From: Actinomycetota bacterium
GTDB lineage: Bacteria > Actinomycetota > Actinomycetes > Propionibacteriales > Propionibacteriaceae
Assembly: GCA_020161755.1 (NCBI GenBank)
Contig: JAIUOS010000007.1
Span: 62,001-126,000 of the forward strand
Reading direction: 5' to 3'
DNA length: 64,000 nucleotides
The notes below the pieces were generated by a model, which was not told the DNA's origin, ran no database searches, and worked only from the letters and a program-made list of their open reading frames with translations. The translations under genes and the position numbers were made by a program. Each line of letters begins with the position of its first letter. Within the stretch, counting starts at the first letter, position 1. Below are positions 1 to 64,000 of this stretch, one piece after another.

Positions 1-177
1 GTGGCACTGGAGGTGGATGACGTCCAGCCCCGCGATGTCGCCGAGCCGTGGCCGGTCGAAGCGAACCACCCCGGAGAGCGCGGCCGGATCGGCGAGCAGG
101 TCGTCGATCTCGTAGGCGGTGAGGTGGACGGGCACGCGGGCGTCCCAGTTCGCGCGGTTCATCTCCAGGTAGTCCAT
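1..177 (-). CDS. SAM-dependent methyltransferase, N-terminal part (runs off window)
   Basis: Minus-strand reading frame that starts at the ATG at 177-175 and leaves the window at base 1, giving the first 59 residues. The translation begins MDYLEMNRANWDARVPVH and contains LGDIAGLDVIHLQCH. This resembles the N-terminus of class I methyltransferases, in which an NRxxWDxR.PxH opening precedes the first SAM-binding strand (GxDVLHLQCxxG). The glycine loop and the rest of the Rossmann fold lie outside the window, so the substrate cannot be inferred. The plus-strand open frame over the same bases is arginine/proline-rich and is taken as a shadow. Confidence 0.75.
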   Translation of the reverse strand, partial: MDYLEMNRANWDARVPVHLTAYEIDDLLADPAALSGVVRFDRPRLGDIAGLDVIHLQCH

Positions 178-247
178 CGCCGCACCCTAGCCCGACCCCC
201 CGAGAGCCGCCGTTCTCCGCCGAACGCCGGGAAGGGAGGTCCGGGAA

Positions 248-2317
248 TCAGGAGTGCTCGGCGAGGATCGCCAGCACCGCCTCGCCGTACTGCTCGCACT
301 TGGTGCGGCCGACGCCGGGGATCGCCAGCAGGCCGGTGGTGTCCTTGGGACGGTCCTCGGCGATCGCCATCAGGGTGGCGTCGGTGAAGATCACGTACGC
401 GGGAACCGAGCGCTCGCGGGCGAGGCCGAGCCGCCAGGCCACCAGGCTGGTGTAGGTGTCCTCGTCGTAGCCGGCCGGGCAGTCGACGTGGCGCCGCAGC
501 TTGCGCTCGGCCCCGGTGTGCAGCGGCTTGCCGCAGGCGCGGCAGGTCGCGCTGAGCGCCGACGTCGGCTTCGGACGACGCCCGCCGCCGGACGGTGCCC
601 GCTCCGGACGGGGCGCGATGCCGTCCAGGAACCGGGACGGCTGGCGATGCCCGCCATCACCCCGCCGCGAGCGCGACCAGCAGATCAGCAACTGCCGCCG
701 CGCCCGGGTGATGCCGACGTAGAACAGCCGGGCCTCCTCCGCGACCTGTTCGGGGCCGGCGGCGAGCGACAACGGCAGCGTGCCCTCCTGGACGCCGACG
801 AGCGCGACGGCCGTCCACTCCAGGCCCTTGGCGGCGTGCAGGGTCGACAGGGTCACCCCGTCCGAGCTCAGCGGGTGCTCGGCCTGGGCGCGGGCGGTCA
901 ACTCGTCCACGAAACCGCCCAGGTCGGCGGTGCCCTGCCCGGCCTCCACCTGCGCGGCGGCCACGTCCTCGGCCAGCGCCAGGACGGCGGCCAGCGACTC
1001 CCAGCGCTCGCGCACCCGGCCCTGCCCGGACGGCGGCTGCTCGCTCCACCCGATGCGCGTGAGGACGTCGCGGCAGGCGTCCACGCACGGCAGGCCGGGA
1101 TCCTTGCGGGCGAGCTCGGTGAGCGTGCCGATCACCTGGCGCACCTCGGGACGGTCGTAGAACCCTTCACCACCACGGACGGTGAACGGCACCCCTGCCT
1201 GCGCCAGCGCGGCCTCGAACAGCGGCGACTGCGCGTGCACCCGGTACAGCACCGCCTGCTCCCGCCACGGCACCCCGGCCTCGTGCTGTTCGACCAGCCA
1301 GCGCGCCACCGCCACCGACTCGTCGTTCTCGGACGCGCACGGCAGCACCCTGGGCTCCGGCCCGGGCTCGCACTGGGACTCCAGCACCACCGTGCCCAGC
1401 CGGGTGTTGCGCGCCACCCGGTTGGCCAGGCCGACCACCTGCGGGCTCGACCGGTAGTCGCGCACCAGCCGCACCAGGTGGGCGTCGGGGAACCGTCCGG
1501 CGAAACCGGTGAGGTAGGACGGGGTGGCGCCGGCGAAGGAGTGGATGGTCTGGGCCGGGTCGCCCACCACGCAGTGGTCACGCCCCTCGCCCCACCAGAG
1601 GTCGAGCAGGTTCTGCTGGACGGGGTTCACGTCCTGGTACTCGTCCACCACCAGGTGGCGGTAGGTGGCACGCACCTCCTCGGCGATGTCGCCGTGCTCG
1701 CTGAGCAGGGCCACCGCGCACAGCAGGATGTCGTCGAAGTCGATCACCTCACGGTCGGCCTTGACCTGCTCGTAGCGGCCCAGCACGCGTCCGACCTGGC
1801 CGGGGTCGAGGCCGGCCACCTCGCGTCCGTGTCCGGGGGCGAGCTCGGCATAGTCGGCGGGGGCGACGTTGCTGACCTTCGCCCAGGACACCTCGGTGAG
1901 CAGGTCGCGCAGCGCGCTGGTGTCGGGGCTCAACCGCAGCCGGCGGGCCGCCTCGGCGACCATCGACATGCGCTCGTCGCTCACCGCGGGCAGCTGCGAG
2001 CCGTACCCGCGCGGCCAGAAGTACTGTGCCTGCCGCAACGCCGCGGAGTGGAACGTGCGGGCCTGCACGCTGGGGACGCCGAGGCCGCGCAGGCGCGACC
2101 GCAGCTCGCCGGCCGCCCGCGTGGTGAAGGTGACCGCGAGCACGGCGTTGGGCTGGAAGGCGCCGACCGCGGTGCCGTAGGCGATGCGGTGCGTCAACGC
2201 TCGGGTCTTGCCGGTGCCGGCACCCGCGATCACCACGACCGGCGCACCGAAGCTGGTCGCGACCTCCTGCTGCTCGGGGTCGAGGCCGGCCAGCAGCTCG
2301 GCGGGATCGGCGTTCAC
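248..2317 (-). CDS. uvrD2: ATP-dependent DNA helicase UvrD2 with HRDC domain
   Basis: Superfamily 1A 3'-5' DNA helicase of 689 residues, the usual size of actinobacterial UvrD2. Seen in the sequence: Walker A GAGTGKT at about residues 32-38, motif II VDEYQDVNP, motif V TLHAAKGLEW, motif VI VGITRARRQL, then a zinc-like module and a C-terminal HRDC domain (about 620-689). The linker module is normally four cysteines; here it reads C592-x2-C595 ... H610-x2-C613, so one Cys is His. The start chosen is the GTG at 2317; a longer frame begins at 2350 but adds 11 residues not expected before the DPEQ motif. It is divergent from recC (68 bp apart). In mycobacteria uvrD2 neighbours nudC and adnBA, which here lie beyond recCBD. 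Confidence 0.93.
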   Translation of the reverse strand: MNADPAELLAGLDPEQQEVATSFGAPVVVIAGAGTGKTRALTHRIAYGTAVGAFQPNAVLAVTFTTRAAGELRSRLRGLGVPSVQARTFHSAALRQAQYFWPRGYGSQLPAVSDERMSMVAEAARRLRLSPDTSALRDLLTEVSWAKVSNVAPADYAELAPGHGREVAGLDPGQVGRVLGRYEQVKADREVIDFDDILLCAVALLSEHGDIAEEVRATYRHLVVDEYQDVNPVQQNLLDLWWGEGRDHCVVGDPAQTIHSFAGATPSYLTGFAGRFPDAHLVRLVRDYRSSPQVVGLANRVARNTRLGTVVLESQCEPGPEPRVLPCASENDESVAVARWLVEQHEAGVPWREQAVLYRVHAQSPLFEAALAQAGVPFTVRGGEGFYDRPEVRQVIGTLTELARKDPGLPCVDACRDVLTRIGWSEQPPSGQGRVRERWESLAAVLALAEDVAAAQVEAGQGTADLGGFVDELTARAQAEHPLSSDGVTLSTLHAAKGLEWTAVALVGVQEGTLPLSLAAGPEQVAEEARLFYVGITRARRQLLICWSRSRRGDGGHRQPSRFLDGIAPRPERAPSGGGRRPKPTSALSATCRACGKPLHTGAERKLRRHVDCPAGYDEDTYTSLVAWRLGLARERSVPAYVIFTDATLMAIAEDRPKDTTGLLAIPGVGRTKCEQYGEAVLAILAEHS

Positions 2318-2385
2318 GGGACCCCACTGTAGGAGTTGGCACGGACACACGAGCTGTCAGTGGCTGCCTCTAGGGTGAGACCACC

Positions 2386-5300
2386 ATGCAGTTCCACTCC
2401 ACCCGCACCGCAGACGAGCTCGTCGAGCGCCTGCTGTCGTTGTGGTCCGTCCCGCGCGACGACCCGTTCACGTTCGACCTGGCGGTCGTGCCCGGTCCGG
2501 GCTTCCAGCGGTGGCTGTCGCAGCGGCTCGCCACCGCCGGCACCGAGCCCGGCATCTGCGCGGGCGTGGAGTTCACCACCTTCGCCGGCCTCGAGTACCG
2601 GTTGGCCGGCCCCGACGACCCGTGGCGCCCCGAGCGGCTGGCCTGGCTGGTGCAGCGCGTCGCCGCCACCGCCACCGACCCGGCGCTGGCCGTGCTCCAG
2701 CGCCACCTCGCCGCCTCGCGGGAGGGGTTCACCGCCAGCCACCGGGTCGCCCGCCAGTTCGCGGGCTACGCGCGCTTCCGGCCGGCGATGCTGGCCGAGT
2801 GGACGCGGGGCGCCGACACCGGCCCCGACGGCTCCCCGCTGGGCGAGAACGCCTGGCAGGCGCACCTGTGGCGGCTGCTGGCCATCGAGACCGGCGACGA
2901 CCCGCTACGCCGCCGGGCCGCGCTGCTCGAGCGCCTCGCCGCCGGCCCCGTCGAGGAACTTCCGAGCCGGGTCGCGGTGCTGGCACCGCCGCACCTGGGG
3001 GCCGGCGCGCTCGACCTGCTGTCCGCGCTCGACACCCACCACCACGTCGACGTGGTCACGCTCACCCCGTCGCCCAGCCGCCGGCGTCCGGCCACCCCGG
3101 GGTTGCGGCGCGCCGAGGTCACCCCATGGCCGGGCCACCCGCTGAACGAGAGCCTCGCGATCGTCGCCGACGAGGCCGCCGGGCTGCTGCCCGCCCCGCA
3201 GCCGTCGGCCGAGCCGGCCGCACCGGACACCCTCCTCGGTTGGCTCCAGGCCGACCTGCGGGCCGACCGTCCGCCGGTGCCGCGGGTACTGCGTGCCGGT
3301 GACGCCTCGGTGGCGGTCCACCTGTCGCACGGACGCGACCGGCAGGTCGAGGTGCTGCGCGAGGTGCTCACCGGCGTCCTCGCCGCCGACCCGACGCTGG
3401 AGCCGCGCGACATCGCCGTCCTCACCCCCGATGTGGACGGCTTCGCGCCCCTGGTCGGCGCCGCGTTCACCCCGCCGTCCGGGCCGGTGGTGCACCCCGC
3501 GCAGCGGTTCCGGGTGCAGGTGGCCGACCGGTCGGTCGCGCAGGTCAACCCGATGGTCACCCTGCTGGTCGACCTGTTGCGGCTGCCGGACGCGCGCATC
3601 GAGGCGTCCGCCTTGCTGGAACTGTGCGCCCGTCCGGGGGTGGCCCGCCGGTTCGGTTTCACGGCCGAGTCGCGCGAGCGCCTGGTCGACCTGGTCGAGC
3701 GCGCCGGCATCCGCTGGGGCCTCTCCCCCGCCCACCGCGGCGACTGGGGGCTGAAGGGCTTCCCGCAGAACACGTGGGTGGCCGGCCTCCAGCGCATGCT
3801 GCTCGGCGTCACCCTGGCCGAGACCGACCTGGTCTCGGCCGGCACGGTGCTGCCGCTGGACGACGTGGAGTCCTCCGACGTCGAACTGGTGGGCGGGTTG
3901 AGCGAGCTGGTCGGACGCGTGTCCCGGCTGGTGGCAGAGCTCGGCCAGCCCGCCACCCTGGCCGAGTGGGCGCAGCGCTGCCGGTCCGGGCTGGAGTCGC
4001 TGGTGTCGCTGCCGCACGAGGACGAGTGGCAGCTCGGCGACGTGTGGGCCGGGCTGGCCCGGCTGGCCGAGCACGGCGGGGCCGCGTCAGACACCCCGAT
4101 CGGTCGGCACGCCGCGCTGCGGGCGATCGAGCACGAGTTCGCCGGTGCGCCCGCGCGGGGCGCGTTCGGCAACGGCTCGCTTGTCGTCGCGGGCCTGGCC
4201 TCCCTGCGCCACGTGCCGCACCGGGTGCTGGTGCTGCTGGGCTGGGACGCCGACCGCTTCCCCCGCTCGGGCCGGCGCCACGGCGACGACCTGCTCGGCC
4301 AGGAGCCCCGCGTCGGCGACCCGTCGGTCGCGCTGGACGACCGGCAGGTGCTGCTGGACGCGGTCCACGCCGCCGGCGAGCGGCTGGTCGTGATCGCGCA
4401 GGGACGCAGCGAGGCCACCAACGAGCCGGTGCCGCTCGCAGCGCCGCTCGCCGAACTGCTGGACGCCCTCGACCGCGCGGCCGCCACGCCCGCGGGGGTC
4501 GGTGCGGGGTCCGCGGTCACCGTCCAGCACCCGCTCCAGCCGTTCGACACCCGCTACTTCGACCCCGCCCACCCCGAGCTGTCCAGCGCCGACCCGCTCG
4601 CCTACCGGGCGGCGGCGGCCACCCTCGAACCGCCGGTCGAGCCGTCCGCCCGACGCCCCCTGAGCGGCCTGCCGGCGTTCGACCTCAGCGGCGGCGTCAG
4701 CCTCGACGACCTCACCGGCTACTTCGCCCACCCCGCGCGGGCGCTACTGCGGAACCGCACCGGCGTGAGCCTGGGCGACGACCCGCAGGCCGGGGACGCG
4801 ATCCCGATCGAGCCCGACCACCTCGCCCGCTGGCAGATCGGCAACCGGGTGCTGTCGCGGCTGCGGGCGGGCCACGAGGAGTCGGCGGTGCGCACGGCCG
4901 AGTGGCTCCGCGGGCAGGTGCCGCCGTTCGAGCTCGGCGCGGCGCTGCTCGACGGCGTCCTCAGTGAGGCCCGGCGGTCGCTGCGGGAGATGCCGGCCGA
5001 GCTGCCCGACCCGCAGCTCCACGACCTCGCGCTCACCGTGCCGGTGCCCGGCCACGGCCAGGTCCCGCTGGTGGGTCGGGTGGTGAGCCACGGCGACGAG
5101 CTGGTGCAGGTGGAGTTCTCCAGCCTCCAGCCCAAGCACCGCCTGGCCGCGTGGCTGCGCCTGCTGGCGCTGGCCGCCGGCATGCCCGGCGACTGGCGCG
5201 CCCGCGTCGTCGGCAAGGGCCGGCGCACCACGCTGGTGGCACCGCCCCCGCCCGTCGCCCTCGACCTGCTCGGCCGCTACCTCGCTGTCTACGCGCGCGG

Positions 5301-5589
5301 CATGTCGGAGCCGCTGCCGGCCCTGCCCCGGGTGGGCGCGGCCTGGGCGGGCTTCCGGGCGAGCCGGCGCGACCCCGCCGACCCGCTGGTGAGCCGCAAG
5401 CAGCTGGAGCGCTGCTGGGACTGGGAGTCCGACGCCTACTGGGGCACGTTCTTCACCTTCCCGCAGGTGCTCGAGCTGCCGCTGGACGGCCTCGGGATCC
5501 CCGGTGCCGACCCGGCCGAACGCACCCTCGTCGGGGCGCTCGCGAGCAGCATCTGGGAGCCCCTCCTCGCCGCGGAGGTGCCCGCGTGA
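2386..5589 (+). CDS. recC: Exodeoxyribonuclease V gamma subunit RecC
   Basis: RecC recognises Chi-type sites and splits the duplex within the RecBCD helicase-nuclease that processes double-strand ends. The 1067-residue product starts at ATG 2386, opening QFHSTRTADELVERLLSLW, typical of RecC/exonuclease V gamma N-termini. It has the family's length, no Walker A (RecC is a dead helicase fold), and a C-terminal inactive-nuclease-like region. Its stop overlaps the GTG start of recB in a GTGA, the usual co-translation arrangement. A possible -10 (TAGGGT, about 2372-2377) lies very close to the start, so the message may be nearly leaderless. Identification rests on overall similarity plus the recB-recD context. 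Confidence 0.92.
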   Translation: MQFHSTRTADELVERLLSLWSVPRDDPFTFDLAVVPGPGFQRWLSQRLATAGTEPGICAGVEFTTFAGLEYRLAGPDDPWRPERLAWLVQRVAATATDPALAVLQRHLAASREGFTASHRVARQFAGYARFRPAMLAEWTRGADTGPDGSPLGENAWQAHLWRLLAIETGDDPLRRRAALLERLAAGPVEELPSRVAVLAPPHLGAGALDLLSALDTHHHVDVVTLTPSPSRRRPATPGLRRAEVTPWPGHPLNESLAIVADEAAGLLPAPQPSAEPAAPDTLLGWLQADLRADRPPVPRVLRAGDASVAVHLSHGRDRQVEVLREVLTGVLAADPTLEPRDIAVLTPDVDGFAPLVGAAFTPPSGPVVHPAQRFRVQVADRSVAQVNPMVTLLVDLLRLPDARIEASALLELCARPGVARRFGFTAESRERLVDLVERAGIRWGLSPAHRGDWGLKGFPQNTWVAGLQRMLLGVTLAETDLVSAGTVLPLDDVESSDVELVGGLSELVGRVSRLVAELGQPATLAEWAQRCRSGLESLVSLPHEDEWQLGDVWAGLARLAEHGGAASDTPIGRHAALRAIEHEFAGAPARGAFGNGSLVVAGLASLRHVPHRVLVLLGWDADRFPRSGRRHGDDLLGQEPRVGDPSVALDDRQVLLDAVHAAGERLVVIAQGRSEATNEPVPLAAPLAELLDALDRAAATPAGVGAGSAVTVQHPLQPFDTRYFDPAHPELSSADPLAYRAAAATLEPPVEPSARRPLSGLPAFDLSGGVSLDDLTGYFAHPARALLRNRTGVSLGDDPQAGDAIPIEPDHLARWQIGNRVLSRLRAGHEESAVRTAEWLRGQVPPFELGAALLDGVLSEARRSLREMPAELPDPQLHDLALTVPVPGHGQVPLVGRVVSHGDELVQVEFSSLQPKHRLAAWLRLLALAAGMPGDWRARVVGKGRRTTLVAPPPPVALDLLGRYLAVYARGMSEPLPALPRVGAAWAGFRASRRDPADPLVSRKQLERCWDWESDAYWGTFFTFPQVLELPLDGLGIPGADPAERTLVGALASSIWEPLLAAEVPA

Positions 5590-8500
5590 ACACCCCACGC
5601 CTGAGCCGGTTCGACCCGGCCGGACCGCTGCCGGTGGGCACCGCGGTGCTGGAGGCCAGCGCGGGCACCGGCAAGACCCACGCGATCGCCGCCCTCGCCA
5701 CCCGCTACCTGGCCGACGGGCTGGTGGACGCCGACCGGCTCGCGGTGATCAGCTTCAGCCGCATCGCGTCCGCCGAGCTCCGCTCGCGGGTGCGTGACCG
5801 CCTGCGCAGCACGATCGCGGTGCTCACCTCCCGGCTGGTCGGCACGCTGGCCGTCGACCCCGACGAGACCGACCAGCTGTTGCTGACCGGCACCGACGAC
5901 GACGTGATGGCCCGGCTCGGCCGGCTGCACCGGGCGGTCGCCAGGCTGGACGCGGCCAGCATCATGACCATCCACCAGTTCTGCCAGGCGATGCTCGACG
6001 AACTCGGGGTGCTGGCCGAGCAGGACCCGCAGGCGAGCCTGGCCGAGGACCTCAGCCTCACCGTCGACCAGGTCGTCGACGACCTGTACCTGGGCCGCTA
6101 CGCCCGCAACCCGATGGGTCCGCCGTTCGCCCTCGACGTCGCCCGCCGGCTGGCGCGGTCGGCCGTGGAACTCCCCGACGCCCCGCTGGTGCCGGACGCC
6201 GGGCTGAGCGGTCGCCTGGCCGAGCGGCTGGCGTTCGCCACGGCGGTGCGCGACGAGCTGGCGGCACGCAAGCGCCGGCTCGGGGTGTACTCCTTCGACG
6301 ACCAGCTGCTGCGGCTGCGCGACGCGCTGCGGGGCGAGGAGGCCGGCCCCCGGCTCGACCGGCTGCGCGCACGCTGCGAGGTCGTGCTCGTGGACGAGTT
6401 CCAGGACACCGACCCGGTCCAGTGGGAGGTCCTGCGGGCGGCCTTCCACGGCCACGTGCCGCTGGTGCTGATCGGCGACCCCAAGCAGTCGATCTACGCC
6501 TTCCGCGGTGCCGACGTGCACGCCTACACCGACGCGGTCGCCGCGGCCGGGGTGAAGTACTCACTCGACCAGAACCACCGTGCCGACGCCGGCGTGGTGC
6601 ACGCGGTGAACAGCCTGTTCGCCGGGGTCACGCTGGGCGAGGGCATCGAGGTGCCGGCGGTGTCCGCCACCCACGCCACGTCCCGGCTGGTCGGTCCCGA
6701 CGGGTCGCCGTGGTCGGCGCCGGTGCGGCTGCGCTGCCTGCCCGGGGAGGAGCCCGTCCGCGCCAAGGAGTCCCGCGAACGCGTCATCGCCGACCTCACC
6801 GCCGAGGTGATCGCGCTGCTGGACGGCGACGCTCGGGTGGTGGACGCCGACGGGCCCCGTCCGCTGGAGGCGCGCGACATATCCGTCCTGGTCAGCACCA
6901 ACGGGCGTGGACGCGAGGTGGCCGCGGCCTTGACCGGGGCCGGGGTCCCGGTGGCGTTCTCGGGGGCCGACTCGATCTTCGCCACCCCGGCCGCCCGGGG
7001 CTGGCTGGTGCTCCTGCGGGCGCTCGAGCAGCCGCGCCGGGCCGCCGTCCGCGCGGCGATCCTGACCGACTTCGTCGGCGGCGACCTCGACGGCCTGGCG
7101 CTGGCCGACGAGGAGCGCATGACCGCCTGGGCAGGGCTGCTCCAGGGCTGGTCGCGGGTGCTGTCCGGCCAGGGCGTCGCCGCGCTGTTCGCGGCCGTCC
7201 AGGGTGAGAGCGGTCCGGCCGGGGGCAGCCTGTCCGAACGGGTGCTGCGGCGTCCGCGCGGTGAGCGTGACCTCACCGACTACCGTCACCTGGCCGAGAT
7301 CCTGCACGCCCAGCACACCGACGGGCTGCGCGGGCAGGCGCTGGTGTCGTGGCTGGAGGAGGCGGTCGAGCGGGGCTCGGTGACGTCCGACCGCATCCGC
7401 CGGCTGGAGACCGACCGTCACGCCGTCCAGATCATGACCGTGCACAAGGCGAAGGGCCTCCAGTTCCCGGTGGTGCTGCTGCCCGAGGCCGCCGACCTGT
7501 GGGTGCCCGACGACGAGGACGAGTCCCTGGCCTTCCACGCCGACGGACGGCGGGTGCTCGACGTGGGCGGACGCGACGCGCCCGGCCGGGCCGAGCGGGT
7601 GCACGCCCACGCCGTCGAGGACGCCGAGGACCGGCTGCGCGGCCTCTACGTCGCGGTGACCCGCGCGCAGTCCCAACTCGTCCTGTGGTGGTCGCGCACC
7701 CACACCAACACCGCGTCCTCGCCGCTGCACCGCATGCTGTTCCGCCGCCGCGACGTCACCGGGCCGCCGGAGGCGTCCTACCCCCTCGACGCGCCTCCCG
7801 GCGACGGCCACCCGGCGGGGCTGGCCTGGCTGGCGGAGGCCGGCATCCGGGTCGAGGAGTGCGTCCCGGTCGCCGCGCCGCACCTGGGCACCACGAGCGA
7901 CCGTCCGCAGCGCCTCGGCCTCGCCGCCTTCACCCGCAGCGTCGACCCGTTGTGGCGCCGCACGTCCTATTCCGGGCTCACCGAGGCGGTCCACGCCCGC
8001 CCGCCGGTCGCGCTGACGGCCGAGACCGTGGTCGACGACGAGCCGGCGGACGGCACGCCGCTGCTGCCCGAGCTGGCCGGCGTGCCGTCCCCGATGGCCG
8101 ACCTGCCCGGCGGCACGGCGTTCGGCAGCCTGGTGCACCAGGTGCTGGAGAACCTCGACTGGAACGCCCCCGACGCCGAGCTCGCCGCTCGCGTGCGGGA
8201 GGCGACCGGCGCGGCGTTCCTGCGCTACCCGGTGCCCGGCGTCACGCCGGAGACGCTCGCCGAGGCCCTGTTGCCGAGCCTGTTCACCCCGTTGGGACGC
8301 CTGACCGGCGGGCTGCCGCTGGCCGCCATCCCGGTGGCCGACCGGTTGAGCGAGCTGAACTTCGAGTTCGCGCTCGGCACGGCGTCCTCGCACACCACCC
8401 TGCGCGACGTCGCCGACCTGATGGCCGCCCACCTGCCGGCGGACGACCCGCTGGCCGGCTACCCGGCCGAACTCGCCCACCCGCACCTCGCCGGCCAGGT

Positions 8501-8894
8501 GCTGCGCGGCTTCCTGACCGGCAGCATCGACTCGGTGCTGCGCGTGCCCTCGCCGGACGGGCCGCGCTTCGTCGTGGTCGACTACAAGACCAACCGGCTC
8601 GGCCCGGCCGAGCTGACCCTCGACCACTACAGCGAGCCGCTGATGGTGGCCGAGATGTTGCGCACGCACTACCCGCTCCAGGCGATCCTCTACTGCGTGG
8701 CGCTGCACCGGTTCCTGTCCGCGCGGCTGCCCGGCTACGACCCGGCCACGCACCTGGGCGGCGTCGGCTACCTGTTCGTCCGGGGCATGGGCGGACGCGA
8801 GGCCACCGGCGGCAACGGCGTGTTCAGCTGGTTCCCGCCGGCGAGCCTGGTGGTGGCGCTGTCCGACCTGCTGGCCGATCGGAGGCTGCCGTGA
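5586..8894 (+). CDS. recB: Exodeoxyribonuclease V beta subunit RecB (helicase-nuclease)
   Basis: Slow 3'-5' motor and the only nuclease of RecBCD. 1102 residues from a GTG that overlaps the recC stop. Visible motifs: Walker A EASAGTGKT at residues 23-31, motif II VLVDEFQDTDPVQ, GDPKQSIYAFRGAD (motif III), TVHKAKGLQFPVV (motif V), YVAVTRAQSQL (motif VI). In the C-terminal nuclease domain, a His in FGSLVHQVLEN, an Asp in GSIDSVL and D999-Y-K1001-TN form the RecB/Cas4-type metal site. All catalytic elements look intact, so the complex should be active as both helicase and nuclease. The stop overlaps recD in a GTGA. Confidence 0.95.
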   Translation: MNTPRLSRFDPAGPLPVGTAVLEASAGTGKTHAIAALATRYLADGLVDADRLAVISFSRIASAELRSRVRDRLRSTIAVLTSRLVGTLAVDPDETDQLLLTGTDDDVMARLGRLHRAVARLDAASIMTIHQFCQAMLDELGVLAEQDPQASLAEDLSLTVDQVVDDLYLGRYARNPMGPPFALDVARRLARSAVELPDAPLVPDAGLSGRLAERLAFATAVRDELAARKRRLGVYSFDDQLLRLRDALRGEEAGPRLDRLRARCEVVLVDEFQDTDPVQWEVLRAAFHGHVPLVLIGDPKQSIYAFRGADVHAYTDAVAAAGVKYSLDQNHRADAGVVHAVNSLFAGVTLGEGIEVPAVSATHATSRLVGPDGSPWSAPVRLRCLPGEEPVRAKESRERVIADLTAEVIALLDGDARVVDADGPRPLEARDISVLVSTNGRGREVAAALTGAGVPVAFSGADSIFATPAARGWLVLLRALEQPRRAAVRAAILTDFVGGDLDGLALADEERMTAWAGLLQGWSRVLSGQGVAALFAAVQGESGPAGGSLSERVLRRPRGERDLTDYRHLAEILHAQHTDGLRGQALVSWLEEAVERGSVTSDRIRRLETDRHAVQIMTVHKAKGLQFPVVLLPEAADLWVPDDEDESLAFHADGRRVLDVGGRDAPGRAERVHAHAVEDAEDRLRGLYVAVTRAQSQLVLWWSRTHTNTASSPLHRMLFRRRDVTGPPEASYPLDAPPGDGHPAGLAWLAEAGIRVEECVPVAAPHLGTTSDRPQRLGLAAFTRSVDPLWRRTSYSGLTEAVHARPPVALTAETVVDDEPADGTPLLPELAGVPSPMADLPGGTAFGSLVHQVLENLDWNAPDAELAARVREATGAAFLRYPVPGVTPETLAEALLPSLFTPLGRLTGGLPLAAIPVADRLSELNFEFALGTASSHTTLRDVADLMAAHLPADDPLAGYPAELAHPHLAGQVLRGFLTGSIDSVLRVPSPDGPRFVVVDYKTNRLGPAELTLDHYSEPLMVAEMLRTHYPLQAILYCVALHRFLSARLPGYDPATHLGGVGYLFVRGMGGREATGGNGVFSWFPPASLVVALSDLLADRRLP

Positions 8895-10678
8895 CCGACC
8901 TCGCCACCAGCCTGCCGCCCGGCGTCCTGCTCGACGTGCACGCCGCCGGCGCGCTCTCCCTCGGCGACGTCCACGTGGCCCAGAAGGTCGCGCACCTGTT
9001 CGGCGAAGCCGACCAGTCCGTCCAGTTGGCCCTGGCGCTGGCGGTGCGGGCCCTGCGGGCGGGCTCGACCTGCCTGGAGCTGGCCGACCTCGGCCGGGAG
9101 GCGCTCGACACCGACGAGGACAGCGTCGGCATCCCGGCCGACCTGCTGCCCGACCCGGTGGCGTGGCGGACGGCGCTCGCCGTCAGCCCGATGGTCACGG
9201 TGGGCGCCGACGGCGACGGTGACCGTCCGCTACGGCTGACCGGCGGGCTGCTCTACCTCGAGCGGTACTGGCAGGAGGAGTCGCTCGTCGCCGAGCAACT
9301 GGTGCGCCGCTTCGCGCAGGCGCCCGAGAGCGTCGCGCCGAGCGCGTTGGAGGCGGCGCGGGCCGAGCTGCTCAGCCACGACACCGACGTCGACCAGGCC
9401 ACCGCGGCGGTGGTGCCGGTGCTGACCGGGGTCACCGTGGTGGCAGGCGGGCCGGGCACGGGCAAGACCCACACGGTCGCGCGGCTGCTGGGCATGCTGC
9501 GGCGGACGCTGCCGACACCGCCGCTGGTCGCGCTGGCCGCGCCCACCGGCAAGGCGGCCGTGCGCATGCAGGAGGCGCTGGCCGAGGCCGCCGTCGAACT
9601 GCCCGCCGACCTCGCGGCGTCCCTGGAGACGCTGGAGGCCACCACGATCCACCGGCTGCTGGGCTGGGTGCCGGACTCCCGCAACCGGTTCGCCCACCAC
9701 CGCGGCAACCCGCTCCCGCACGACGTGGTGGTGGTGGACGAGGCGTCGATGGTGAACGTGACGTTGATGGCGCGGCTGCTGGAGGCATTGCGGCCGCAGG
9801 CACGGCTGGTGCTGGTCGGCGACCCCGACCAGCTGGCCCCGGTGGAGGCCGGCGCCGTCCTCGCCGACATCGTCGACGCCCAACCGGGCGCCGACCTGAC
9901 CGAACCGCTGGCCGAGCTGGGCCTGCCCGCGTCCGGGCCGGTGGTGCGGCTGCGGCACAACTACCGGTCGGTGGCCGGCATCGCCGAACTCGCGGCGGCC
10001 GTGCTCGCCGGGGACGCCGACCGGGCGCTCGACCTGGCCGGGGCCGGTGCCGGCGGGGTGCGGTTCGCACCCACCGTCGAGCAGACCGACCTGCGCGAAC
10101 GGGTCACCGCCGCCGGGGTGGCGATGGTCGGCGCCGCGCGCGAGGGACGCGTGGGCGATGCGCTGGCGCTGCTCGAGGAGCACCGGCTGCTGTGTGCGCA
10201 CCGGCGCGGCCCCTACGGCGTCGCGGTGTGGTCGCGGCAGGTCGAGGAGTGGATCGCGTCCGCCATGGACGGGTTCGACCCGACCCTGGCGTGGTACCCG
10301 GGCCGCCCGTTGCTGGTCACCCAGAACTCGCCCGAGCTCGGCCTGTACAACGGCGACACCGGCGTGGTGGTCGCGCAGGACGGCGCGCTGCGCGCGTTCT
10401 TCGCCCGCGGGAGCAGGACGCACGCCGTCTCGCCGTTCCTGCTGGAGGGCGTCCAGACGATCCACGCCATGACCGTGCACAAGGCGCAGGGCAGCCAGTT
10501 CGACCAGGTCACCGTGGTGCTGCCGACCCCCGACTCCCCGCTGCTCACCCAGGAGTTGCTGTACACCGCGATCACCCGGGCCAAGACCGAGGTGACGCTG
10601 ATCGGCTCGGCCGACGCGCTTGCCCGGGCGGTCCGGCAGCGTGCGCGGCGCGCGTCCGGCCTGCGCGAGCGGCTCTGA
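8891..10678 (+). CDS. recD: Exodeoxyribonuclease V alpha subunit RecD
   Basis: Fast 5'-3' superfamily 1B motor of RecBCD, 595 residues, starting at a GTG inside the recB stop (GTGA). Visible motifs: Walker A GGPGTGKT at residues 186-193, motif II VVVDEASMVN, VGDPDQLAPVEAG (motif III), TVHKAQGSQFDQV (motif V) and YTAITRAKTEV (motif VI). The first 180 residues form the RecD N-terminal domain that contacts RecBC. It ends the three-gene operon and runs convergently into the cold-shock-like gene, with only 12 bp between stops and no strong terminator visible. Confidence 0.95.
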   Translation: MTDLATSLPPGVLLDVHAAGALSLGDVHVAQKVAHLFGEADQSVQLALALAVRALRAGSTCLELADLGREALDTDEDSVGIPADLLPDPVAWRTALAVSPMVTVGADGDGDRPLRLTGGLLYLERYWQEESLVAEQLVRRFAQAPESVAPSALEAARAELLSHDTDVDQATAAVVPVLTGVTVVAGGPGTGKTHTVARLLGMLRRTLPTPPLVALAAPTGKAAVRMQEALAEAAVELPADLAASLETLEATTIHRLLGWVPDSRNRFAHHRGNPLPHDVVVVDEASMVNVTLMARLLEALRPQARLVLVGDPDQLAPVEAGAVLADIVDAQPGADLTEPLAELGLPASGPVVRLRHNYRSVAGIAELAAAVLAGDADRALDLAGAGAGGVRFAPTVEQTDLRERVTAAGVAMVGAAREGRVGDALALLEEHRLLCAHRRGPYGVAVWSRQVEEWIASAMDGFDPTLAWYPGRPLLVTQNSPELGLYNGDTGVVVAQDGALRAFFARGSRTHAVSPFLLEGVQTIHAMTVHKAQGSQFDQVTVVLPTPDSPLLTQELLYTAITRAKTEVTLIGSADALARAVRQRARRASGLRERL

Positions 10679-10690
10679 GCCGGCGGGACC

Positions 10691-10930
10691 TCACTCGGGA
10701 AGGGCGCGCACCCAGTTGGCCACGAAGTCGAAGCTGTCCTGTCGGCGCGCGTCGTAGGTGAACTCGACGGCCTGCCCTTCGTGGAGGTCACGGAAGCCGT
10801 CGGCCTCGATCATCGAGAAGTGCGCCCAGGCGTCCCGCCCGGCCGGAAGGTCGTCGCTGCTGATGGCGCCCCAGCCCTTCTCGGAGCGCCAGAACTTCAC
10901 CACTCCGCGCGACACGGGCCGGTCACTCAT
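10691..10930 (-). CDS. Cold-shock-domain protein, divergent
   Basis: 79 residues from ATG 10930. It has the OB-fold cold-shock domain: GVVKFWRSEKGWGAI covers strand 1 and the RNP1 region (usual K-G-[FY]-G-F-I), DAWAHFS matches RNP2 (usual VFVHFS), and GQAVEFTYD follows. The aromatic nucleic-acid-binding residues are only partly conserved (Phe to Trp/Ala). It is therefore a divergent member rather than a canonical CspA, and about 10 residues longer. It begins 4 bp after the nudC stop and is the last gene of adnA-adnB-nudC-csp, so it is co-transcribed with a DNA-end resection machine. A role in binding single strands or mRNA is inferred from the fold only. Confidence 0.85.
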   Translation of the reverse strand: MSDRPVSRGVVKFWRSEKGWGAISSDDLPAGRDAWAHFSMIEADGFRDLHEGQAVEFTYDARRQDSFDFVANWVRALPE

Positions 10931-10934
10931 CTGC

Positions 10935-11825
10935 TCAGGTTAGGCGAGAACGCGCGTGCGGGTCGTCGGTGGGCAGGGTGCCGTCCAGCCAGGCCTCGAC
11001 CATGCGGCGCGCGATCGAGGTGTGCGGCGGCAGCACCACCTCACCGGACGCCATCGCGGCACGCAGTTCGTCAACGGTGAACCAGCGTGCCGACTCGATC
11101 TCGCCCTCGGCCGGCACCGGCTCCGCGGCGGGGGCGTGCGCGAGGAAGCCGACCATCAGCGAGCGCGGGAACGGCCACGGCTGCGACCCGAGGTAGGTGA
11201 CCCCGGTGAGCGGCAGCCCGACCTCCTCGGCCATTTCGCGGTGCACGGCCTGCTCCAGCGACTCCCCCATCTCGACAAAGCCGGCGAACACCGAGTAGCG
11301 GCCGGCCGGCCAGACCGGCCCGCGACCCAGCAGCAGCCGCCCGGCCGGGTCGACGATCGCCACGATCACCGCGGGGTCGGTGCGCGGGAACTGGTCGGTG
11401 CCGCAGCGGGTGCACCGCCGCGCCTGCCCACCCCGCACCGCCTCGGTCGCAGCCCCGCAGACCGGGCAGAACCTCGCCCCGGCGTGCCACGCGGCCAGGC
11501 CCATCGCGGTGAAGGCCACCTCCAGTTCGGTGGCCGGGAGCTGGTCCATCACCGAGCGGAGCAGCACCAGGCCGGCGTCGTCCCCGTCGCGCGCGCCGAA
11601 CCACCAGCGGCCGTCGATGCGGCCCAGCAGGTAGTGGACGTCGGGGTCGTAGGCACCCGCGGTGGGGCGCACCAGCAGCGCGGCGTCCGCCGTCACCTCG
11701 ACGCTCAACTCCCCCACCCGCAGCACCACCGCGTCCGTCTCCGACCAGGCCGCGCGCACCCAGTCGGGGTCGCCGCGCTGCTCGGCGACACGGTCCAGGG
11801 AGCTCTCGGCGAACCAGTCGATCAC
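10935..11825 (-). CDS. nudC: NADH pyrophosphatase / NAD-capped RNA hydrolase NudC
   Basis: Nudix hydrolase that splits NAD(H) into NMN(H) and AMP, and in characterised homologues removes NAD caps from RNA. 296 residues from a GTG that overlaps the adnB stop. Visible: a four-Cys zinc ribbon (C120, C123, C138, C141), a Nudix box starting GFVEMGESLEQAVHREMAEE (GX5EX7REUXEEXGU pattern), and the NudC-specific signature SQPWPFPRS. All catalytic glutamates are present. Mycobacterial nudC sits in the same relation to adnB (there with a channel gene between), which supports the assignment. Confidence 0.95.
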   Translation of the reverse strand: MIDWFAESSLDRVAEQRGDPDWVRAAWSETDAVVLRVGELSVEVTADAALLVRPTAGAYDPDVHYLLGRIDGRWWFGARDGDDAGLVLLRSVMDQLPATELEVAFTAMGLAAWHAGARFCPVCGAATEAVRGGQARRCTRCGTDQFPRTDPAVIVAIVDPAGRLLLGRGPVWPAGRYSVFAGFVEMGESLEQAVHREMAEEVGLPLTGVTYLGSQPWPFPRSLMVGFLAHAPAAEPVPAEGEIESARWFTVDELRAAMASGEVVLPPHTSIARRMVEAWLDGTLPTDDPHARSRLT

Positions 11826-14800
11826 GGCGCAAGGCTAACCGAGCCCGGCACGGCGGCCAGAAGCGCTTCGAGTCCGGCCCGGTCGGGCAGGACGGACGGC
11901 CGCACGACCTCGGCGGAGTGCAGGTCGTAGAACACCGCGTCCACCTCGTCGGCGGCCAGGCTGTGCAGTTCCGCCCACGCCAGCCGGTAGCAGGCCAGCT
12001 GGAGCGGGTCGGCCCGGCGTGCGTCGCCGGTCTTCCAGTCCACGACCTGCGGACGCCCGTCCGGCGCGGCGAAGACCGCGTCGATCCGGCCGCGGACCAG
12101 CCGTCCGGCCAGGACCAGCGTGAACGGGGTCTCCACCGCGAGCGGCACCAGCGCTGCGTACGGCCCGGCCTCGAACCCCGCCTGGAGCTTCTCGAACTCC
12201 GCGCCGGACAGCTCGGCGTCCACCTCGCCGTCCAGCAGCGGGGTCTGGCTGCGGAACCGGTGCTCGAGCCAGGTGTGGAACCCGATCCCCCATCGCTGCG
12301 CGTCGGTGACCAGCCGCGGCATCGGACGCCGCAGCTCGGCCGCGTACCCGGCCGGGTCCTTCGCGAGCCGGCCCAACCCGGTCACCGACAGGTAGTCCGG
12401 GAGCCGGGCCGCCAGCCGCTCGCGGGCGCTCTCCCGCTCGGCGGCGAGCAGCGCGTCCGCCTGCCGGCGCCAGCCGGCGGCCAGTTCGGCGTGGTCGAGG
12501 CTCAGCCCGGACGGCTCCGCCGCGGGCTCACCGGACGCCCGCCGGCCACGCGCGAGCGCGACCTCGGTCGCGGCCTCACGACGCACCGCCCACTCCTCGG
12601 TGTCGCCCACCGCCGGCCAGCCCGCGGTGGCGGCACCGCCCAGCAGCGGGTTCTGCGGGGGCACGTCGTCCGCCTCGACGCTGGCCTGCGCGTGCGCGGC
12701 CAGTTCGCTGAAGTAGTCGGACGGATCGCGCGGCTTGACCAACCCGGGCGCCCAGACGTGGGTGCTCGCCACCAGCAGCTGCCGCGCCCTCGTCACGGCG
12801 ACGTAGGCCAGCCGGTCCTCGCCCAGCCGCTGCTGGCCGGTCAGCCGGGTGCCGAACTCGGCCATGGCCTGGTGGTCGACGCTGGTCAGCTGTGGCAGCG
12901 CCCCGGCGTCGCCGCGCAGCGGGTACGGCAGCGTGGCGGCGCTGCGCAGCCAGTTGCCGGTGACCCGGTCGGTGGGGAACACGTCGGCGGCGAGCCCCGG
13001 CACGAACACCGCGTCCCACTCCAGGCCCTTGGCCTTGTGCACGGTGAGCACCTTCACCGAGTCGGACGCCGACACCACCGCCTGCTCCAGGCCGGTGCCG
13101 TACTCACGCTCGGCCTCGAGGTAGGCCAGCAGCCCGGCCAGCGAGGCGTCGGCGTCGATGTCGGTGTAGGCGGCGACCGCCTGCACGAAGGTGTCCAGCG
13201 GCGCGCTCGCCCCGGCGTTCACCGCTTCGAGTTCGACCGCCAGCCCCAGCACCGCGACCACCCGCTGCACGAGCTCGGTGACCGCGTCGCCGGCGTGGCG
13301 GCGCAACTGGCCGAGCTCGGCGGTGAACGCGGCGAACCGGCTGCGGACGTCGCCGTGGTAGGGCAGCCGCCCCGGATCGGCGAGGGCCTCCAGGATGCTC
13401 GGCACCGCCGCGGGGTCGGTGCCGACCAGTGCCTCGTCGACCGGCGCCGCCGGTGCCGGATCAGCCGCACCCGAACCCTCGCCCCGGGCCCGGCTGCTGT
13501 CGCGCGCGGCCGCCAGCTCCCGCGCGCGGCGTCCGAGCAGGGCCAGGTCGGGGATGCCGATCGCCCAGCGCGGCGAGGTCAGAAGCCGCAGCGCCGCAGG
13601 GTTCGCGCTGGCGTCGTCGAGCAGCGTCAGGGTGGCCACCACGTCGGCGATCGGCGGCAGTTCCAGGAGCCCGCCGAGACCGACGATCTCGGCCGGGATG
13701 TCCCGGCTCGACAGCTCGGCCCAGATGTCGGCGACCTGGCTGTTGCGGCGGGCCAGGACCGCGATGTCGGACCACGCCCCCACCTCGCCGGTGCCGTGCA
13801 GCGCGGCGGCCCGGTCTGCCAGCGCGGCCAGCTCGTCGGGCCAGGTGGCGAACCCGGCCGTCTCGACCCGTCCGGCCGGCGTGTCCGGCGGAGCCACCAG
13901 GTCGAGGTCGAGCCCGTGCGCGACCAGCGCCGGCTCGGCGCGGGCCGGTGCGGCCAGACGGTTCGCCGCGTCCAGCACGTTCTGGCCGCTGCGGCGGTTG
14001 ACCGTCAGGGCGTAGCCCGTCGCCGGGCCGCCGTCCGCGTTCGGGAACTGGGTGGCGAAGTCGAGGATGTTGCTGGCCGCCGCGCCGCGCCACCCGTAGA
14101 TGGCCTGGCACGGGTCGCCGACCGCGGTCACCGGGTGGCCGCGTCCCTGCGACGGCGTCGGCCCGGAGAACAGGCCGCGCAGCAGGGTGGCCTGGGCGGC
14201 GGAGGTGTCCTGGTACTCGTCGAGCAGCACCACCGCGAACTCCTCGCGCAGCGCGACCGGCACGGCCGGCACCTCGGTGGCGAGCCGGGCGGCCGCCGCC
14301 ATCTGGTCGGCGAACTCGACGTAGCCCAGCTCGGCCTTCAACTCCTCGTACCGCAGCACCAGCGTGGCCAGCTCGAGGCGCTCGGCCATCGCCGCCCGGG
14401 CCGTCTGCACCGCCGCGTACACCTGCCCACGCGGGTTGCGCGGCGCCCGCTCCAGCGAGGCCTCGAACGCCAGCGCCTGGTCGGCCAGGTCGAGCGGGTC
14501 GACCAGGTGGGAGCGCAGTTCGGACGAAAGCTCGAGCAGCCGCTGGGTGACCGACGCCGGACGCAGCCGCGACAGCTGCGTCAGCCCCGGGGTGTCGGCG
14601 ACCACCCGGGCGGCCAGCCGGAAGCGCGCCGCCCCGGTGATCATCCGGGCGTCGCCCTCGATGCCGAGCATCAGGCCGTGCTCGGCCACCAGTCGTCCGG
14701 CGAACGCGTCGTAGGTGAGGATCAGCTCCTCCCCGGCCTCCTGGTCGTCGCCCAGCACCCCGGCCTGGTGCAGTGCGCGCCGCACCCGCGCGCCCAGTTC

Positions 14801-15025
14801 GCCGGCGGCCTTGCGGGTGAAGGTGAGCCCCAGCACCTGCTCGGGCCGCACCTGCCCGGAGCCGACCAGCCACACCACGCGGGCGGCCATCACGGTGGTC
14901 TTGCCCGAGCCGGCCCCGGCGATGATCACAGCGGGTTCCAGCGGCGCGGTGATCGCCGACAGCTGCTGGTCGGAGAACGGAATGCCGAGCGCGTGGCTGA
15001 GCTGGGTGGGGTCGGTGAGCCTCAT
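11822..15025 (-). CDS. adnB: AdnB, lead motor-nuclease subunit of the AdnAB helicase-nuclease
   Basis: 1067-residue UvrD-like helicase fused to a RecB-type nuclease. Together with AdnA it resects double-strand ends. Visible: Walker A GAGSGKTT at residues 37-44, motif II VLLDEYQDTSAAQ, motif III AVGDPCQAIYGWRG, motif V TVHKAKGLEWDAV, motif VI YVAVTRARQLL, and nuclease motif VVDWKTGD with D996 and K998. The ATG at 15025 overlaps the adnA stop (ATGA), and the stop overlaps the nudC start. All ATPase and nuclease residues look intact, which fits the known role of AdnB as lead motor. Confidence 0.94.
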   Translation of the reverse strand: MRLTDPTQLSHALGIPFSDQQLSAITAPLEPAVIIAGAGSGKTTVMAARVVWLVGSGQVRPEQVLGLTFTRKAAGELGARVRRALHQAGVLGDDQEAGEELILTYDAFAGRLVAEHGLMLGIEGDARMITGAARFRLAARVVADTPGLTQLSRLRPASVTQRLLELSSELRSHLVDPLDLADQALAFEASLERAPRNPRGQVYAAVQTARAAMAERLELATLVLRYEELKAELGYVEFADQMAAAARLATEVPAVPVALREEFAVVLLDEYQDTSAAQATLLRGLFSGPTPSQGRGHPVTAVGDPCQAIYGWRGAAASNILDFATQFPNADGGPATGYALTVNRRSGQNVLDAANRLAAPARAEPALVAHGLDLDLVAPPDTPAGRVETAGFATWPDELAALADRAAALHGTGEVGAWSDIAVLARRNSQVADIWAELSSRDIPAEIVGLGGLLELPPIADVVATLTLLDDASANPAALRLLTSPRWAIGIPDLALLGRRARELAAARDSSRARGEGSGAADPAPAAPVDEALVGTDPAAVPSILEALADPGRLPYHGDVRSRFAAFTAELGQLRRHAGDAVTELVQRVVAVLGLAVELEAVNAGASAPLDTFVQAVAAYTDIDADASLAGLLAYLEAEREYGTGLEQAVVSASDSVKVLTVHKAKGLEWDAVFVPGLAADVFPTDRVTGNWLRSAATLPYPLRGDAGALPQLTSVDHQAMAEFGTRLTGQQRLGEDRLAYVAVTRARQLLVASTHVWAPGLVKPRDPSDYFSELAAHAQASVEADDVPPQNPLLGGAATAGWPAVGDTEEWAVRREAATEVALARGRRASGEPAAEPSGLSLDHAELAAGWRRQADALLAAERESARERLAARLPDYLSVTGLGRLAKDPAGYAAELRRPMPRLVTDAQRWGIGFHTWLEHRFRSQTPLLDGEVDAELSGAEFEKLQAGFEAGPYAALVPLAVETPFTLVLAGRLVRGRIDAVFAAPDGRPQVVDWKTGDARRADPLQLACYRLAWAELHSLAADEVDAVFYDLHSAEVVRPSVLPDRAGLEALLAAVPGSVSLAP

Positions 15026-18000
15026 CGCAGCACCTGCTCCCCGCGTCCGGACGCCGGGCAGCTGGTGGCGAACGGGCAGGTGCGGCAGTGGGCTCCGGGC
15101 GTGGCCGGGTAGTCGCCGGCGGCCACCACCCGCGCCGCGGTCGCCACCCGGTGGTGCACCCAGGTCGGGTGCTCCTGCTCCTCGGGGTCGACGCCCAGGT
15201 AGGGGACGGTGGCCAGCGACGCCTGGCCGAACTCGCGCGGCAGGTCCTCCGGCCGGTCGGGCAGCCGCAGGTAGACCGCTGCCGCACCGGAGGGACGGCT
15301 GTGGCCGGGCGCGACCGCCTCGAACCCGCCCGCCGCGACCGCCAACTGGTAGATGCCGAGCTGCTCGAGCCCCGCGATCGCCGCCTTGGTCGGTGCCGTC
15401 CGGGACGTCTTGAAGTCGATCACCCGCAGCCCGTCCGGGGTGGCCTCCAGCCAGTCGACCTTGCCGTCGAGCACCACCTCGAGGTCGTCGACGCCCAGCC
15501 GCAGCTCGAACGGCACCTCCACGCCCACCAGGTCGGCGTCGCGCACCTTGCGCCACGACAGGAACCGCGCCAGGCCGAGTTCGACCTCCACCCGCTCGGT
15601 GGCCGACAGCCAGGCGGCCTCGAACCGCAGCCGGTGCCACACCCGGTCGAGCTGGTCGCGCAGCTCGGCCAGGCCCCAGCCCTCCGCGACCGCGCGCTGC
15701 ACCAGCAGGTGGATCAGCGAACCCAGGGAGGCGGCCAGCCCCGGCTCGCCCTCGCCGCGCGCCTCCCGGGACAGGAAGTAGCGCCGCGGACAGGTCAGGA
15801 CGCCGGTCACCTGGCTGGGGCTCAGCCGCACCACCGCGCCGGCCGTGAGCGGTTCGGGGCGGCTGCTCAGTTCCCGCACCCCCCACCAGCCGGACGGGTC
15901 GGCCGCCGGCACCAGCGCGCGCCCGGCGTCGTCGGTGGCGTCGGCCAGGCGGGCGAGCTCGGTGGTGGCTGCCGCCCGCAGCTCGGCCGGGGTGGCGGGA
16001 TCGGTCGCCCAGCGCCGCAGTTCGGCGGCCAGCGCGGGCAGGGTGAGCGCGGTGCGTCCACGGTCGGGCGCCGCGGCCGGCACCCCCAGTTCGGCGAGGA
16101 ACCGGGACGGGGTGTCGGCCTCGCCCTCGGTGCCGGCGGCCGCGGTGACCACCAGGCGCCGTCGGGCCCGGGAGCAGGCCAGGTGGAACAGCCGGCGTTC
16201 GGCGGCCAGCAGGTCGCGGTGGTCAGTGGCGCCGACGAGTCCGGCGGAGGTGAGCGTGGCGGCGTCCAGCACGGTGCTGACCCGGCGTCCGACCGGCCAG
16301 ACGCCCTCCTGCACGCCGGCGACCACCACCAGGTCCCATTCGCGTCCGCGGGCCCGGTGCGCGGTGAGCACCTGGACGCCGCGGCGGCGCAGCCGTGACT
16401 CCCGCTCGTGGTCGGCCGGGATCTGCTGGCTCGCGAGTTCGGCCAGGAACGCCCGCACCCCCGCCACGCCGCCGCGGCGGTCAGCCTCGGCGGCGGTGTC
16501 GAAGAACGCGCACAGCGCGTCCAGGTCGGCGTCGGCCCGGCTGCCCAGCACGCCACCGGCGCCCGCCTCGCGCCGCAGCTGCGCGGGCCACCCGGTGCCC
16601 TGCCACAACGACCACGCCACCACGTCAACCGGCGAGCCGGCCGCCACCCGCTTGCGCGCGTCGGCCAGCACCGCCAGGAGCGCCCGCACCCGTTCCACCG
16701 CCGGGCTGTCGGTCGCCTCGTCCAGCCAGCCGGTGTCGTTGAGCGCCGCGGCGAGCTGGTCGGCCAGCGTCACCGGCACGCTCCCCTGCTGCGCCTGCCG
16801 CCACTGCCGGGCCAGCCGGCGCAGGCCCAGCGCGTCGAACCCGCCCAGCGGCGAGGTGAGCAGCCGGATCGCCTCGTCGGGGCCGACCCGCCCGGCCGCG
16901 GTCACCTCCAGCGCGAGCAGCAGCGGACGGACGGCCGGCGCCTGCGCGAGCGGGATCTCGTCGCCGGCCACCTCGACGGGCACCCCGGCCGAGGTCAGCG
17001 AGCGCACGATCGGGCCGAGCTGGCGGCGTCCGGCGCGCACCAGCACCGCCATCTCGCCGTACTCGACCCCGTCCAGGCGCGCCCGCCGCAGCTCGGCGGC
17101 GATGGCGGCGGCCTGGTCGGCCTCGCCCGCGCAGGTCAGCACGCGAACGTCGCCCGGCACCGGCGCCGGCGTCACACCCGTCGCCCCCGAGCCGGCCGGA
17201 CGCGGCAGCCGGGCCCGCACCCCGCCCACCGCGTCGGCGATCGTCGGCCCGTAGCGGTGCCCGGTGCGCAGTTCCACCCGGCGCGCGGCCGCGTCCGGCC
17301 GGCTGAACGCCCGCTCGAAATCGGCAACGGCCCGTGGACTCGCACCACGGAACGTGGAGCTGACGCTGTCGGGGTCGGCGGCGGCCAGGACCGGCGCGCC
17401 ACCCGCGGCCAGGGTGGCGACCAGCCCGATCTGGGCGGGGTCGAGTTCGGCGTAGTCGTCCACCAGCACCCCGCCGATCTCGCCGGTCACGGTCGCGGAG
17501 ATCTCCACGTCGGTGAGCAACAGCCGCACCCGGTGGACCAGTTCGGCGTAGTCGAGGACGCCCTCGGCGTCCAGCACGTCGAGGTACTCGGCGAAGAACC
17601 GGCCCAGCGCCACCCACTCCGCCCGATCGGCTTCCTCGCCGAACGCCACCAGGTCGTCGGGCTCCAGCCCGAGCTGCCGTGCCCGCGCCAGCGCCGCGCG
17701 CACCTGGGCGGCGAACCCGCGAGTGCCCAGCGCGTGCCGCAGACCGCCCGGCCAGGCCGCCGGCCCGGCCCCCGCGAGCAGCTCGCGCACCCGGTACTCC
17801 TGCTCGGGGGCGGCCAGCAGTCGCAGGTCTGGACGGCCGGCGAACCGCTGCCACAGCGTGCGGCACAGCGCGTGCACGGTGGTCACCGGCGGCTGCCACG
17901 ACCCCGCACCCAGCTCGGCGGCGACCAGGTTGCGCAGCGAGCTGGCTGCCGTACGGCTGGCGGCCAGCACCAGCGGCGCCGCCCCGTCGGCTGCACAGCC

Positions 18001-18126
18001 GGCGACCGCCGCGTGCGCGACCAGCGTGGTCTTGCCCGTCCCCGGCCCGCCGAGCACCAGCAACGGCCCCGACCACCCGGCCAGGACGGCCGACTGCTCG
18101 GGGTCGGGCGGGGGCAGGATCGTCAC
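15022..18126 (-). CDS. adnA: AdnA, helicase-like and nuclease subunit of AdnAB with Fe-S cysteines
   Basis: 1034 residues from GTG 18126 (VTILPPPDPEQ), chosen because the Q-motif and Walker A (GGPGTGKTT) follow at the expected distance. Motif II reads VLVDDYAELDPAQ, with Asp replacing the catalytic Glu of DExQD. Motif V is degenerate (TAHRARGREWDL). The nuclease domain keeps VIDFKTSRT (D904, K906). Four cysteines, one near residue 778 (CPRRYF) and C1014, C1017, C1023 at the C-terminus, match the AddB/AdnA iron-sulfur staple. In AdnAB the AdnA motor is known to be less important than AdnB, so a weakened ATPase with an intact nuclease is plausible. First gene of adnA-adnB-nudC-csp. Confidence 0.92.
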   Translation of the reverse strand: MTILPPPDPEQSAVLAGWSGPLLVLGGPGTGKTTLVAHAAVAGCAADGAAPLVLAASRTAASSLRNLVAAELGAGSWQPPVTTVHALCRTLWQRFAGRPDLRLLAAPEQEYRVRELLAGAGPAAWPGGLRHALGTRGFAAQVRAALARARQLGLEPDDLVAFGEEADRAEWVALGRFFAEYLDVLDAEGVLDYAELVHRVRLLLTDVEISATVTGEIGGVLVDDYAELDPAQIGLVATLAAGGAPVLAAADPDSVSSTFRGASPRAVADFERAFSRPDAAARRVELRTGHRYGPTIADAVGGVRARLPRPAGSGATGVTPAPVPGDVRVLTCAGEADQAAAIAAELRRARLDGVEYGEMAVLVRAGRRQLGPIVRSLTSAGVPVEVAGDEIPLAQAPAVRPLLLALEVTAAGRVGPDEAIRLLTSPLGGFDALGLRRLARQWRQAQQGSVPVTLADQLAAALNDTGWLDEATDSPAVERVRALLAVLADARKRVAAGSPVDVVAWSLWQGTGWPAQLRREAGAGGVLGSRADADLDALCAFFDTAAEADRRGGVAGVRAFLAELASQQIPADHERESRLRRRGVQVLTAHRARGREWDLVVVAGVQEGVWPVGRRVSTVLDAATLTSAGLVGATDHRDLLAAERRLFHLACSRARRRLVVTAAAGTEGEADTPSRFLAELGVPAAAPDRGRTALTLPALAAELRRWATDPATPAELRAAATTELARLADATDDAGRALVPAADPSGWWGVRELSSRPEPLTAGAVVRLSPSQVTGVLTCPRRYFLSREARGEGEPGLAASLGSLIHLLVQRAVAEGWGLAELRDQLDRVWHRLRFEAAWLSATERVEVELGLARFLSWRKVRDADLVGVEVPFELRLGVDDLEVVLDGKVDWLEATPDGLRVIDFKTSRTAPTKAAIAGLEQLGIYQLAVAAGGFEAVAPGHSRPSGAAAVYLRLPDRPEDLPREFGQASLATVPYLGVDPEEQEHPTWVHHRVATAARVVAAGDYPATPGAHCRTCPFATSCPASGRGEQVLR

Positions 18127-18175
18127 GCCGACTATGCAACCACGTGCCGCCGACAACGCCGACCCGCACGGCCGC

Positions 18176-18203
18176 CCCGGGAGGATCCGCCCCCGATTCG
18201 CCC
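18176..18203 (+). repeat. Left copy of inverted repeat flanking the DUF559 gene
   Basis: CCCGGGAGGATCC, six bases, then GATTCGCCC. The same arrangement with the same six-base spacing recurs in inverse orientation at 19226-19253, with one C/T difference in each block. The two copies enclose the DUF559 gene. Part of this copy (18179-18188) also forms a perfect 10-bp inverted repeat with 18244-18253 just inside the gene's 3' end. Confidence 0.7.
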
Positions 18204-18236
18204 TTCGCGTGTCCCACACTCGGCCACGGGCCGTCC

Positions 18237-19130
18237 TCAGCGGGGATCCTCCCAACCACCCCGCACCGGCCGCGCGTTGCGCGCCGCGCTGCGGGTGGCG
18301 GCGAGGATGTAGCCGGGGTCGTCCAGGTGCTCCCACCCGAACCTGAGCACGTGGTAACCGGCCGCCTCGAAGGTGTTCAGCCACTCGCGGTCGGCCAGGA
18401 ACTGCGCGCGGTTGTCGTGCACCTCCCGCCCGTCGAACTGGATCACCAGTCGGCACGACCGCAGCCGCACGTCGGGAATCAGGACGCGTCCACCGATGCG
18501 GAGCGGACGGTTGGCGACCCAGTCCACGATCCCCCCGGAGCACAGGATCCGGTGGAGCCGCAGCTCCGCGTACGACCAGGGGTTGCCCGCGCACGCCGCC
18601 ACGACCGTCCGGCGCTCCGCCGTCCCGGGTGCTCCCCTCTGCGCGGACAGCGCCGACGCCAGCGACGCCGGGTCGGCCAGTTTCCGCCGCAGCGCCTCAC
18701 AGATCGCCCTGCCGTCGTCGGTGGCCGCCAGTTCGACGGCGGCGAACGCCGGGCTGACCAGCCGAACCCCGGACGCCTGCACGACGAACTCCCGGGGCAC
18801 CGATCTCCGGCTCACCACCACGCCCCGGCGCGAGCCCAGCGTGGGATGCGCGAGGTGGGCGACCGGACCGACGAGTTCGGGCAGCCACACGCTCGCCGCC
18901 GAACGGCCGTGGATCGCTCCGGCCGGGCCCGCCCACGCCGAGACCGCCGCGAGCCACCCGAGGTTCGAGCACTCGCCGGCAGCCCGGTAGAGCCCCGGGA
19001 GCGGGTTGTCGAGCAGCCCGGCCACGGCCAGGCGCGAGAGGCTGGAGCGCAGGTGGGGGTGATCGGCCACGCGGATCACGCCCTCGGTGGCGAGGATCGC
19101 CTCGATCTGGGGGTGCACACCCCTCACCAT
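18237..19130 (-). CDS. DUF559 / Vsr-like endonuclease-fold protein with AbiEi-like N-terminus
   Basis: 297 residues from ATG 19130 (MVRGVHPQIEAIL); earlier in-frame starts lie in a low-complexity shadow. The N-terminal 60-80 residues look like the winged-helix, AbiEi-antitoxin-type domain often joined to DUF559 (ILATEGVIRVADH...GLYR). The C-terminus has the DUF559 pattern: IPDVRL..CRLVIQFDGREVH, then FLADREWLNTFEAAGY and VLRFGWEHL. This is a restriction-endonuclease-like fold related to Vsr. The metal-binding Asp is present (FDGREVH), so catalysis is possible. Function is unknown; these genes are scattered in many copies through actinobacterial genomes. It stands alone between adnA and the telA operon and is bracketed by inverted repeats. 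Confidence 0.8.
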   Translation of the reverse strand: MVRGVHPQIEAILATEGVIRVADHPHLRSSLSRLAVAGLLDNPLPGLYRAAGECSNLGWLAAVSAWAGPAGAIHGRSAASVWLPELVGPVAHLAHPTLGSRRGVVVSRRSVPREFVVQASGVRLVSPAFAAVELAATDDGRAICEALRRKLADPASLASALSAQRGAPGTAERRTVVAACAGNPWSYAELRLHRILCSGGIVDWVANRPLRIGGRVLIPDVRLRSCRLVIQFDGREVHDNRAQFLADREWLNTFEAAGYHVLRFGWEHLDDPGYILAATRSAARNARPVRGGWEDPR

Positions 19131-19225
19131 CGGCAGGCAGGCCACCTCTTGGTCACGAATGCACAGCCCCACCCGAGAGGATCGGCCCTGTGGACAACCC
19201 GATCTGCCGGTGGGCCGCGCCGCCG

Positions 19226-19253
19226 GGACGAATCCCGCGTGAATCCTCCCGGG
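19226..19253 (-). repeat. Right copy of inverted repeat flanking the DUF559 gene
   Basis: Read on the minus strand: CCCGGGAGGATTC, six bases, GATTCGTCC, matching the copy at 18176-18203 at 20 of 22 block positions while the spacer differs. Conservation of both blocks and of the spacing, but not of the spacer sequence, suggests a functional terminus or binding site rather than chance. Confidence 0.65.
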
Positions 19254-19339
19254 CCCCGGCCTCAGGGTTGGCCCCGGCTGCTCCCCGAACCACTGTGACG
19301 GCGTGCCCGCCGACCCGAGCCAGCGGGCGTGTTCGCGGC

Positions 19340-19371
19340 TACATTGGGGGCCAACGCCTACGACCGAGAGG
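19340..19371 (+). promoter_or_regulatory. Putative promoter -10 and ribosome binding site of the nine-gene operon
   Basis: TACATT at 19340-19345 fits a TAnnnT -10 element 34 bp upstream of the first gene. GAGAGG at 19366-19371 is a good Shine-Dalgarno seven bases before ATG 19379. No convincing -35 is visible upstream. The 248-bp gap 19131-19378 holds nothing else I can name apart from the inverted-repeat copy. Confidence 0.35.
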
Positions 19372-19378
19372 TTTGACA

Positions 19379-20611
19379 ATGTCGACACCCGCGCAGCCGT
19401 CCAGCCAGGGACAGGCCGTCCAGCTCGCGCCGCCGGACATGCTCACGCTCAACGCCCCGGCCGCCCCCGCCCCCGTCACCACCACGCAGGCCCCGGCGAT
19501 GGCTCCGCAGGTGGAGGCCGCGCAGGTGCCGGTGCTCGACGCGAAGGTCAATGACTTCCTCACCGCGCTGAACTCGGCCGAGGAGAACTCCCCCACCTTC
19601 TCCGCGCAGGCCGACGCGGTCCGCAGCATGGGCGACGCCGACATCCGCAAGGCGGCCGACACGTCCAACCGGCTGCTCCAGACCCCGGTGCGGGCGATCG
19701 AGTCCGGCGGCCTCGCCGACACCTCCAAGGTCGGCAAGACCCTGCTCGAGCTCCGCCGCACCGTCGAGGACCTCGACCCGGCCCAGGCCAAGGGCGCGAA
19801 GGGCTTCTTCGCCCGCCTCGGCGCCGGCAACAAGGTGACCGACTACTTCCGCAAGTACCAGAGTTCGCAGGACCACCTCAACGGCATCCTGCACGCGCTG
19901 CGCTCCGGCCAGGACGAGCTCACCAAGGACAACGTCGCGCTCAACATGGAGAAGCAGAACCTGTGGGTGGTGATGGGACGGCTCAACCAGTACGTCTACA
20001 TCGCCGAGCGCCTGGATGCCCGGCTCGCGGCCCAGATCGCCGAGCTCGAGCTCAGCGACCCGGAGAAGGCCAAGGCACTCAACCAGGACGTGCTGTTCTA
20101 CGTCCGCCAGAAGCACCAGGACCTGCTCACCCAGCTCGCGGTGTCGATCCAGAGCTACCTGGCGATCGACATCATCATCAAGAACAACGTCGAGCTCATC
20201 AAGGGCGTCGACCGGGCGTCCACCACCACCGTCTCGGCGCTGCGGACGGCGGTCATCGTGGCGCAGGCGTTGGGCAACCAGAAGCTGGTGCTCGACCAGA
20301 TCACCGCGCTGAACACCACCACGTCCGAGATGATCCAGCGCACCTCCGAGATGCTGAAGGAGAACTCGGCCCAGATCCAGGAGCAGGCCGCCTCCTCCAC
20401 CATCGGGCTCGAGCAGCTGCAGGCCGCGTTCGCCAACATCTACGCGACGATGGACTCCATCGACCAGTTCAAGCTGAAGGCGCTGGACGCGATGTCGGCC
20501 ACGATCGGAACCCTGGAGACCGAGGTGGCCAAGAGCCGCGAGTACCTCGACCGGGTCTCCTCCCAGGACACCCGGGCCGCGCAGCTGCCCTCCATCTCGA
20601 TCGATCGCTGA
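19379..20611 (+). CDS. TelA-family (toxic anion resistance) protein
   Basis: 410 residues, ATG 19379 behind GAGAGG. After a Pro/Ala-rich, probably disordered first 60 residues the protein is almost entirely helical and charged, as in the TelA/KlaA family (YVYIAERLDARL, FYVRQKHQDLLTQLAVSIQ, YLAIDIIIKNN). Family members were named for tellurite resistance but are widespread in stress operons with no metal link. The biochemical role is unknown, and several act at or near the membrane or with ATPases. It is the first gene of a nine-gene operon containing a kinase, phosphatase, AAA+, VWA and FHA proteins. That context suggests it is a structural or effector component of a signalling complex rather than a stand-alone resistance gene. 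Confidence 0.88.
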   Translation: MSTPAQPSSQGQAVQLAPPDMLTLNAPAAPAPVTTTQAPAMAPQVEAAQVPVLDAKVNDFLTALNSAEENSPTFSAQADAVRSMGDADIRKAADTSNRLLQTPVRAIESGGLADTSKVGKTLLELRRTVEDLDPAQAKGAKGFFARLGAGNKVTDYFRKYQSSQDHLNGILHALRSGQDELTKDNVALNMEKQNLWVVMGRLNQYVYIAERLDARLAAQIAELELSDPEKAKALNQDVLFYVRQKHQDLLTQLAVSIQSYLAIDIIIKNNVELIKGVDRASTTTVSALRTAVIVAQALGNQKLVLDQITALNTTTSEMIQRTSEMLKENSAQIQEQAASSTIGLEQLQAAFANIYATMDSIDQFKLKALDAMSATIGTLETEVAKSREYLDRVSSQDTRAAQLPSISIDR

Positions 20612-20620
20612 GGGCGGTAG

Positions 20621-21241
20621 ATGGGTTTCTGGGACCGGGTACTGGGGCGGGACGAACCCGCGCCACCCGCGGAGGTCGAGGTGGCGGCCGCACCGACCGC
20701 CACCGACATCAACGCCTCGCTGGACGGGGTCGAGCGCCTGGTCGCCGACCCCGCCGTCCCGGGCGTGGTGCGGGCGCGTGCCCTCCAGATCACCCGGGCC
20801 GTGCGCCGGACGCTGCCGCGCCTGGACCTGCTGGGCCTGGGCAGCTACGACTCCTACTCGGTGGTGGCCACCGCCACCGACTACCTGCCCGAGGCGATCG
20901 GCGCGTACCTGCGGCTGCCCCGCGACTGGGCGGACTCCCGTCCGGTGGAGGGCGGCAAGACGTCCCTGCTGCTGCTGATCGACCAGCTCGACCTGCTCGG
21001 CGTGACGATGGACGCGATCTACGACGCGGCCAACACCACCGACGCGGCCGCCCTGATCAGCCACGGCCGGTTCCTCCAGGAACGCTTCGGCCACGCCCAG
21101 GCACCCGAGCTCAACCTCGCCGTGCCGGCGGCCCCCGATGGTGTGCCGCCGAGCGACCCGGCGCCGGCACCCGTACCGCCCGCCACCCTGCCGGCCGAGA
21201 ACCCGGCCGGCCCCACCACACCGAACCTGGGCACCGCATGA
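20621..21241 (+). CDS. Conserved operon protein of unknown function
   Basis: 206 residues starting MGFWDRVLGR at 20621, 9 bp after telA. The middle part (about 30-160) is predicted helical with a conserved-looking block SYDSYSVVATATDYLPEAI, then EGGKTSLLLLIDQLDLL and FLQERFG. The last 45 residues are a Pro/Ala tail. No transmembrane segment, signal peptide or catalytic motif is evident, and I do not recognise a family. The stop overlaps the AAA+ gene start (ATGA), so it is translated with it. A short helical adaptor between TelA and the AAA+ ATPase is a guess from position only. Confidence 0.85.
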   Translation: MGFWDRVLGRDEPAPPAEVEVAAAPTATDINASLDGVERLVADPAVPGVVRARALQITRAVRRTLPRLDLLGLGSYDSYSVVATATDYLPEAIGAYLRLPRDWADSRPVEGGKTSLLLLIDQLDLLGVTMDAIYDAANTTDAAALISHGRFLQERFGHAQAPELNLAVPAAPDGVPPSDPAPAPVPPATLPAENPAGPTTPNLGTA

Positions 21242-22899
21242 GCACCCCCACCCTGTCCACGGCGCTGGCCGCCCTCACCGATGCCGCCGTCGCGGCCGGC
21301 TTCGACGCGCACGCCGCCGCCGAGGAGGGCCTGGTGCTCTCCGCGGCCGTCGCCGAGTCCAACCGCGGCGCCTTCGTCGACTGGTCCCGCGAGGTCGGCA
21401 TCCCGACGTCGGCCGAGGCGTTCATGGACGCCGCCGTCCGCGGACGCCGCTACCGCGCGGCCCCCACGCCGCTGGCCAGCCAGGCGGCCGGTCTGCACGG
21501 CTCTAAGGCGGGCGCCTACGCCGCCGCGCTGGCCGCCGTCTGCCATGCCGCAGCCTCCCTGGGCGAGCCCGGCCCGGCGGCGTTCGGCGCCGCCAGCCTC
21601 GCCGCCGCCGCCCAGCACCCGTCCTCACCGCTGCCACGGCCCGCCGGCGCGACCCCGTCGCTGATCCCGTCCCCGTCCGCCCCGGCCGCGTCCGGACCGG
21701 CCGAAGAGGCCGCCCAGCGTGAGTTCGTGCGACAGGCTCCCGCGATCCTCACCGAGGTGCTCGCCCGGCTCCAGGAGAGCCAGGACCGCCTGCTCGACGT
21801 GACGAAGCTCGACCCGGCCGGCGGGGGCGCGTTCCCCGGCCTGGGCGGCTCGGCCTTCCCCACGCCCACCCCGGCGGGACCTGCGCAGGCCCCGGGTGAG
21901 CCTGCGAACCCGGAGGCGTCACGGACGGCGGCCGACGCGGCGCAGCCCGCCACCACCGAAGCCACCGCCCCCGAGCCCGAGAAGCTCGAGGAGCCGGAGA
22001 AGACCGTCGAGGAGTGGCTGGCCGAGCTCGACGAGCTGATCGGCCTGGCCCGGGTGAAGTCCGAGATCCGCCGCCAGACCGCGATCCTGCGGGTGGACGC
22101 CCTGCGCACCAAGGCCGGGCTGAAGACCGCCACGATCACCCGGCACCTGATCTTCACCGGCAACCCGGGCACCGGCAAGACCACGGTGGCCCGGCTGGTC
22201 GCCGGCATCTACAAGGCGATCGGCCTGCTCAGCAAGGGCCAGCTGGTCGAGGTCGACCGCTCCGAGCTGGTCGCCGGCTACCTCGGCCAGACCGCCATCA
22301 AGACCGCCGAGGTCACCGCCAAGGCGTACGGCGGCGTGCTGTTCATCGACGAGGCCTACTCCCTCAACGGCGACCAGTACGGCGAGGAGGCGATCAACAC
22401 CCTGGTCAAGGAGATGGAGGACCACCGCGACGACCTCGTCGTGATCGTGGCCGGCTACCCCGTCCCGATGGAGGTGTTCATCTCCAACAACCCCGGCCTG
22501 GCCAGCCGCTTCCGCACCACGATCACGTTCGACGACTACACCGACGACGAGCTGCGCAACATCTTCACCTCGATGGCGACCAAGTCCGACTACGACCTCG
22601 GCGAGGGCGTCCTCGACGAGTTCACCCGGCAGCTCGACCAGCAGTCGCGCGACGAGAACTTCGGCAACGGCCGGTACGCCCGCAACCTGCTGGAAGCCGC
22701 GATCGGACACCACGCGTGGCGCCTGCGCGAGGTCACCGAGCCGACGCTGGAGCAACTGCGGACGATCCTGCCCGAGGACCTCATCGATCCCGATCCGGCG
22801 CCGGCCCCGGCGCAGCCCGCCGGTGTCCTCGAACCGCCGGACGCCGCCGGGCCGATCGCGCCGGTGGCGTTCCCGGCGCCGCCGGCGGAGCAGCCATGA
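21238..22899 (+). CDS. AAA+ ATPase of the CbxX/SpoVK type with long N-terminal region
   Basis: 553 residues. The N-terminal 125 residues are Ala-rich and helical and are followed by a Pro/Ala linker with an acidic EKLEEPEKTVEEW segment. The AAA+ module begins near 260 (ELIGLARVKSEIR). Walker A GNPGTGKTT is at about 308-316, Walker B GVLFIDEAYSL at about 367-377, sensor 1 in VVIVAGY, and arginine finger in NPGLASRFRT. It closely resembles CbxX/CfqX, SpoVK and the EccA C-terminal ATPase. These proteins remodel partner proteins as hexamers. There are no Esx or EccB-E genes here, so a type VII role is unlikely. Starts inside the stop of the preceding gene and ends inside the start of the next. 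Confidence 0.93.
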   Translation: MSTPTLSTALAALTDAAVAAGFDAHAAAEEGLVLSAAVAESNRGAFVDWSREVGIPTSAEAFMDAAVRGRRYRAAPTPLASQAAGLHGSKAGAYAAALAAVCHAAASLGEPGPAAFGAASLAAAAQHPSSPLPRPAGATPSLIPSPSAPAASGPAEEAAQREFVRQAPAILTEVLARLQESQDRLLDVTKLDPAGGGAFPGLGGSAFPTPTPAGPAQAPGEPANPEASRTAADAAQPATTEATAPEPEKLEEPEKTVEEWLAELDELIGLARVKSEIRRQTAILRVDALRTKAGLKTATITRHLIFTGNPGTGKTTVARLVAGIYKAIGLLSKGQLVEVDRSELVAGYLGQTAIKTAEVTAKAYGGVLFIDEAYSLNGDQYGEEAINTLVKEMEDHRDDLVVIVAGYPVPMEVFISNNPGLASRFRTTITFDDYTDDELRNIFTSMATKSDYDLGEGVLDEFTRQLDQQSRDENFGNGRYARNLLEAAIGHHAWRLREVTEPTLEQLRTILPEDLIDPDPAPAPAQPAGVLEPPDAAGPIAPVAFPAPPAEQP

Positions 22900-24185
22900 C
22901 CGCTCCCGCGCCCACGTCGATCACCGCGCCCGGCGCTGCCATCCCCGGGATGCCGGCGGCCTCGACCGGGCTGGCGCCGGCGGGAGCGTCGTCCGGCGAC
23001 TTCGTCACGCCGCCGCGCAGCACCAGCCCGCGGTTCCTGCGCCAGCTGGAGGTGATCGTGGCGCTGGCCGCCGTGCTCGCCGGCGTGCTGGCCGGCTGGG
23101 TGATCCTCGACCTGCGTTCCGACCTGGCCAGCAGCCCGCAGCGCACCGAGCAGTACGCCCGGCTCGGCGAGGTGAACCACGCCCTGCTCGCCGCCGGCGA
23201 CCTGGCCGCGCGCAGCACGATCGCCGGCGAGACGGCCGGCGGGGCGCTGGCCGGAGCGGCGGGCGACCAGCTCGCCACCGCCGCCGGGTTGCTGGTGGAC
23301 GCTGCCCAGGCCCGGCCCGGGGACGCCGACCAGCTCAACCAGATCAGCCAGGAGGTCTCCCGGTACGCGCAGGAGCTCGCCCGGGCACGGGGCGCCGAGC
23401 GCGCCCAGGCGCTCACCCTGTTGGGTGCCGCCGACACCCAGCTGGACAGGACGCTGTCCCTGATCACGGACCTGCAGGCCACCCTTGCGCAGGAGGCGGC
23501 CGGCCAGCCGGTCACCCAGAACGCCGCGCTCGTGGTGTGGCCGATGCTCGCCCTGCTCGCGGTCGTGGTGTGGGCCTCCTGGGCGCTGGCCCGGCTCAGC
23601 CACCGCGTGGTCAACCTCGGCCTCGTCGCGACCGCGGTGGCGATCCTCCTGCTGATGGCGACCGCTCTCGGCGCCCAGACCAGCGCCACCGAGGCCGCGA
23701 AGGTGAGCCGCACCGAGCAGTTCGCCCACGTGGTGAACCTCGCCGGCACCGTCAACGGCCTCGACCGGGCCCAGCGCGTGCTGACCACCGCCGTGCTGCG
23801 GCACAGCTGGGGTTCGGCGCAGGACGACGCGTACACCACCGCCTTCGCCGCCGCGCAGAAGGCGGCCAGCGGCGAGAAGCTGCCCAGCCTGAAGGGCTAC
23901 GACACCGCCAAGCAGGAGCTGGCGACGCAGATGGCGAAGGGCGACTGGACCGGCGCGGCCAACACCCTGACCGCGGCCGACGACAAGTCGCTGGACGTCG
24001 TGGCCGACAACGTCCGGCAGAGCGCGGCCACCAAGACCGAGGCGGCCCTCGCCGAAGCGACCAGCGCCCCCGAGGACGCCCGCGGGGCGCTGGTCGTGCA
24101 ACTCGTCCTCGCGATCGGGTTCGCCCTCGCCGGCGCCGTCCTCGGCGTGCTCGGCATCGCCCGCAGACTCCAGGAGTACCGATGA
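22896..24185 (+). CDS. Four-TM membrane protein with two extracytoplasmic helical domains (GlnX-like layout)
   Basis: 429 residues. A cytoplasmic Pro/Ala-rich tail (1-45) leads to TM1 (about 50-72), an extracytoplasmic helical domain (about 73-210), TM2 (about 212-234), a short turn, TM3 (about 239-260), a second extracytoplasmic helical domain (about 261-395) and TM4 (about 398-424). The two outside domains are repeat-like, each with Q/E-rich amphipathic helices typical of four-helix-bundle sensors. In mycobacteria pknG is co-transcribed with glnX, a membrane protein of about 440 residues described with tandem four-helix bundles, and glnH, a binding lipoprotein. Size and layout here match GlnX, but no glnH follows. 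I infer the membrane sensor of the neighbouring kinase; sequence homology to GlnX is not demonstrated. Confidence 0.85.
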   Translation: MTAPAPTSITAPGAAIPGMPAASTGLAPAGASSGDFVTPPRSTSPRFLRQLEVIVALAAVLAGVLAGWVILDLRSDLASSPQRTEQYARLGEVNHALLAAGDLAARSTIAGETAGGALAGAAGDQLATAAGLLVDAAQARPGDADQLNQISQEVSRYAQELARARGAERAQALTLLGAADTQLDRTLSLITDLQATLAQEAAGQPVTQNAALVVWPMLALLAVVVWASWALARLSHRVVNLGLVATAVAILLLMATALGAQTSATEAAKVSRTEQFAHVVNLAGTVNGLDRAQRVLTTAVLRHSWGSAQDDAYTTAFAAAQKAASGEKLPSLKGYDTAKQELATQMAKGDWTGAANTLTAADDKSLDVVADNVRQSAATKTEAALAEATSAPEDARGALVVQLVLAIGFALAGAVLGVLGIARRLQEYR

Positions 24186-25309
24186 CCACCACCGCCCCGG
24201 CCGCTCCCGGCCAGCTCGGCGTCGGCGCGCGTCCCAGCGACCTGATGGACTACCTGGGCCGCCTCGACGAGTGGCTGTCGGTCCGCCGCGCCGAACTGGA
24301 CGCCCTCGACGAGCAGATCGTCGCGTCCGGACGCCAGACCGAACTCACCGCCGACCTGGCACTGGCGCTCGCGCTGTGGCAGGCGGCGAAGACCCGCCAG
24401 AACCTGCTGCTGGCCACCTGGGACTCGGGACGCGTCGGCCCGCAGGAGCTCGAACGGCTGTCGGCCCTGATCTGGGGACGCCTGGACACCGGCAGCAGCG
24501 AGGTCGCCCAGTTGCAGTCGATGTCGGTCTCGCTGCCGGAGGCCGGACGCCTGTGCGACGCCCTGGTCGCGCAGCTGCGCACCCGCCTGAACACCGACCC
24601 CAACGCCGAGCAGCAGCAGATCCGCCTGCGCGACCTGCGCGCACAGCTCGAACGCATCCGCGACCAGGTGGCGCTGGAGCCCCCGGCGCTGGCGCCCGCC
24701 GCGCAGGCCAAGCTGGCCGGGCTCGCCGCCCGCCACGCCGACCTGGGCGCCAAGCTGGCCCGCGGCGGCGACATCAGCGGCCTGCTCGGCACCCTCGAGA
24801 TCGACGCCGCGCACCTCGAACGCGACCTGATCGTCGGCGCCGCCCAGCGCCGCGAGGGCCGCGACCTGCTGGTGAAGGCCCGCGAGGAGCTCGCCGGCGC
24901 CCAGGCGCGCGAGCAGGCCGTCCGCACCCTCGCCGCACAGGTCACCGCCGCCGTCTGGCCGGCGCCCGTCGCGGTCATCCCGAGCGCCGCCGGGCTCGGC
25001 CCGGTGCCGAACACCCGCACCGCGCTGGTCGGCTACGTGGAGGGGCTGAACCGGCTCGACGCGCAGCTCGCCGAGGTGCAGGCCGCGCTCGCCACCGCCC
25101 TCGGCGACCGCGACGCCGCGTCCGCCCAGCTGGCCGCGCTGCGCACCAAGGCCGGCGCGCTCGGGCAGGCCGGACAGCCGCCGCTGCGTGACCTCGACGC
25201 GCTGGTCGCGGCGAGCCTGGCCGCCACCCCGGTCGTGGTGCCGGTGGTGCGCGAGCTGCTGGCCGCCTACGCCGCCCAGCTCGACTACGTGGTGCGGAGC
25301 CGGTCGTGA
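24182..25309 (+). CDS. Coiled-coil operon protein of unknown function
   Basis: 375 residues, ATG overlapping the preceding stop (ATGA) and stop overlapping the pknG start (GTGA). Almost wholly helical with heptad-like stretches (LGRLDEWLSVRRAELDALDE, QIRLRDLRAQLERIRDQ, AQREQAV-type segments) and no membrane span or signal. An internal Pro-rich break near 265-285 divides it into two arms. No family recognised. Position between the four-TM protein and the kinase suggests a cytoplasmic linker or scaffold; this is inference. Confidence 0.85.
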   Translation: MTTTAPAAPGQLGVGARPSDLMDYLGRLDEWLSVRRAELDALDEQIVASGRQTELTADLALALALWQAAKTRQNLLLATWDSGRVGPQELERLSALIWGRLDTGSSEVAQLQSMSVSLPEAGRLCDALVAQLRTRLNTDPNAEQQQIRLRDLRAQLERIRDQVALEPPALAPAAQAKLAGLAARHADLGAKLARGGDISGLLGTLEIDAAHLERDLIVGAAQRREGRDLLVKAREELAGAQAREQAVRTLAAQVTAAVWPAPVAVIPSAAGLGPVPNTRTALVGYVEGLNRLDAQLAEVQAALATALGDRDAASAQLAALRTKAGALGQAGQPPLRDLDALVAASLAATPVVVPVVRELLAAYAAQLDYVVRSRS

Positions 25310-27609
25310 AGTGCCGCCAGCCGGGCTGCACCGGCACGATCGTCGACGGCTACTGCGACGTCTGCGGCATGCCCGGCGACGCCATGCCGGCCGGTCTCGC
25401 CGTTCCCGGCAACCGTCCGGCCACCCGTCCCACCGGCAAGTGCCGCCAACCCGGCTGCCCGGGCAACATCGTGGACGGCTACTGCGACGTCTGCGGCTCC
25501 CCGGACATCGCGCCCGGCCCGTCCGCGCCGCCCTCACCCGGCTCGCTGTCGGTCGCCCGCACCTCGATCCACCTCGGCTCGACCGCGCTGGGGTCGGCCC
25601 GCGCCACCTCGTTCGGCGGCCGTCCCACCCGCCACACCAGCTCCGAACGGCTCACCACCGGACGGATCGGTGCCGGGCTCACCCGCGTCCCGCCCGCCCC
25701 GGCGATCGACCCGGCCAAGGCGGTCCTGGCCAAGCCCGAGGTGCCACTGGACGCCCGCGTCTGCCCGCGCTGCGGCACCAAGGTCGGACAGGGGGCCGAG
25801 AACGTCGCGTCCCGCTCGGAGGGGTTCTGCCCGTCCTGCGGCTCGCCCTATTCGTTCACCGTGAAGCTCACGCCCGGCGACGTGGTCGCCAACCAGTACG
25901 AGGTGGTCGGCGCCCTCGCCCACGGCGGCATGGGGTGGATCTACCTCGCCAAGGACCGCAACGTCTCCGAGCGCTGGGTGGTGTTGAAGGGCCTGCTCAA
26001 CACCGGGGACGCGGACGCGCTCGCCGCGACCATCGGCGAGCAGCGGTTCCTGGCCCGGGTCGAGCACCCCCAGATCGTGGCGATCTACAACTTCGTCACC
26101 CACGACGACGCCGGCTACATCGTGATGGAGTACGTCGGCGGCCGCTCGCTCAAGCAGCTGCTCAAGCAGCGGATGACGGCCAACAACGGCGAGGCCGACC
26201 CGCTGCCGGTCGACCAGTCGCTGGCCCTGCTGATCGAGATCCTGCCGGCCCTGGGCTACCTGCACGAACTCGGCCTGCTGTACTGCGACTTCAAGCCCGA
26301 CAACGTGATCCAGGTCGGCGACTCGCTGAAGCTGATCGACCTGGGCGGCGTCCGGCACATCGGCGACGACGACTCCGCGATCTACGGCACGGTCGGCTTC
26401 CAGGCCCCCGAGGTCGCCACGCTCGGCCCGTCCATCGCCTCCGACATCTTCACCGTCGGCCGGACGCTGATGGTGCTCAGCGCCGAGGTGCCCGGCTACC
26501 AGCGCGAGTTCGAGTTCAAGATCCCGCCGGCCGAGCAGCTGCCCGCGTTCGCCGCGCACGACTCGCTGTACCGGCTGCTGCTGAAGTGCTGCGCGCCCGA
26601 CCCGAACGACCGGTTCACCTCCGCCGAGGAACTGCGCCTGCAGATGCTGGGCGTGCTGCGCGAGGTCGTCGCCGGCGCCACCCCGGGCGTCGCCACCACC
26701 GCCGCCTCCTCGGTGCTGTTCGAGGCGCCGACCGTGGCCGGCGAGCGCAGCAGCCAGCAGCTGCCGCGGCTGCGTCCCGACCCGTCCGACCCGCAGGCGG
26801 GGTGGCTGTCGCGGATCAGCACCGAGGACCCCGTCCAGCGCCTCGCCGCGCTGTCGGCGCCGCCGGCGATCTCGGCCGAGGTGCTGCTGGCCCGCGGCCA
26901 GGCCGGCCTCGAGGCGGGCAACCCCAAGCTCGTCGACGAGTGCGTGCGGCAGTTGCTGGCCAACGACCCGTGGGAGTGGCGCGCGGTGTGGCTGGCCGGG
27001 CTCCGGGCCCTCCAGGGACGCGATTTCACGACCGCCCAGAGCTCGTTCAACGCGGTGTACGGCCAGGTGCCCGGCGAGCTGGCGCCCAAGCTGGCGCTCG
27101 CGCTGGCGTGCGAGCTGGGCGGCGAACTGGACATCGCCGAGAGCCTGTACCGCATCTGCGCGAGCACGGACGCGTCCTACGTCACGCCGGCCGCGTTCGG
27201 CCTCGCCCGGGTGCGGGCGGCCCGCAACGACCTGCCCGGCTCGCTGGCGGCGCTCGAGCTCGTGCCGAGCACCTCCCGCGGCTACCCGGAGTCGCAGCGG
27301 CTCAAAACCCGCCACCTGGTGACGCTCGCCACGGACGCGTCCGGGCTGAGCGAGGCGCTCGGCGCGCTCGCCGAGGCGAAGCTGGACCCGCTCACCGAGG
27401 CCCAGTACCGCGCGCAGCTGTACGACCGGGCGATGAACCTCGCCGGCAACGGACCGTTGCGCCTGGGCGCGGAGACGGTCACCCGGCCGATGCTGCGCGA
27501 CCGGCTGGTGAGCGCCTACCTCGATCTCGGCCGGCTGACCGAGGAGCCGGCGCTGCGGGCCGGGTACGTCGACCTCGCGAACTCCCTGCGTCCCTGGAGC
27601 TTCCTGTGA
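25306..27609 (+). CDS. pknG: PknG-type serine/threonine protein kinase with zinc ribbons and TPR domain
   Basis: 767 residues from GTG 25306. Order: two copies of a C-x4-C-x8-C-x2-C zinc ribbon (C3, C8, C17, C20 and C46, C51, C60, C63); a rubredoxin-like pair C153/C156 and C175/C178 ending CPSCGSPYSF as in PknG; kinase domain from about 195; then TPR-like helices from about 490 to the end. Kinase motifs: loop LAHGGMGWIYLAKD, K228, catalytic YCDFKPDNVI (D328, K330, N333) and DLGGVRHI (D345) in place of HRD and DFG. These replacements, with FQAPE and TVGRTL, are diagnostic of PknG. Known PknG regulates 2-oxoglutarate dehydrogenase through an FHA protein; here the partner may be the operon's own FHA protein. 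The tandem N-terminal ribbons are absent from mycobacterial PknG. Confidence 0.94.
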   Translation: MKCRQPGCTGTIVDGYCDVCGMPGDAMPAGLAVPGNRPATRPTGKCRQPGCPGNIVDGYCDVCGSPDIAPGPSAPPSPGSLSVARTSIHLGSTALGSARATSFGGRPTRHTSSERLTTGRIGAGLTRVPPAPAIDPAKAVLAKPEVPLDARVCPRCGTKVGQGAENVASRSEGFCPSCGSPYSFTVKLTPGDVVANQYEVVGALAHGGMGWIYLAKDRNVSERWVVLKGLLNTGDADALAATIGEQRFLARVEHPQIVAIYNFVTHDDAGYIVMEYVGGRSLKQLLKQRMTANNGEADPLPVDQSLALLIEILPALGYLHELGLLYCDFKPDNVIQVGDSLKLIDLGGVRHIGDDDSAIYGTVGFQAPEVATLGPSIASDIFTVGRTLMVLSAEVPGYQREFEFKIPPAEQLPAFAAHDSLYRLLLKCCAPDPNDRFTSAEELRLQMLGVLREVVAGATPGVATTAASSVLFEAPTVAGERSSQQLPRLRPDPSDPQAGWLSRISTEDPVQRLAALSAPPAISAEVLLARGQAGLEAGNPKLVDECVRQLLANDPWEWRAVWLAGLRALQGRDFTTAQSSFNAVYGQVPGELAPKLALALACELGGELDIAESLYRICASTDASYVTPAAFGLARVRAARNDLPGSLAALELVPSTSRGYPESQRLKTRHLVTLATDASGLSEALGALAEAKLDPLTEAQYRAQLYDRAMNLAGNGPLRLGAETVTRPMLRDRLVSAYLDLGRLTEEPALRAGYVDLANSLRPWSFL

Positions 27610-28850
27610 CCGAACCCGAATGGCCGCTGCTGCCCGCCCCTGACCCGGCCGAACCCACGGCCGCCGCGGTTCCGACGCCCGAGGTCGCCGCACCCGAGGT
27701 CGCGGACGCCCCGGTCGGACCGACCTGCCCGAGCTGCGGGCGTCCGATCGACCCGGCGGCCTGGTTCTGCGAGGCCTGCGGTAGCCCGCTGGTGCCGACC
27801 GCTCCCACTCCTGCGGCCCCCGCCCCCGGGCCGGACGCGCCGTCCGCGCAGACCCGCCGTCTCGGCGTCCGGGCGAGCGAGCAGGCACGGTGCAGCGCCT
27901 GCGGCGGCACGATCGGCTCGGACGGCTACTGCCAGACCTGCGGCGCGAAGGCGCCCAGCCCCCGCGACCACTTCAGCGCGTCCCCGGCCGACTGGGTCGG
28001 CGGCGTGTGCGACCGCGGCGTCCAGCACTACCGCAACGAGGACGCGCTCGCGCTGTGGGCGGACGGCGACCGGGCGGTGCTGGTGGTGTGCGACGGGGTC
28101 TCCACCAGCGTCGACTCCGACGTGGCGGCGCTGGCCGGCGCCGAACGCGCCCGCGACGTGCTGGCCGGACGCGCAGCCCTGGGGCAGGACGCGTCCGACG
28201 AGGTGCTCGCGCAGGCGCTGGCCGAGGCCGTCGCCCAGGCCAACCAGGCCGTGATCGGCACCACCGCTGCGGACAGCACCAACGCGGCCTCGGCGACGTT
28301 CGCCGCGGCCGTCGTGGTGGGCAACCGGGTGCACTACGCCAACCTCGGCGACTCGCGCGTGTACCTGCTGGGACCCGCCCAGCGGCTCCTGCTCAGCCTG
28401 GACGACTCGATGGCCCAGGCGTTCATTGCCGAGGGGATGCCGCGCGCGGAGGCCGAGGCGTTGCCGCGGGCGCACGCGATCACCAAGTGGCTGGGCCGCG
28501 ACGCGGTCGACACCACGCCGCGCACCGGCGTCCAGGAGGTCACCGGTCCCGGCTGGGTGCTGGTGTGCTCCGACGGCCTGTGGAACTACGCGTCCGGCCC
28601 CGACGAACTCGCCGCCCAGCTGGACGCGGCGCTGGCGACCACGTCCGACCCGGTGGCGGCCGCCCAGCTGCTGGTCGAGTGGGCGAACGCCCAGGGCGGC
28701 CACGACAACGTCACCGTCGCTCTCGCCCGCGTCCCCGCCCCCACCGACGGGGCCACCGGGGCGCCGGGAACAGCGGTTAGTCTGGGAGCCGCCGCCGGTC
28801 CGGACGAGGCCGCCGGCCCCGAAGAGAAGGAGTCCCCCACGCATGGCTGA
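27606..28850 (+). CDS. PP2C-family Ser/Thr phosphatase with two zinc ribbons
   Basis: 414 residues, GTG overlapping the kinase stop. The N-terminus is a Pro/Ala tail with two ribbons: C41, C44, C55, C58 and C96, C99, C109, C112. The second (CGGTIGSDGYCQTCG) is clearly related to the two ribbons of the kinase. The PP2C domain (about 125-380) has RNEDAL, VVCDGVS, ASATFAAAVV, ANLGDSRVYLL, VCSDGLW and GHDNVTV, so all metal-binding aspartates are present. It should be an active, soluble, metal-dependent phosphatase, the natural eraser for the upstream kinase. The stop lies 8 nt inside the next gene. Confidence 0.93.
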   Translation: MTEPEWPLLPAPDPAEPTAAAVPTPEVAAPEVADAPVGPTCPSCGRPIDPAAWFCEACGSPLVPTAPTPAAPAPGPDAPSAQTRRLGVRASEQARCSACGGTIGSDGYCQTCGAKAPSPRDHFSASPADWVGGVCDRGVQHYRNEDALALWADGDRAVLVVCDGVSTSVDSDVAALAGAERARDVLAGRAALGQDASDEVLAQALAEAVAQANQAVIGTTAADSTNAASATFAAAVVVGNRVHYANLGDSRVYLLGPAQRLLLSLDDSMAQAFIAEGMPRAEAEALPRAHAITKWLGRDAVDTTPRTGVQEVTGPGWVLVCSDGLWNYASGPDELAAQLDAALATTSDPVAAAQLLVEWANAQGGHDNVTVALARVPAPTDGATGAPGTAVSLGAAAGPDEAAGPEEKESPTHG

Positions 28851-30126
28851 GTTCACCTCCGCCGTCTACCAGAACGAGTTCCTGCCCGACGGCGGCACCG
28901 ACGTCAACGCGATCGTCACGATCACGTGCAGCGGCGCCGGCTCCGCGGGCCGCACCGGCAGCGGGGACGCCGGCGAGATCGTGGTCGTCGACACGTCCGG
29001 GTCGATGGGCGTCGCGAACATGAACGCCGCCAAGCAGGCCGCGATGATCGCGCTCGACAACATCCTCGACGGCACCTACTTCGCGGTCGTGGCCGGCAAC
29101 CACAAGGCCTACCTCGCCTACCCGATGGTGCAGACCGGTGCGGGCATGGTGCGGATGGACTCGCGGACGCGGGCCGAGGCGCGGCGGGCGATCAGCTTCT
29201 TCCGGGCCGAGGGCGGCACCGCGATGGGCACCTGGCTGAACCTGTGCAAGGCGCTGTTCGCGTCCATCCCCGGGGGGCTCGCGCAGAAGCACGTGATCCT
29301 GCTCACCGACGGCGAGAACCACAACGAGACCGCCGCCCAGCTCGACAACGCCATCGCGAACTGCGCGGGCGACTTCCAGGTGGACGCCCGCGGCGTCGGC
29401 GTTGACTGGAAGGTCGCCGAGATCCGCAAGATCGCCCAGGCGATGCTCGGCACCGTCGACATCATCGGCGACCCGGGGCAGATGAGCACGGTGTTCGCCG
29501 AGCTGATGCGCAACTCGATGGCCCGGGGCGTGGCGAACGCCGAACTGCGGGTCTGGATCCCGCAGGGCGCGCAGGTGATGTTCATCCGGCAGGTCTCCCC
29601 GACCGTCGAGGACCTCACCCACCGCGGCACGCCGGTGAACCAGCTCACGATGAGCTACCCCACCGGCGCGTGGGCCGACGAGGAGCGCGACTACCACGTC
29701 GCGGTCCGGCTGGCCGCCAAGTCGGTGGGCCAGGAGCAGCTCGCGGCGCGCGTCCAGCTGGCCGTGGGCACCGACCTGCTCACCCAGGGCCTGGTGAAGG
29801 CGAAGTGGTCGTCCGACACGAACCTGACCGCCCAGATCAACCCGGAGGTCGCCCACTACACCGGGCAGGCCGAACTCGCGCAGGTCATCCAGGAGGGGCT
29901 GGCGGCCAAGGCCGTCGGCGACGAGGCGACCGCCACCACCAAGCTGGGTCGGGCCGTCCAGCTGGCCACCGAGAGCGGCAACGCCGAGGCCACCTCCAAA
30001 CTGCGGAAGGTCGTGGACATCGCCGACGCACGTACCGGTACCGTGAAGCTGAAGAAGGCCGTGGACAAGGTGGACGAGATGGCCCTGGACACGGCATCGA
30101 CGAAGACGACACGAATCAGGGGCTGA
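28843..30126 (+). CDS. von Willebrand factor A domain protein
   Basis: 427 residues, ATG 28843 overlapping the phosphatase gene by 8 nt with AGAAGGAG about ten bases upstream. The VWA domain (about 43-235) has a perfect MIDAS: D50-x-S52-x-S54 in VVDTSGSMG, a Thr-bearing GGTAMGTW block and the LLTDGENHNE strand. Residues 240-350 form a beta-rich domain (ELRVWIPQGAQVMFIRQVSPTVEDL) and the C-terminal 80 residues are charged helices. VWA proteins of this layout recur with TelA/TerD, PP2C and FHA partners. A metal-dependent adaptor binding a ligand or phosphoprotein is the likely role. No signal peptide, so cytoplasmic. Confidence 0.92.
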   Translation: MAEFTSAVYQNEFLPDGGTDVNAIVTITCSGAGSAGRTGSGDAGEIVVVDTSGSMGVANMNAAKQAAMIALDNILDGTYFAVVAGNHKAYLAYPMVQTGAGMVRMDSRTRAEARRAISFFRAEGGTAMGTWLNLCKALFASIPGGLAQKHVILLTDGENHNETAAQLDNAIANCAGDFQVDARGVGVDWKVAEIRKIAQAMLGTVDIIGDPGQMSTVFAELMRNSMARGVANAELRVWIPQGAQVMFIRQVSPTVEDLTHRGTPVNQLTMSYPTGAWADEERDYHVAVRLAAKSVGQEQLAARVQLAVGTDLLTQGLVKAKWSSDTNLTAQINPEVAHYTGQAELAQVIQEGLAAKAVGDEATATTKLGRAVQLATESGNAEATSKLRKVVDIADARTGTVKLKKAVDKVDEMALDTASTKTTRIRG

Positions 30127-30129
30127 CCC

Positions 30130-31062
30130 ATGCCGATCTGTCCAGCCGGCCACCAGACGCAACAGAGCGACTTCTGCGACATCTGCGGGCTGCCGGTGCC
30201 TGGCGGTCAGACCGGGCTGCCCGCGGCCCCGCCGCCCACCGGGCTCGCGGTGGCATCGCCGGTGATCTGCCCGAACTGCCAGACCCCGAACGTGGCCGAG
30301 GCCCTGTTCTGCGAGGCCTGCGGCTACGACTTCACCACCGGGACGATGCCCGCCCCGGTGCCGTCCGCCGTGCTCCCGCAGCCGGTCGAGCCGGTCGCTG
30401 CTGCCGGGCCGGCGCAGCCCAGCCCGTCCGACCCGGGCCTGGTGGACGCGATCCTCGGGCCGCCGCACGAGGCGTCCGAGCCGGTGGTGGACGCAGCGCC
30501 GGAGGACCCGGTCGAGGTGGCCGAGGAGATCCCGGATCAACACCGGGATGACCTGCCCGAGGCTCCCGGGGAGGTTCCCGAAGCTTCCGAGGAGGTTCCC
30601 GAGGCTCCCGAGGATGTTCCGGCACCGGCCGCGCCGGCCGCGCGTCCGGTGGTGTGGGTCGCCGAGTTGTGGATCGACCCCGACTGGTACGCGGCCCAGG
30701 GGTCGAGCGACCCGCTGCCGTCCCCCGGGCTGCCCGACATCGTGCCGCTGGTCAAGGAGGCCAACCTCGTCGGACGCGTCTCGCACAGCCGGGGCATCTT
30801 CCCCGACGTCGACTGCGAGCTCGACACCGGGTGCAGCCGGCGCCACGCCATGCTGACCACCGACGGCACCCGCTGGTGGATCGAGGACCTGAACTCCGCC
30901 AACGGCACGTTCGTCGGCGCCGCAGCCGGTCCGCTGCCCGCGATGCCGATCCCGCAGGGACGAGTCGAGCTCAGCCCCGGCCAGCGCATCTACGTCGGCG
31001 CCTGGACCCGGATCGTGGTCCGCCGCGCCACCGACGACGAGAAGGAAGCCTTCGCCGGCTGA
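30130..31062 (+). CDS. FHA-domain protein with N-terminal zinc ribbons
   Basis: 310 residues, 3 bp after the VWA gene. The first ribbon has C4, H8, C16, C19 and the second C47, C50, C61, C64. A Pro/Glu-rich acidic linker (about 90-170) with repeated E-V-P-E-A units follows. The FHA domain (about 205-300) shows VGRVSHSRG, TGCSRRHAML and NSANGTFVG, the Arg/Ser/His/Asn set that binds phosphothreonine. It is a reader that could dock on the kinase or a phosphorylated partner. It lacks the N-terminal ETT motif of GarA/OdhI, so it is not simply their orthologue. Last gene of the operon; its final codons are duplicated in the repeat that follows. Confidence 0.93.
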   Translation: MPICPAGHQTQQSDFCDICGLPVPGGQTGLPAAPPPTGLAVASPVICPNCQTPNVAEALFCEACGYDFTTGTMPAPVPSAVLPQPVEPVAAAGPAQPSPSDPGLVDAILGPPHEASEPVVDAAPEDPVEVAEEIPDQHRDDLPEAPGEVPEASEEVPEAPEDVPAPAAPAARPVVWVAELWIDPDWYAAQGSSDPLPSPGLPDIVPLVKEANLVGRVSHSRGIFPDVDCELDTGCSRRHAMLTTDGTRWWIEDLNSANGTFVGAAAGPLPAMPIPQGRVELSPGQRIYVGAWTRIVVRRATDDEKEAFAG

Positions 31063-31134
31063 CCGAAACGAAAGGGGACAGTCCCCTTTCATTTCGCCGG
31101 CTGACCGAAACGAAAGGGGACAGTCCCTTTCGTT
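31051..31134 (+). repeat. 42-bp tandem duplication spanning the FHA stop and a palindrome
   Basis: 31051-31092 and 31093-31134 are near-identical 42-bp units beginning TTCGCCGGCTGACCGAAACG. The first unit contains the last four codons and stop of the FHA gene, so the second carries a silent copy of the gene end. The units differ by only a few bases, which suggests recent duplication by slippage or repeat insertion. Confidence 0.85.
31064..31096 (+). repeat. REP-like palindrome, copy 1
   Basis: 16-base arms around a single A: CGAAACGAAAGGGGAC / GTCCCCTTTCATTTCG, one mismatch. Placed directly after the nine-gene operon, it would fold into a stable hairpin and may double as its terminator. The AAGGGGAC-n-GTCCCCTT core resembles widely dispersed REP elements, though no RAYT transposase is in the window. 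Confidence 0.85.
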
Positions 31135-31136
31135 TC
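31106..31136 (+). repeat. REP-like palindrome, copy 2
   Basis: Same palindrome as copy 1, with CGAAACGAAAGGGGAC against GTCCCTTTCGTTTC (one C lost from the right arm). Head-to-tail with copy 1 through the 42-bp duplication. Confidence 0.85.
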
Positions 31137-31218
31137 ACCTTTGCGCTGTCGGCGTACGCACCGCCGCCCGGCCGGATCCCGCTGGTAGCTTGGGCCGCGG
31201 TATCGAGGAGGAGTAACG

Positions 31219-31443
31219 GTGGAGATCAAGATCGGCATTCAGCACGTGGCCCGCGAGCTCACGGTCGAGACCGACGCGTCGGCGGCCGAGGTGGAGGCTG
31301 ACCTGCGGACGGCGCTCACCGACGGCACCCTGCTCGCGCTCACCGACGAGAAGGGACGCAAGGTGCTCGTCCCCGCCGACAAGGTCGCCTACATCGATCT
31401 GGGCCAGGAGAAGACCCGCGCGGTCGGTTTCGGCTCGCTCTGA
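31219..31443 (+). CDS. DUF3107 small protein
   Basis: 74 residues from GTG 31219, with GAGGAGGAG at 31205-31213 upstream. Starts MEIKIGIQHVARELTVET and matches the actinobacterial DUF3107 family (Rv3208A-like) in length and pattern, ending in a conserved GxEKxRxVGFG-like tail (GQEKTRAVGFGSL). The fold is small alpha/beta, function unknown, cytoplasmic. In mycobacteria it also lies near rhlE, as here. A TAGCTT hexamer at 31186-31191 may be its -10. Confidence 0.9.
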   Translation: MEIKIGIQHVARELTVETDASAAEVEADLRTALTDGTLLALTDEKGRKVLVPADKVAYIDLGQEKTRAVGFGSL

Positions 31444-31535
31444 GCCGCGCGCGGCCGCGTCCGCGCACCATTGCTCCGCCGTCCCCGCGCTGTTAGCGTT
31501 ACGGACGCGCCGAATCGCGCGCCCGCTCCGGCCGG

Positions 31536-31543
31536 AAGGAGGT
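31536..31543 (+). promoter_or_regulatory. Consensus Shine-Dalgarno before a 20-codon leader ORF
   Basis: AAGGAGGT, a full match to the anti-Shine-Dalgarno, six bases before an ATG at 31550. It is stronger than the sites seen in front of most large genes of the window, which argues that the short ORF is translated. Confidence 0.6.
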
Positions 31544-31549
31544 CGTCAG

Positions 31550-31612
31550 ATGTCACCCACTGTTCGTGGGACGAACTCGTTCGCCCTTCCCGCCGAGGCC
31601 CCCGCCGCCTGA
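31550..31612 (+). CDS. Short leader ORF upstream of the RIO kinase gene (20 codons)
   Basis: ATG at 31550, stop TGA at 31610-31612, 20 residues beginning MSPTVRGTNSF and ending in an Ala/Pro/Glu-rich stretch. A consensus ribosome site precedes it. It ends 37 bp before the TTG start of the RIO kinase gene, whose own ribosome site lies between. No known regulatory peptide pattern (no run of a single amino acid codon) is present. It may be a translation-coupling leader or a genuine small protein; there is no family evidence. Confidence 0.4.
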   Translation: MSPTVRGTNSFALPAEAPAA

Positions 31613-31649
31613 CCTGCCCGGGTGCCTCCTCCTCCAGGAGAAAACACCC

Positions 31650-32507
31650 TTGCACGACGCACTTCCGTCCCCACTCGACTGGGACGGCCTCACCTATCGC
31701 GCGCTGTCCGAAGACCTCGCACCCGAGCAGCGCTGGTCCACCTGGGGCTCGGTGGAACGGTCCTGCCGTGGGCCCAAGCCCTGGCCCGACTGGCTCGTCA
31801 CGTCCGCCGAGGCCCTCGACACCGACCTCGGCATCGTCAAGTCCGGCAAGGAGGCCGACGTCATCCTCGTCGAGCGCGGCGTCCCCGGCGACCCCGCCCA
31901 GACCTGCCTGCTGGCCGCCAAGCGTTACCGGGACGCCGACCATCGCGCCTTCCACCGCGACACCGGCTACACGCAGGGACGCCGCGTCCGCAACACCCGC
32001 GACACCCGCGCCATGGCCAAGAGCACCACGTTCGGACGCGCCGTCGCCGCCGGCCTGTGGGCGGCCGCGGAGTGGACGGCCCTGAACACCCTGTTCGGGG
32101 CCGGCGTTCCGGTGCCCTACCCGGTCCAGCTGGACGGCACCGAGATCCTGATGGAGTTCATCGCCGAGCAGGACGCGGCCGCGCCGCGCCTCCAGCAACT
32201 CCGTCCGGGCCCGGCGCAGCTGGCGTCGCTGCACGAGCAGCTGGTGGACGCGCTGCGGACGCTGACCGGGCTCGGGCTCGTCCACGGTGACCTCAGCCCG
32301 TACAACACGCTGGCCGCCGGCGCCGACACCGACGACCCGCGGCTGGTGATCATCGACGTGCCCCAGCTCGTCGACCTCGTCGCGAACCCCAACGCCGTCG
32401 AGTTCCTGCACCGCGACTGCACGAACATGGCGCAGTGGTTCACCGTGCGGGGGCTCGACGTGGACGCCGACGAGCTGTTGGCCGACCTGCTCGCGCACGC
32501 CTGGTAG
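31650..32507 (+). CDS. RIO-type atypical serine kinase
   Basis: 285 residues from a TTG at 31650, chosen because AGGAG (31636-31640) lies nine bases upstream and conserved sequence begins just after. Visible RIO features: nucleotide loop VKSGKEADVILVE (about 64-76), ATP-binding Lys in AAKRYR (about K91), catalytic HGDLSPYN (H212, D214, N219) and metal-binding IIDVPQ (D236) in place of DFG. In archaea and eukaryotes RIO kinases mature the small ribosomal subunit; bacterial members are poorly studied. Located just upstream of the RNA helicase gene rhlE, which fits an RNA or ribosome-related role but does not prove it. Confidence 0.9.
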   Translation: MHDALPSPLDWDGLTYRALSEDLAPEQRWSTWGSVERSCRGPKPWPDWLVTSAEALDTDLGIVKSGKEADVILVERGVPGDPAQTCLLAAKRYRDADHRAFHRDTGYTQGRRVRNTRDTRAMAKSTTFGRAVAAGLWAAAEWTALNTLFGAGVPVPYPVQLDGTEILMEFIAEQDAAAPRLQQLRPGPAQLASLHEQLVDALRTLTGLGLVHGDLSPYNTLAAGADTDDPRLVIIDVPQLVDLVANPNAVEFLHRDCTNMAQWFTVRGLDVDADELLADLLAHAW

Positions 32508-32561
32508 CGCCCGCGAAACGGGCCCGGATACGGCGACACGGGGCGTCCGGGCAGCCCCGCG

Positions 32562-32591
32562 ATGACCCCGGGAGCGCGCGGACGCTAGACT
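32562..32591 (+). promoter_or_regulatory. Candidate promoter of rhlE
   Basis: ATGACC at 32562-32567, 18 bases, then TAGACT at 32586-32591. The -10 fits well and the -35 only partly. It would give a 5' leader of roughly 70-85 bases for the helicase gene. Confidence 0.35.
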
Positions 32592-32669
32592 GACCCCGCG
32601 CACGCCTGTTCGTGTGCGTCTGCCTGGAGCGGCCCCGACAGCCGCCGGCAGTCCCGTTACTCCTGCGCC

Positions 32670-34241
<1,572 letters not shown>

Positions 34242-34253
34242 CGCCAGACCCGT

Positions 34254-34284
34254 CGTCCCGTCGCCCTCCCCGGGCGGCGGGACG
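34254..34284 (+). terminator. GC-rich hairpin terminator after rhlE
   Basis: 13-base arms CGTCCCGTCGCCC and GGGCGGCGGGACG (one position a G-U pair in RNA) around a five-base loop, 12 bp after the rhlE stop. There is no run of T, as is common for actinobacterial terminators. Confidence 0.7.
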
Positions 34285-34380
34285 CCTGCAATTTCAGCCC
34301 CGATCTCTCGGGCGCTGTCGAATTCGGTCTTGTCCGTTCGCTGACAGGGTGCAACGGTTCACCACAGAGAGGACACCACC

Positions 34381-34746
34381 GTGAAGTACGTCATCATGTT
34401 CACCAGCACTCCCGAGCTCGACGCCCAGGTGCCGCCGGAACGGGCGCAGGCCGTCTACGGCGCCATGTACCAGTGGTTCGCGGACAACGCCGACAAGATC
34501 ACCGACAACGGCGTGGAACTCCAGCCCGCCTCCACCGCGACCAGCGTGAAGTACGGCGCCAACGGTCCGGTGGTCGTGGACGGCCCGTACTCCGAGGCCC
34601 GGGAGGCGATCGGCGGCTTCACCGTCATCGACGTGCCCGACCTCGACGCCGCGATCGCGCTGGCGAAGAGCTGGCCGGGCATCGAACTGCCCGGCGTGGC
34701 GGTCGAGGTCCGTCCGGCGGTCACCGACTACAGCCAGTTCGAGTGA
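34381..34746 (+). CDS. YCII/DGPF-domain protein
   Basis: 121 residues from GTG 34381 with an AGAGGA ribosome site. Ferredoxin-like small protein of the YCII family, bearing the DGPF-type motif as VVDGPYSEAREAIGGF. Genes with this motif are characteristic partners of ECF42-type sigma factors and are likely regulators or targets of them. The stop overlaps the sigma gene start (GTGA). Confidence 0.9.
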   Translation: MKYVIMFTSTPELDAQVPPERAQAVYGAMYQWFADNADKITDNGVELQPASTATSVKYGANGPVVVDGPYSEAREAIGGFTVIDVPDLDAAIALAKSWPGIELPGVAVEVRPAVTDYSQFE

Positions 34747-36026
34747 GCGACCCGGGCACCGCCACCCCGTCCGTCCCGCCGGGCGGCGCGGTGGCGGTGT
34801 CCGATGCCGTGCTGGCCAAGGCGGTGCGTGAGGAGTCCGGACGGATCGTCGCCACCCTCACCGCGTCACTGCGCAACCTCGACCTCGCCGAGGAGTCGGT
34901 GGCGGACGCCGTCCTGGAGGCGCTGCGCGAGTGGCGCGTCCACGGCGTCCCGCCGAAGCCCGGTGCCTGGCTGACGCAGGCCGCCCGCCACAACGCCCTC
35001 GACCGGCTACGTCGGGACGCGGCCTACCGGCGCAAGCTCACCCTCCTCGCCGAGACCCCGGCGCCCGGGCCGGGCGTGGCCGACGAACGGCTCCCGCTGC
35101 TGTTCGGGTGCTGTCATCCCGCGCTCGGCCCCGACGCCCAGCTCGCCCTCACCCTGCGTGCGGTGTGCGGCCTCACCACCGCGCAGATCGCGCGGGCCAC
35201 CCTGAGCTCGGAGCCGACCGTCGCCCAGCGGATCGTGCGGGCCAAGCGCAAGATCGGCGCGGCCGGCATCCCGCTGCGCATCCCGGAGGGGGACGAACGG
35301 GTGCCGCGCCTCGACCTGGTGCTGACCGTGGTCTCGGTGATGTACAACGAGGCGCACCTCGTGGCCGGTGGCGACGCCGCGGCCGACCGTGACGTCGCCG
35401 ACGACGCGATCTGGCTGGCCCGCGTGCTGGCCGCGGCGCTGCCGGGTGAGGCCGAGGCCCACGGACTGCTCGCCCTGCTGCTGTTCCACCACGCGCGCGA
35501 GGCCGCCCGGGCCGTCGCGGGCGAGCTGGTCCTGCTCGGCGCCCAGGACCGGTCGCGCTGGGACCCCGCACTGCTGGCCGCCGCACGACGGGAGCTGGAC
35601 GCCGCCGCCCGGCTGCACCGTCCCGGACGCTGGCAGCTGCAGGCCGCGATCGCGGCCTGCCACGCCGAGGCACCCACGTCCGCGGACACCGACTGGCTCC
35701 AGGTCCTGACGCTCTACGACCTGCTCGGAGCGCAGGACCGCTCCCCCATCGTCCGCCTCAACCGGGCGGTCGCGCTCGCCGAGGTGGCCGGCCCGGCCGT
35801 CGCGCTGGACGACCTCGCCACCGTGGCGGAACCGCTCGCCGGGTACCACCTGCTGCACGCCGTCCGCGCCGACCTGTTGCGGCGGCTGGGACGTGCGGAC
35901 GAGGCGCGCGACGCCGACCGCACGGCCCTCCAGCTCACCACCAACGAGGCCGAGCAGCGCCTGCTCCGTCACCGTCTCGCCCTCGAGGGCGACGCCCGGC
36001 CCGCGCGAGGAGCTGCACGTCACTAG
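34743..36026 (+). CDS. ECF42-type extracytoplasmic-function sigma factor with long C-terminal domain
   Basis: 427 residues from GTG 34743, which overlaps the DGPF gene stop. The sigma-2 region (about 25-85) includes DLAEESVADAVLEALREW and AARHNALDRLRRD. The sigma-4 region is near 125-180 (TTAQIARATLSSEPTVAQRIVRAKRK). After that a 230-residue helical, TPR-like domain follows, with IPEGDERVPRLDLVLTV and the MYNEAH block that typifies ECF42. There is no anti-sigma gene; in this group activity is thought to be controlled by the C-terminal domain and the DGPF partner. The first 15 residues are Pro-rich and the start could be internal. Confidence 0.92.
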   Translation: MSDPGTATPSVPPGGAVAVSDAVLAKAVREESGRIVATLTASLRNLDLAEESVADAVLEALREWRVHGVPPKPGAWLTQAARHNALDRLRRDAAYRRKLTLLAETPAPGPGVADERLPLLFGCCHPALGPDAQLALTLRAVCGLTTAQIARATLSSEPTVAQRIVRAKRKIGAAGIPLRIPEGDERVPRLDLVLTVVSVMYNEAHLVAGGDAAADRDVADDAIWLARVLAAALPGEAEAHGLLALLLFHHAREAARAVAGELVLLGAQDRSRWDPALLAAARRELDAAARLHRPGRWQLQAAIAACHAEAPTSADTDWLQVLTLYDLLGAQDRSPIVRLNRAVALAEVAGPAVALDDLATVAEPLAGYHLLHAVRADLLRRLGRADEARDADRTALQLTTNEAEQRLLRHRLALEGDARPARGAARH

Positions 36027-36035
36027 GCTCGCACC

Positions 36036-36968
36036 GTGATCACCCCCGAACTCCAGACCGCTCTCGACGACTGCGCCGAGCACGACCGGCTGCTCCGCAG
36101 ACTCGAGCAGGCCCGCGCCGAGGAGCTCCGGGCCCTCGACGCCTTCCGGTCGGCCCAGGCCGGCGTGCAGGGCGACCAAGCGGACGTGAAGGCGCTCGAG
36201 TCCTTCAGCCCGACGCGCATCTGGGCGGCGCTGCACGGCACCCGAACCTCCCGGCTCGAACGCGAGCGGGCCGAGCTGGCCGCCGCGCAGCACACCGCGG
36301 CGGCCGCCGAGAACGTGCTCGCGATCGCCTCGGCCGCCCGTGACCAGGCGGAGGCGGCCCTGGCGGCGCTGGGGGACGTCGCCCACCGCCGCACCGAGGC
36401 GCTGGCGGTCGAGGAGGCCCGACTCCGCTCGTCCGGCGACCCGGCGTCCCCACAACTCCACGAGATCGGCGAGCAACTTGCCTCGACCGGCGCGGAGCGC
36501 CGTGAGGTGGCAGAGGCGATCGGCGCCGCACAGCGTGCGCGGCAGAGCCTGGAGGACGCGACCCAGTCGCTCGGCGGCGCGGAGGACCTCGCCGACCTCG
36601 ACGTCTGGGTCGGCGGCGGGTTCCTCGCCGACATGGCCAAGTACGACCGGATGGACGCCGCCACCCAGAGCCTCCGGGTGGCCGATGCGGGCATGAAGCG
36701 GCTCTCCGCCGAACTGGCCGACCTGGGGCTGGCGTCGGTCGGCGGGGTGGAGGTGGACGAGCTCACCCGCACCTACGACGTGTGGTTCGACAACATCTTC
36801 ACCGACTGGACGGTGCGCAGGCGCATCGTGGAAGCCCGCGACCGTACGGCGCGCGCCATGGACGCGGTGGACGCCGCGGCCGAGAGGCTGGCGGAACGCG
36901 AACGCCAACTCGCCTCCCTGGCGGCGACCCTGTCGGCCGCGCGCGAGCGGGTGCTGCTGGGCGAGTGA
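36036..36968 (+). CDS. Coiled-coil protein of unknown function
   Basis: 310 residues from GTG 36036, 9 bp after the sigma gene and so possibly in its transcript. It is almost entirely heptad-rich helix in two long blocks (about 10-60 and 75-190), with a short loop SPTRIWAALHGTRTSRLE between them. A less helical patch around 190-260 contains YDVWFDNIFTDW, and another coil ends the protein. No signal peptide, membrane span or catalytic motif. No family recognised. Convergent with the next gene, three bases apart. Confidence 0.85.
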   Translation: MITPELQTALDDCAEHDRLLRRLEQARAEELRALDAFRSAQAGVQGDQADVKALESFSPTRIWAALHGTRTSRLERERAELAAAQHTAAAAENVLAIASAARDQAEAALAALGDVAHRRTEALAVEEARLRSSGDPASPQLHEIGEQLASTGAERREVAEAIGAAQRARQSLEDATQSLGGAEDLADLDVWVGGGFLADMAKYDRMDAATQSLRVADAGMKRLSAELADLGLASVGGVEVDELTRTYDVWFDNIFTDWTVRRRIVEARDRTARAMDAVDAAAERLAERERQLASLAATLSAARERVLLGE

Positions 36969-36971
36969 CGC

Positions 36972-37739
36972 TCAGCGGTCCCGCACGTCGCCGGTGAAGT
37001 CGCCGGCCGTGTCCACGACGAGGCACCGGACGGAGTGGTCGCCGTTCTCCCAGTCGGTCTTCGGTGCGGTGAACGAGAAGGACTGCAGGCTCGGGGCGAT
37101 CGCGGCGCTCGTGCCGAAGAAGCCGTCGATCTCCTCGGCGCAGGCGTCGATCCCGAGCCGGATCGCCTCGTCGTCCCCCGGGTAGCCTCCGGCGGGCAGG
37201 GTCACGATGGCGAACACCTGCCCGTTGTGAGGGCTGTCGCACGGCAGGACGTCGACCTGCTTCACCACCCCTCGCGTCGATTCGGGGAGCTCGAGGCAGT
37301 CACCGAGCCGCAGTCGCATCGGCGGCACCTTGCCGGCCCGGGTGACCGTGCCGTCCGGCGTTCGTGCGGGAAACCGGGACCCGGTCCAGGCCACGTAGCC
37401 GAAGATCGCGACCAGCCACAGCGCCGTGAGCACCCAGCCGGCGACCACCAGGACGCGACCGCGGCGCAGCCCTTGCTTGATCCGGGACAGCGAGATGGCC
37501 CCGAACACGACGGGGAGGATCACGCCGCCGAGGAGCCCGGTGATCAGCGTGGCCACGGCGTAGCCGTCGATCGGTGGTTCGGCGGGCGCCGCGACCGGCT
37601 GCCAGAAGTGCCAGCCCTCGGGCGCAGGACCCCACGCCGGGTCTGGCTGCCAGCCCTCCGGCGGCAGCCACCCGGACGGTGGTTGCGGCCAGTTCGGCGG
37701 GCACGCGAAGCGGTACTGCGGACCGTGCGGCGAGGTCAT
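36972..37739 (-). CDS. Membrane protein with DUF4190 hairpin and septum-formation domain
   Basis: 255 residues from ATG 37739. The N-terminus (1-55) is Pro/Trp-rich with GWxPDPAWGPAPEGW repeats, as in many actinobacterial membrane proteins. Two spans follow (about 60-83 and 95-118), a DUF4190-type hairpin. The extracellular part (about 120-255) contains GDCLELPES, VLPCDSPHNGQVFAIVTLP and a paired-Cys layout, matching the septum-formation/DUF4333-like domain. Four cysteines outside suggest disulfides. Role unknown, surface exposed. Longer in-frame starts upstream are arginine-rich and rejected. Confidence 0.85.
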   Translation of the reverse strand: MTSPHGPQYRFACPPNWPQPPSGWLPPEGWQPDPAWGPAPEGWHFWQPVAAPAEPPIDGYAVATLITGLLGGVILPVVFGAISLSRIKQGLRRGRVLVVAGWVLTALWLVAIFGYVAWTGSRFPARTPDGTVTRAGKVPPMRLRLGDCLELPESTRGVVKQVDVLPCDSPHNGQVFAIVTLPAGGYPGDDEAIRLGIDACAEEIDGFFGTSAAIAPSLQSFSFTAPKTDWENGDHSVRCLVVDTAGDFTGDVRDR

Positions 37740-37817
37740 GAGGGGCTCCGGGCGGGGTGGCGGTTGGGTTGTGGGAGATCCACGCACTCGCCGGGATGAC
37801 TGGGGGCGGTGGGCGCT

Positions 37818-37832
37818 GAGATCCCGGATCTC
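37818..37832. other. 15-bp palindrome between trpS and the next gene
   Basis: GAGATCC-C-GGATCTC, perfect arms of seven. It lies 20 bp past the trpS stop. The one-base centre is poor for a hairpin, so it could be an operator or only a weak terminator stem. Confidence 0.3.
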
Positions 37833-37852
37833 GTCGTGAGCGGTGGGCTCGG

Positions 37853-38965
37853 TCAGTAGGTCATGTTCATGGCCGCGCGCACCTCGGCCAGGGTGGCCTC
37901 GCCCACCTCGTTGGCGTGGGCGTTGCCGCGGCGCAGCACGTCCATCAGGTGGCCGGGATCGGCGGCCAGCTCGACGCGGCGCGCCCGGATCGGGGCGAAG
38001 AACTCGTTGACCGCCTCGGTGACGACCTTCTTCAGCGTGCCGCCGCCCCCGTCGCCGATCTCGGCGGCGATCCCGGCCGGGTCGCGCTGGGTGCACAGCG
38101 AGGCCAGCATCAGCAGGTTCGAGACCTCCGGACGGTTCACCGGGTCGTAGGTGATGTGGCGGTCGGAATCGGTGACGGCCTTCTTGATCAGCTTGGCGGT
38201 GGTGTCGGCGTCCATGCCGATCTCGATCACGTTGCCCTTGGTCTTGCTCATCTTGGTGCCGTCCAGGCCGAGCACGGTGGACGCCTTGCTGAGCAGCGCC
38301 TCGGCCTGCGGGAACACCGGACGCGCTGGGTCGACCCGTCCGTACCGCTCGTCGAAGCGGCGGGCGACCACCCGGGTCTGCTCGAGGTGCGGCAGCTGGT
38401 CCTTGCCCACGGGCACCAGGTTCGCCTTGCAGAACAGGATGTCCGCGGCCTGGTGCACCGGGTAGGTCAGCAGCAGCCCCGACATCGGGCGGTCACCGGT
38501 GGCCTCCAGCTCGGCCTTCACCGTAGGGTTGCGGCGCAGCTCGGCCTCGGTGACCAACGACAGGAACGGCAGCAGCAGCTGGTTCAGCGACGGCACCGCC
38601 GAGTGCGCGTAGATCACGGTCCTCGCCGGGTCGAGCCCGATCGCCAGGTAGTCGGCCAGCATGCCCAGCACGCGCTCGCGGATCGGTCCGGTGCCGTCGC
38701 GGTCGGTGATCACCTGGTAGTCGGCGATGAGGATGTAGGTCTCGACGCCGGCGTCCTGGAGGCGCACCCGGTTGGCCAGCGAGCCGAAGTAGTGGCCCAG
38801 GTGCAGGTTGCCGGTGGGCCGGTCGCCGGTCATCACCCGGAAACCGGACGGGTCCTTCGCGATCTGCGCCTCGATCTCGGCGCTGCGCGCCTCCGTCCGC
38901 CGCAGCGACGCCTCGGAGGTGGAGGCGGCGAGCTGTTCCCCGGCGTCCTGGACCTGCTCCGTCAT
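37853..38965 (-). CDS. trpS: Tryptophan--tRNA ligase
   Basis: 370 residues from ATG 38965. Charges tRNA-Trp. Class I signature 1 is present as GNLHLGHYFG (HIGH) and signature 2 as KMSKTKGN (KMSKS). The Trp-pocket region FSGLLLTYPVHQAADIL-like segment (MSGLLLTYPVHQAADIL) and the VPVGKDQLPHLE block also match. A 40-residue N-terminal extension precedes the Rossmann fold and is longer than in E. coli. No T-box or attenuator was seen in the 51-bp upstream gap; regulation is not apparent. Confidence 0.96.
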   Translation of the reverse strand: MTEQVQDAGEQLAASTSEASLRRTEARSAEIEAQIAKDPSGFRVMTGDRPTGNLHLGHYFGSLANRVRLQDAGVETYILIADYQVITDRDGTGPIRERVLGMLADYLAIGLDPARTVIYAHSAVPSLNQLLLPFLSLVTEAELRRNPTVKAELEATGDRPMSGLLLTYPVHQAADILFCKANLVPVGKDQLPHLEQTRVVARRFDERYGRVDPARPVFPQAEALLSKASTVLGLDGTKMSKTKGNVIEIGMDADTTAKLIKKAVTDSDRHITYDPVNRPEVSNLLMLASLCTQRDPAGIAAEIGDGGGGTLKKVVTEAVNEFFAPIRARRVELAADPGHLMDVLRRGNAHANEVGEATLAEVRAAMNMTY

Positions 38966-39016
38966 GGGTGTGTGCCTTCGCGATCGATTCTGAACCGACT
39001 GGTGACTCTACACCGG

Positions 39017-39868
39017 CTACAGCCGGCCCCCGCGCGCCCCCACCCGGGCCGCGATCTCGGCCAGCACCTCGTCGGTCGTGGTGTTGCAGCCCAGGTCGTG
39101 GTCGTCCTTCCCGGCCCCGTGGTAGTCCGACGAGCCGGTGGCCAGCAGGCCGAGCCGTGCCGCCAGCGCGCGCAGCTCGGCGCGGGTCGCCCGATCGTGG
39201 TCCTGGTGGTCGACCTCGACCCCGTCCAGCTGTCCGGACGCGGCGAGCTGCGCGAGCAGTGACGCGGGCAGCTGGTGGCGGCTGACCCGTCCCCAGGGGT
39301 GCGCGATCACCGCGACCCCGCCGGCGGCGGTGATCAGGTCGAGGCCCGCGGCCAGCGGCGTCGCGTAGCGTCCGACGAAGATCGGCTTGTCGTCGGCCAG
39401 CCAGCGGTCGAACGCCTCGCGGCGGTCGGCGACGTAGCCGAGCTCGATCATGGCGTCGGCGATGTGCGGACGCCCGACCGACGGGCTGGTGCCGACGTGG
39501 CGCGCGAGCACCTCCCCCGGCACCGGCATCCCGGCGGCGGCGAGGTTGGCCAGCATGGCCGGCACCCGGTCGCCCCGTCCGCGGCGGACGCGGGTGAGTT
39601 CGGCCAGCAGCGCGGGGTCGTCGGCCCGGCAGCCGTAGCCCAGCAGGTGCACGGACGTGCCGCGGTACTGCGCGGAGACCTCGATGCCGCGTACGACCTG
39701 GACGCCGAGCCGCTCCCCCGCCTCACCGGCGTCCGCGAGCCCGTCGAACGTGTCGTGATCGCTGAGCGCCACCACGTCCAGCCCGGCCGCAGCCGCGGCG
39801 GCGACCAGCTCGGCAGGGGCGTCGGTGCCGTCGGAGACCGAGCTGTGGGTGTGGAGGTCGATGCGCAT
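39017..39868 (-). CDS. PHP-domain phosphoesterase (nucleotidase-like)
   Basis: 283 residues from ATG 39868. All PHP metal ligands are visible: DLHTHSSVSDGT, LSDHDTFDG, GIEVSAQYRG, VIAHPWG and TGSSDYHG. This short PHP form with an insert after motif 3 corresponds to the RNase-AM / 3',5'-nucleoside bisphosphate phosphatase group, and substrates may be short RNA ends or pAp. The trimetal site should be active. A REP-like palindrome lies upstream, between it and the glutamate dehydrogenase gene. Confidence 0.92.
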   Translation of the reverse strand: MRIDLHTHSSVSDGTDAPAELVAAAAAAGLDVVALSDHDTFDGLADAGEAGERLGVQVVRGIEVSAQYRGTSVHLLGYGCRADDPALLAELTRVRRGRGDRVPAMLANLAAAGMPVPGEVLARHVGTSPSVGRPHIADAMIELGYVADRREAFDRWLADDKPIFVGRYATPLAAGLDLITAAGGVAVIAHPWGRVSRHQLPASLLAQLAASGQLDGVEVDHQDHDRATRAELRALAARLGLLATGSSDYHGAGKDDHDLGCNTTTDEVLAEIAARVGARGGRL

Positions 39869-39887
39869 GCCCCCATCCTGCCCCGAC

Positions 39888-39920
39888 CGAAACGAAAGGG
39901 GACTGTCCCTTTTCGTTTCG
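39888..39920. repeat. REP-like palindrome, copy 3
   Basis: CGAAACGAAAGGGGAC-T-GTCCCTTTTCGTTTCG, the same element as at 31064 and 31106, with one C replaced by T in the right arm. It sits in the 65-bp gap between the glutamate dehydrogenase stop and the PHP gene start and could terminate or stabilise the long dehydrogenase message. Confidence 0.85.
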
Positions 39921-39933
39921 CGGGACGCGGCGC

Positions 39934-42900
39934 TCAGGAGAGCATGCCGCGCACCTGGCTGAGGCCGACGTTCATCCGGGCGACGTCGGCGGTGCCGTCC
40001 ATCAGCTGGTGGATCGTCGCCACCCGGTTGACCAGGGTCGGGTCGGACGCGAGCCAGCCGTCCACCACCTCCTGGGGGGACGCGTCCGCGTCGGCACGAC
40101 CGAGCACCTCGGCGGTCAGTTCGGCGTGGGCGGCGAGCAGTTCGTCCCGCAGCGCGGCCCGGGCCATCGCGTCCCAGCGCACCTGGCGCGGCAGCCCGTC
40201 CACCCCGGCGACGAGCTCGTCGATGCCGGCCGCCTCCGCCAGCCGGTAGTGCACCGCGGCCACCCGGGACGGCGGCAGCCCCAGCCGGTGGCCGACCTCG
40301 ACCACGCTGAGCAGGGTGTGCGCCTGACCGGCCGTGCCGAGGTTCGCCGCCAGCTCCTCCGGGAGACCCGCGGCGAGCCAGCGCTGGGTCGCGGCCGCGG
40401 CCGCCTCGGCCGGCGCGCCGCTGAGCAGCCCGCTCAGCTCGCCCCGCAGCGCCGCGACCTCCGGCCCGTACTCGGCCACCGCCGCACCGATGTCCAGCGG
40501 CCCGCGCTGGTGGTGCAGCAGCCACCGGGTGGCCCGCTCCACCATCCGCCGCAGCCGCACCCGGATCTCGGTCGCGGACGCCGCGTCCAGCCCGGTGCTG
40601 CGGCGCAACCGCACCTCGTCCAGGCCGACCGCGTAGATGGCGCGGGACGCCAGCTGGGCGCGGATGATGTCCGCGACGCCCGCCCCGGTCTCGGTGGAGA
40701 GCCGGTGGTAGCAGGTGATGCCCTGGCTGTTCACGAACCGGTTGACCGCCACCGTGGCGATGATCTCCCTGGCCAGCCGGTGGCTGGGCATCCGGTCGGC
40801 GTACCGCTCGCGCAGCGGCTCCGGGAAGTACTGGACGAGCCGGTCGGCCAGGTACGGGTCGTCCGGCAGGTCGGACGCGAGCACCCACTGGTCCAGCGCG
40901 ATCTTCGTGTACGACAGCAGCACCGCCAGCTCGGGACGGGTCAGCCCGTCGCCGGCCGCGATCCGGGCCGCCATCTCCTCGCTGCCCGGCAGCGCCTCGA
41001 TCCGGCGGTCCAGCAGGCCGTCGAGCTCCAGCGTCCGCATCCACGCCTCGTGCTGCCCGGCCAGCGTCACCCGCCGGAACATCGAGTTCGCCAGCGCCAG
41101 GTTCTGGTCGAAGTTGTGCGCGAGCACCAGCCGCGCCACCTCGTCGGTCATGGACGCCAGCAGCTCGTTGCGCGCCGGCTCGGTGAGCCGCCCGGACGCG
41201 ACCTCCGGTGCCAGCAGGATCTTGATGTTCACCTCGTGGTCGGAGGTGTCGACGCCCGCGGAGTTGTCGATGAAGTCGGTGTTGATCTGGCCACCGGTCG
41301 CCGCGTACTCGATGCGTCCGAGCTGGGTGAAGCCGAGGTTGCCGCCCTCGGCGACGCTGCGGGCGCGCAGCTCGCCGCCGTTGACCCGCAGGGCGTCGTT
41401 GGCCTTGTCACCGGCGTCGGCGTGGCTCTCCCCGGCGGCCTTGACGAACGTGCCGACGCCCCCGTTGAAGAGCAGGTCGACCGGCGCCTTCAGGATGGCC
41501 GAGATCAGCTCGTTGGGCGGCAGCCGGGTGACCTCAGGACCCAGCCCGAGGGCTTCGCGCACCGGCACCGACAGCGGCACCGACTTCGCATCCCGGGGGA
41601 ACACCCCGCCGCCGGCGGAGATCGCCGCCGGGTCGTAGTCCGCCCAGCTCGACCCGGGCAGGTCGAACAGCCGGCGTCGCTCGGCGAAGGAGACCGCCGG
41701 GTCGGGGTTCGGGTCGAGGAAGATGTGCAGGTGGTTGAACGCGGCCACCAGCCGCGTCCGGTCCGACAGCAGCATGCCGTTGCCGAACACGTCGCCGGCC
41801 ATGTCGCCGATCCCGACGCAGGTGAACTCGTCCACGGCCGGGTCGAGGCCGAGCTCGGCGAAGTGCCGCTTCACCGACTCCCACGCCCCCCGCGCGGTGA
41901 TGCCCATCGCCTTGTGGTCGTACCCGCTGGACCCGCCGGACGCGAACGCGTCCCCCAGCCAGAAGCCGCGTCCGACCGACACCTCGTTGGCGAGGTCGGA
42001 GAACGTGGCGGTCCCCTTGTCGGCCGCGACCACGAGGTAGGGGTCGTCGCCGTCGTAGCGCCGCACCCGCTCGGGCGGCACGACCTGGCCGTCGACGATG
42101 TTGTCGGTGACGCTCAGCAGCGCGTCCACGAACAACCGGTAGCAGGCCTGGCCCTCGGCGAACCACGCCCGACGGTCGGCCGACGGTGGCGCCTGCGGCA
42201 CGAAGCCGCCCTTCGCCCCGCTCGGTACGATCACGGTGTTCTTCACCAGCTGCGCCTTCACCAGGCCGAGGATCTCGGTGCGGAAGTCCTCGCGCCGGTC
42301 CGACCAGCGCAGCCCGCCGCGGGCCACCGCGCCGAACCGCAGGTGGACGCCCTGGACGCGCGGGGAGTACACGAACACCTCGAACGCCGGACGTGGCTCG
42401 GGCAGCAGCGCCAGCTCCGAGGGCAGCATCTTGATCGCCAGGGTCGGGGGGTCGGTGAACGCGTTGGTGCGGATGCACGCCTCGATCACGGCCAGGAACG
42501 CGCGCAGGATGCGGTCGTGGTCCAGACTCGCGACCGCGTCCAGCTGGGCGCCGAGCAACTCGCGCCGCTCGGCCAGCGCCGCCTCCCGCTCGACGTCGTC
42601 GCCGAACTCGTCGGAGTCGAACCGGGCCCGGAAGATGGCCGCCAGGCCGGCGGCGATCTGCGGGTAGGTGTTCAGGGCGCCGGCGAGGTAGGGCTGGCTG
42701 AACGGCAGCCCGGCCTGCTGGAGGTAGCGGGAGATGGCGCGCAGCCAGGTCACCTGGCGCCAGTCAAGGCCGGCGACGACCACCAGCCGGTTCAGGTCGT
42801 CGGCCTCGCAGCGTCCGGTCCAGGAGGCGGCGAAGACGTCCATGAACCGCTGCCGGGTGCCGGACGTCCGGGCGGCCGTCGCCATCTCGGCCGGCAGCTT

Positions 42901-44667
42901 CAGCCCGAAGTCGTAGACCAGCACCCGGGTGCCGCGCAGGTCCCAGCTGTAGGGCCGCTCGTCGACCACCTCGACGCCCAGGACCGACAGGTGCGGCATC
43001 GCCTCGGTGAGCGACATCGACCGCTGCGAGATCACCTTCAGGCGCAGGTCGGACTCGTCGGTGTCCTCCAGCGGCGCCGACAGGCTCAGCCGCAGGTCGT
43101 CGGGGCCGGTGAGCTGGTTGGCCATCCGCAGGTCGGCCACGGCCACGGCCGGCGGGTAGTCGGCCTCGTAGACCTCGCTGAACTCGACGCCGCGCTGCTC
43201 GCTGGGCAGGGCCTCGACCAGGGCGACGAAGTCGTCCTCCCAGCTGTGGGTGGCGGCGGCCACCTCGGTGGCGATCAGGTCGGCGTCCAGCTCGCTCGGG
43301 GCGTCGGGGGCGAGCCGGACCACGAAGAACAGCCTGGTCAGCACCGACTCGCTGACCAGGGTGCTGAACTCGAGCTCCTCCCCGCCGAGCCGGTTCAGCA
43401 GGATCTGCTGGATGCGCAGGCGGGTCGCGGTGTTGTACCGGTCGCGGGGCAGGTAGACCATCGCGGTGGCCAGTTGCCCGTAGCGGCCGCGACGCAGGAA
43501 CACCCGGGTCTGGCGGCGCTCGCGCAGCGCGGAGACGGCTGCGACGATCGGCTCCAGCTCCTCCACGCTCGCCTCGAACAGCTCGTCGCGGGGGTAGGTG
43601 GCGATGACCTGCCGGACCGAGTTCCAGCCGTGCGAGTGCGGCTCGAAGCCGGACGCCCGCAGCAGCCGCTCGCCCTTGGCGGCCAGCACCGGGATGTTCG
43701 CCACCGACTCGGTGTAGGCGGACGCGGCGAGCAGCCCGAGGAACCGGTGCTCGCGGACGAGGGCGCCGGCGGCGTCGAACGTGCGGACGGCGATGTGCTC
43801 GAGGTAGACCGGACGGTGCACCGGCGAGCGGCGCGGATCGCGCACCAGCACCAGCGGGTCCTGCTCACCGGGGGCCGGCAGGGTGTGGTCGTCGGGCTCG
43901 CTGACCCCGGTGAGGATGCCCAGGCCGCTGCCCGGCACCGGCACCAGCTCGCCGTCGCCCAAGGTGTAGTCGGCCGACCCGAGGAACACGAAGTGGTCAT
44001 CGGCGAGCCAGTCCAGCAGCGCGACGGCCTCGTCCGCCGCCGGGGTGCCCAGGGCGCGCAGCTCGGCGGTCGCCTCCCGGGCGCGGGCCAGCATCGGCTG
44101 CCAGTCGGTGACCACCACCGCGAGCACGTCCAGCGCCTGTCGCAGGCCGGCCACCAGCTCGCCGGCGAGGGCGTCCGCGGCCCGGCCGAGCGGCGGGTAG
44201 ATCTCGACCGCGATCCACGACTCGGGCACGCTGTCGGCGCCGTCGGCGAGCTCGACGATGCGTCCGTCCGCGTCCCGGCTGACCCGCAGCTGCGGGTGGT
44301 AGAGCCGGCGCAGGGCCCAGTCCTGGCGGGTGAGCTCCATCGTCACGGTGTCCACCAGGAACGGGCGGTCGTCGGTGACCAGCAGGGCGACCGTCGACCC
44401 GTCTGTGCCCACACCGGGGATCTCGCCGGGCAGCACCACCTGGAGCAGGTGCTCGCCGGGCTGCCGGGTGCGTCCGAGGCGCAGGTGGGCCGCGACGGTG
44501 GCCGCGAGGTCGCCCGGGTCGATGTCGGCGAGGTCGGACTCCGGCACCGGCTGGAGGTACGCGGCGAGCAGGCGCTCCTGCTCGACGCCGCCCGGGCCCT
44601 CGGCCATGGCAGAGGACATCAGGGACGCGCGCTTGCCCGCCGAGGCACCCGGAACCGAACTGGACAC
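39934..44667 (-). CDS. gdh: NAD-specific glutamate dehydrogenase, large (180-kDa class)
   Basis: 1577 residues from GTG 44667, with GAAGGAG five bases upstream. Converts glutamate to 2-oxoglutarate and ammonia with NAD. The length is that of the large tetrameric class. The N-terminal 600 residues carry ACT-like regulatory segments (LLVTDDRPFLVDTVTME). The catalytic core begins near 770 with RGGLRWSDRREDFRTEILGL, KNTVIVPSGAKGGF and VAADKGTATFSD, then the Rossmann segment GIGDMAGDVFGNGML and the C-terminal helical domain. In mycobacteria this enzyme is a PknG pathway target through GarA, an interesting echo of the PknG-type kinase about 14 kb away. Confidence 0.95.
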   Translation of the reverse strand: MSSSVPGASAGKRASLMSSAMAEGPGGVEQERLLAAYLQPVPESDLADIDPGDLAATVAAHLRLGRTRQPGEHLLQVVLPGEIPGVGTDGSTVALLVTDDRPFLVDTVTMELTRQDWALRRLYHPQLRVSRDADGRIVELADGADSVPESWIAVEIYPPLGRAADALAGELVAGLRQALDVLAVVVTDWQPMLARAREATAELRALGTPAADEAVALLDWLADDHFVFLGSADYTLGDGELVPVPGSGLGILTGVSEPDDHTLPAPGEQDPLVLVRDPRRSPVHRPVYLEHIAVRTFDAAGALVREHRFLGLLAASAYTESVANIPVLAAKGERLLRASGFEPHSHGWNSVRQVIATYPRDELFEASVEELEPIVAAVSALRERRQTRVFLRRGRYGQLATAMVYLPRDRYNTATRLRIQQILLNRLGGEELEFSTLVSESVLTRLFFVVRLAPDAPSELDADLIATEVAAATHSWEDDFVALVEALPSEQRGVEFSEVYEADYPPAVAVADLRMANQLTGPDDLRLSLSAPLEDTDESDLRLKVISQRSMSLTEAMPHLSVLGVEVVDERPYSWDLRGTRVLVYDFGLKLPAEMATAARTSGTRQRFMDVFAASWTGRCEADDLNRLVVVAGLDWRQVTWLRAISRYLQQAGLPFSQPYLAGALNTYPQIAAGLAAIFRARFDSDEFGDDVEREAALAERRELLGAQLDAVASLDHDRILRAFLAVIEACIRTNAFTDPPTLAIKMLPSELALLPEPRPAFEVFVYSPRVQGVHLRFGAVARGGLRWSDRREDFRTEILGLVKAQLVKNTVIVPSGAKGGFVPQAPPSADRRAWFAEGQACYRLFVDALLSVTDNIVDGQVVPPERVRRYDGDDPYLVVAADKGTATFSDLANEVSVGRGFWLGDAFASGGSSGYDHKAMGITARGAWESVKRHFAELGLDPAVDEFTCVGIGDMAGDVFGNGMLLSDRTRLVAAFNHLHIFLDPNPDPAVSFAERRRLFDLPGSSWADYDPAAISAGGGVFPRDAKSVPLSVPVREALGLGPEVTRLPPNELISAILKAPVDLLFNGGVGTFVKAAGESHADAGDKANDALRVNGGELRARSVAEGGNLGFTQLGRIEYAATGGQINTDFIDNSAGVDTSDHEVNIKILLAPEVASGRLTEPARNELLASMTDEVARLVLAHNFDQNLALANSMFRRVTLAGQHEAWMRTLELDGLLDRRIEALPGSEEMAARIAAGDGLTRPELAVLLSYTKIALDQWVLASDLPDDPYLADRLVQYFPEPLRERYADRMPSHRLAREIIATVAVNRFVNSQGITCYHRLSTETGAGVADIIRAQLASRAIYAVGLDEVRLRRSTGLDAASATEIRVRLRRMVERATRWLLHHQRGPLDIGAAVAEYGPEVAALRGELSGLLSGAPAEAAAAATQRWLAAGLPEELAANLGTAGQAHTLLSVVEVGHRLGLPPSRVAAVHYRLAEAAGIDELVAGVDGLPRQVRWDAMARAALRDELLAAHAELTAEVLGRADADASPQEVVDGWLASDPTLVNRVATIHQLMDGTADVARMNVGLSQVRGMLS

Positions 44668-53964: not shown

Positions 53965-53980
53965 TCGAACACCCGTTCGA
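53965..53980. promoter_or_regulatory. LexA SOS box of imuA'-imuB-dnaE2
   Basis: TCGAAC-ACCC-GTTCGA, a perfect palindrome matching the gram-positive/actinobacterial LexA consensus (TCGAAC-N4-GTTCGA). It is placed directly upstream of imuA', where LexA would block the promoter. The next gene, transcribed the same way, ends at 54008. Confidence 0.93.
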
Positions 53981-54007
53981 TTTCGTCAAGCGGCGGCGGC
54001 CCCTCCC

Positions 54008-54493
54008 TCAGCCCGTGATGGACCGCAGGTCGGAGTTGACCACGCGCAGGCGGTGCTTGAGCTCGGCCGCCCACTCGGCCTGTTCGGTGCGTCCGCGGAC
54101 GGCGCTGATCACGTTCAGCTGTTCGCTGTCGGAGCGGTACCGGATCGTCGTCCGGCGCGCCTCCTGCGGGGTGAAGTCGGCGGCGGCCAGCGCAGCGGCA
54201 AGGTCGGGCTCGTCGGGATACACGCCCGCGTCCAGCCACTGCTGCACCTCGGCCGGGGTCAGTCCGGTGGCCCGCCACGGGGCGGCCACCGCACGGACGT
54301 GGTCGGGCGTGGCCCCTTCGGAGAAGAACACGCGCTCGTAGGCGTCCAGCGACTCGCGGAGCTCCCACGGCGTGGACGCCGTCGTCACCGCAGGCATCGC
54401 GGGACGTGCGTGGTCACCCGGCTCGCGCGGTGCGGGTGCCGGCAGGTACGCCTCCAGCATCCTGCGCAGCAGGTATTCCTGTTCCTCATCCAT
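54008..54493 (-). CDS. Conserved hypothetical protein
   Basis: 161 residues from ATG 54493 (MDEEQEYLLRRMLEAYLP). An acidic helical start and a Pro/Ala linker precede a helical region with LRESLDAYERVFFSEGATPD, GLTPAEVQQWLDAGVYPDEPDLA and FTPQEARR, short helix-turn units each starting with a TPxE cap. This looks like two or three small helical repeats. No signal peptide or membrane span. No family recognised. The frame could be longer (to 54538), but that stretch crosses a nine-C tract and has no ribosome site. Confidence 0.75.
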   Translation of the reverse strand: MDEEQEYLLRRMLEAYLPAPAPREPGDHARPAMPAVTTASTPWELRESLDAYERVFFSEGATPDHVRAVAAPWRATGLTPAEVQQWLDAGVYPDEPDLAAALAAADFTPQEARRTTIRYRSDSEQLNVISAVRGRTEQAEWAAELKHRLRVVNSDLRSITG

Positions 54494-54602
54494 TTCGACG
54501 GCCCCCCCCGAACCAGCCGCCCCACCCCGAACGGCCAAGGATCAATTTGCCGGTGATCTGTGGCCGTTCGTCGGCGGCGCGCCGTAGCGCCGTCCCTGAT
54601 CG

Positions 54603-55466
54603 CTAGCGCGCCACGCCCTTGCCGACCAGGACCGCCGCGTAGGTGACCTGGCCGAGGACCGTCGGGTGCAGCACCGTGGAGATGAAGGAGGTCCGCGCGT
54701 CGCACAACCCGTGCCCGTCGAACGCCCCCGTGACGCCGGCGTAGGTGACGTCGATCCCGGCGCTGCGCGCGGCGGCGGCAGAGCCCTTGATGACCGCGTT
54801 GAGCTTGTCGGTGAGGGTGTTCACCACCGCACGGTCGGTGACGGCGATCGGGCAGGCCGTCTTCGTGCCGTACACGGTCGCCCGCTCGCCGAAGAGTTCG
54901 GGGTAGCCGGTGAGGAAGATCCGCGCGTGGGGCGCCTTGGCGTGGACGGCGGCCAGCACCTCACCCAGGCTGTAGACCTTCTGCCCGGTCGGCAGGTACA
55001 CCGTGACGCTGGGGTCGGCCAGAGCCCGGAGCGCCCCGGTCGCGTAGTCGTTGAGCTGGGCCAGGTCGCAGCCGGCCGTGGTCTGCAGGCAGCCCAGCAG
55101 GAAGAAGCCGGCGTCGTTGCCGCCGACGGTCAGGGTCACCGTCCGGGTGGACGCGTCGAGCGCGGCCACCTGCCCGCCGATCACGTCGCTGGTGAGCGCG
55201 CCGCTGCAGGCCAGGAAGCTGAGCTTCTTGAGGGTGCGCAGGCCGTTGAGCAGTTCGGGGTACGACAGGTTGCTGCGCAGGCACGCGTCCGACTCCGACT
55301 TCACCGGCAGGCCGTAGCCGGCGGCGAAGGAGTCGCCCAGCGCGGCGTAGCTCTGGGCGGTGGTGGTGGTCGGCGTGCGCTGGTGGGCCTGCGCCGGGGC
55401 GGCGACGCCGCCGAGGAGGGTGGTGCTCAGTGCGATGGCGACGAGTGCGCCGAGAATGCGTCTCAT
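54603..55466 (-). CDS. Exported SGNH/GDSL hydrolase
   Basis: 287 residues from ATG 55466 behind GGGAGGT. Signal peptide MRRILGALVAIALSTTLLGG with AQA cleavage near residue 27. Block I GDSFAAGYG has catalytic Ser46, block III GGNDAGFF has Asn117, and block V LHPTVLGQ has His267. The residue three before the His is Thr rather than Asp, so it may use a Ser-His pair as some streptomycete lipases do. Six cysteines suggest three disulfides, as in the secreted actinobacterial lipase group. Substrate is probably an ester lipid or acylated sugar. Confidence 0.9.
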   Translation of the reverse strand: MRRILGALVAIALSTTLLGGVAAPAQAHQRTPTTTTAQSYAALGDSFAAGYGLPVKSESDACLRSNLSYPELLNGLRTLKKLSFLACSGALTSDVIGGQVAALDASTRTVTLTVGGNDAGFFLLGCLQTTAGCDLAQLNDYATGALRALADPSVTVYLPTGQKVYSLGEVLAAVHAKAPHARIFLTGYPELFGERATVYGTKTACPIAVTDRAVVNTLTDKLNAVIKGSAAAARSAGIDVTYAGVTGAFDGHGLCDARTSFISTVLHPTVLGQVTYAAVLVGKGVAR

Positions 55467-55596
55467 GTGGACCTCCCGGGGTTGAGAGACGGGAGCAACA
55501 CTCCACGGACGGCGGGGGTGCCGGCTCCCTTGCTGGCTCCCGAACCTACTCCCCCGCGATCCCCCCCCATCCCGGTCGGCGACGAGGTTCATGCAC

Positions 55597-55977
55597 TCAC
55601 GGTCGCGCCGAGCCGGGACTGGGCGGGAGCTCCCGGCCGATCTGGAGGGCGACGATCATCGCGTCCAGGTGCAGGTCGACCACGACCGGGTCGTAGCCGC
55701 CGAAGCGCACCAGTTCGAACTGGGCGGTGTGCAGCAGTTCCAGCGCCTCCACGCGTCCCTCGGGCGTCGTCGCCAGCGCGTAGGTGCGGTCGAGCAGGTC
55801 GTCGACGTCGGTGTACGCGTAGCCCTTTCCCCGGGTGTGCGGGATCCCCCGCGCCAGGTCGATGCGACCGATCGTCGCCGGCCCGCCCATGCCGAGCCGG
55901 CGTCCGCGCAGCCACAACATCAGCAGCAGGGCCACCAGCACGACGATGGCGACGACCGCCAGGACGCCCCACTTCAT
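55597..55977 (-). CDS. Membrane-anchored DivIVA-like small protein
   Basis: 126 residues from ATG 55977. One N-terminal span (about 4-22) ends in Arg-rich LRGRRLG. The cytoplasmic part has two related segments, GKGYAYTDVDDLLDRTYALA and GGYDPVVVDLHLDAMIVAL, that resemble the GYdpxxVDxfLdr signature of DivIVA-domain proteins. It may mark a cell-pole or wall-growth site by anchoring at the membrane. The assignment is tentative because the coiled coil that normally follows is missing. Confidence 0.7.
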   Translation of the reverse strand: MKWGVLAVVAIVVLVALLLMLWLRGRRLGMGGPATIGRIDLARGIPHTRGKGYAYTDVDDLLDRTYALATTPEGRVEALELLHTAQFELVRFGGYDPVVVDLHLDAMIVALQIGRELPPSPGSARP

Positions 55978-55996
55978 GCCCCGACCCCCGGCATTC

Positions 55997-57628
55997 TCAG
56001 CTCTCCGCCAGCATGTGGGGGTAGTCGATGACCTTCGGCGGCAGCAGGTTCTCCTTGATCGAGCGCGGGCTGACCCAGCGCATCAGGTTCCACAGCGAGC
56101 CGGCCTTGTCGTTGGTGCCGGACGCGCGGCTGCCCCCGAACGGCTGCTGGCCGACGACGGCCCCGGTCGGCTTGTCGTTGACGTAGAAGTTGCCGGCGGC
56201 GTGCCGCAGGATCCGCGAGGCCTGCTCGACGGCGGCCCGGTCGGTGGCGAAGACCGCCCCGGTCAGCGCGTAGGTCGACGTCTCGTCGATCAGGCGTAGT
56301 ACTTCGTCATACTTGTCGTCCTCGTAGACGAAGATGCCGAGGATCGGCCCGAAGTACTCGGTGGCGAAGATGTCCTGGTGTGGGTTGTCCGAGGTGATCA
56401 GGGTCGGACGCAGGTACCAGCCCTCGCTGCGGTCGTAGGTGCCGCCGGCCACGATCTCGGCATCACCGGCGTTCCTGGCCTGGTCGACGGCCCCGGAGAG
56501 CTTCACGAAAGCCCGCTCGTCGATCACGGCGGAGGTGAAGTTCGCGAAGTCACGGACGTCGCCCACGGCGAGGGCTTCGGTGCGGGCGATGAGGTCGTCC
56601 TTGATCCTGCCCCACAGGCTGCGCGGCAGGTAGGCCCGGGACGCGGCCGAGCACTTCTGGCCGGAGTACTCGAACGCGCCGCGCACCAGGGCGGTCACCA
56701 GGGCGTCCGGATCGGCGCTGGGGTGCGCGACCACGAAGTCCTTGCCGCCGGTCTCCCCGACCAGTCGCGGGTAGGTCCGGTAGCCGGAGATGTTCGCGCC
56801 GACCTGTCCCCACAGGCCCTGGAACACCCGGGTCGACCCGGTGAAGTGGATACCGGCCAGGACGGGGTCGGCGAGCGCGACGTCGGAGACCTCGGCGCCG
56901 TGGCCGGGGAGCATGTTGATCACGCCGGCCGGCAGCCCGGCCTCGACCAGCAGGTCCATCCAGAACGACGCGGCGAAGCTCTGGGTCAGCGCCGGCTTCC
57001 AGATCACGGTGTTGCCCATCAGGGCCGGCGCGGTCGGCAGGTTGCCGGCGATCGCGGTGAAGTTGAACGGCGTGATCGCGTACACGAACCCGTCGAGCGA
57101 GCGGTAGTCCATGCGGTTCCACATGCCCGGGCCGGAGATCGGCTGGTGCGCGTGCAGTTCGCGGGCGAACGCCACGTTGAACCGCAGGAAGTCGATGAGT
57201 TCGCAGGCGGAGTCGATCTCGGCCTGCTGTGCGGTCTTGCCCTGGCCCAGCATGGTGGCGCCGTTGAGCCGGTCGCGCCACGGCCCGGCGAGCAGTTCGG
57301 CGGCCCGCAGGAACACGGCCGCCCGCTCGTCGAACGGGGTCTCGGCCCAGCCGGGGGCAGCAGCCTGCGCGGCGGCGATGGCCGCGGCGGCATCCGCTCC
57401 GGTGGCCTGGTGCACCCGGGCCAGCAGGGTCGAGTGGTCGGACGGCATGCGCACCTCGTGCACGTCCGCGCCGCCGACCGGTTGGTTGTCGACGACCGGC
57501 AGCACATCGACGGGGTTCGCCGCCAGCGTGCCGAGCGCCTTCTTCAGGGAAGCCCGTTCCGGGGTGCCGGGGGCGTAGCTGCGGACCGGTTCGTTGACCG
57601 GCCCGGGTACCTGGGTGATCGCGTCCAC
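55997..57628 (-). CDS. pruA: L-glutamate gamma-semialdehyde (1-pyrroline-5-carboxylate) dehydrogenase
   Basis: 543 residues from GTG 57628, the size of stand-alone PruA. Oxidises glutamate semialdehyde to glutamate in proline catabolism. ALDH motifs: NAD region FNFTAIAGNLPTAPALMGNTV, HFTGSTRVFQ, general-base VGETGGKDF and nucleophile region YSGQKCSAASRAY with the catalytic Cys. The C-terminal substrate motif is IKENLLPPKVIDYPHM. No proline dehydrogenase gene lies nearby. The glutamate produced could feed the NAD-glutamate dehydrogenase at 39934. Confidence 0.95.
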   Translation of the reverse strand: MDAITQVPGPVNEPVRSYAPGTPERASLKKALGTLAANPVDVLPVVDNQPVGGADVHEVRMPSDHSTLLARVHQATGADAAAAIAAAQAAAPGWAETPFDERAAVFLRAAELLAGPWRDRLNGATMLGQGKTAQQAEIDSACELIDFLRFNVAFARELHAHQPISGPGMWNRMDYRSLDGFVYAITPFNFTAIAGNLPTAPALMGNTVIWKPALTQSFAASFWMDLLVEAGLPAGVINMLPGHGAEVSDVALADPVLAGIHFTGSTRVFQGLWGQVGANISGYRTYPRLVGETGGKDFVVAHPSADPDALVTALVRGAFEYSGQKCSAASRAYLPRSLWGRIKDDLIARTEALAVGDVRDFANFTSAVIDERAFVKLSGAVDQARNAGDAEIVAGGTYDRSEGWYLRPTLITSDNPHQDIFATEYFGPILGIFVYEDDKYDEVLRLIDETSTYALTGAVFATDRAAVEQASRILRHAAGNFYVNDKPTGAVVGQQPFGGSRASGTNDKAGSLWNLMRWVSPRSIKENLLPPKVIDYPHMLAES

Positions 57629-57699
57629 ACCGGGACTCTAGCCGCGACCACCAGCACGGAACGAACTCCGCGCGACACCCCTGCCCCGGGTCACCCGGC

Positions 57700-58500
57700 T
57701 CAGCTCGCCGCAGCCTCCTGGCGCCGTTTCTTCGCCGCCTCCACGGACGCGCGCAGCGCGGCCACCAGGTCGACGACCTGGGCCTCCTGCGGCGCCTCGG
57801 CCGTCGGCGCGGGCACCTCGACGCCCTCCAGCTTGGCGGTGATCACCTGCTCGAGCGCCTCCCGGTAGTTGTCGGTGAACGCGGCGGGGTCGAACTCGCC
57901 CGACAGTTGCTCGATGAACGAGCGGGCCATCGCCACCTCGGCCTCGCTGACGGTGACGTCACCCTCGGGCTCGGCGAACGAGCCGTCACGCAGCTCGTCG
58001 GGCCACAGCATGGTGTGCATCCGCAGTACGTCGCCCACCGGACGGATCAGCGCCAGTGTCTCCCGGGAGCGCAGGGCGACCTTCACCACCGCCGCCTTGC
58101 CGGTCTCGGCCAGCGCCTCCCGCAGCAGCACGTACGGCTTGGTGCCGACCTTCTCGGCCTCCAGGAAGTAGGTGCGGTCGAAGTACGTGGGGTCGATGTC
58201 GTCCACGTCCACGAACTGCACGACGTCGACGCTCTTGCCGTCGGCGGCGGGCAGGTCGGCGAAGTCACCGGGCTCGAGGATCGCCATCCGGCCGTCCGCG
58301 GCCTCGTAGCCCTTCGCGATCTCGGCGTAGGGCACTTCCTCGCCGTCCAGTTCGCACACCCGCTTGTAGCGGATCCGTCCGCCGTCGGCGGCGTGGACCT
58401 GCCGGAAGCTGATGTCCTTCTCCTCGGTGGCCCCGTAGATCTTGACCGGGATGGTGACGAGCCCGAAGGACACCGCACCCTTCCAGATGGACCTCGGCAT
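57700..58500 (-). CDS. ku: Ku protein, non-homologous end joining
   Basis: 266 residues from ATG 58500 with GGGAGG upstream. Bacterial Ku homodimer that rings broken DNA ends and recruits LigD. The start PRSIWKGAVSFGLVTIPVKIY and the core HAADGGRIRYKRVCELDGEEVPY, YFDRTYFLEAEK and TLALIRPVGD are the classical Ku pattern. A short Lys/Arg C-terminal tail (KKRRQEAAAS) may aid threading. No ligD was found in this window, so its partner must lie elsewhere. Confidence 0.96.
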   Translation of the reverse strand: MPRSIWKGAVSFGLVTIPVKIYGATEEKDISFRQVHAADGGRIRYKRVCELDGEEVPYAEIAKGYEAADGRMAILEPGDFADLPAADGKSVDVVQFVDVDDIDPTYFDRTYFLEAEKVGTKPYVLLREALAETGKAAVVKVALRSRETLALIRPVGDVLRMHTMLWPDELRDGSFAEPEGDVTVSEAEVAMARSFIEQLSGEFDPAAFTDNYREALEQVITAKLEGVEVPAPTAEAPQEAQVVDLVAALRASVEAAKKRRQEAAAS

Positions 58501-58543
58501 GGCTGCCCTCCCTGCTCCCGTAGCTGCGCTGACTACCTACCGA

Positions 58544-59017
58544 TCAACCAGCACCCAGCTGCTTCCATTCCGCGGCGCCGTGCCAGAGTAGGTCCGCCCC
58601 CTCCAGCAGCGCCACCACGGCCGGCTCGTCCCAGGCCTGCGCCAGGTCGAGTCCGGACGCCGCACCGGCGGCGGCGGCGGCCAACTGCGGGACGCCCGCG
58701 TCGTCGGCGAACAGGCTCTGCACGTCGCCGTAGCGCAGGACGCCGGTGGTCGCCACCTCACCGAAGTCGGGGTCGCCACCCGGCGCCGGGACCGTGTCGG
58801 CCTCGACCACCGCCACCAGCCGCTGCCCGGACGCGGCCAGCGACGCCACCGAGGCCACGAGCAGCGCGATGTGCTCGGCCTCCTCGTCGTCACCGGTGTC
58901 GAACGCCGCTCGCAGGCCATCGGTGGCCGCGTACCCGCGCACCGGCCCGGACAGGTCGCCGCCGGCCGCCCATTCGGCGAGCTGCGTGGGCGACAGCGGC
59001 AGGAAGAACAGGGTCAT
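58544..59017 (-). CDS. DUF6912-family small protein
   Basis: 157 residues from ATG 59017, overlapping the stop of the acyltransferase-like gene (ATGA). The start [23 protein letters not shown] and the later [30 protein letters not shown] match the actinobacterial Rv3205c-like family. The function is unknown. Cytoplasmic, acidic. In mycobacteria the homologue sits near adnAB and DUF3107, so this is another scattered member of that neighbourhood. Confidence 0.8.
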
Positions 59018-60273
59018 CGCACCTCCGCCCTCAAGGCGCCCAGTTCGGCGCCGATGTCACGTGCCCAGCGTCCCAGGGGCTCGACGGCGGTGGCGCCGAG
59101 CGTGACCCGGCCGCGGAAGCTGGTGATCGAAACGCTCACCTGCTCGTCGTCGGTGGTGGCGGTCAGCGCGTACACCTGCCGCAGCTTCGCCTGACCGAGG
59201 TAGCGGTCGCCGTCGGGGCCGGGCACGTTGGTGACCATCACCGTGTGCGGACGCCCGGCGGCCACCGTGCCGGCGGCCACGGCGTGCAGCGTCGGCGGGG
59301 CGAACCCGGCCAGGTCCACCAGGTCGCGGGCGGGCACGCTCACGCCGGTGTCGGTGCGGGCCCGGGTCAGCGTCGCGATCGTGCGCAGGCGCTCGGCCGC
59401 GGACGGGGCCGTCACCGGCAGGCCCAGCCACGACGGGGCGATCCGGCAGCCGATCGCGCTCTCGAGCACGGCAGGTTCCTGCACGGCCAGCGGCCCCAGC
59501 GCCACCGGGTCGGCCACCGGACGACCGTGGTCGACCAGCCAGCCACGCACCCCGGCGGTGGCCAGGCAGAGCAGGACGTCGTGGGTCGTGCAGGCGAAGG
59601 CCGCGCGCACGTCGGCCAGCACGTCGAGGTCGACCTCGACACCGGCCACGTGCTGGGCGCGCGGACTCGCGGCGACCGTCCGGACGGCGTTCTCCACCAT
59701 CCCGAGCAGCCCGGTGGCGGCGCCGGAGAGGGCGCGCAGCGGGTCGTTGAGGGCGCCCACCACGTCACCGAGTCCTGGCGGCTGGGTCTCCGACGGCTCC
59801 CAGTCGGTGGCCGGTCCGGTGACCGGTCCGGGCCGGGTGTCGAACAGTTCCTGGAGCAGGTGCACGTTGTCGTAGCCGTCCACCAGGGCGGGGTGCGCGC
59901 GCACCACCAGCGCCGTGGTGCCCGGCCCGAGCCCCTCCACCAGGGTCGCGTCCCACAGCGGGTGCACCCGTTCGAAGCTGGTCGCCAGCCGGGCCGCCAG
60001 CCAGTCCTCGAGCCGCTGCCCGGGCGCCAGGGCGTCGGTGTGCACGTGCCCGGACACGCTGAAGTTGGGGTCGTCCACCCAGCCCGGCACCGGCCAGCCA
60101 CTGACCAGCCGGCGGAAGCGCGGCGCGTAGTCGATGCGGTCCTTGACCTGCTCGATCAGCTGCGCGCGGCTCAGCGGCCCGGACAGCACGGCCACGACCG
60201 CCTGCTGCCACGGCTGCGCCGCCTGGTCGCGCGCGAGCAGGGCCGCCTCGGTCACCGTCACCGGGTCACTCAC
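59014..60273 (-). CDS. Wax-ester synthase/DGAT-like protein with altered active site
   Basis: 419 residues from a start at 60273. It has the two-lobed WS/DGAT (condensation-like) fold: [11 protein letters not shown]-terminal [22 protein letters not shown] and SFRGRVTLG segments. The active-site HHxxxDG reads H127-P-A-L-V-D-G, with the catalytic second His replaced by Pro. Known members make wax esters or triacylglycerol; this one may be inactive or moonlighting. The 30-residue N-terminus lacks the usual DxxFL motif (here [12 protein letters not shown]). Overlaps DUF6912 by 4 nt, so the two are co-translated. Confidence 0.82.
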
Positions 60274-60296
60274 GGTTTCACCCTACTCACGCCCGT

Positions 60297-61544
60297 TCAC
60301 TCGACGAGGTACGGCGGGACCGGCACGCTGCGGTCCTGCCAGACGAACCGCGGGATCCGTCCGAGCCACCCGCGCAGCACCTCGCCGCAGTCGTCCACGA
60401 TCAGCAGGTCGTGGTCCTCCACCTCGAACGCCACGACCGGGCCGGAGACCGTCCAGCCTCGCGGACGCCGGGCCAGCAGCCACTCCATCGTTCGCGGGTG
60501 GATCACGTCGGAGGCGAACTTCGGGTCCGCGGTGCGCACCGTGAACGCCTTGTTGAAGTCGGTGCTCTCGAACCGCACCTTCTCCCCCACCCGACCGCCG
60601 TTGACCGACAGTGCCGGGAAGAAGAACGGCAGCACGAAGCCGCAGACCGGCTCGGAGTGGTCGTCGGTGACCGTCCGGGTGTGGGTGTGGCCCTCGGAGT
60701 CGGTGGTGGTCTCGATGCGGTCGGTCTTCCAGTGGTGGACGAACGCCTCCACGCGGATGCCGTCACGCACGCCGCGCACGAGGTCCTCGGTGCGGTGCCC
60801 GTAGCCGTCGCTGGTCACCGGGTAGGTGTCCAGCACGGTGTCGTCGCTGCCGACGAACTCCCACTCGGGGTGCCCGTAGTACCAGTTGGGCGCGGACGGC
60901 GGGACCTGCCGCGCCACCAGCGCCGGCGCGGCGGCGATCGCCTGCGCGACCGGATCGAGGGCGGCGAGGAAGCCGCTGAGGTCGTCGGGGTCCTTCGGCG
61001 CGCCGGACGCGACCAGCCGCGAGCCGTCCACACCGAGGTCGATGCCGCCCACCCGCTGGCCGAAGGCCGCGACCGATGCCTCGACCCCGCCCAGCAGGTC
61101 GCGGACCAGGCCGGCGTCCCCGGTGATCACCCGGACGCCGCCCTCCTCGCCCTGCACGAGGGTGCGGCCGGCCATGCCGATGCCCACCCGCGGCTGCCCG
61201 GTGCCGGACAGGAACGCGTCCGGGAGCGCGAACGGCAACTGCAGGCAGGCCACGCGCTCGGAGTACGACGGCCCGGCGTCGCGGTAGGTGTACTCGAACA
61301 CCCGGAAGCCGAAGCCGGCCGGGGTCGTACCGGCGACCAGCTCGTCGACCGTCCGCCCCAGGCCCAGGCCGAACGGCGGCGCCTGCAGGTCGGCCACGTC
61401 CGCCATCGTCGGGTTCGACTCGTGCGACCAGCCGAGCGCGCGCACCTGGTTCAGGTAGTGGCGGCGCCGCAGCCACAGCACCAGGCCGACGACAACGGCC
61501 ACCCCCACCGCGAGCAGCACCCAGGTGCCGATTCCGTGCGACAT
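60297..61544 (-). CDS. Membrane-anchored protein of unknown function
   Basis: 415 residues from ATG 61544. One N-terminal span (about 6-25) then a basic LRRRHYLNQ. The cytoplasmic part has a 60-residue region ending FEYTYRD, a long alpha/beta domain, and a C-terminal beta-rich domain (VRFESTDFNKAFTVRTADPKF, PRTMEWLLA) that resembles the DUF3137-like pattern in which a structural domain follows a membrane anchor. No enzyme motif seen. No family confidently recognised; may sense or bind something at the inner membrane surface. Confidence 0.82.
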   Translation of the reverse strand: MSHGIGTWVLLAVGVAVVVGLVLWLRRRHYLNQVRALGWSHESNPTMADVADLQAPPFGLGLGRTVDELVAGTTPAGFGFRVFEYTYRDAGPSYSERVACLQLPFALPDAFLSGTGQPRVGIGMAGRTLVQGEEGGVRVITGDAGLVRDLLGGVEASVAAFGQRVGGIDLGVDGSRLVASGAPKDPDDLSGFLAALDPVAQAIAAAPALVARQVPPSAPNWYYGHPEWEFVGSDDTVLDTYPVTSDGYGHRTEDLVRGVRDGIRVEAFVHHWKTDRIETTTDSEGHTHTRTVTDDHSEPVCGFVLPFFFPALSVNGGRVGEKVRFESTDFNKAFTVRTADPKFASDVIHPRTMEWLLARRPRGWTVSGPVVAFEVEDHDLLIVDDCGEVLRGWLGRIPRFVWQDRSVPVPPYLVE

Positions 61545-61618
61545 CCGTCCCCCCTTCGCGCCTGGGCCATAGGGTAGGCGAAGCGCCGACGCCGCGGCGC
61601 GAAACGGCAGGAGGACAC

Positions 61619-62020
61619 ATGCGTCGGGCCATCGGACCACTTCTCGGACTGCTCCTGCTGGCCGGCTGCACGGGTACTGCGCCCACCACCACCGCACCGG
61701 GTACGTCCGCGTCGGCGAGCACCGGCGCGTCCGCGTCCACCGAGGTCCCCCGGGCCGGTTCGACGACGGTCGAGATCACCCTGGCCGACGGCAAGGCCGA
61801 CCCCAACGGGCAGCGCCTCGAACTCGCCAAGGGCACCACGCTGATCCTGCAGGTCACGGCCGACCACGCCGACGAGGTGCACGTGCACGGCTACGACATC
61901 GAGATCGAGGTGGCGGCGGGCAAGACGGTCACCAAGGAGATCGTGCTCGACCAGGTCGGACGGTTCGAGGTGGAGTCGCACGAGCCCCCGCTGACGATCC
62001 TCCAGCTCGTCGTGTCGTGA
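61619..62020 (+). CDS. Cupredoxin-like lipoprotein
   Basis: 133 residues from ATG 61619 with AGGAGG upstream. Lipoprotein signal with lipobox LLAGC and lipidated Cys17. A Thr/Ser/Ala spacer follows to about 45, then one beta-sandwich domain with ITLADGKADPNGQRLELAKG and ADEVHVHGYDIEIEV. This is the EfeO/cupredoxin_1-like pattern. The His residues in HVHGYD could bind copper, but the usual Cys and Met ligands are not evident. Its stop overlaps the membrane-protein start (GTGA), so the two proteins probably act together at the cell surface. Confidence 0.85.
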   Translation: MRRAIGPLLGLLLLAGCTGTAPTTTAPGTSASASTGASASTEVPRAGSTTVEITLADGKADPNGQRLELAKGTTLILQVTADHADEVHVHGYDIEIEVAAGKTVTKEIVLDQVGRFEVESHEPPLTILQLVVS

Positions 62021-63336
62021 CCCCGCTGCTGATCCCGCTGCACGGCCTGGGCGCGCGGCAGGACCTGCCGCTGCCGCTGTCGTGGGCCATCGCGGGGGCG
62101 GTGGCGGTGCTGCTGATCTCGTTCGGGGTGCTGGCGCTGGCCTGGCGCGAACCCCGCTGGCGGGGCGTGGCGGACGGACGCCGGCTGCCGCAGCTGGCCC
62201 GGGTCGCCGACACCCGCAGCACCCGGCTGGCGATGGCGGCGGCGGGCCTGTTCGTGTTCGTCTGGGTCGGGATGGCCCTGTGGTTCGGCCAGGACCGGGT
62301 GACCAACCCGGTGTTCGGCTTCACCTACGTGTGGCTGTGGGTGGGCCTGGTGCCGGTGTCGCTGCTCTTCGGCGCGGTCTGGCGCATGCTCAACCCGTTG
62401 CGCACGCTGCTGCTGATCGGCACCCGCCTGGGCCTGCCCGGCCGCGGCTTCATCCCGCTGAAGGGGCAGACGTGGCGCCGGCTCGGCACCTACCCGGCCG
62501 CTGTCGGGCTGGTCGCGTTCACCTGGCTGGAGCTCGTCCAGCCCGACAACAACACCCTCGGGGTGCTGCGCTGGTGGTGGGTGGCGTGGGTGGTGGTCGT
62601 GCTGGGCGGCGGCGTCCTGTTCGGCGGACGCTGGGTGGCCGCCTGCGACCCGTTCGAGGCCTACGCGCGGCTGGTCTCGCGGGCCTCGGCGTGGCAGGGC
62701 GTGGACGGCCGGCTGGCGCTGGTGAACCCGCTGCGGAACCTCAGCACGTCCACCTCCCCGGCCGGCACCTGGGCGGTCGTCACCGCCCTGCTGGGCGGCA
62801 CCGCGTTCGACGGCTTCACCGGCACGTCCTGGTGGGTGCGCGCGGTGCAGTCCTCGACGATCCCCCGTCCGGTGTGGGGCACGCTGGGCCAGCTCGCCAT
62901 GCTGGTGCTGGTCGGCGCGACGTTCGCCCTCGGCGTCCGTGGGCTCGGACGGCTGCGCGGCTCCCGGCACCTCGACCTGCTCGCCGCCAGCGTGATCCCG
63001 ATCGTGATCGGCTACGCGTTCGCGCACTACCTGAGCCTGCTGGTGCTGGAGGGCCAACGCACCCTGATCAACCTGTCCGACCCGCTCGGGCTGGGCTGGA
63101 ACGTGTTCGGCACCGCCGAACTCGGCATCGCCCAGCTGTGGCTGGACACACCGGCCATCACCGCGGTGATCCAGCTGGCCGCGATCATCGGCGGCCACGT
63201 CGTCGGCGTCCTGGTGGCGCACGAACTCAGTGTGCGGGTGCTGCCCGCCCGGCGCCGCGTCCTCGGCCAGGTGCCGTTGCTGCTGGTGATGATCGGCTAC
63301 ACCTGCGGCGGCCTGTTGCTGCTGTTCTCGCCCTGA
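62017..63336 (+). CDS. Multi-pass membrane protein paired with the lipoprotein
   Basis: 439 residues from GTG 62017 inside the lipoprotein stop. About ten predicted spans, with a conserved-looking cytosolic stretch WRMLNPLRTLLLIGTRLGLPGR, a central WVAACDPFEAYARLVSRAS and PLGLGWNVFGTAELG near the C-terminus. No transporter signature I can name. Similar proteins occur next to cupredoxin-like lipoproteins in actinobacteria, so a role in metal handling or membrane redox is suggested by neighbourhood only. The last 25 residues form another span. Confidence 0.85.
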   Translation: MTPLLIPLHGLGARQDLPLPLSWAIAGAVAVLLISFGVLALAWREPRWRGVADGRRLPQLARVADTRSTRLAMAAAGLFVFVWVGMALWFGQDRVTNPVFGFTYVWLWVGLVPVSLLFGAVWRMLNPLRTLLLIGTRLGLPGRGFIPLKGQTWRRLGTYPAAVGLVAFTWLELVQPDNNTLGVLRWWWVAWVVVVLGGGVLFGGRWVAACDPFEAYARLVSRASAWQGVDGRLALVNPLRNLSTSTSPAGTWAVVTALLGGTAFDGFTGTSWWVRAVQSSTIPRPVWGTLGQLAMLVLVGATFALGVRGLGRLRGSRHLDLLAASVIPIVIGYAFAHYLSLLVLEGQRTLINLSDPLGLGWNVFGTAELGIAQLWLDTPAITAVIQLAAIIGGHVVGVLVAHELSVRVLPARRRVLGQVPLLLVMIGYTCGGLLLLFSP

Positions 63337-63354
63337 CCCTGCCTCGGACAGAAG

Positions 63355-63363
63355 TTATCCACA
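63355..63363 (+). other. Perfect DnaA box
   Basis: TTATCCACA, identical to the strongest DnaA box consensus, in the 97-bp gap before the DUF6459 gene. Single copy, no AT-rich stretch and no dnaA or dnaN near, so not a replication origin. It could titrate DnaA or tie the downstream gene to replication. Confidence 0.5.
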
Positions 63364-63433
63364 GATTTCCGTGGGCCTCTGGCACCGCGTCCGGCCCCTG
63401 GCGCAGATTGGTCTGCCTCAGCAGGAGGACGCC

Positions 63434-63940
63434 ATGGACCCAGCCCTCGCCCGGTGCCGGCCGGCGCCGGCGTCACGACCACCCGCCCTGCCGCTGGTCG
63501 AGCCCTTCCTCCAGCCTGTCCCGCAGCAGCCGGTGCTGCCGTGGACGGTGGTGCCGGAGGTCATCACGGACGCGTCCCCGCTCGACCCCGACCTGCGGCA
63601 GCTGGCCACGGCCCTCACCGCCGCGCTGGTGGAGGTGCTGGGCGGCCAGCGCTCGCCCGCCCAGCTGGAGCTGTGGGCCGAGCCCGACCTGCTGAACCTG
63701 CTCGAGCACCTCCGGCGGGCCCGGGACGCCGACGGCATCACGCTGCGCTCGGTGCGCGTCCAGGCGCCGCACGACGGCGCGCTGGAGGTGTCCGCGCACC
63801 TGCGCCAGGGTCAGGAGTCCCGGGCGGCGGCGGTGCGGATCAGCCGTCGTCGCGGACGCTGGGTGGCCACCCACCTGGTGATCGCCCTGCGCCCCGGCAT
63901 CGTGCACCGCGCGGGGTGGGTCAACCCGTTCGGGGCCTGA
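63434..63940 (+). CDS. DUF6459 (Rv3231c-area) SecA-neighbour protein
   Basis: 168 residues from ATG 63434 with AGGAGG five bases before it. A Pro-rich N-terminal 45 residues lead into a compact alpha/beta domain: DPDLRQLATALTAALVEVLGGQRSPAQLELWAEPDLL, then RSVRVQAPHDGALEVSAHLRQG, RAAAVRISRRRGRWVATHLVIA. This is the pattern of the actinobacterial DUF6459 proteins found next to secA. Role unknown, possibly linked to SecA. Converges on secA, one base apart. Confidence 0.8.
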   Translation: MDPALARCRPAPASRPPALPLVEPFLQPVPQQPVLPWTVVPEVITDASPLDPDLRQLATALTAALVEVLGGQRSPAQLELWAEPDLLNLLEHLRRARDADGITLRSVRVQAPHDGALEVSAHLRQGQESRAAAVRISRRRGRWVATHLVIALRPGIVHRAGWVNPFGA

Positions 63941-63941
63941 G

Positions 63942-64000
63942 TCAGGCGTTCCGCCCGTGGCACATCTTGAACTTCTTGCCCGAGCCACAGGGGCAGGGGG
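63942..64000 (-). CDS. secA: SecA C-terminal zinc motif (gene runs off window)
   Basis: The last 18-19 residues of a minus-strand gene: CPCGSGKKFKMCHGRNA and stop at 63944-63942. The CxCxSGxxFKxCHG SEC-C zinc-binding motif is the hallmark C-terminus of protein-translocase ATPase SecA, where it binds SecB or phospholipid. Because only the end is seen, another SEC-C-bearing protein cannot be wholly excluded, but the DUF6459 neighbour supports SecA. Confidence 0.75.
   Translation of the reverse strand, partial: PCPCGSGKKFKMCHGRNA

Follow-up and report, generated by a model that had tools for sequence, protein, structure and literature searches.

Palindromic elements around a DUF559 gene and its relatives suggest an undescribed kind of mobile repeat system

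Described systems and the DUF559 locus

The closest described counterpart of the locus reported here is the REPtron, the association of REPs with a RAYT (TnpAREP) enzyme, in which a gene of a nuclease family is bordered by palindromes that are also dispersed between genes and in which the types of enzyme and palindrome diverge together, as outlined in two accounts (PMC8266576, PMC3733652). REPs are portrayed there as stem-loops of 20-40 bp (PMC3733652), and more than 100 of them per genome are given as usual (PMC2817692). A single nuclease gene between palindromic ends is likewise the layout of the IS200/IS605 family, as summarised in PMC8266576. Two further systems are relevant because of the protein involved. 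The EDxHD homing endonuclease I-Bth0305I is described as dimerising on a DNA target that measures nearly 60 bp (PMC3943268), and AbiEi proteins of the AbiE type IV toxin-antitoxin system are described as binding pairs of 23-bp inverted repeats (PMC7319586).

The locus analysed here belongs to a stretch of 64,000 nucleotides (the window) and consists of a single DUF559 gene between two palindromic elements. The DUF559 system resembles a REPtron in its layout and proposed working, but not by its defining enzyme, which here combines a Vsr/EDxHD fold with an AbiEi-like module, whereas that of the REPtron is an HUH Y1 transposase (PF01797). In contrast to REPs, the scored elements are 56-101 bp long, within the 50-110 bp scanned, with their arms apart; copies number tens in the genomes searched here, and no GTAG tag was seen. 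The Y1/HUH domain characteristic of IS200/IS605 was unmatched in the window protein and in the seven relatives scanned, and, in contrast to classical insertion sequences with terminal inverted repeats, Pfam recognises DUF559 alone in the enclosed gene and no DDE, serine or tyrosine transposase. The nuclease fold is shared with the EDxHD homing endonucleases. However, the DUF559 gene has no visible intron or intein around it, it is flanked by full palindromes of which bare ones are dispersed, and the DNA-binding module of its protein is of the AbiEi type. With AbiE the locus has in common the AbiEi fold, weak PADLOC matches to AbiEi and inverted repeats near the gene; it differs in the fusion of the AbiEi-like module to a nuclease and in its immediate neighbours, a UvrD-helicase/PDDEXK protein and TelA, with no AbiEii nucleotidyltransferase toxin gene.

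The block in the window and its empty site

The pattern CCCGGGAGGATYC-N6-GATTCGYCC has two exact matches in the window, on opposite strands (Table 1), with 0.01 expected by chance from shuffles and no pair of matches in any of 100 shuffled sequences. Up to three mismatches still returned just these two arms, and the pair ranked first of 23 inverted repeats in a repeat search of positions 17400-20000. The first-pass annotation was therefore right about the 28-bp inverted repeats, their coordinates and their differing spacer bases. It took them for the simple ends of one unit, a reading that had to be given up: each arm is the left end, plus 3 flanking bases, of a self-contained palindromic element of 75-76 bp that has its own terminal inverted repeats (consensus GGGAGGATYC-(~55 nt)-SRATCCTCYC). 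The segment thus has the order palindrome-gene-palindrome, and its ends are more than single simple repeats. Element A overlaps the last codons and the stop (18237-18239) of the DUF559 gene, and element B lies upstream, 44 nt before its ATG. A simple two-ended transposon with 28-bp ends was ruled out, since each end is a complete element that is also found alone.

Table 1. Features of the DUF559 locus, in window coordinates
Feature	Position	Strand	Remarks
Left neighbour, UvrD-helicase/PD-(D/E)XK protein	15022..18132	-	Pfam
28-bp arm of element A	18176..18203	+	left end of A plus 3 flanking bases
Element A, 75-bp palindromic	18179..18253	+	GGGAGGATCC...GGATCCTCCC; 3' side of DUF559 gene; model match G000:C7:80178-80254
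Inserted unit, element-gene-element, 1072 bp	18179..19250		DUF559-free spacer between adnB-like gene and telA in 18 other genomes of the genus
DUF559 gene, 297 aa	18237..19130	-	ATG at 19130; GTG at 19145 possible
Element B, 76-bp palindromic	19175..19250	-	GGGAGGATTC...GATCCTCTC on minus strand; model match G000:C7:81174-81251
28-bp arm of element B	19226..19253	-	left end of B plus 3 flanking bases
Right neighbour, TelA	19382..20611	+	Pfam PF05816, E 2.5e-94

Full copies of the element hardly differ in length (77-79 bp, counting one flanking base on either side). In their conserved arms of ~23-24 nt, an outer box of 14 nt, GRGAGGATYYGCNC, is joined to an inner box that exists in a few alternative types; the centres vary between copies while the ends are kept, and by arithmetic the unpaired centre amounts to roughly 28-45 nt. 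As regards a GTAG/GGAG-type tag at the foot of a short stem-loop, known from REPs, arms of window-type elements begin with GGGAG, which many other DUF559 palindromes do not have. Of 18 pairs proposed by RNAalifold for six copies, one had changes on both sides, and for 28 copies no base pair was predicted; the symmetry therefore resembles a pair of protein sites in DNA more than an RNA stem. In the window and in five loci, Rfam gave no match that reached its gathering scores. With these two results a classical RNA element was ruled out, and the palindrome is better read as DNA. A further sequence, GTCCACAGG, at 19186-19199 inside element B, resembles the actinobacterial DnaA box; it is also present in the right ends of some other copies of the element.

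The only Pfam match of the protein encoded between the elements is DUF559 (E 0.0015), which at 18.9 bits falls just below the cut-off of 20.6. The AlphaFold2 model of the protein, obtained with an alignment of 50 sequences, reached a pLDDT of 93.7. In the fold comparison, the N-terminal part (residues 9-186) superposed on AbiEi, an antitoxin of two domains (6y8q; Z 10.3, rmsd 4.7 over 172), and the C-terminal part (residues 191-293) agreed best with nucleases of the EDxHD/Vsr type, superposing on the homing endonuclease I-Bth0305I (3r3p; Z 12.4, rmsd 2.6 over 96) and on Vsr (1cw0; Z 10.7, rmsd 2.6 over 101); XisH-type and fdxN-excision proteins were returned as well, at Z of about 6, too low to use. 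According to the model, the window protein is predicted to be an AbiEi-like module fused to a nuclease domain of the Vsr/EDxHD fold, so that the description of a Vsr-like nuclease with an AbiEi-like N-terminus, initially drawn from the sequence, is now backed by the structure model and the fold comparison. Candidates for the catalytic acids and histidine of an EDxHD enzyme are E194, D225 and D252, which are the same in all 50 aligned proteins, together with the nearly invariant E236, D238 and H243. Position 236, which adjoins the putative active site, is occupied by Q in the window copy and by E in the other 49, and the window copy of the gene may be decaying.

The defence role once suggested for this gene found no backing, as PADLOC returned for the window protein only AbiEi antitoxin models, all of them weak (best E 1.6e-6), and no AbiE toxin is an immediate neighbour. 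The protein search yielded matches in 132 of 197 genomes of the family, often several per genome, and none in plasmids at 1e-8 or in phages at 1e-5; the exact repeat pattern had no match in viral contigs. A plasmid or phage origin was rejected on the basis of these negative searches.

The block is situated between telA and the gene of the UvrD-helicase/PD-(D/E)XK protein, which we take to be adnB-like. Among 30 genomes of the genus, telA was found in 25. At 19 of the 25 loci the adnB-like protein adjoins it (at the other six it does not occur within the examined stretch), and only in G000, the genome of the window, does a DUF559 gene lie between the two. The spacer between these neighbours measures 1256 bp in G000 and about 160-375 bp in the other 18 genomes, except for about 0.75 kb in G009. 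Since 18 genomes of the genus have the adnB-like gene and telA as neighbours with no DUF559 gene, the 1.07-kb element-gene-element block is, judging from the compared sequences, an insertion at the adnB-telA site. Alignment of the junction for 11 relatives placed it in a short spacer of no conservation, immediately upstream of a CAGGG motif that 10 of them retain. The empty site that would be expected of a mobile unit thus exists in relatives. No target-site duplication is evident at the junction, with the position of insertion known only approximately because the relatives have diverged so far.

A solitary element elsewhere in the genome (C5:2108-2185), flanked by what are presumably an MFS-type gene and a cutC-like gene, is absent at the orthologous spacer in G026, G015, G014 and G025, which are 4 of the 5 genomes aligned among 11 relatives with a match. 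Different sequences occupy these spacers in other genomes, L263 in G028 at the MFS-cutC site and L188 in G001 at the adnB-telA site. Both spacers may be insertion hot spots.

Palindromes beside other DUF559 genes and on their own

The DUF559 orthologue of G010 carries the element on both sides, and those of G028, G134 and G135 have one element directly beside each, which in G134 and G135 is the only match at E <= 0.001. By eye, palindromes were recognised near nearly all of the first 10 loci, usually on both sides, and many more distant DUF559 loci have palindromes as well, of other sequences. A second set was assembled from 40 further loci of the protein-search list, chosen for ample surrounding contig. 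Inverted repeats of at least 14/16 were present in 12 of its 40 5' flanks and 17 of its 40 3' flanks, compared with 21 of 683 control windows. The similarity between the two flanks of a gene averaged 22.1 in 39 genes as against 12.1 in 390 control comparisons (p 8.5e-8), and the 5' flank of one gene and the 3' flank of another reached at most 16. A flank similarity of at least 19 was observed for 16 of 38 DUF559 genes and for 2 of 106 control genes, the latter being other genes of the same loci taken from our own ORF predictions. When either a flank similarity of at least 17 or an inverted repeat of at least 14 was accepted, the numbers rose to 26 of 38 and 16 of 106, respectively (p 2.6e-9). 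Removal of two first-set duplicates and two partial genes left 34 DUF559 genes, 22 of them positive by either criterion, 12 by neither, and 15 with a flank similarity of at least 19. The same criteria detected 14 of 26 genes of the discovery set, which gave rise to the hypothesis and is therefore not independent evidence; because they pass over the gene of the window itself, the criteria are conservative.

The association extends to three other families of the order, in which 11 of 13 loci, from 10 of 15 genomes and with windows somewhat longer than in the controls, were positive by either criterion. These loci include a near-identical flanking pair of 106 bp in G036; at three of the 11 (L240, L243 and L252) the repeats look like short tandem direct repeats and not like one palindrome. 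The position of the elements is fairly regular. Among inverted repeats scoring at least 14, for which lengths of 50-110 were scanned, the 5' elements (n=16) end 19-128 nt before the start codon, and the 3' elements (n=23) start, with one exception at +133, from -44 to +34 relative to the stop codon; the scored elements range from 56 to 101 bp. Pairs in direct and pairs in inverted orientation were both observed around DUF559 genes. The similarity of the arms rises with that of the proteins (Mantel r 0.15 for 37 loci, with 8 of 2000 permutations as high), a weak correlation that may partly reflect shared ancestry. The idea that DUF559 genes have the same ends in common accordingly survives in part: inverted-repeat elements often flank them, but the sequence usually differs from gene to gene.

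Complete units were also recovered in other genomes. G152 contains a full palindrome-gene-palindrome unit, a rearranged second DUF559 copy (89% over the longest piece) with only the 3' palindrome visible (L229:1500-2460; G152:C1 near 939000); another match to the element lies at C1:2334434-2334513. In 18 other genomes of the genus of G152 the right-hand neighbour of the unit has a match, and in none of them does a match span both the unit and this neighbour; the left neighbour is not syntenic. In Tsukamurella tyrosinosolvens NCTC13231 (Mycobacteriales), the DUF559 gene of WP_068740572.1 lies between two palindromes of ~40 bp. A blastn search with one of them against 72,556 plasmid records (7.3 Gb) returned 5 places in 3 records, of that strain only: two beside the gene, a third in the same record and two solitary between genes. 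Two other plasmid DUF559 genes (L278, L279) have no flanking palindromes.

Searched with up to three mismatches over the whole of G000 (4.08 Mb), the 28-bp pattern gave three further matches, each of which runs on into a second, inverted end, and a pattern of the full element gave six copies, A and B included. These six served for a first covariance model, which finds more, and 28 copies for a second. With matches on both strands merged into places, the second model (E <= 0.003) located the element 17 times in G000, 12 times in G010 and 28 times in G017, where these elements are of the window type but the closest DUF559 orthologue carries a diverged pair. Fifteen of the 17 places in G000 are outside the window pair, two of them partial (64-66 bp). 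In a survey of 198 family genomes with the second model, strict filters and 24 candidates scored per genome, 19 genomes had a match at E <= 0.001, outside the genus mostly single and weak. Genome-wide, the exact pattern occurred in 25 stretches, 8 of a Propionicimonas D180 MAG, 6 of a PROP1 MAG and 11 that appear by eye to be chance matches in other DNA. Dispersed copies are accordingly documented for the window type in three genomes, with a few further ones in G152 and Tsukamurella, hence for only some of the DUF559 types. The G000 copies whose context was read are intergenic or touch gene ends, with no evident gene interrupted. The solitary elements resemble MITEs: they are short (75-77 bp), do not code, end in inverted repeats and, at one copy, are polymorphic for insertion.

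Some copies have unusual surroundings. Copies C and D of G000 bracket a gene for an APH-like phosphotransferase (PF01636; L006:4337-5462, G000:C1:223336-224461) with a geometry that resembles the DUF559 unit, the 3' element over the stop codon and the 5' element ~50 nt upstream; this block is a possible cargo unit. At L049:10658-11958 (G000:C1:132657-133957) two copies whose centres are alike too are 1.2 kb apart with no evident gene between them, and there is none between the element pair of L026/L027. At L007:4216-4560 (G000:C6) one copy directly follows an apparent C-terminal transposase fragment, which we assume to be IS110-like. Several elements of G017 (L057, L060, L064, L073, L078 and L079) adjoin or sit between CACGAAGGGC / GCCCTTCGTG repeats, as if nested in a larger palindrome.

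A REPtron-like reading, its rivals and its meaning

On balance, we consider it fairly probable that the block represents a small mobile gene and belongs to a REPtron-like system with another kind of enzyme, a nuclease that would recognise its palindromes and probably also spread them. Several of the findings above weigh against this reading: the 12 of 34 second-set genes positive by neither criterion, the 16 of 106 control genes positive by one, the two plasmid DUF559 genes with bare flanks, the diverged pair beside the closest orthologue in G017, the lack of a recognised target-site duplication and the Q of the window copy. The earlier suggestion of a mobile unit thereby stands in a form more general than guessed, though not as a simple terminal-repeat transposon, given that the elements also occur alone. 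We infer that recognition, cutting and movement are the work of the DUF559 protein. A broader proposal makes the AbiEi-DUF559 proteins the dedicated mobility enzymes of widespread actinobacterial palindromes, which would recognise their own arms, cut within the palindrome and rely on host repair for the spread of both the bare palindrome and palindrome-gene-palindrome; this we put forward tentatively, the balance tipping slightly against it.

In the proposed mechanism, the AbiEi-like modules of two protein molecules would bind the two ~23-nt arms of one palindrome, and the nuclease domains of the bound dimer, with their Vsr/EDxHD fold, would thereby come to lie above its variable centre. Such a dimer on the two arms of a ~75-bp palindrome fits both the pairs of 23-bp repeats bound by AbiEi and the target of nearly 60 bp of I-Bth0305I. 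Cutting and repair at the centre could then copy into new intergenic sites either the bare palindrome, giving the solitary copies, or palindrome-gene-palindrome, giving the full unit. The chemistry would be hydrolytic cutting with host repair, as in homing, and no strand transfer by a transposase. Two routes are conceivable, one by which the bare palindrome spreads and another by which palindrome-gene-palindrome homes into existing palindromes with duplication of the target. A Y1 transposase does not seem to be needed, as none was found in four of the eight genomes tested (G010, G152, G104 and G036). G000 has two Y1 (HUH) transposase genes, at C10:42497-42829 and 95424-95750, and no element is listed on C10. 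A RAYT as hidden mobiliser was rejected on these two observations.

Other explanations account for part of the evidence. The DUF559 protein could be a DNA-binding regulator or nucleoid protein, with the flanking palindromes as its operators, the dispersed copies as its binding sites and movement as incidental. The autoregulation described for AbiEi antitoxins, through 23-bp inverted repeats in their own promoters (PMC7319586), would be a precedent, and the match of residues 9-186 to AbiEi, the dispersed copies that keep their ends while their centres drift, and the Q of the window copy in place of a near-invariant E would all be in keeping with it. We nevertheless regard this explanation as unlikely, because an operator explains neither the second palindrome at the stop codon nor the presence of the gene and both palindromes as one inserted block, and because the putative nuclease residues are conserved across the aligned proteins. 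Still less probable is that the palindromes are miniature inverted-repeat elements of an unrelated transposase or recombinase, with the DUF559 gene as cargo between two of them. The APH-like gene between C and D with its similar geometry, the copy beside the apparent transposase remnant and the two Y1 transposases of G000 speak for such a passenger, but the association with DUF559 genes recurs with different repeats in many genera, a pattern that the capture of cargo would not lead one to expect, and the distribution of Y1 genes set out above, both their lack in four genomes and the element-free contig in G000, argues against it.

That the elements are ordinary bidirectional transcription terminators or mRNA-stabilising hairpins is very improbable as their main role, although they may act in this way secondarily. 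Several copies do lie between convergent genes or at stop codons; however, element B and copy D are upstream of genes, one Tsukamurella copy sits between divergent genes, a centre of roughly 28-45 nt would make an unusually large loop for a classical terminator, terminators would not be expected to share gene-specific sequences across both flanks of a DUF559 gene, and Rfam found no match in the window and five loci. The arms, by their size of 28 bp and their variable 6-bp spacer, also recall a gene between recombination sites as in plasmid dif modules, the layout of dif being 11-6-11. The 28 bp are, however, part of a longer palindrome, nearly constant at ~75 bp in full copies, and the two half-sites are by eye not inverted copies of each other. 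We give practically no credence to an Xer/dif-like module, and it was ruled out because each 28-bp end belongs to a complete element that is also found alone.

The REPtron-like reading of these loci suggests that flanked DUF559 genes in related bacteria represent an undescribed kind of mobile repeat system. Among the open-access matches listed, a body with subscription journals and preprints mostly outside it, there was no description of DUF559 genes flanked by palindromes, and we found no function assigned to AbiEi-like DUF559 genes. Gene-specific dispersed palindromes give these genes a concrete, testable role. If the reading is true, it would provide the first function for the AbiEi-DUF559 group and would add a REPtron-like element without HUH, DDE or recombinase chemistry. 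Palindromic repeats of genomes that lack RAYT transposases would also gain a candidate mobiliser; according to PMC3733652, REPs with a CGTC tag apparently have no transposase of their own. A mobile element whose Vsr-type nuclease is directed to its target by a DNA-binding module like that of an antitoxin might, if this is true, constitute a further design beside homing endonucleases and REPtrons.
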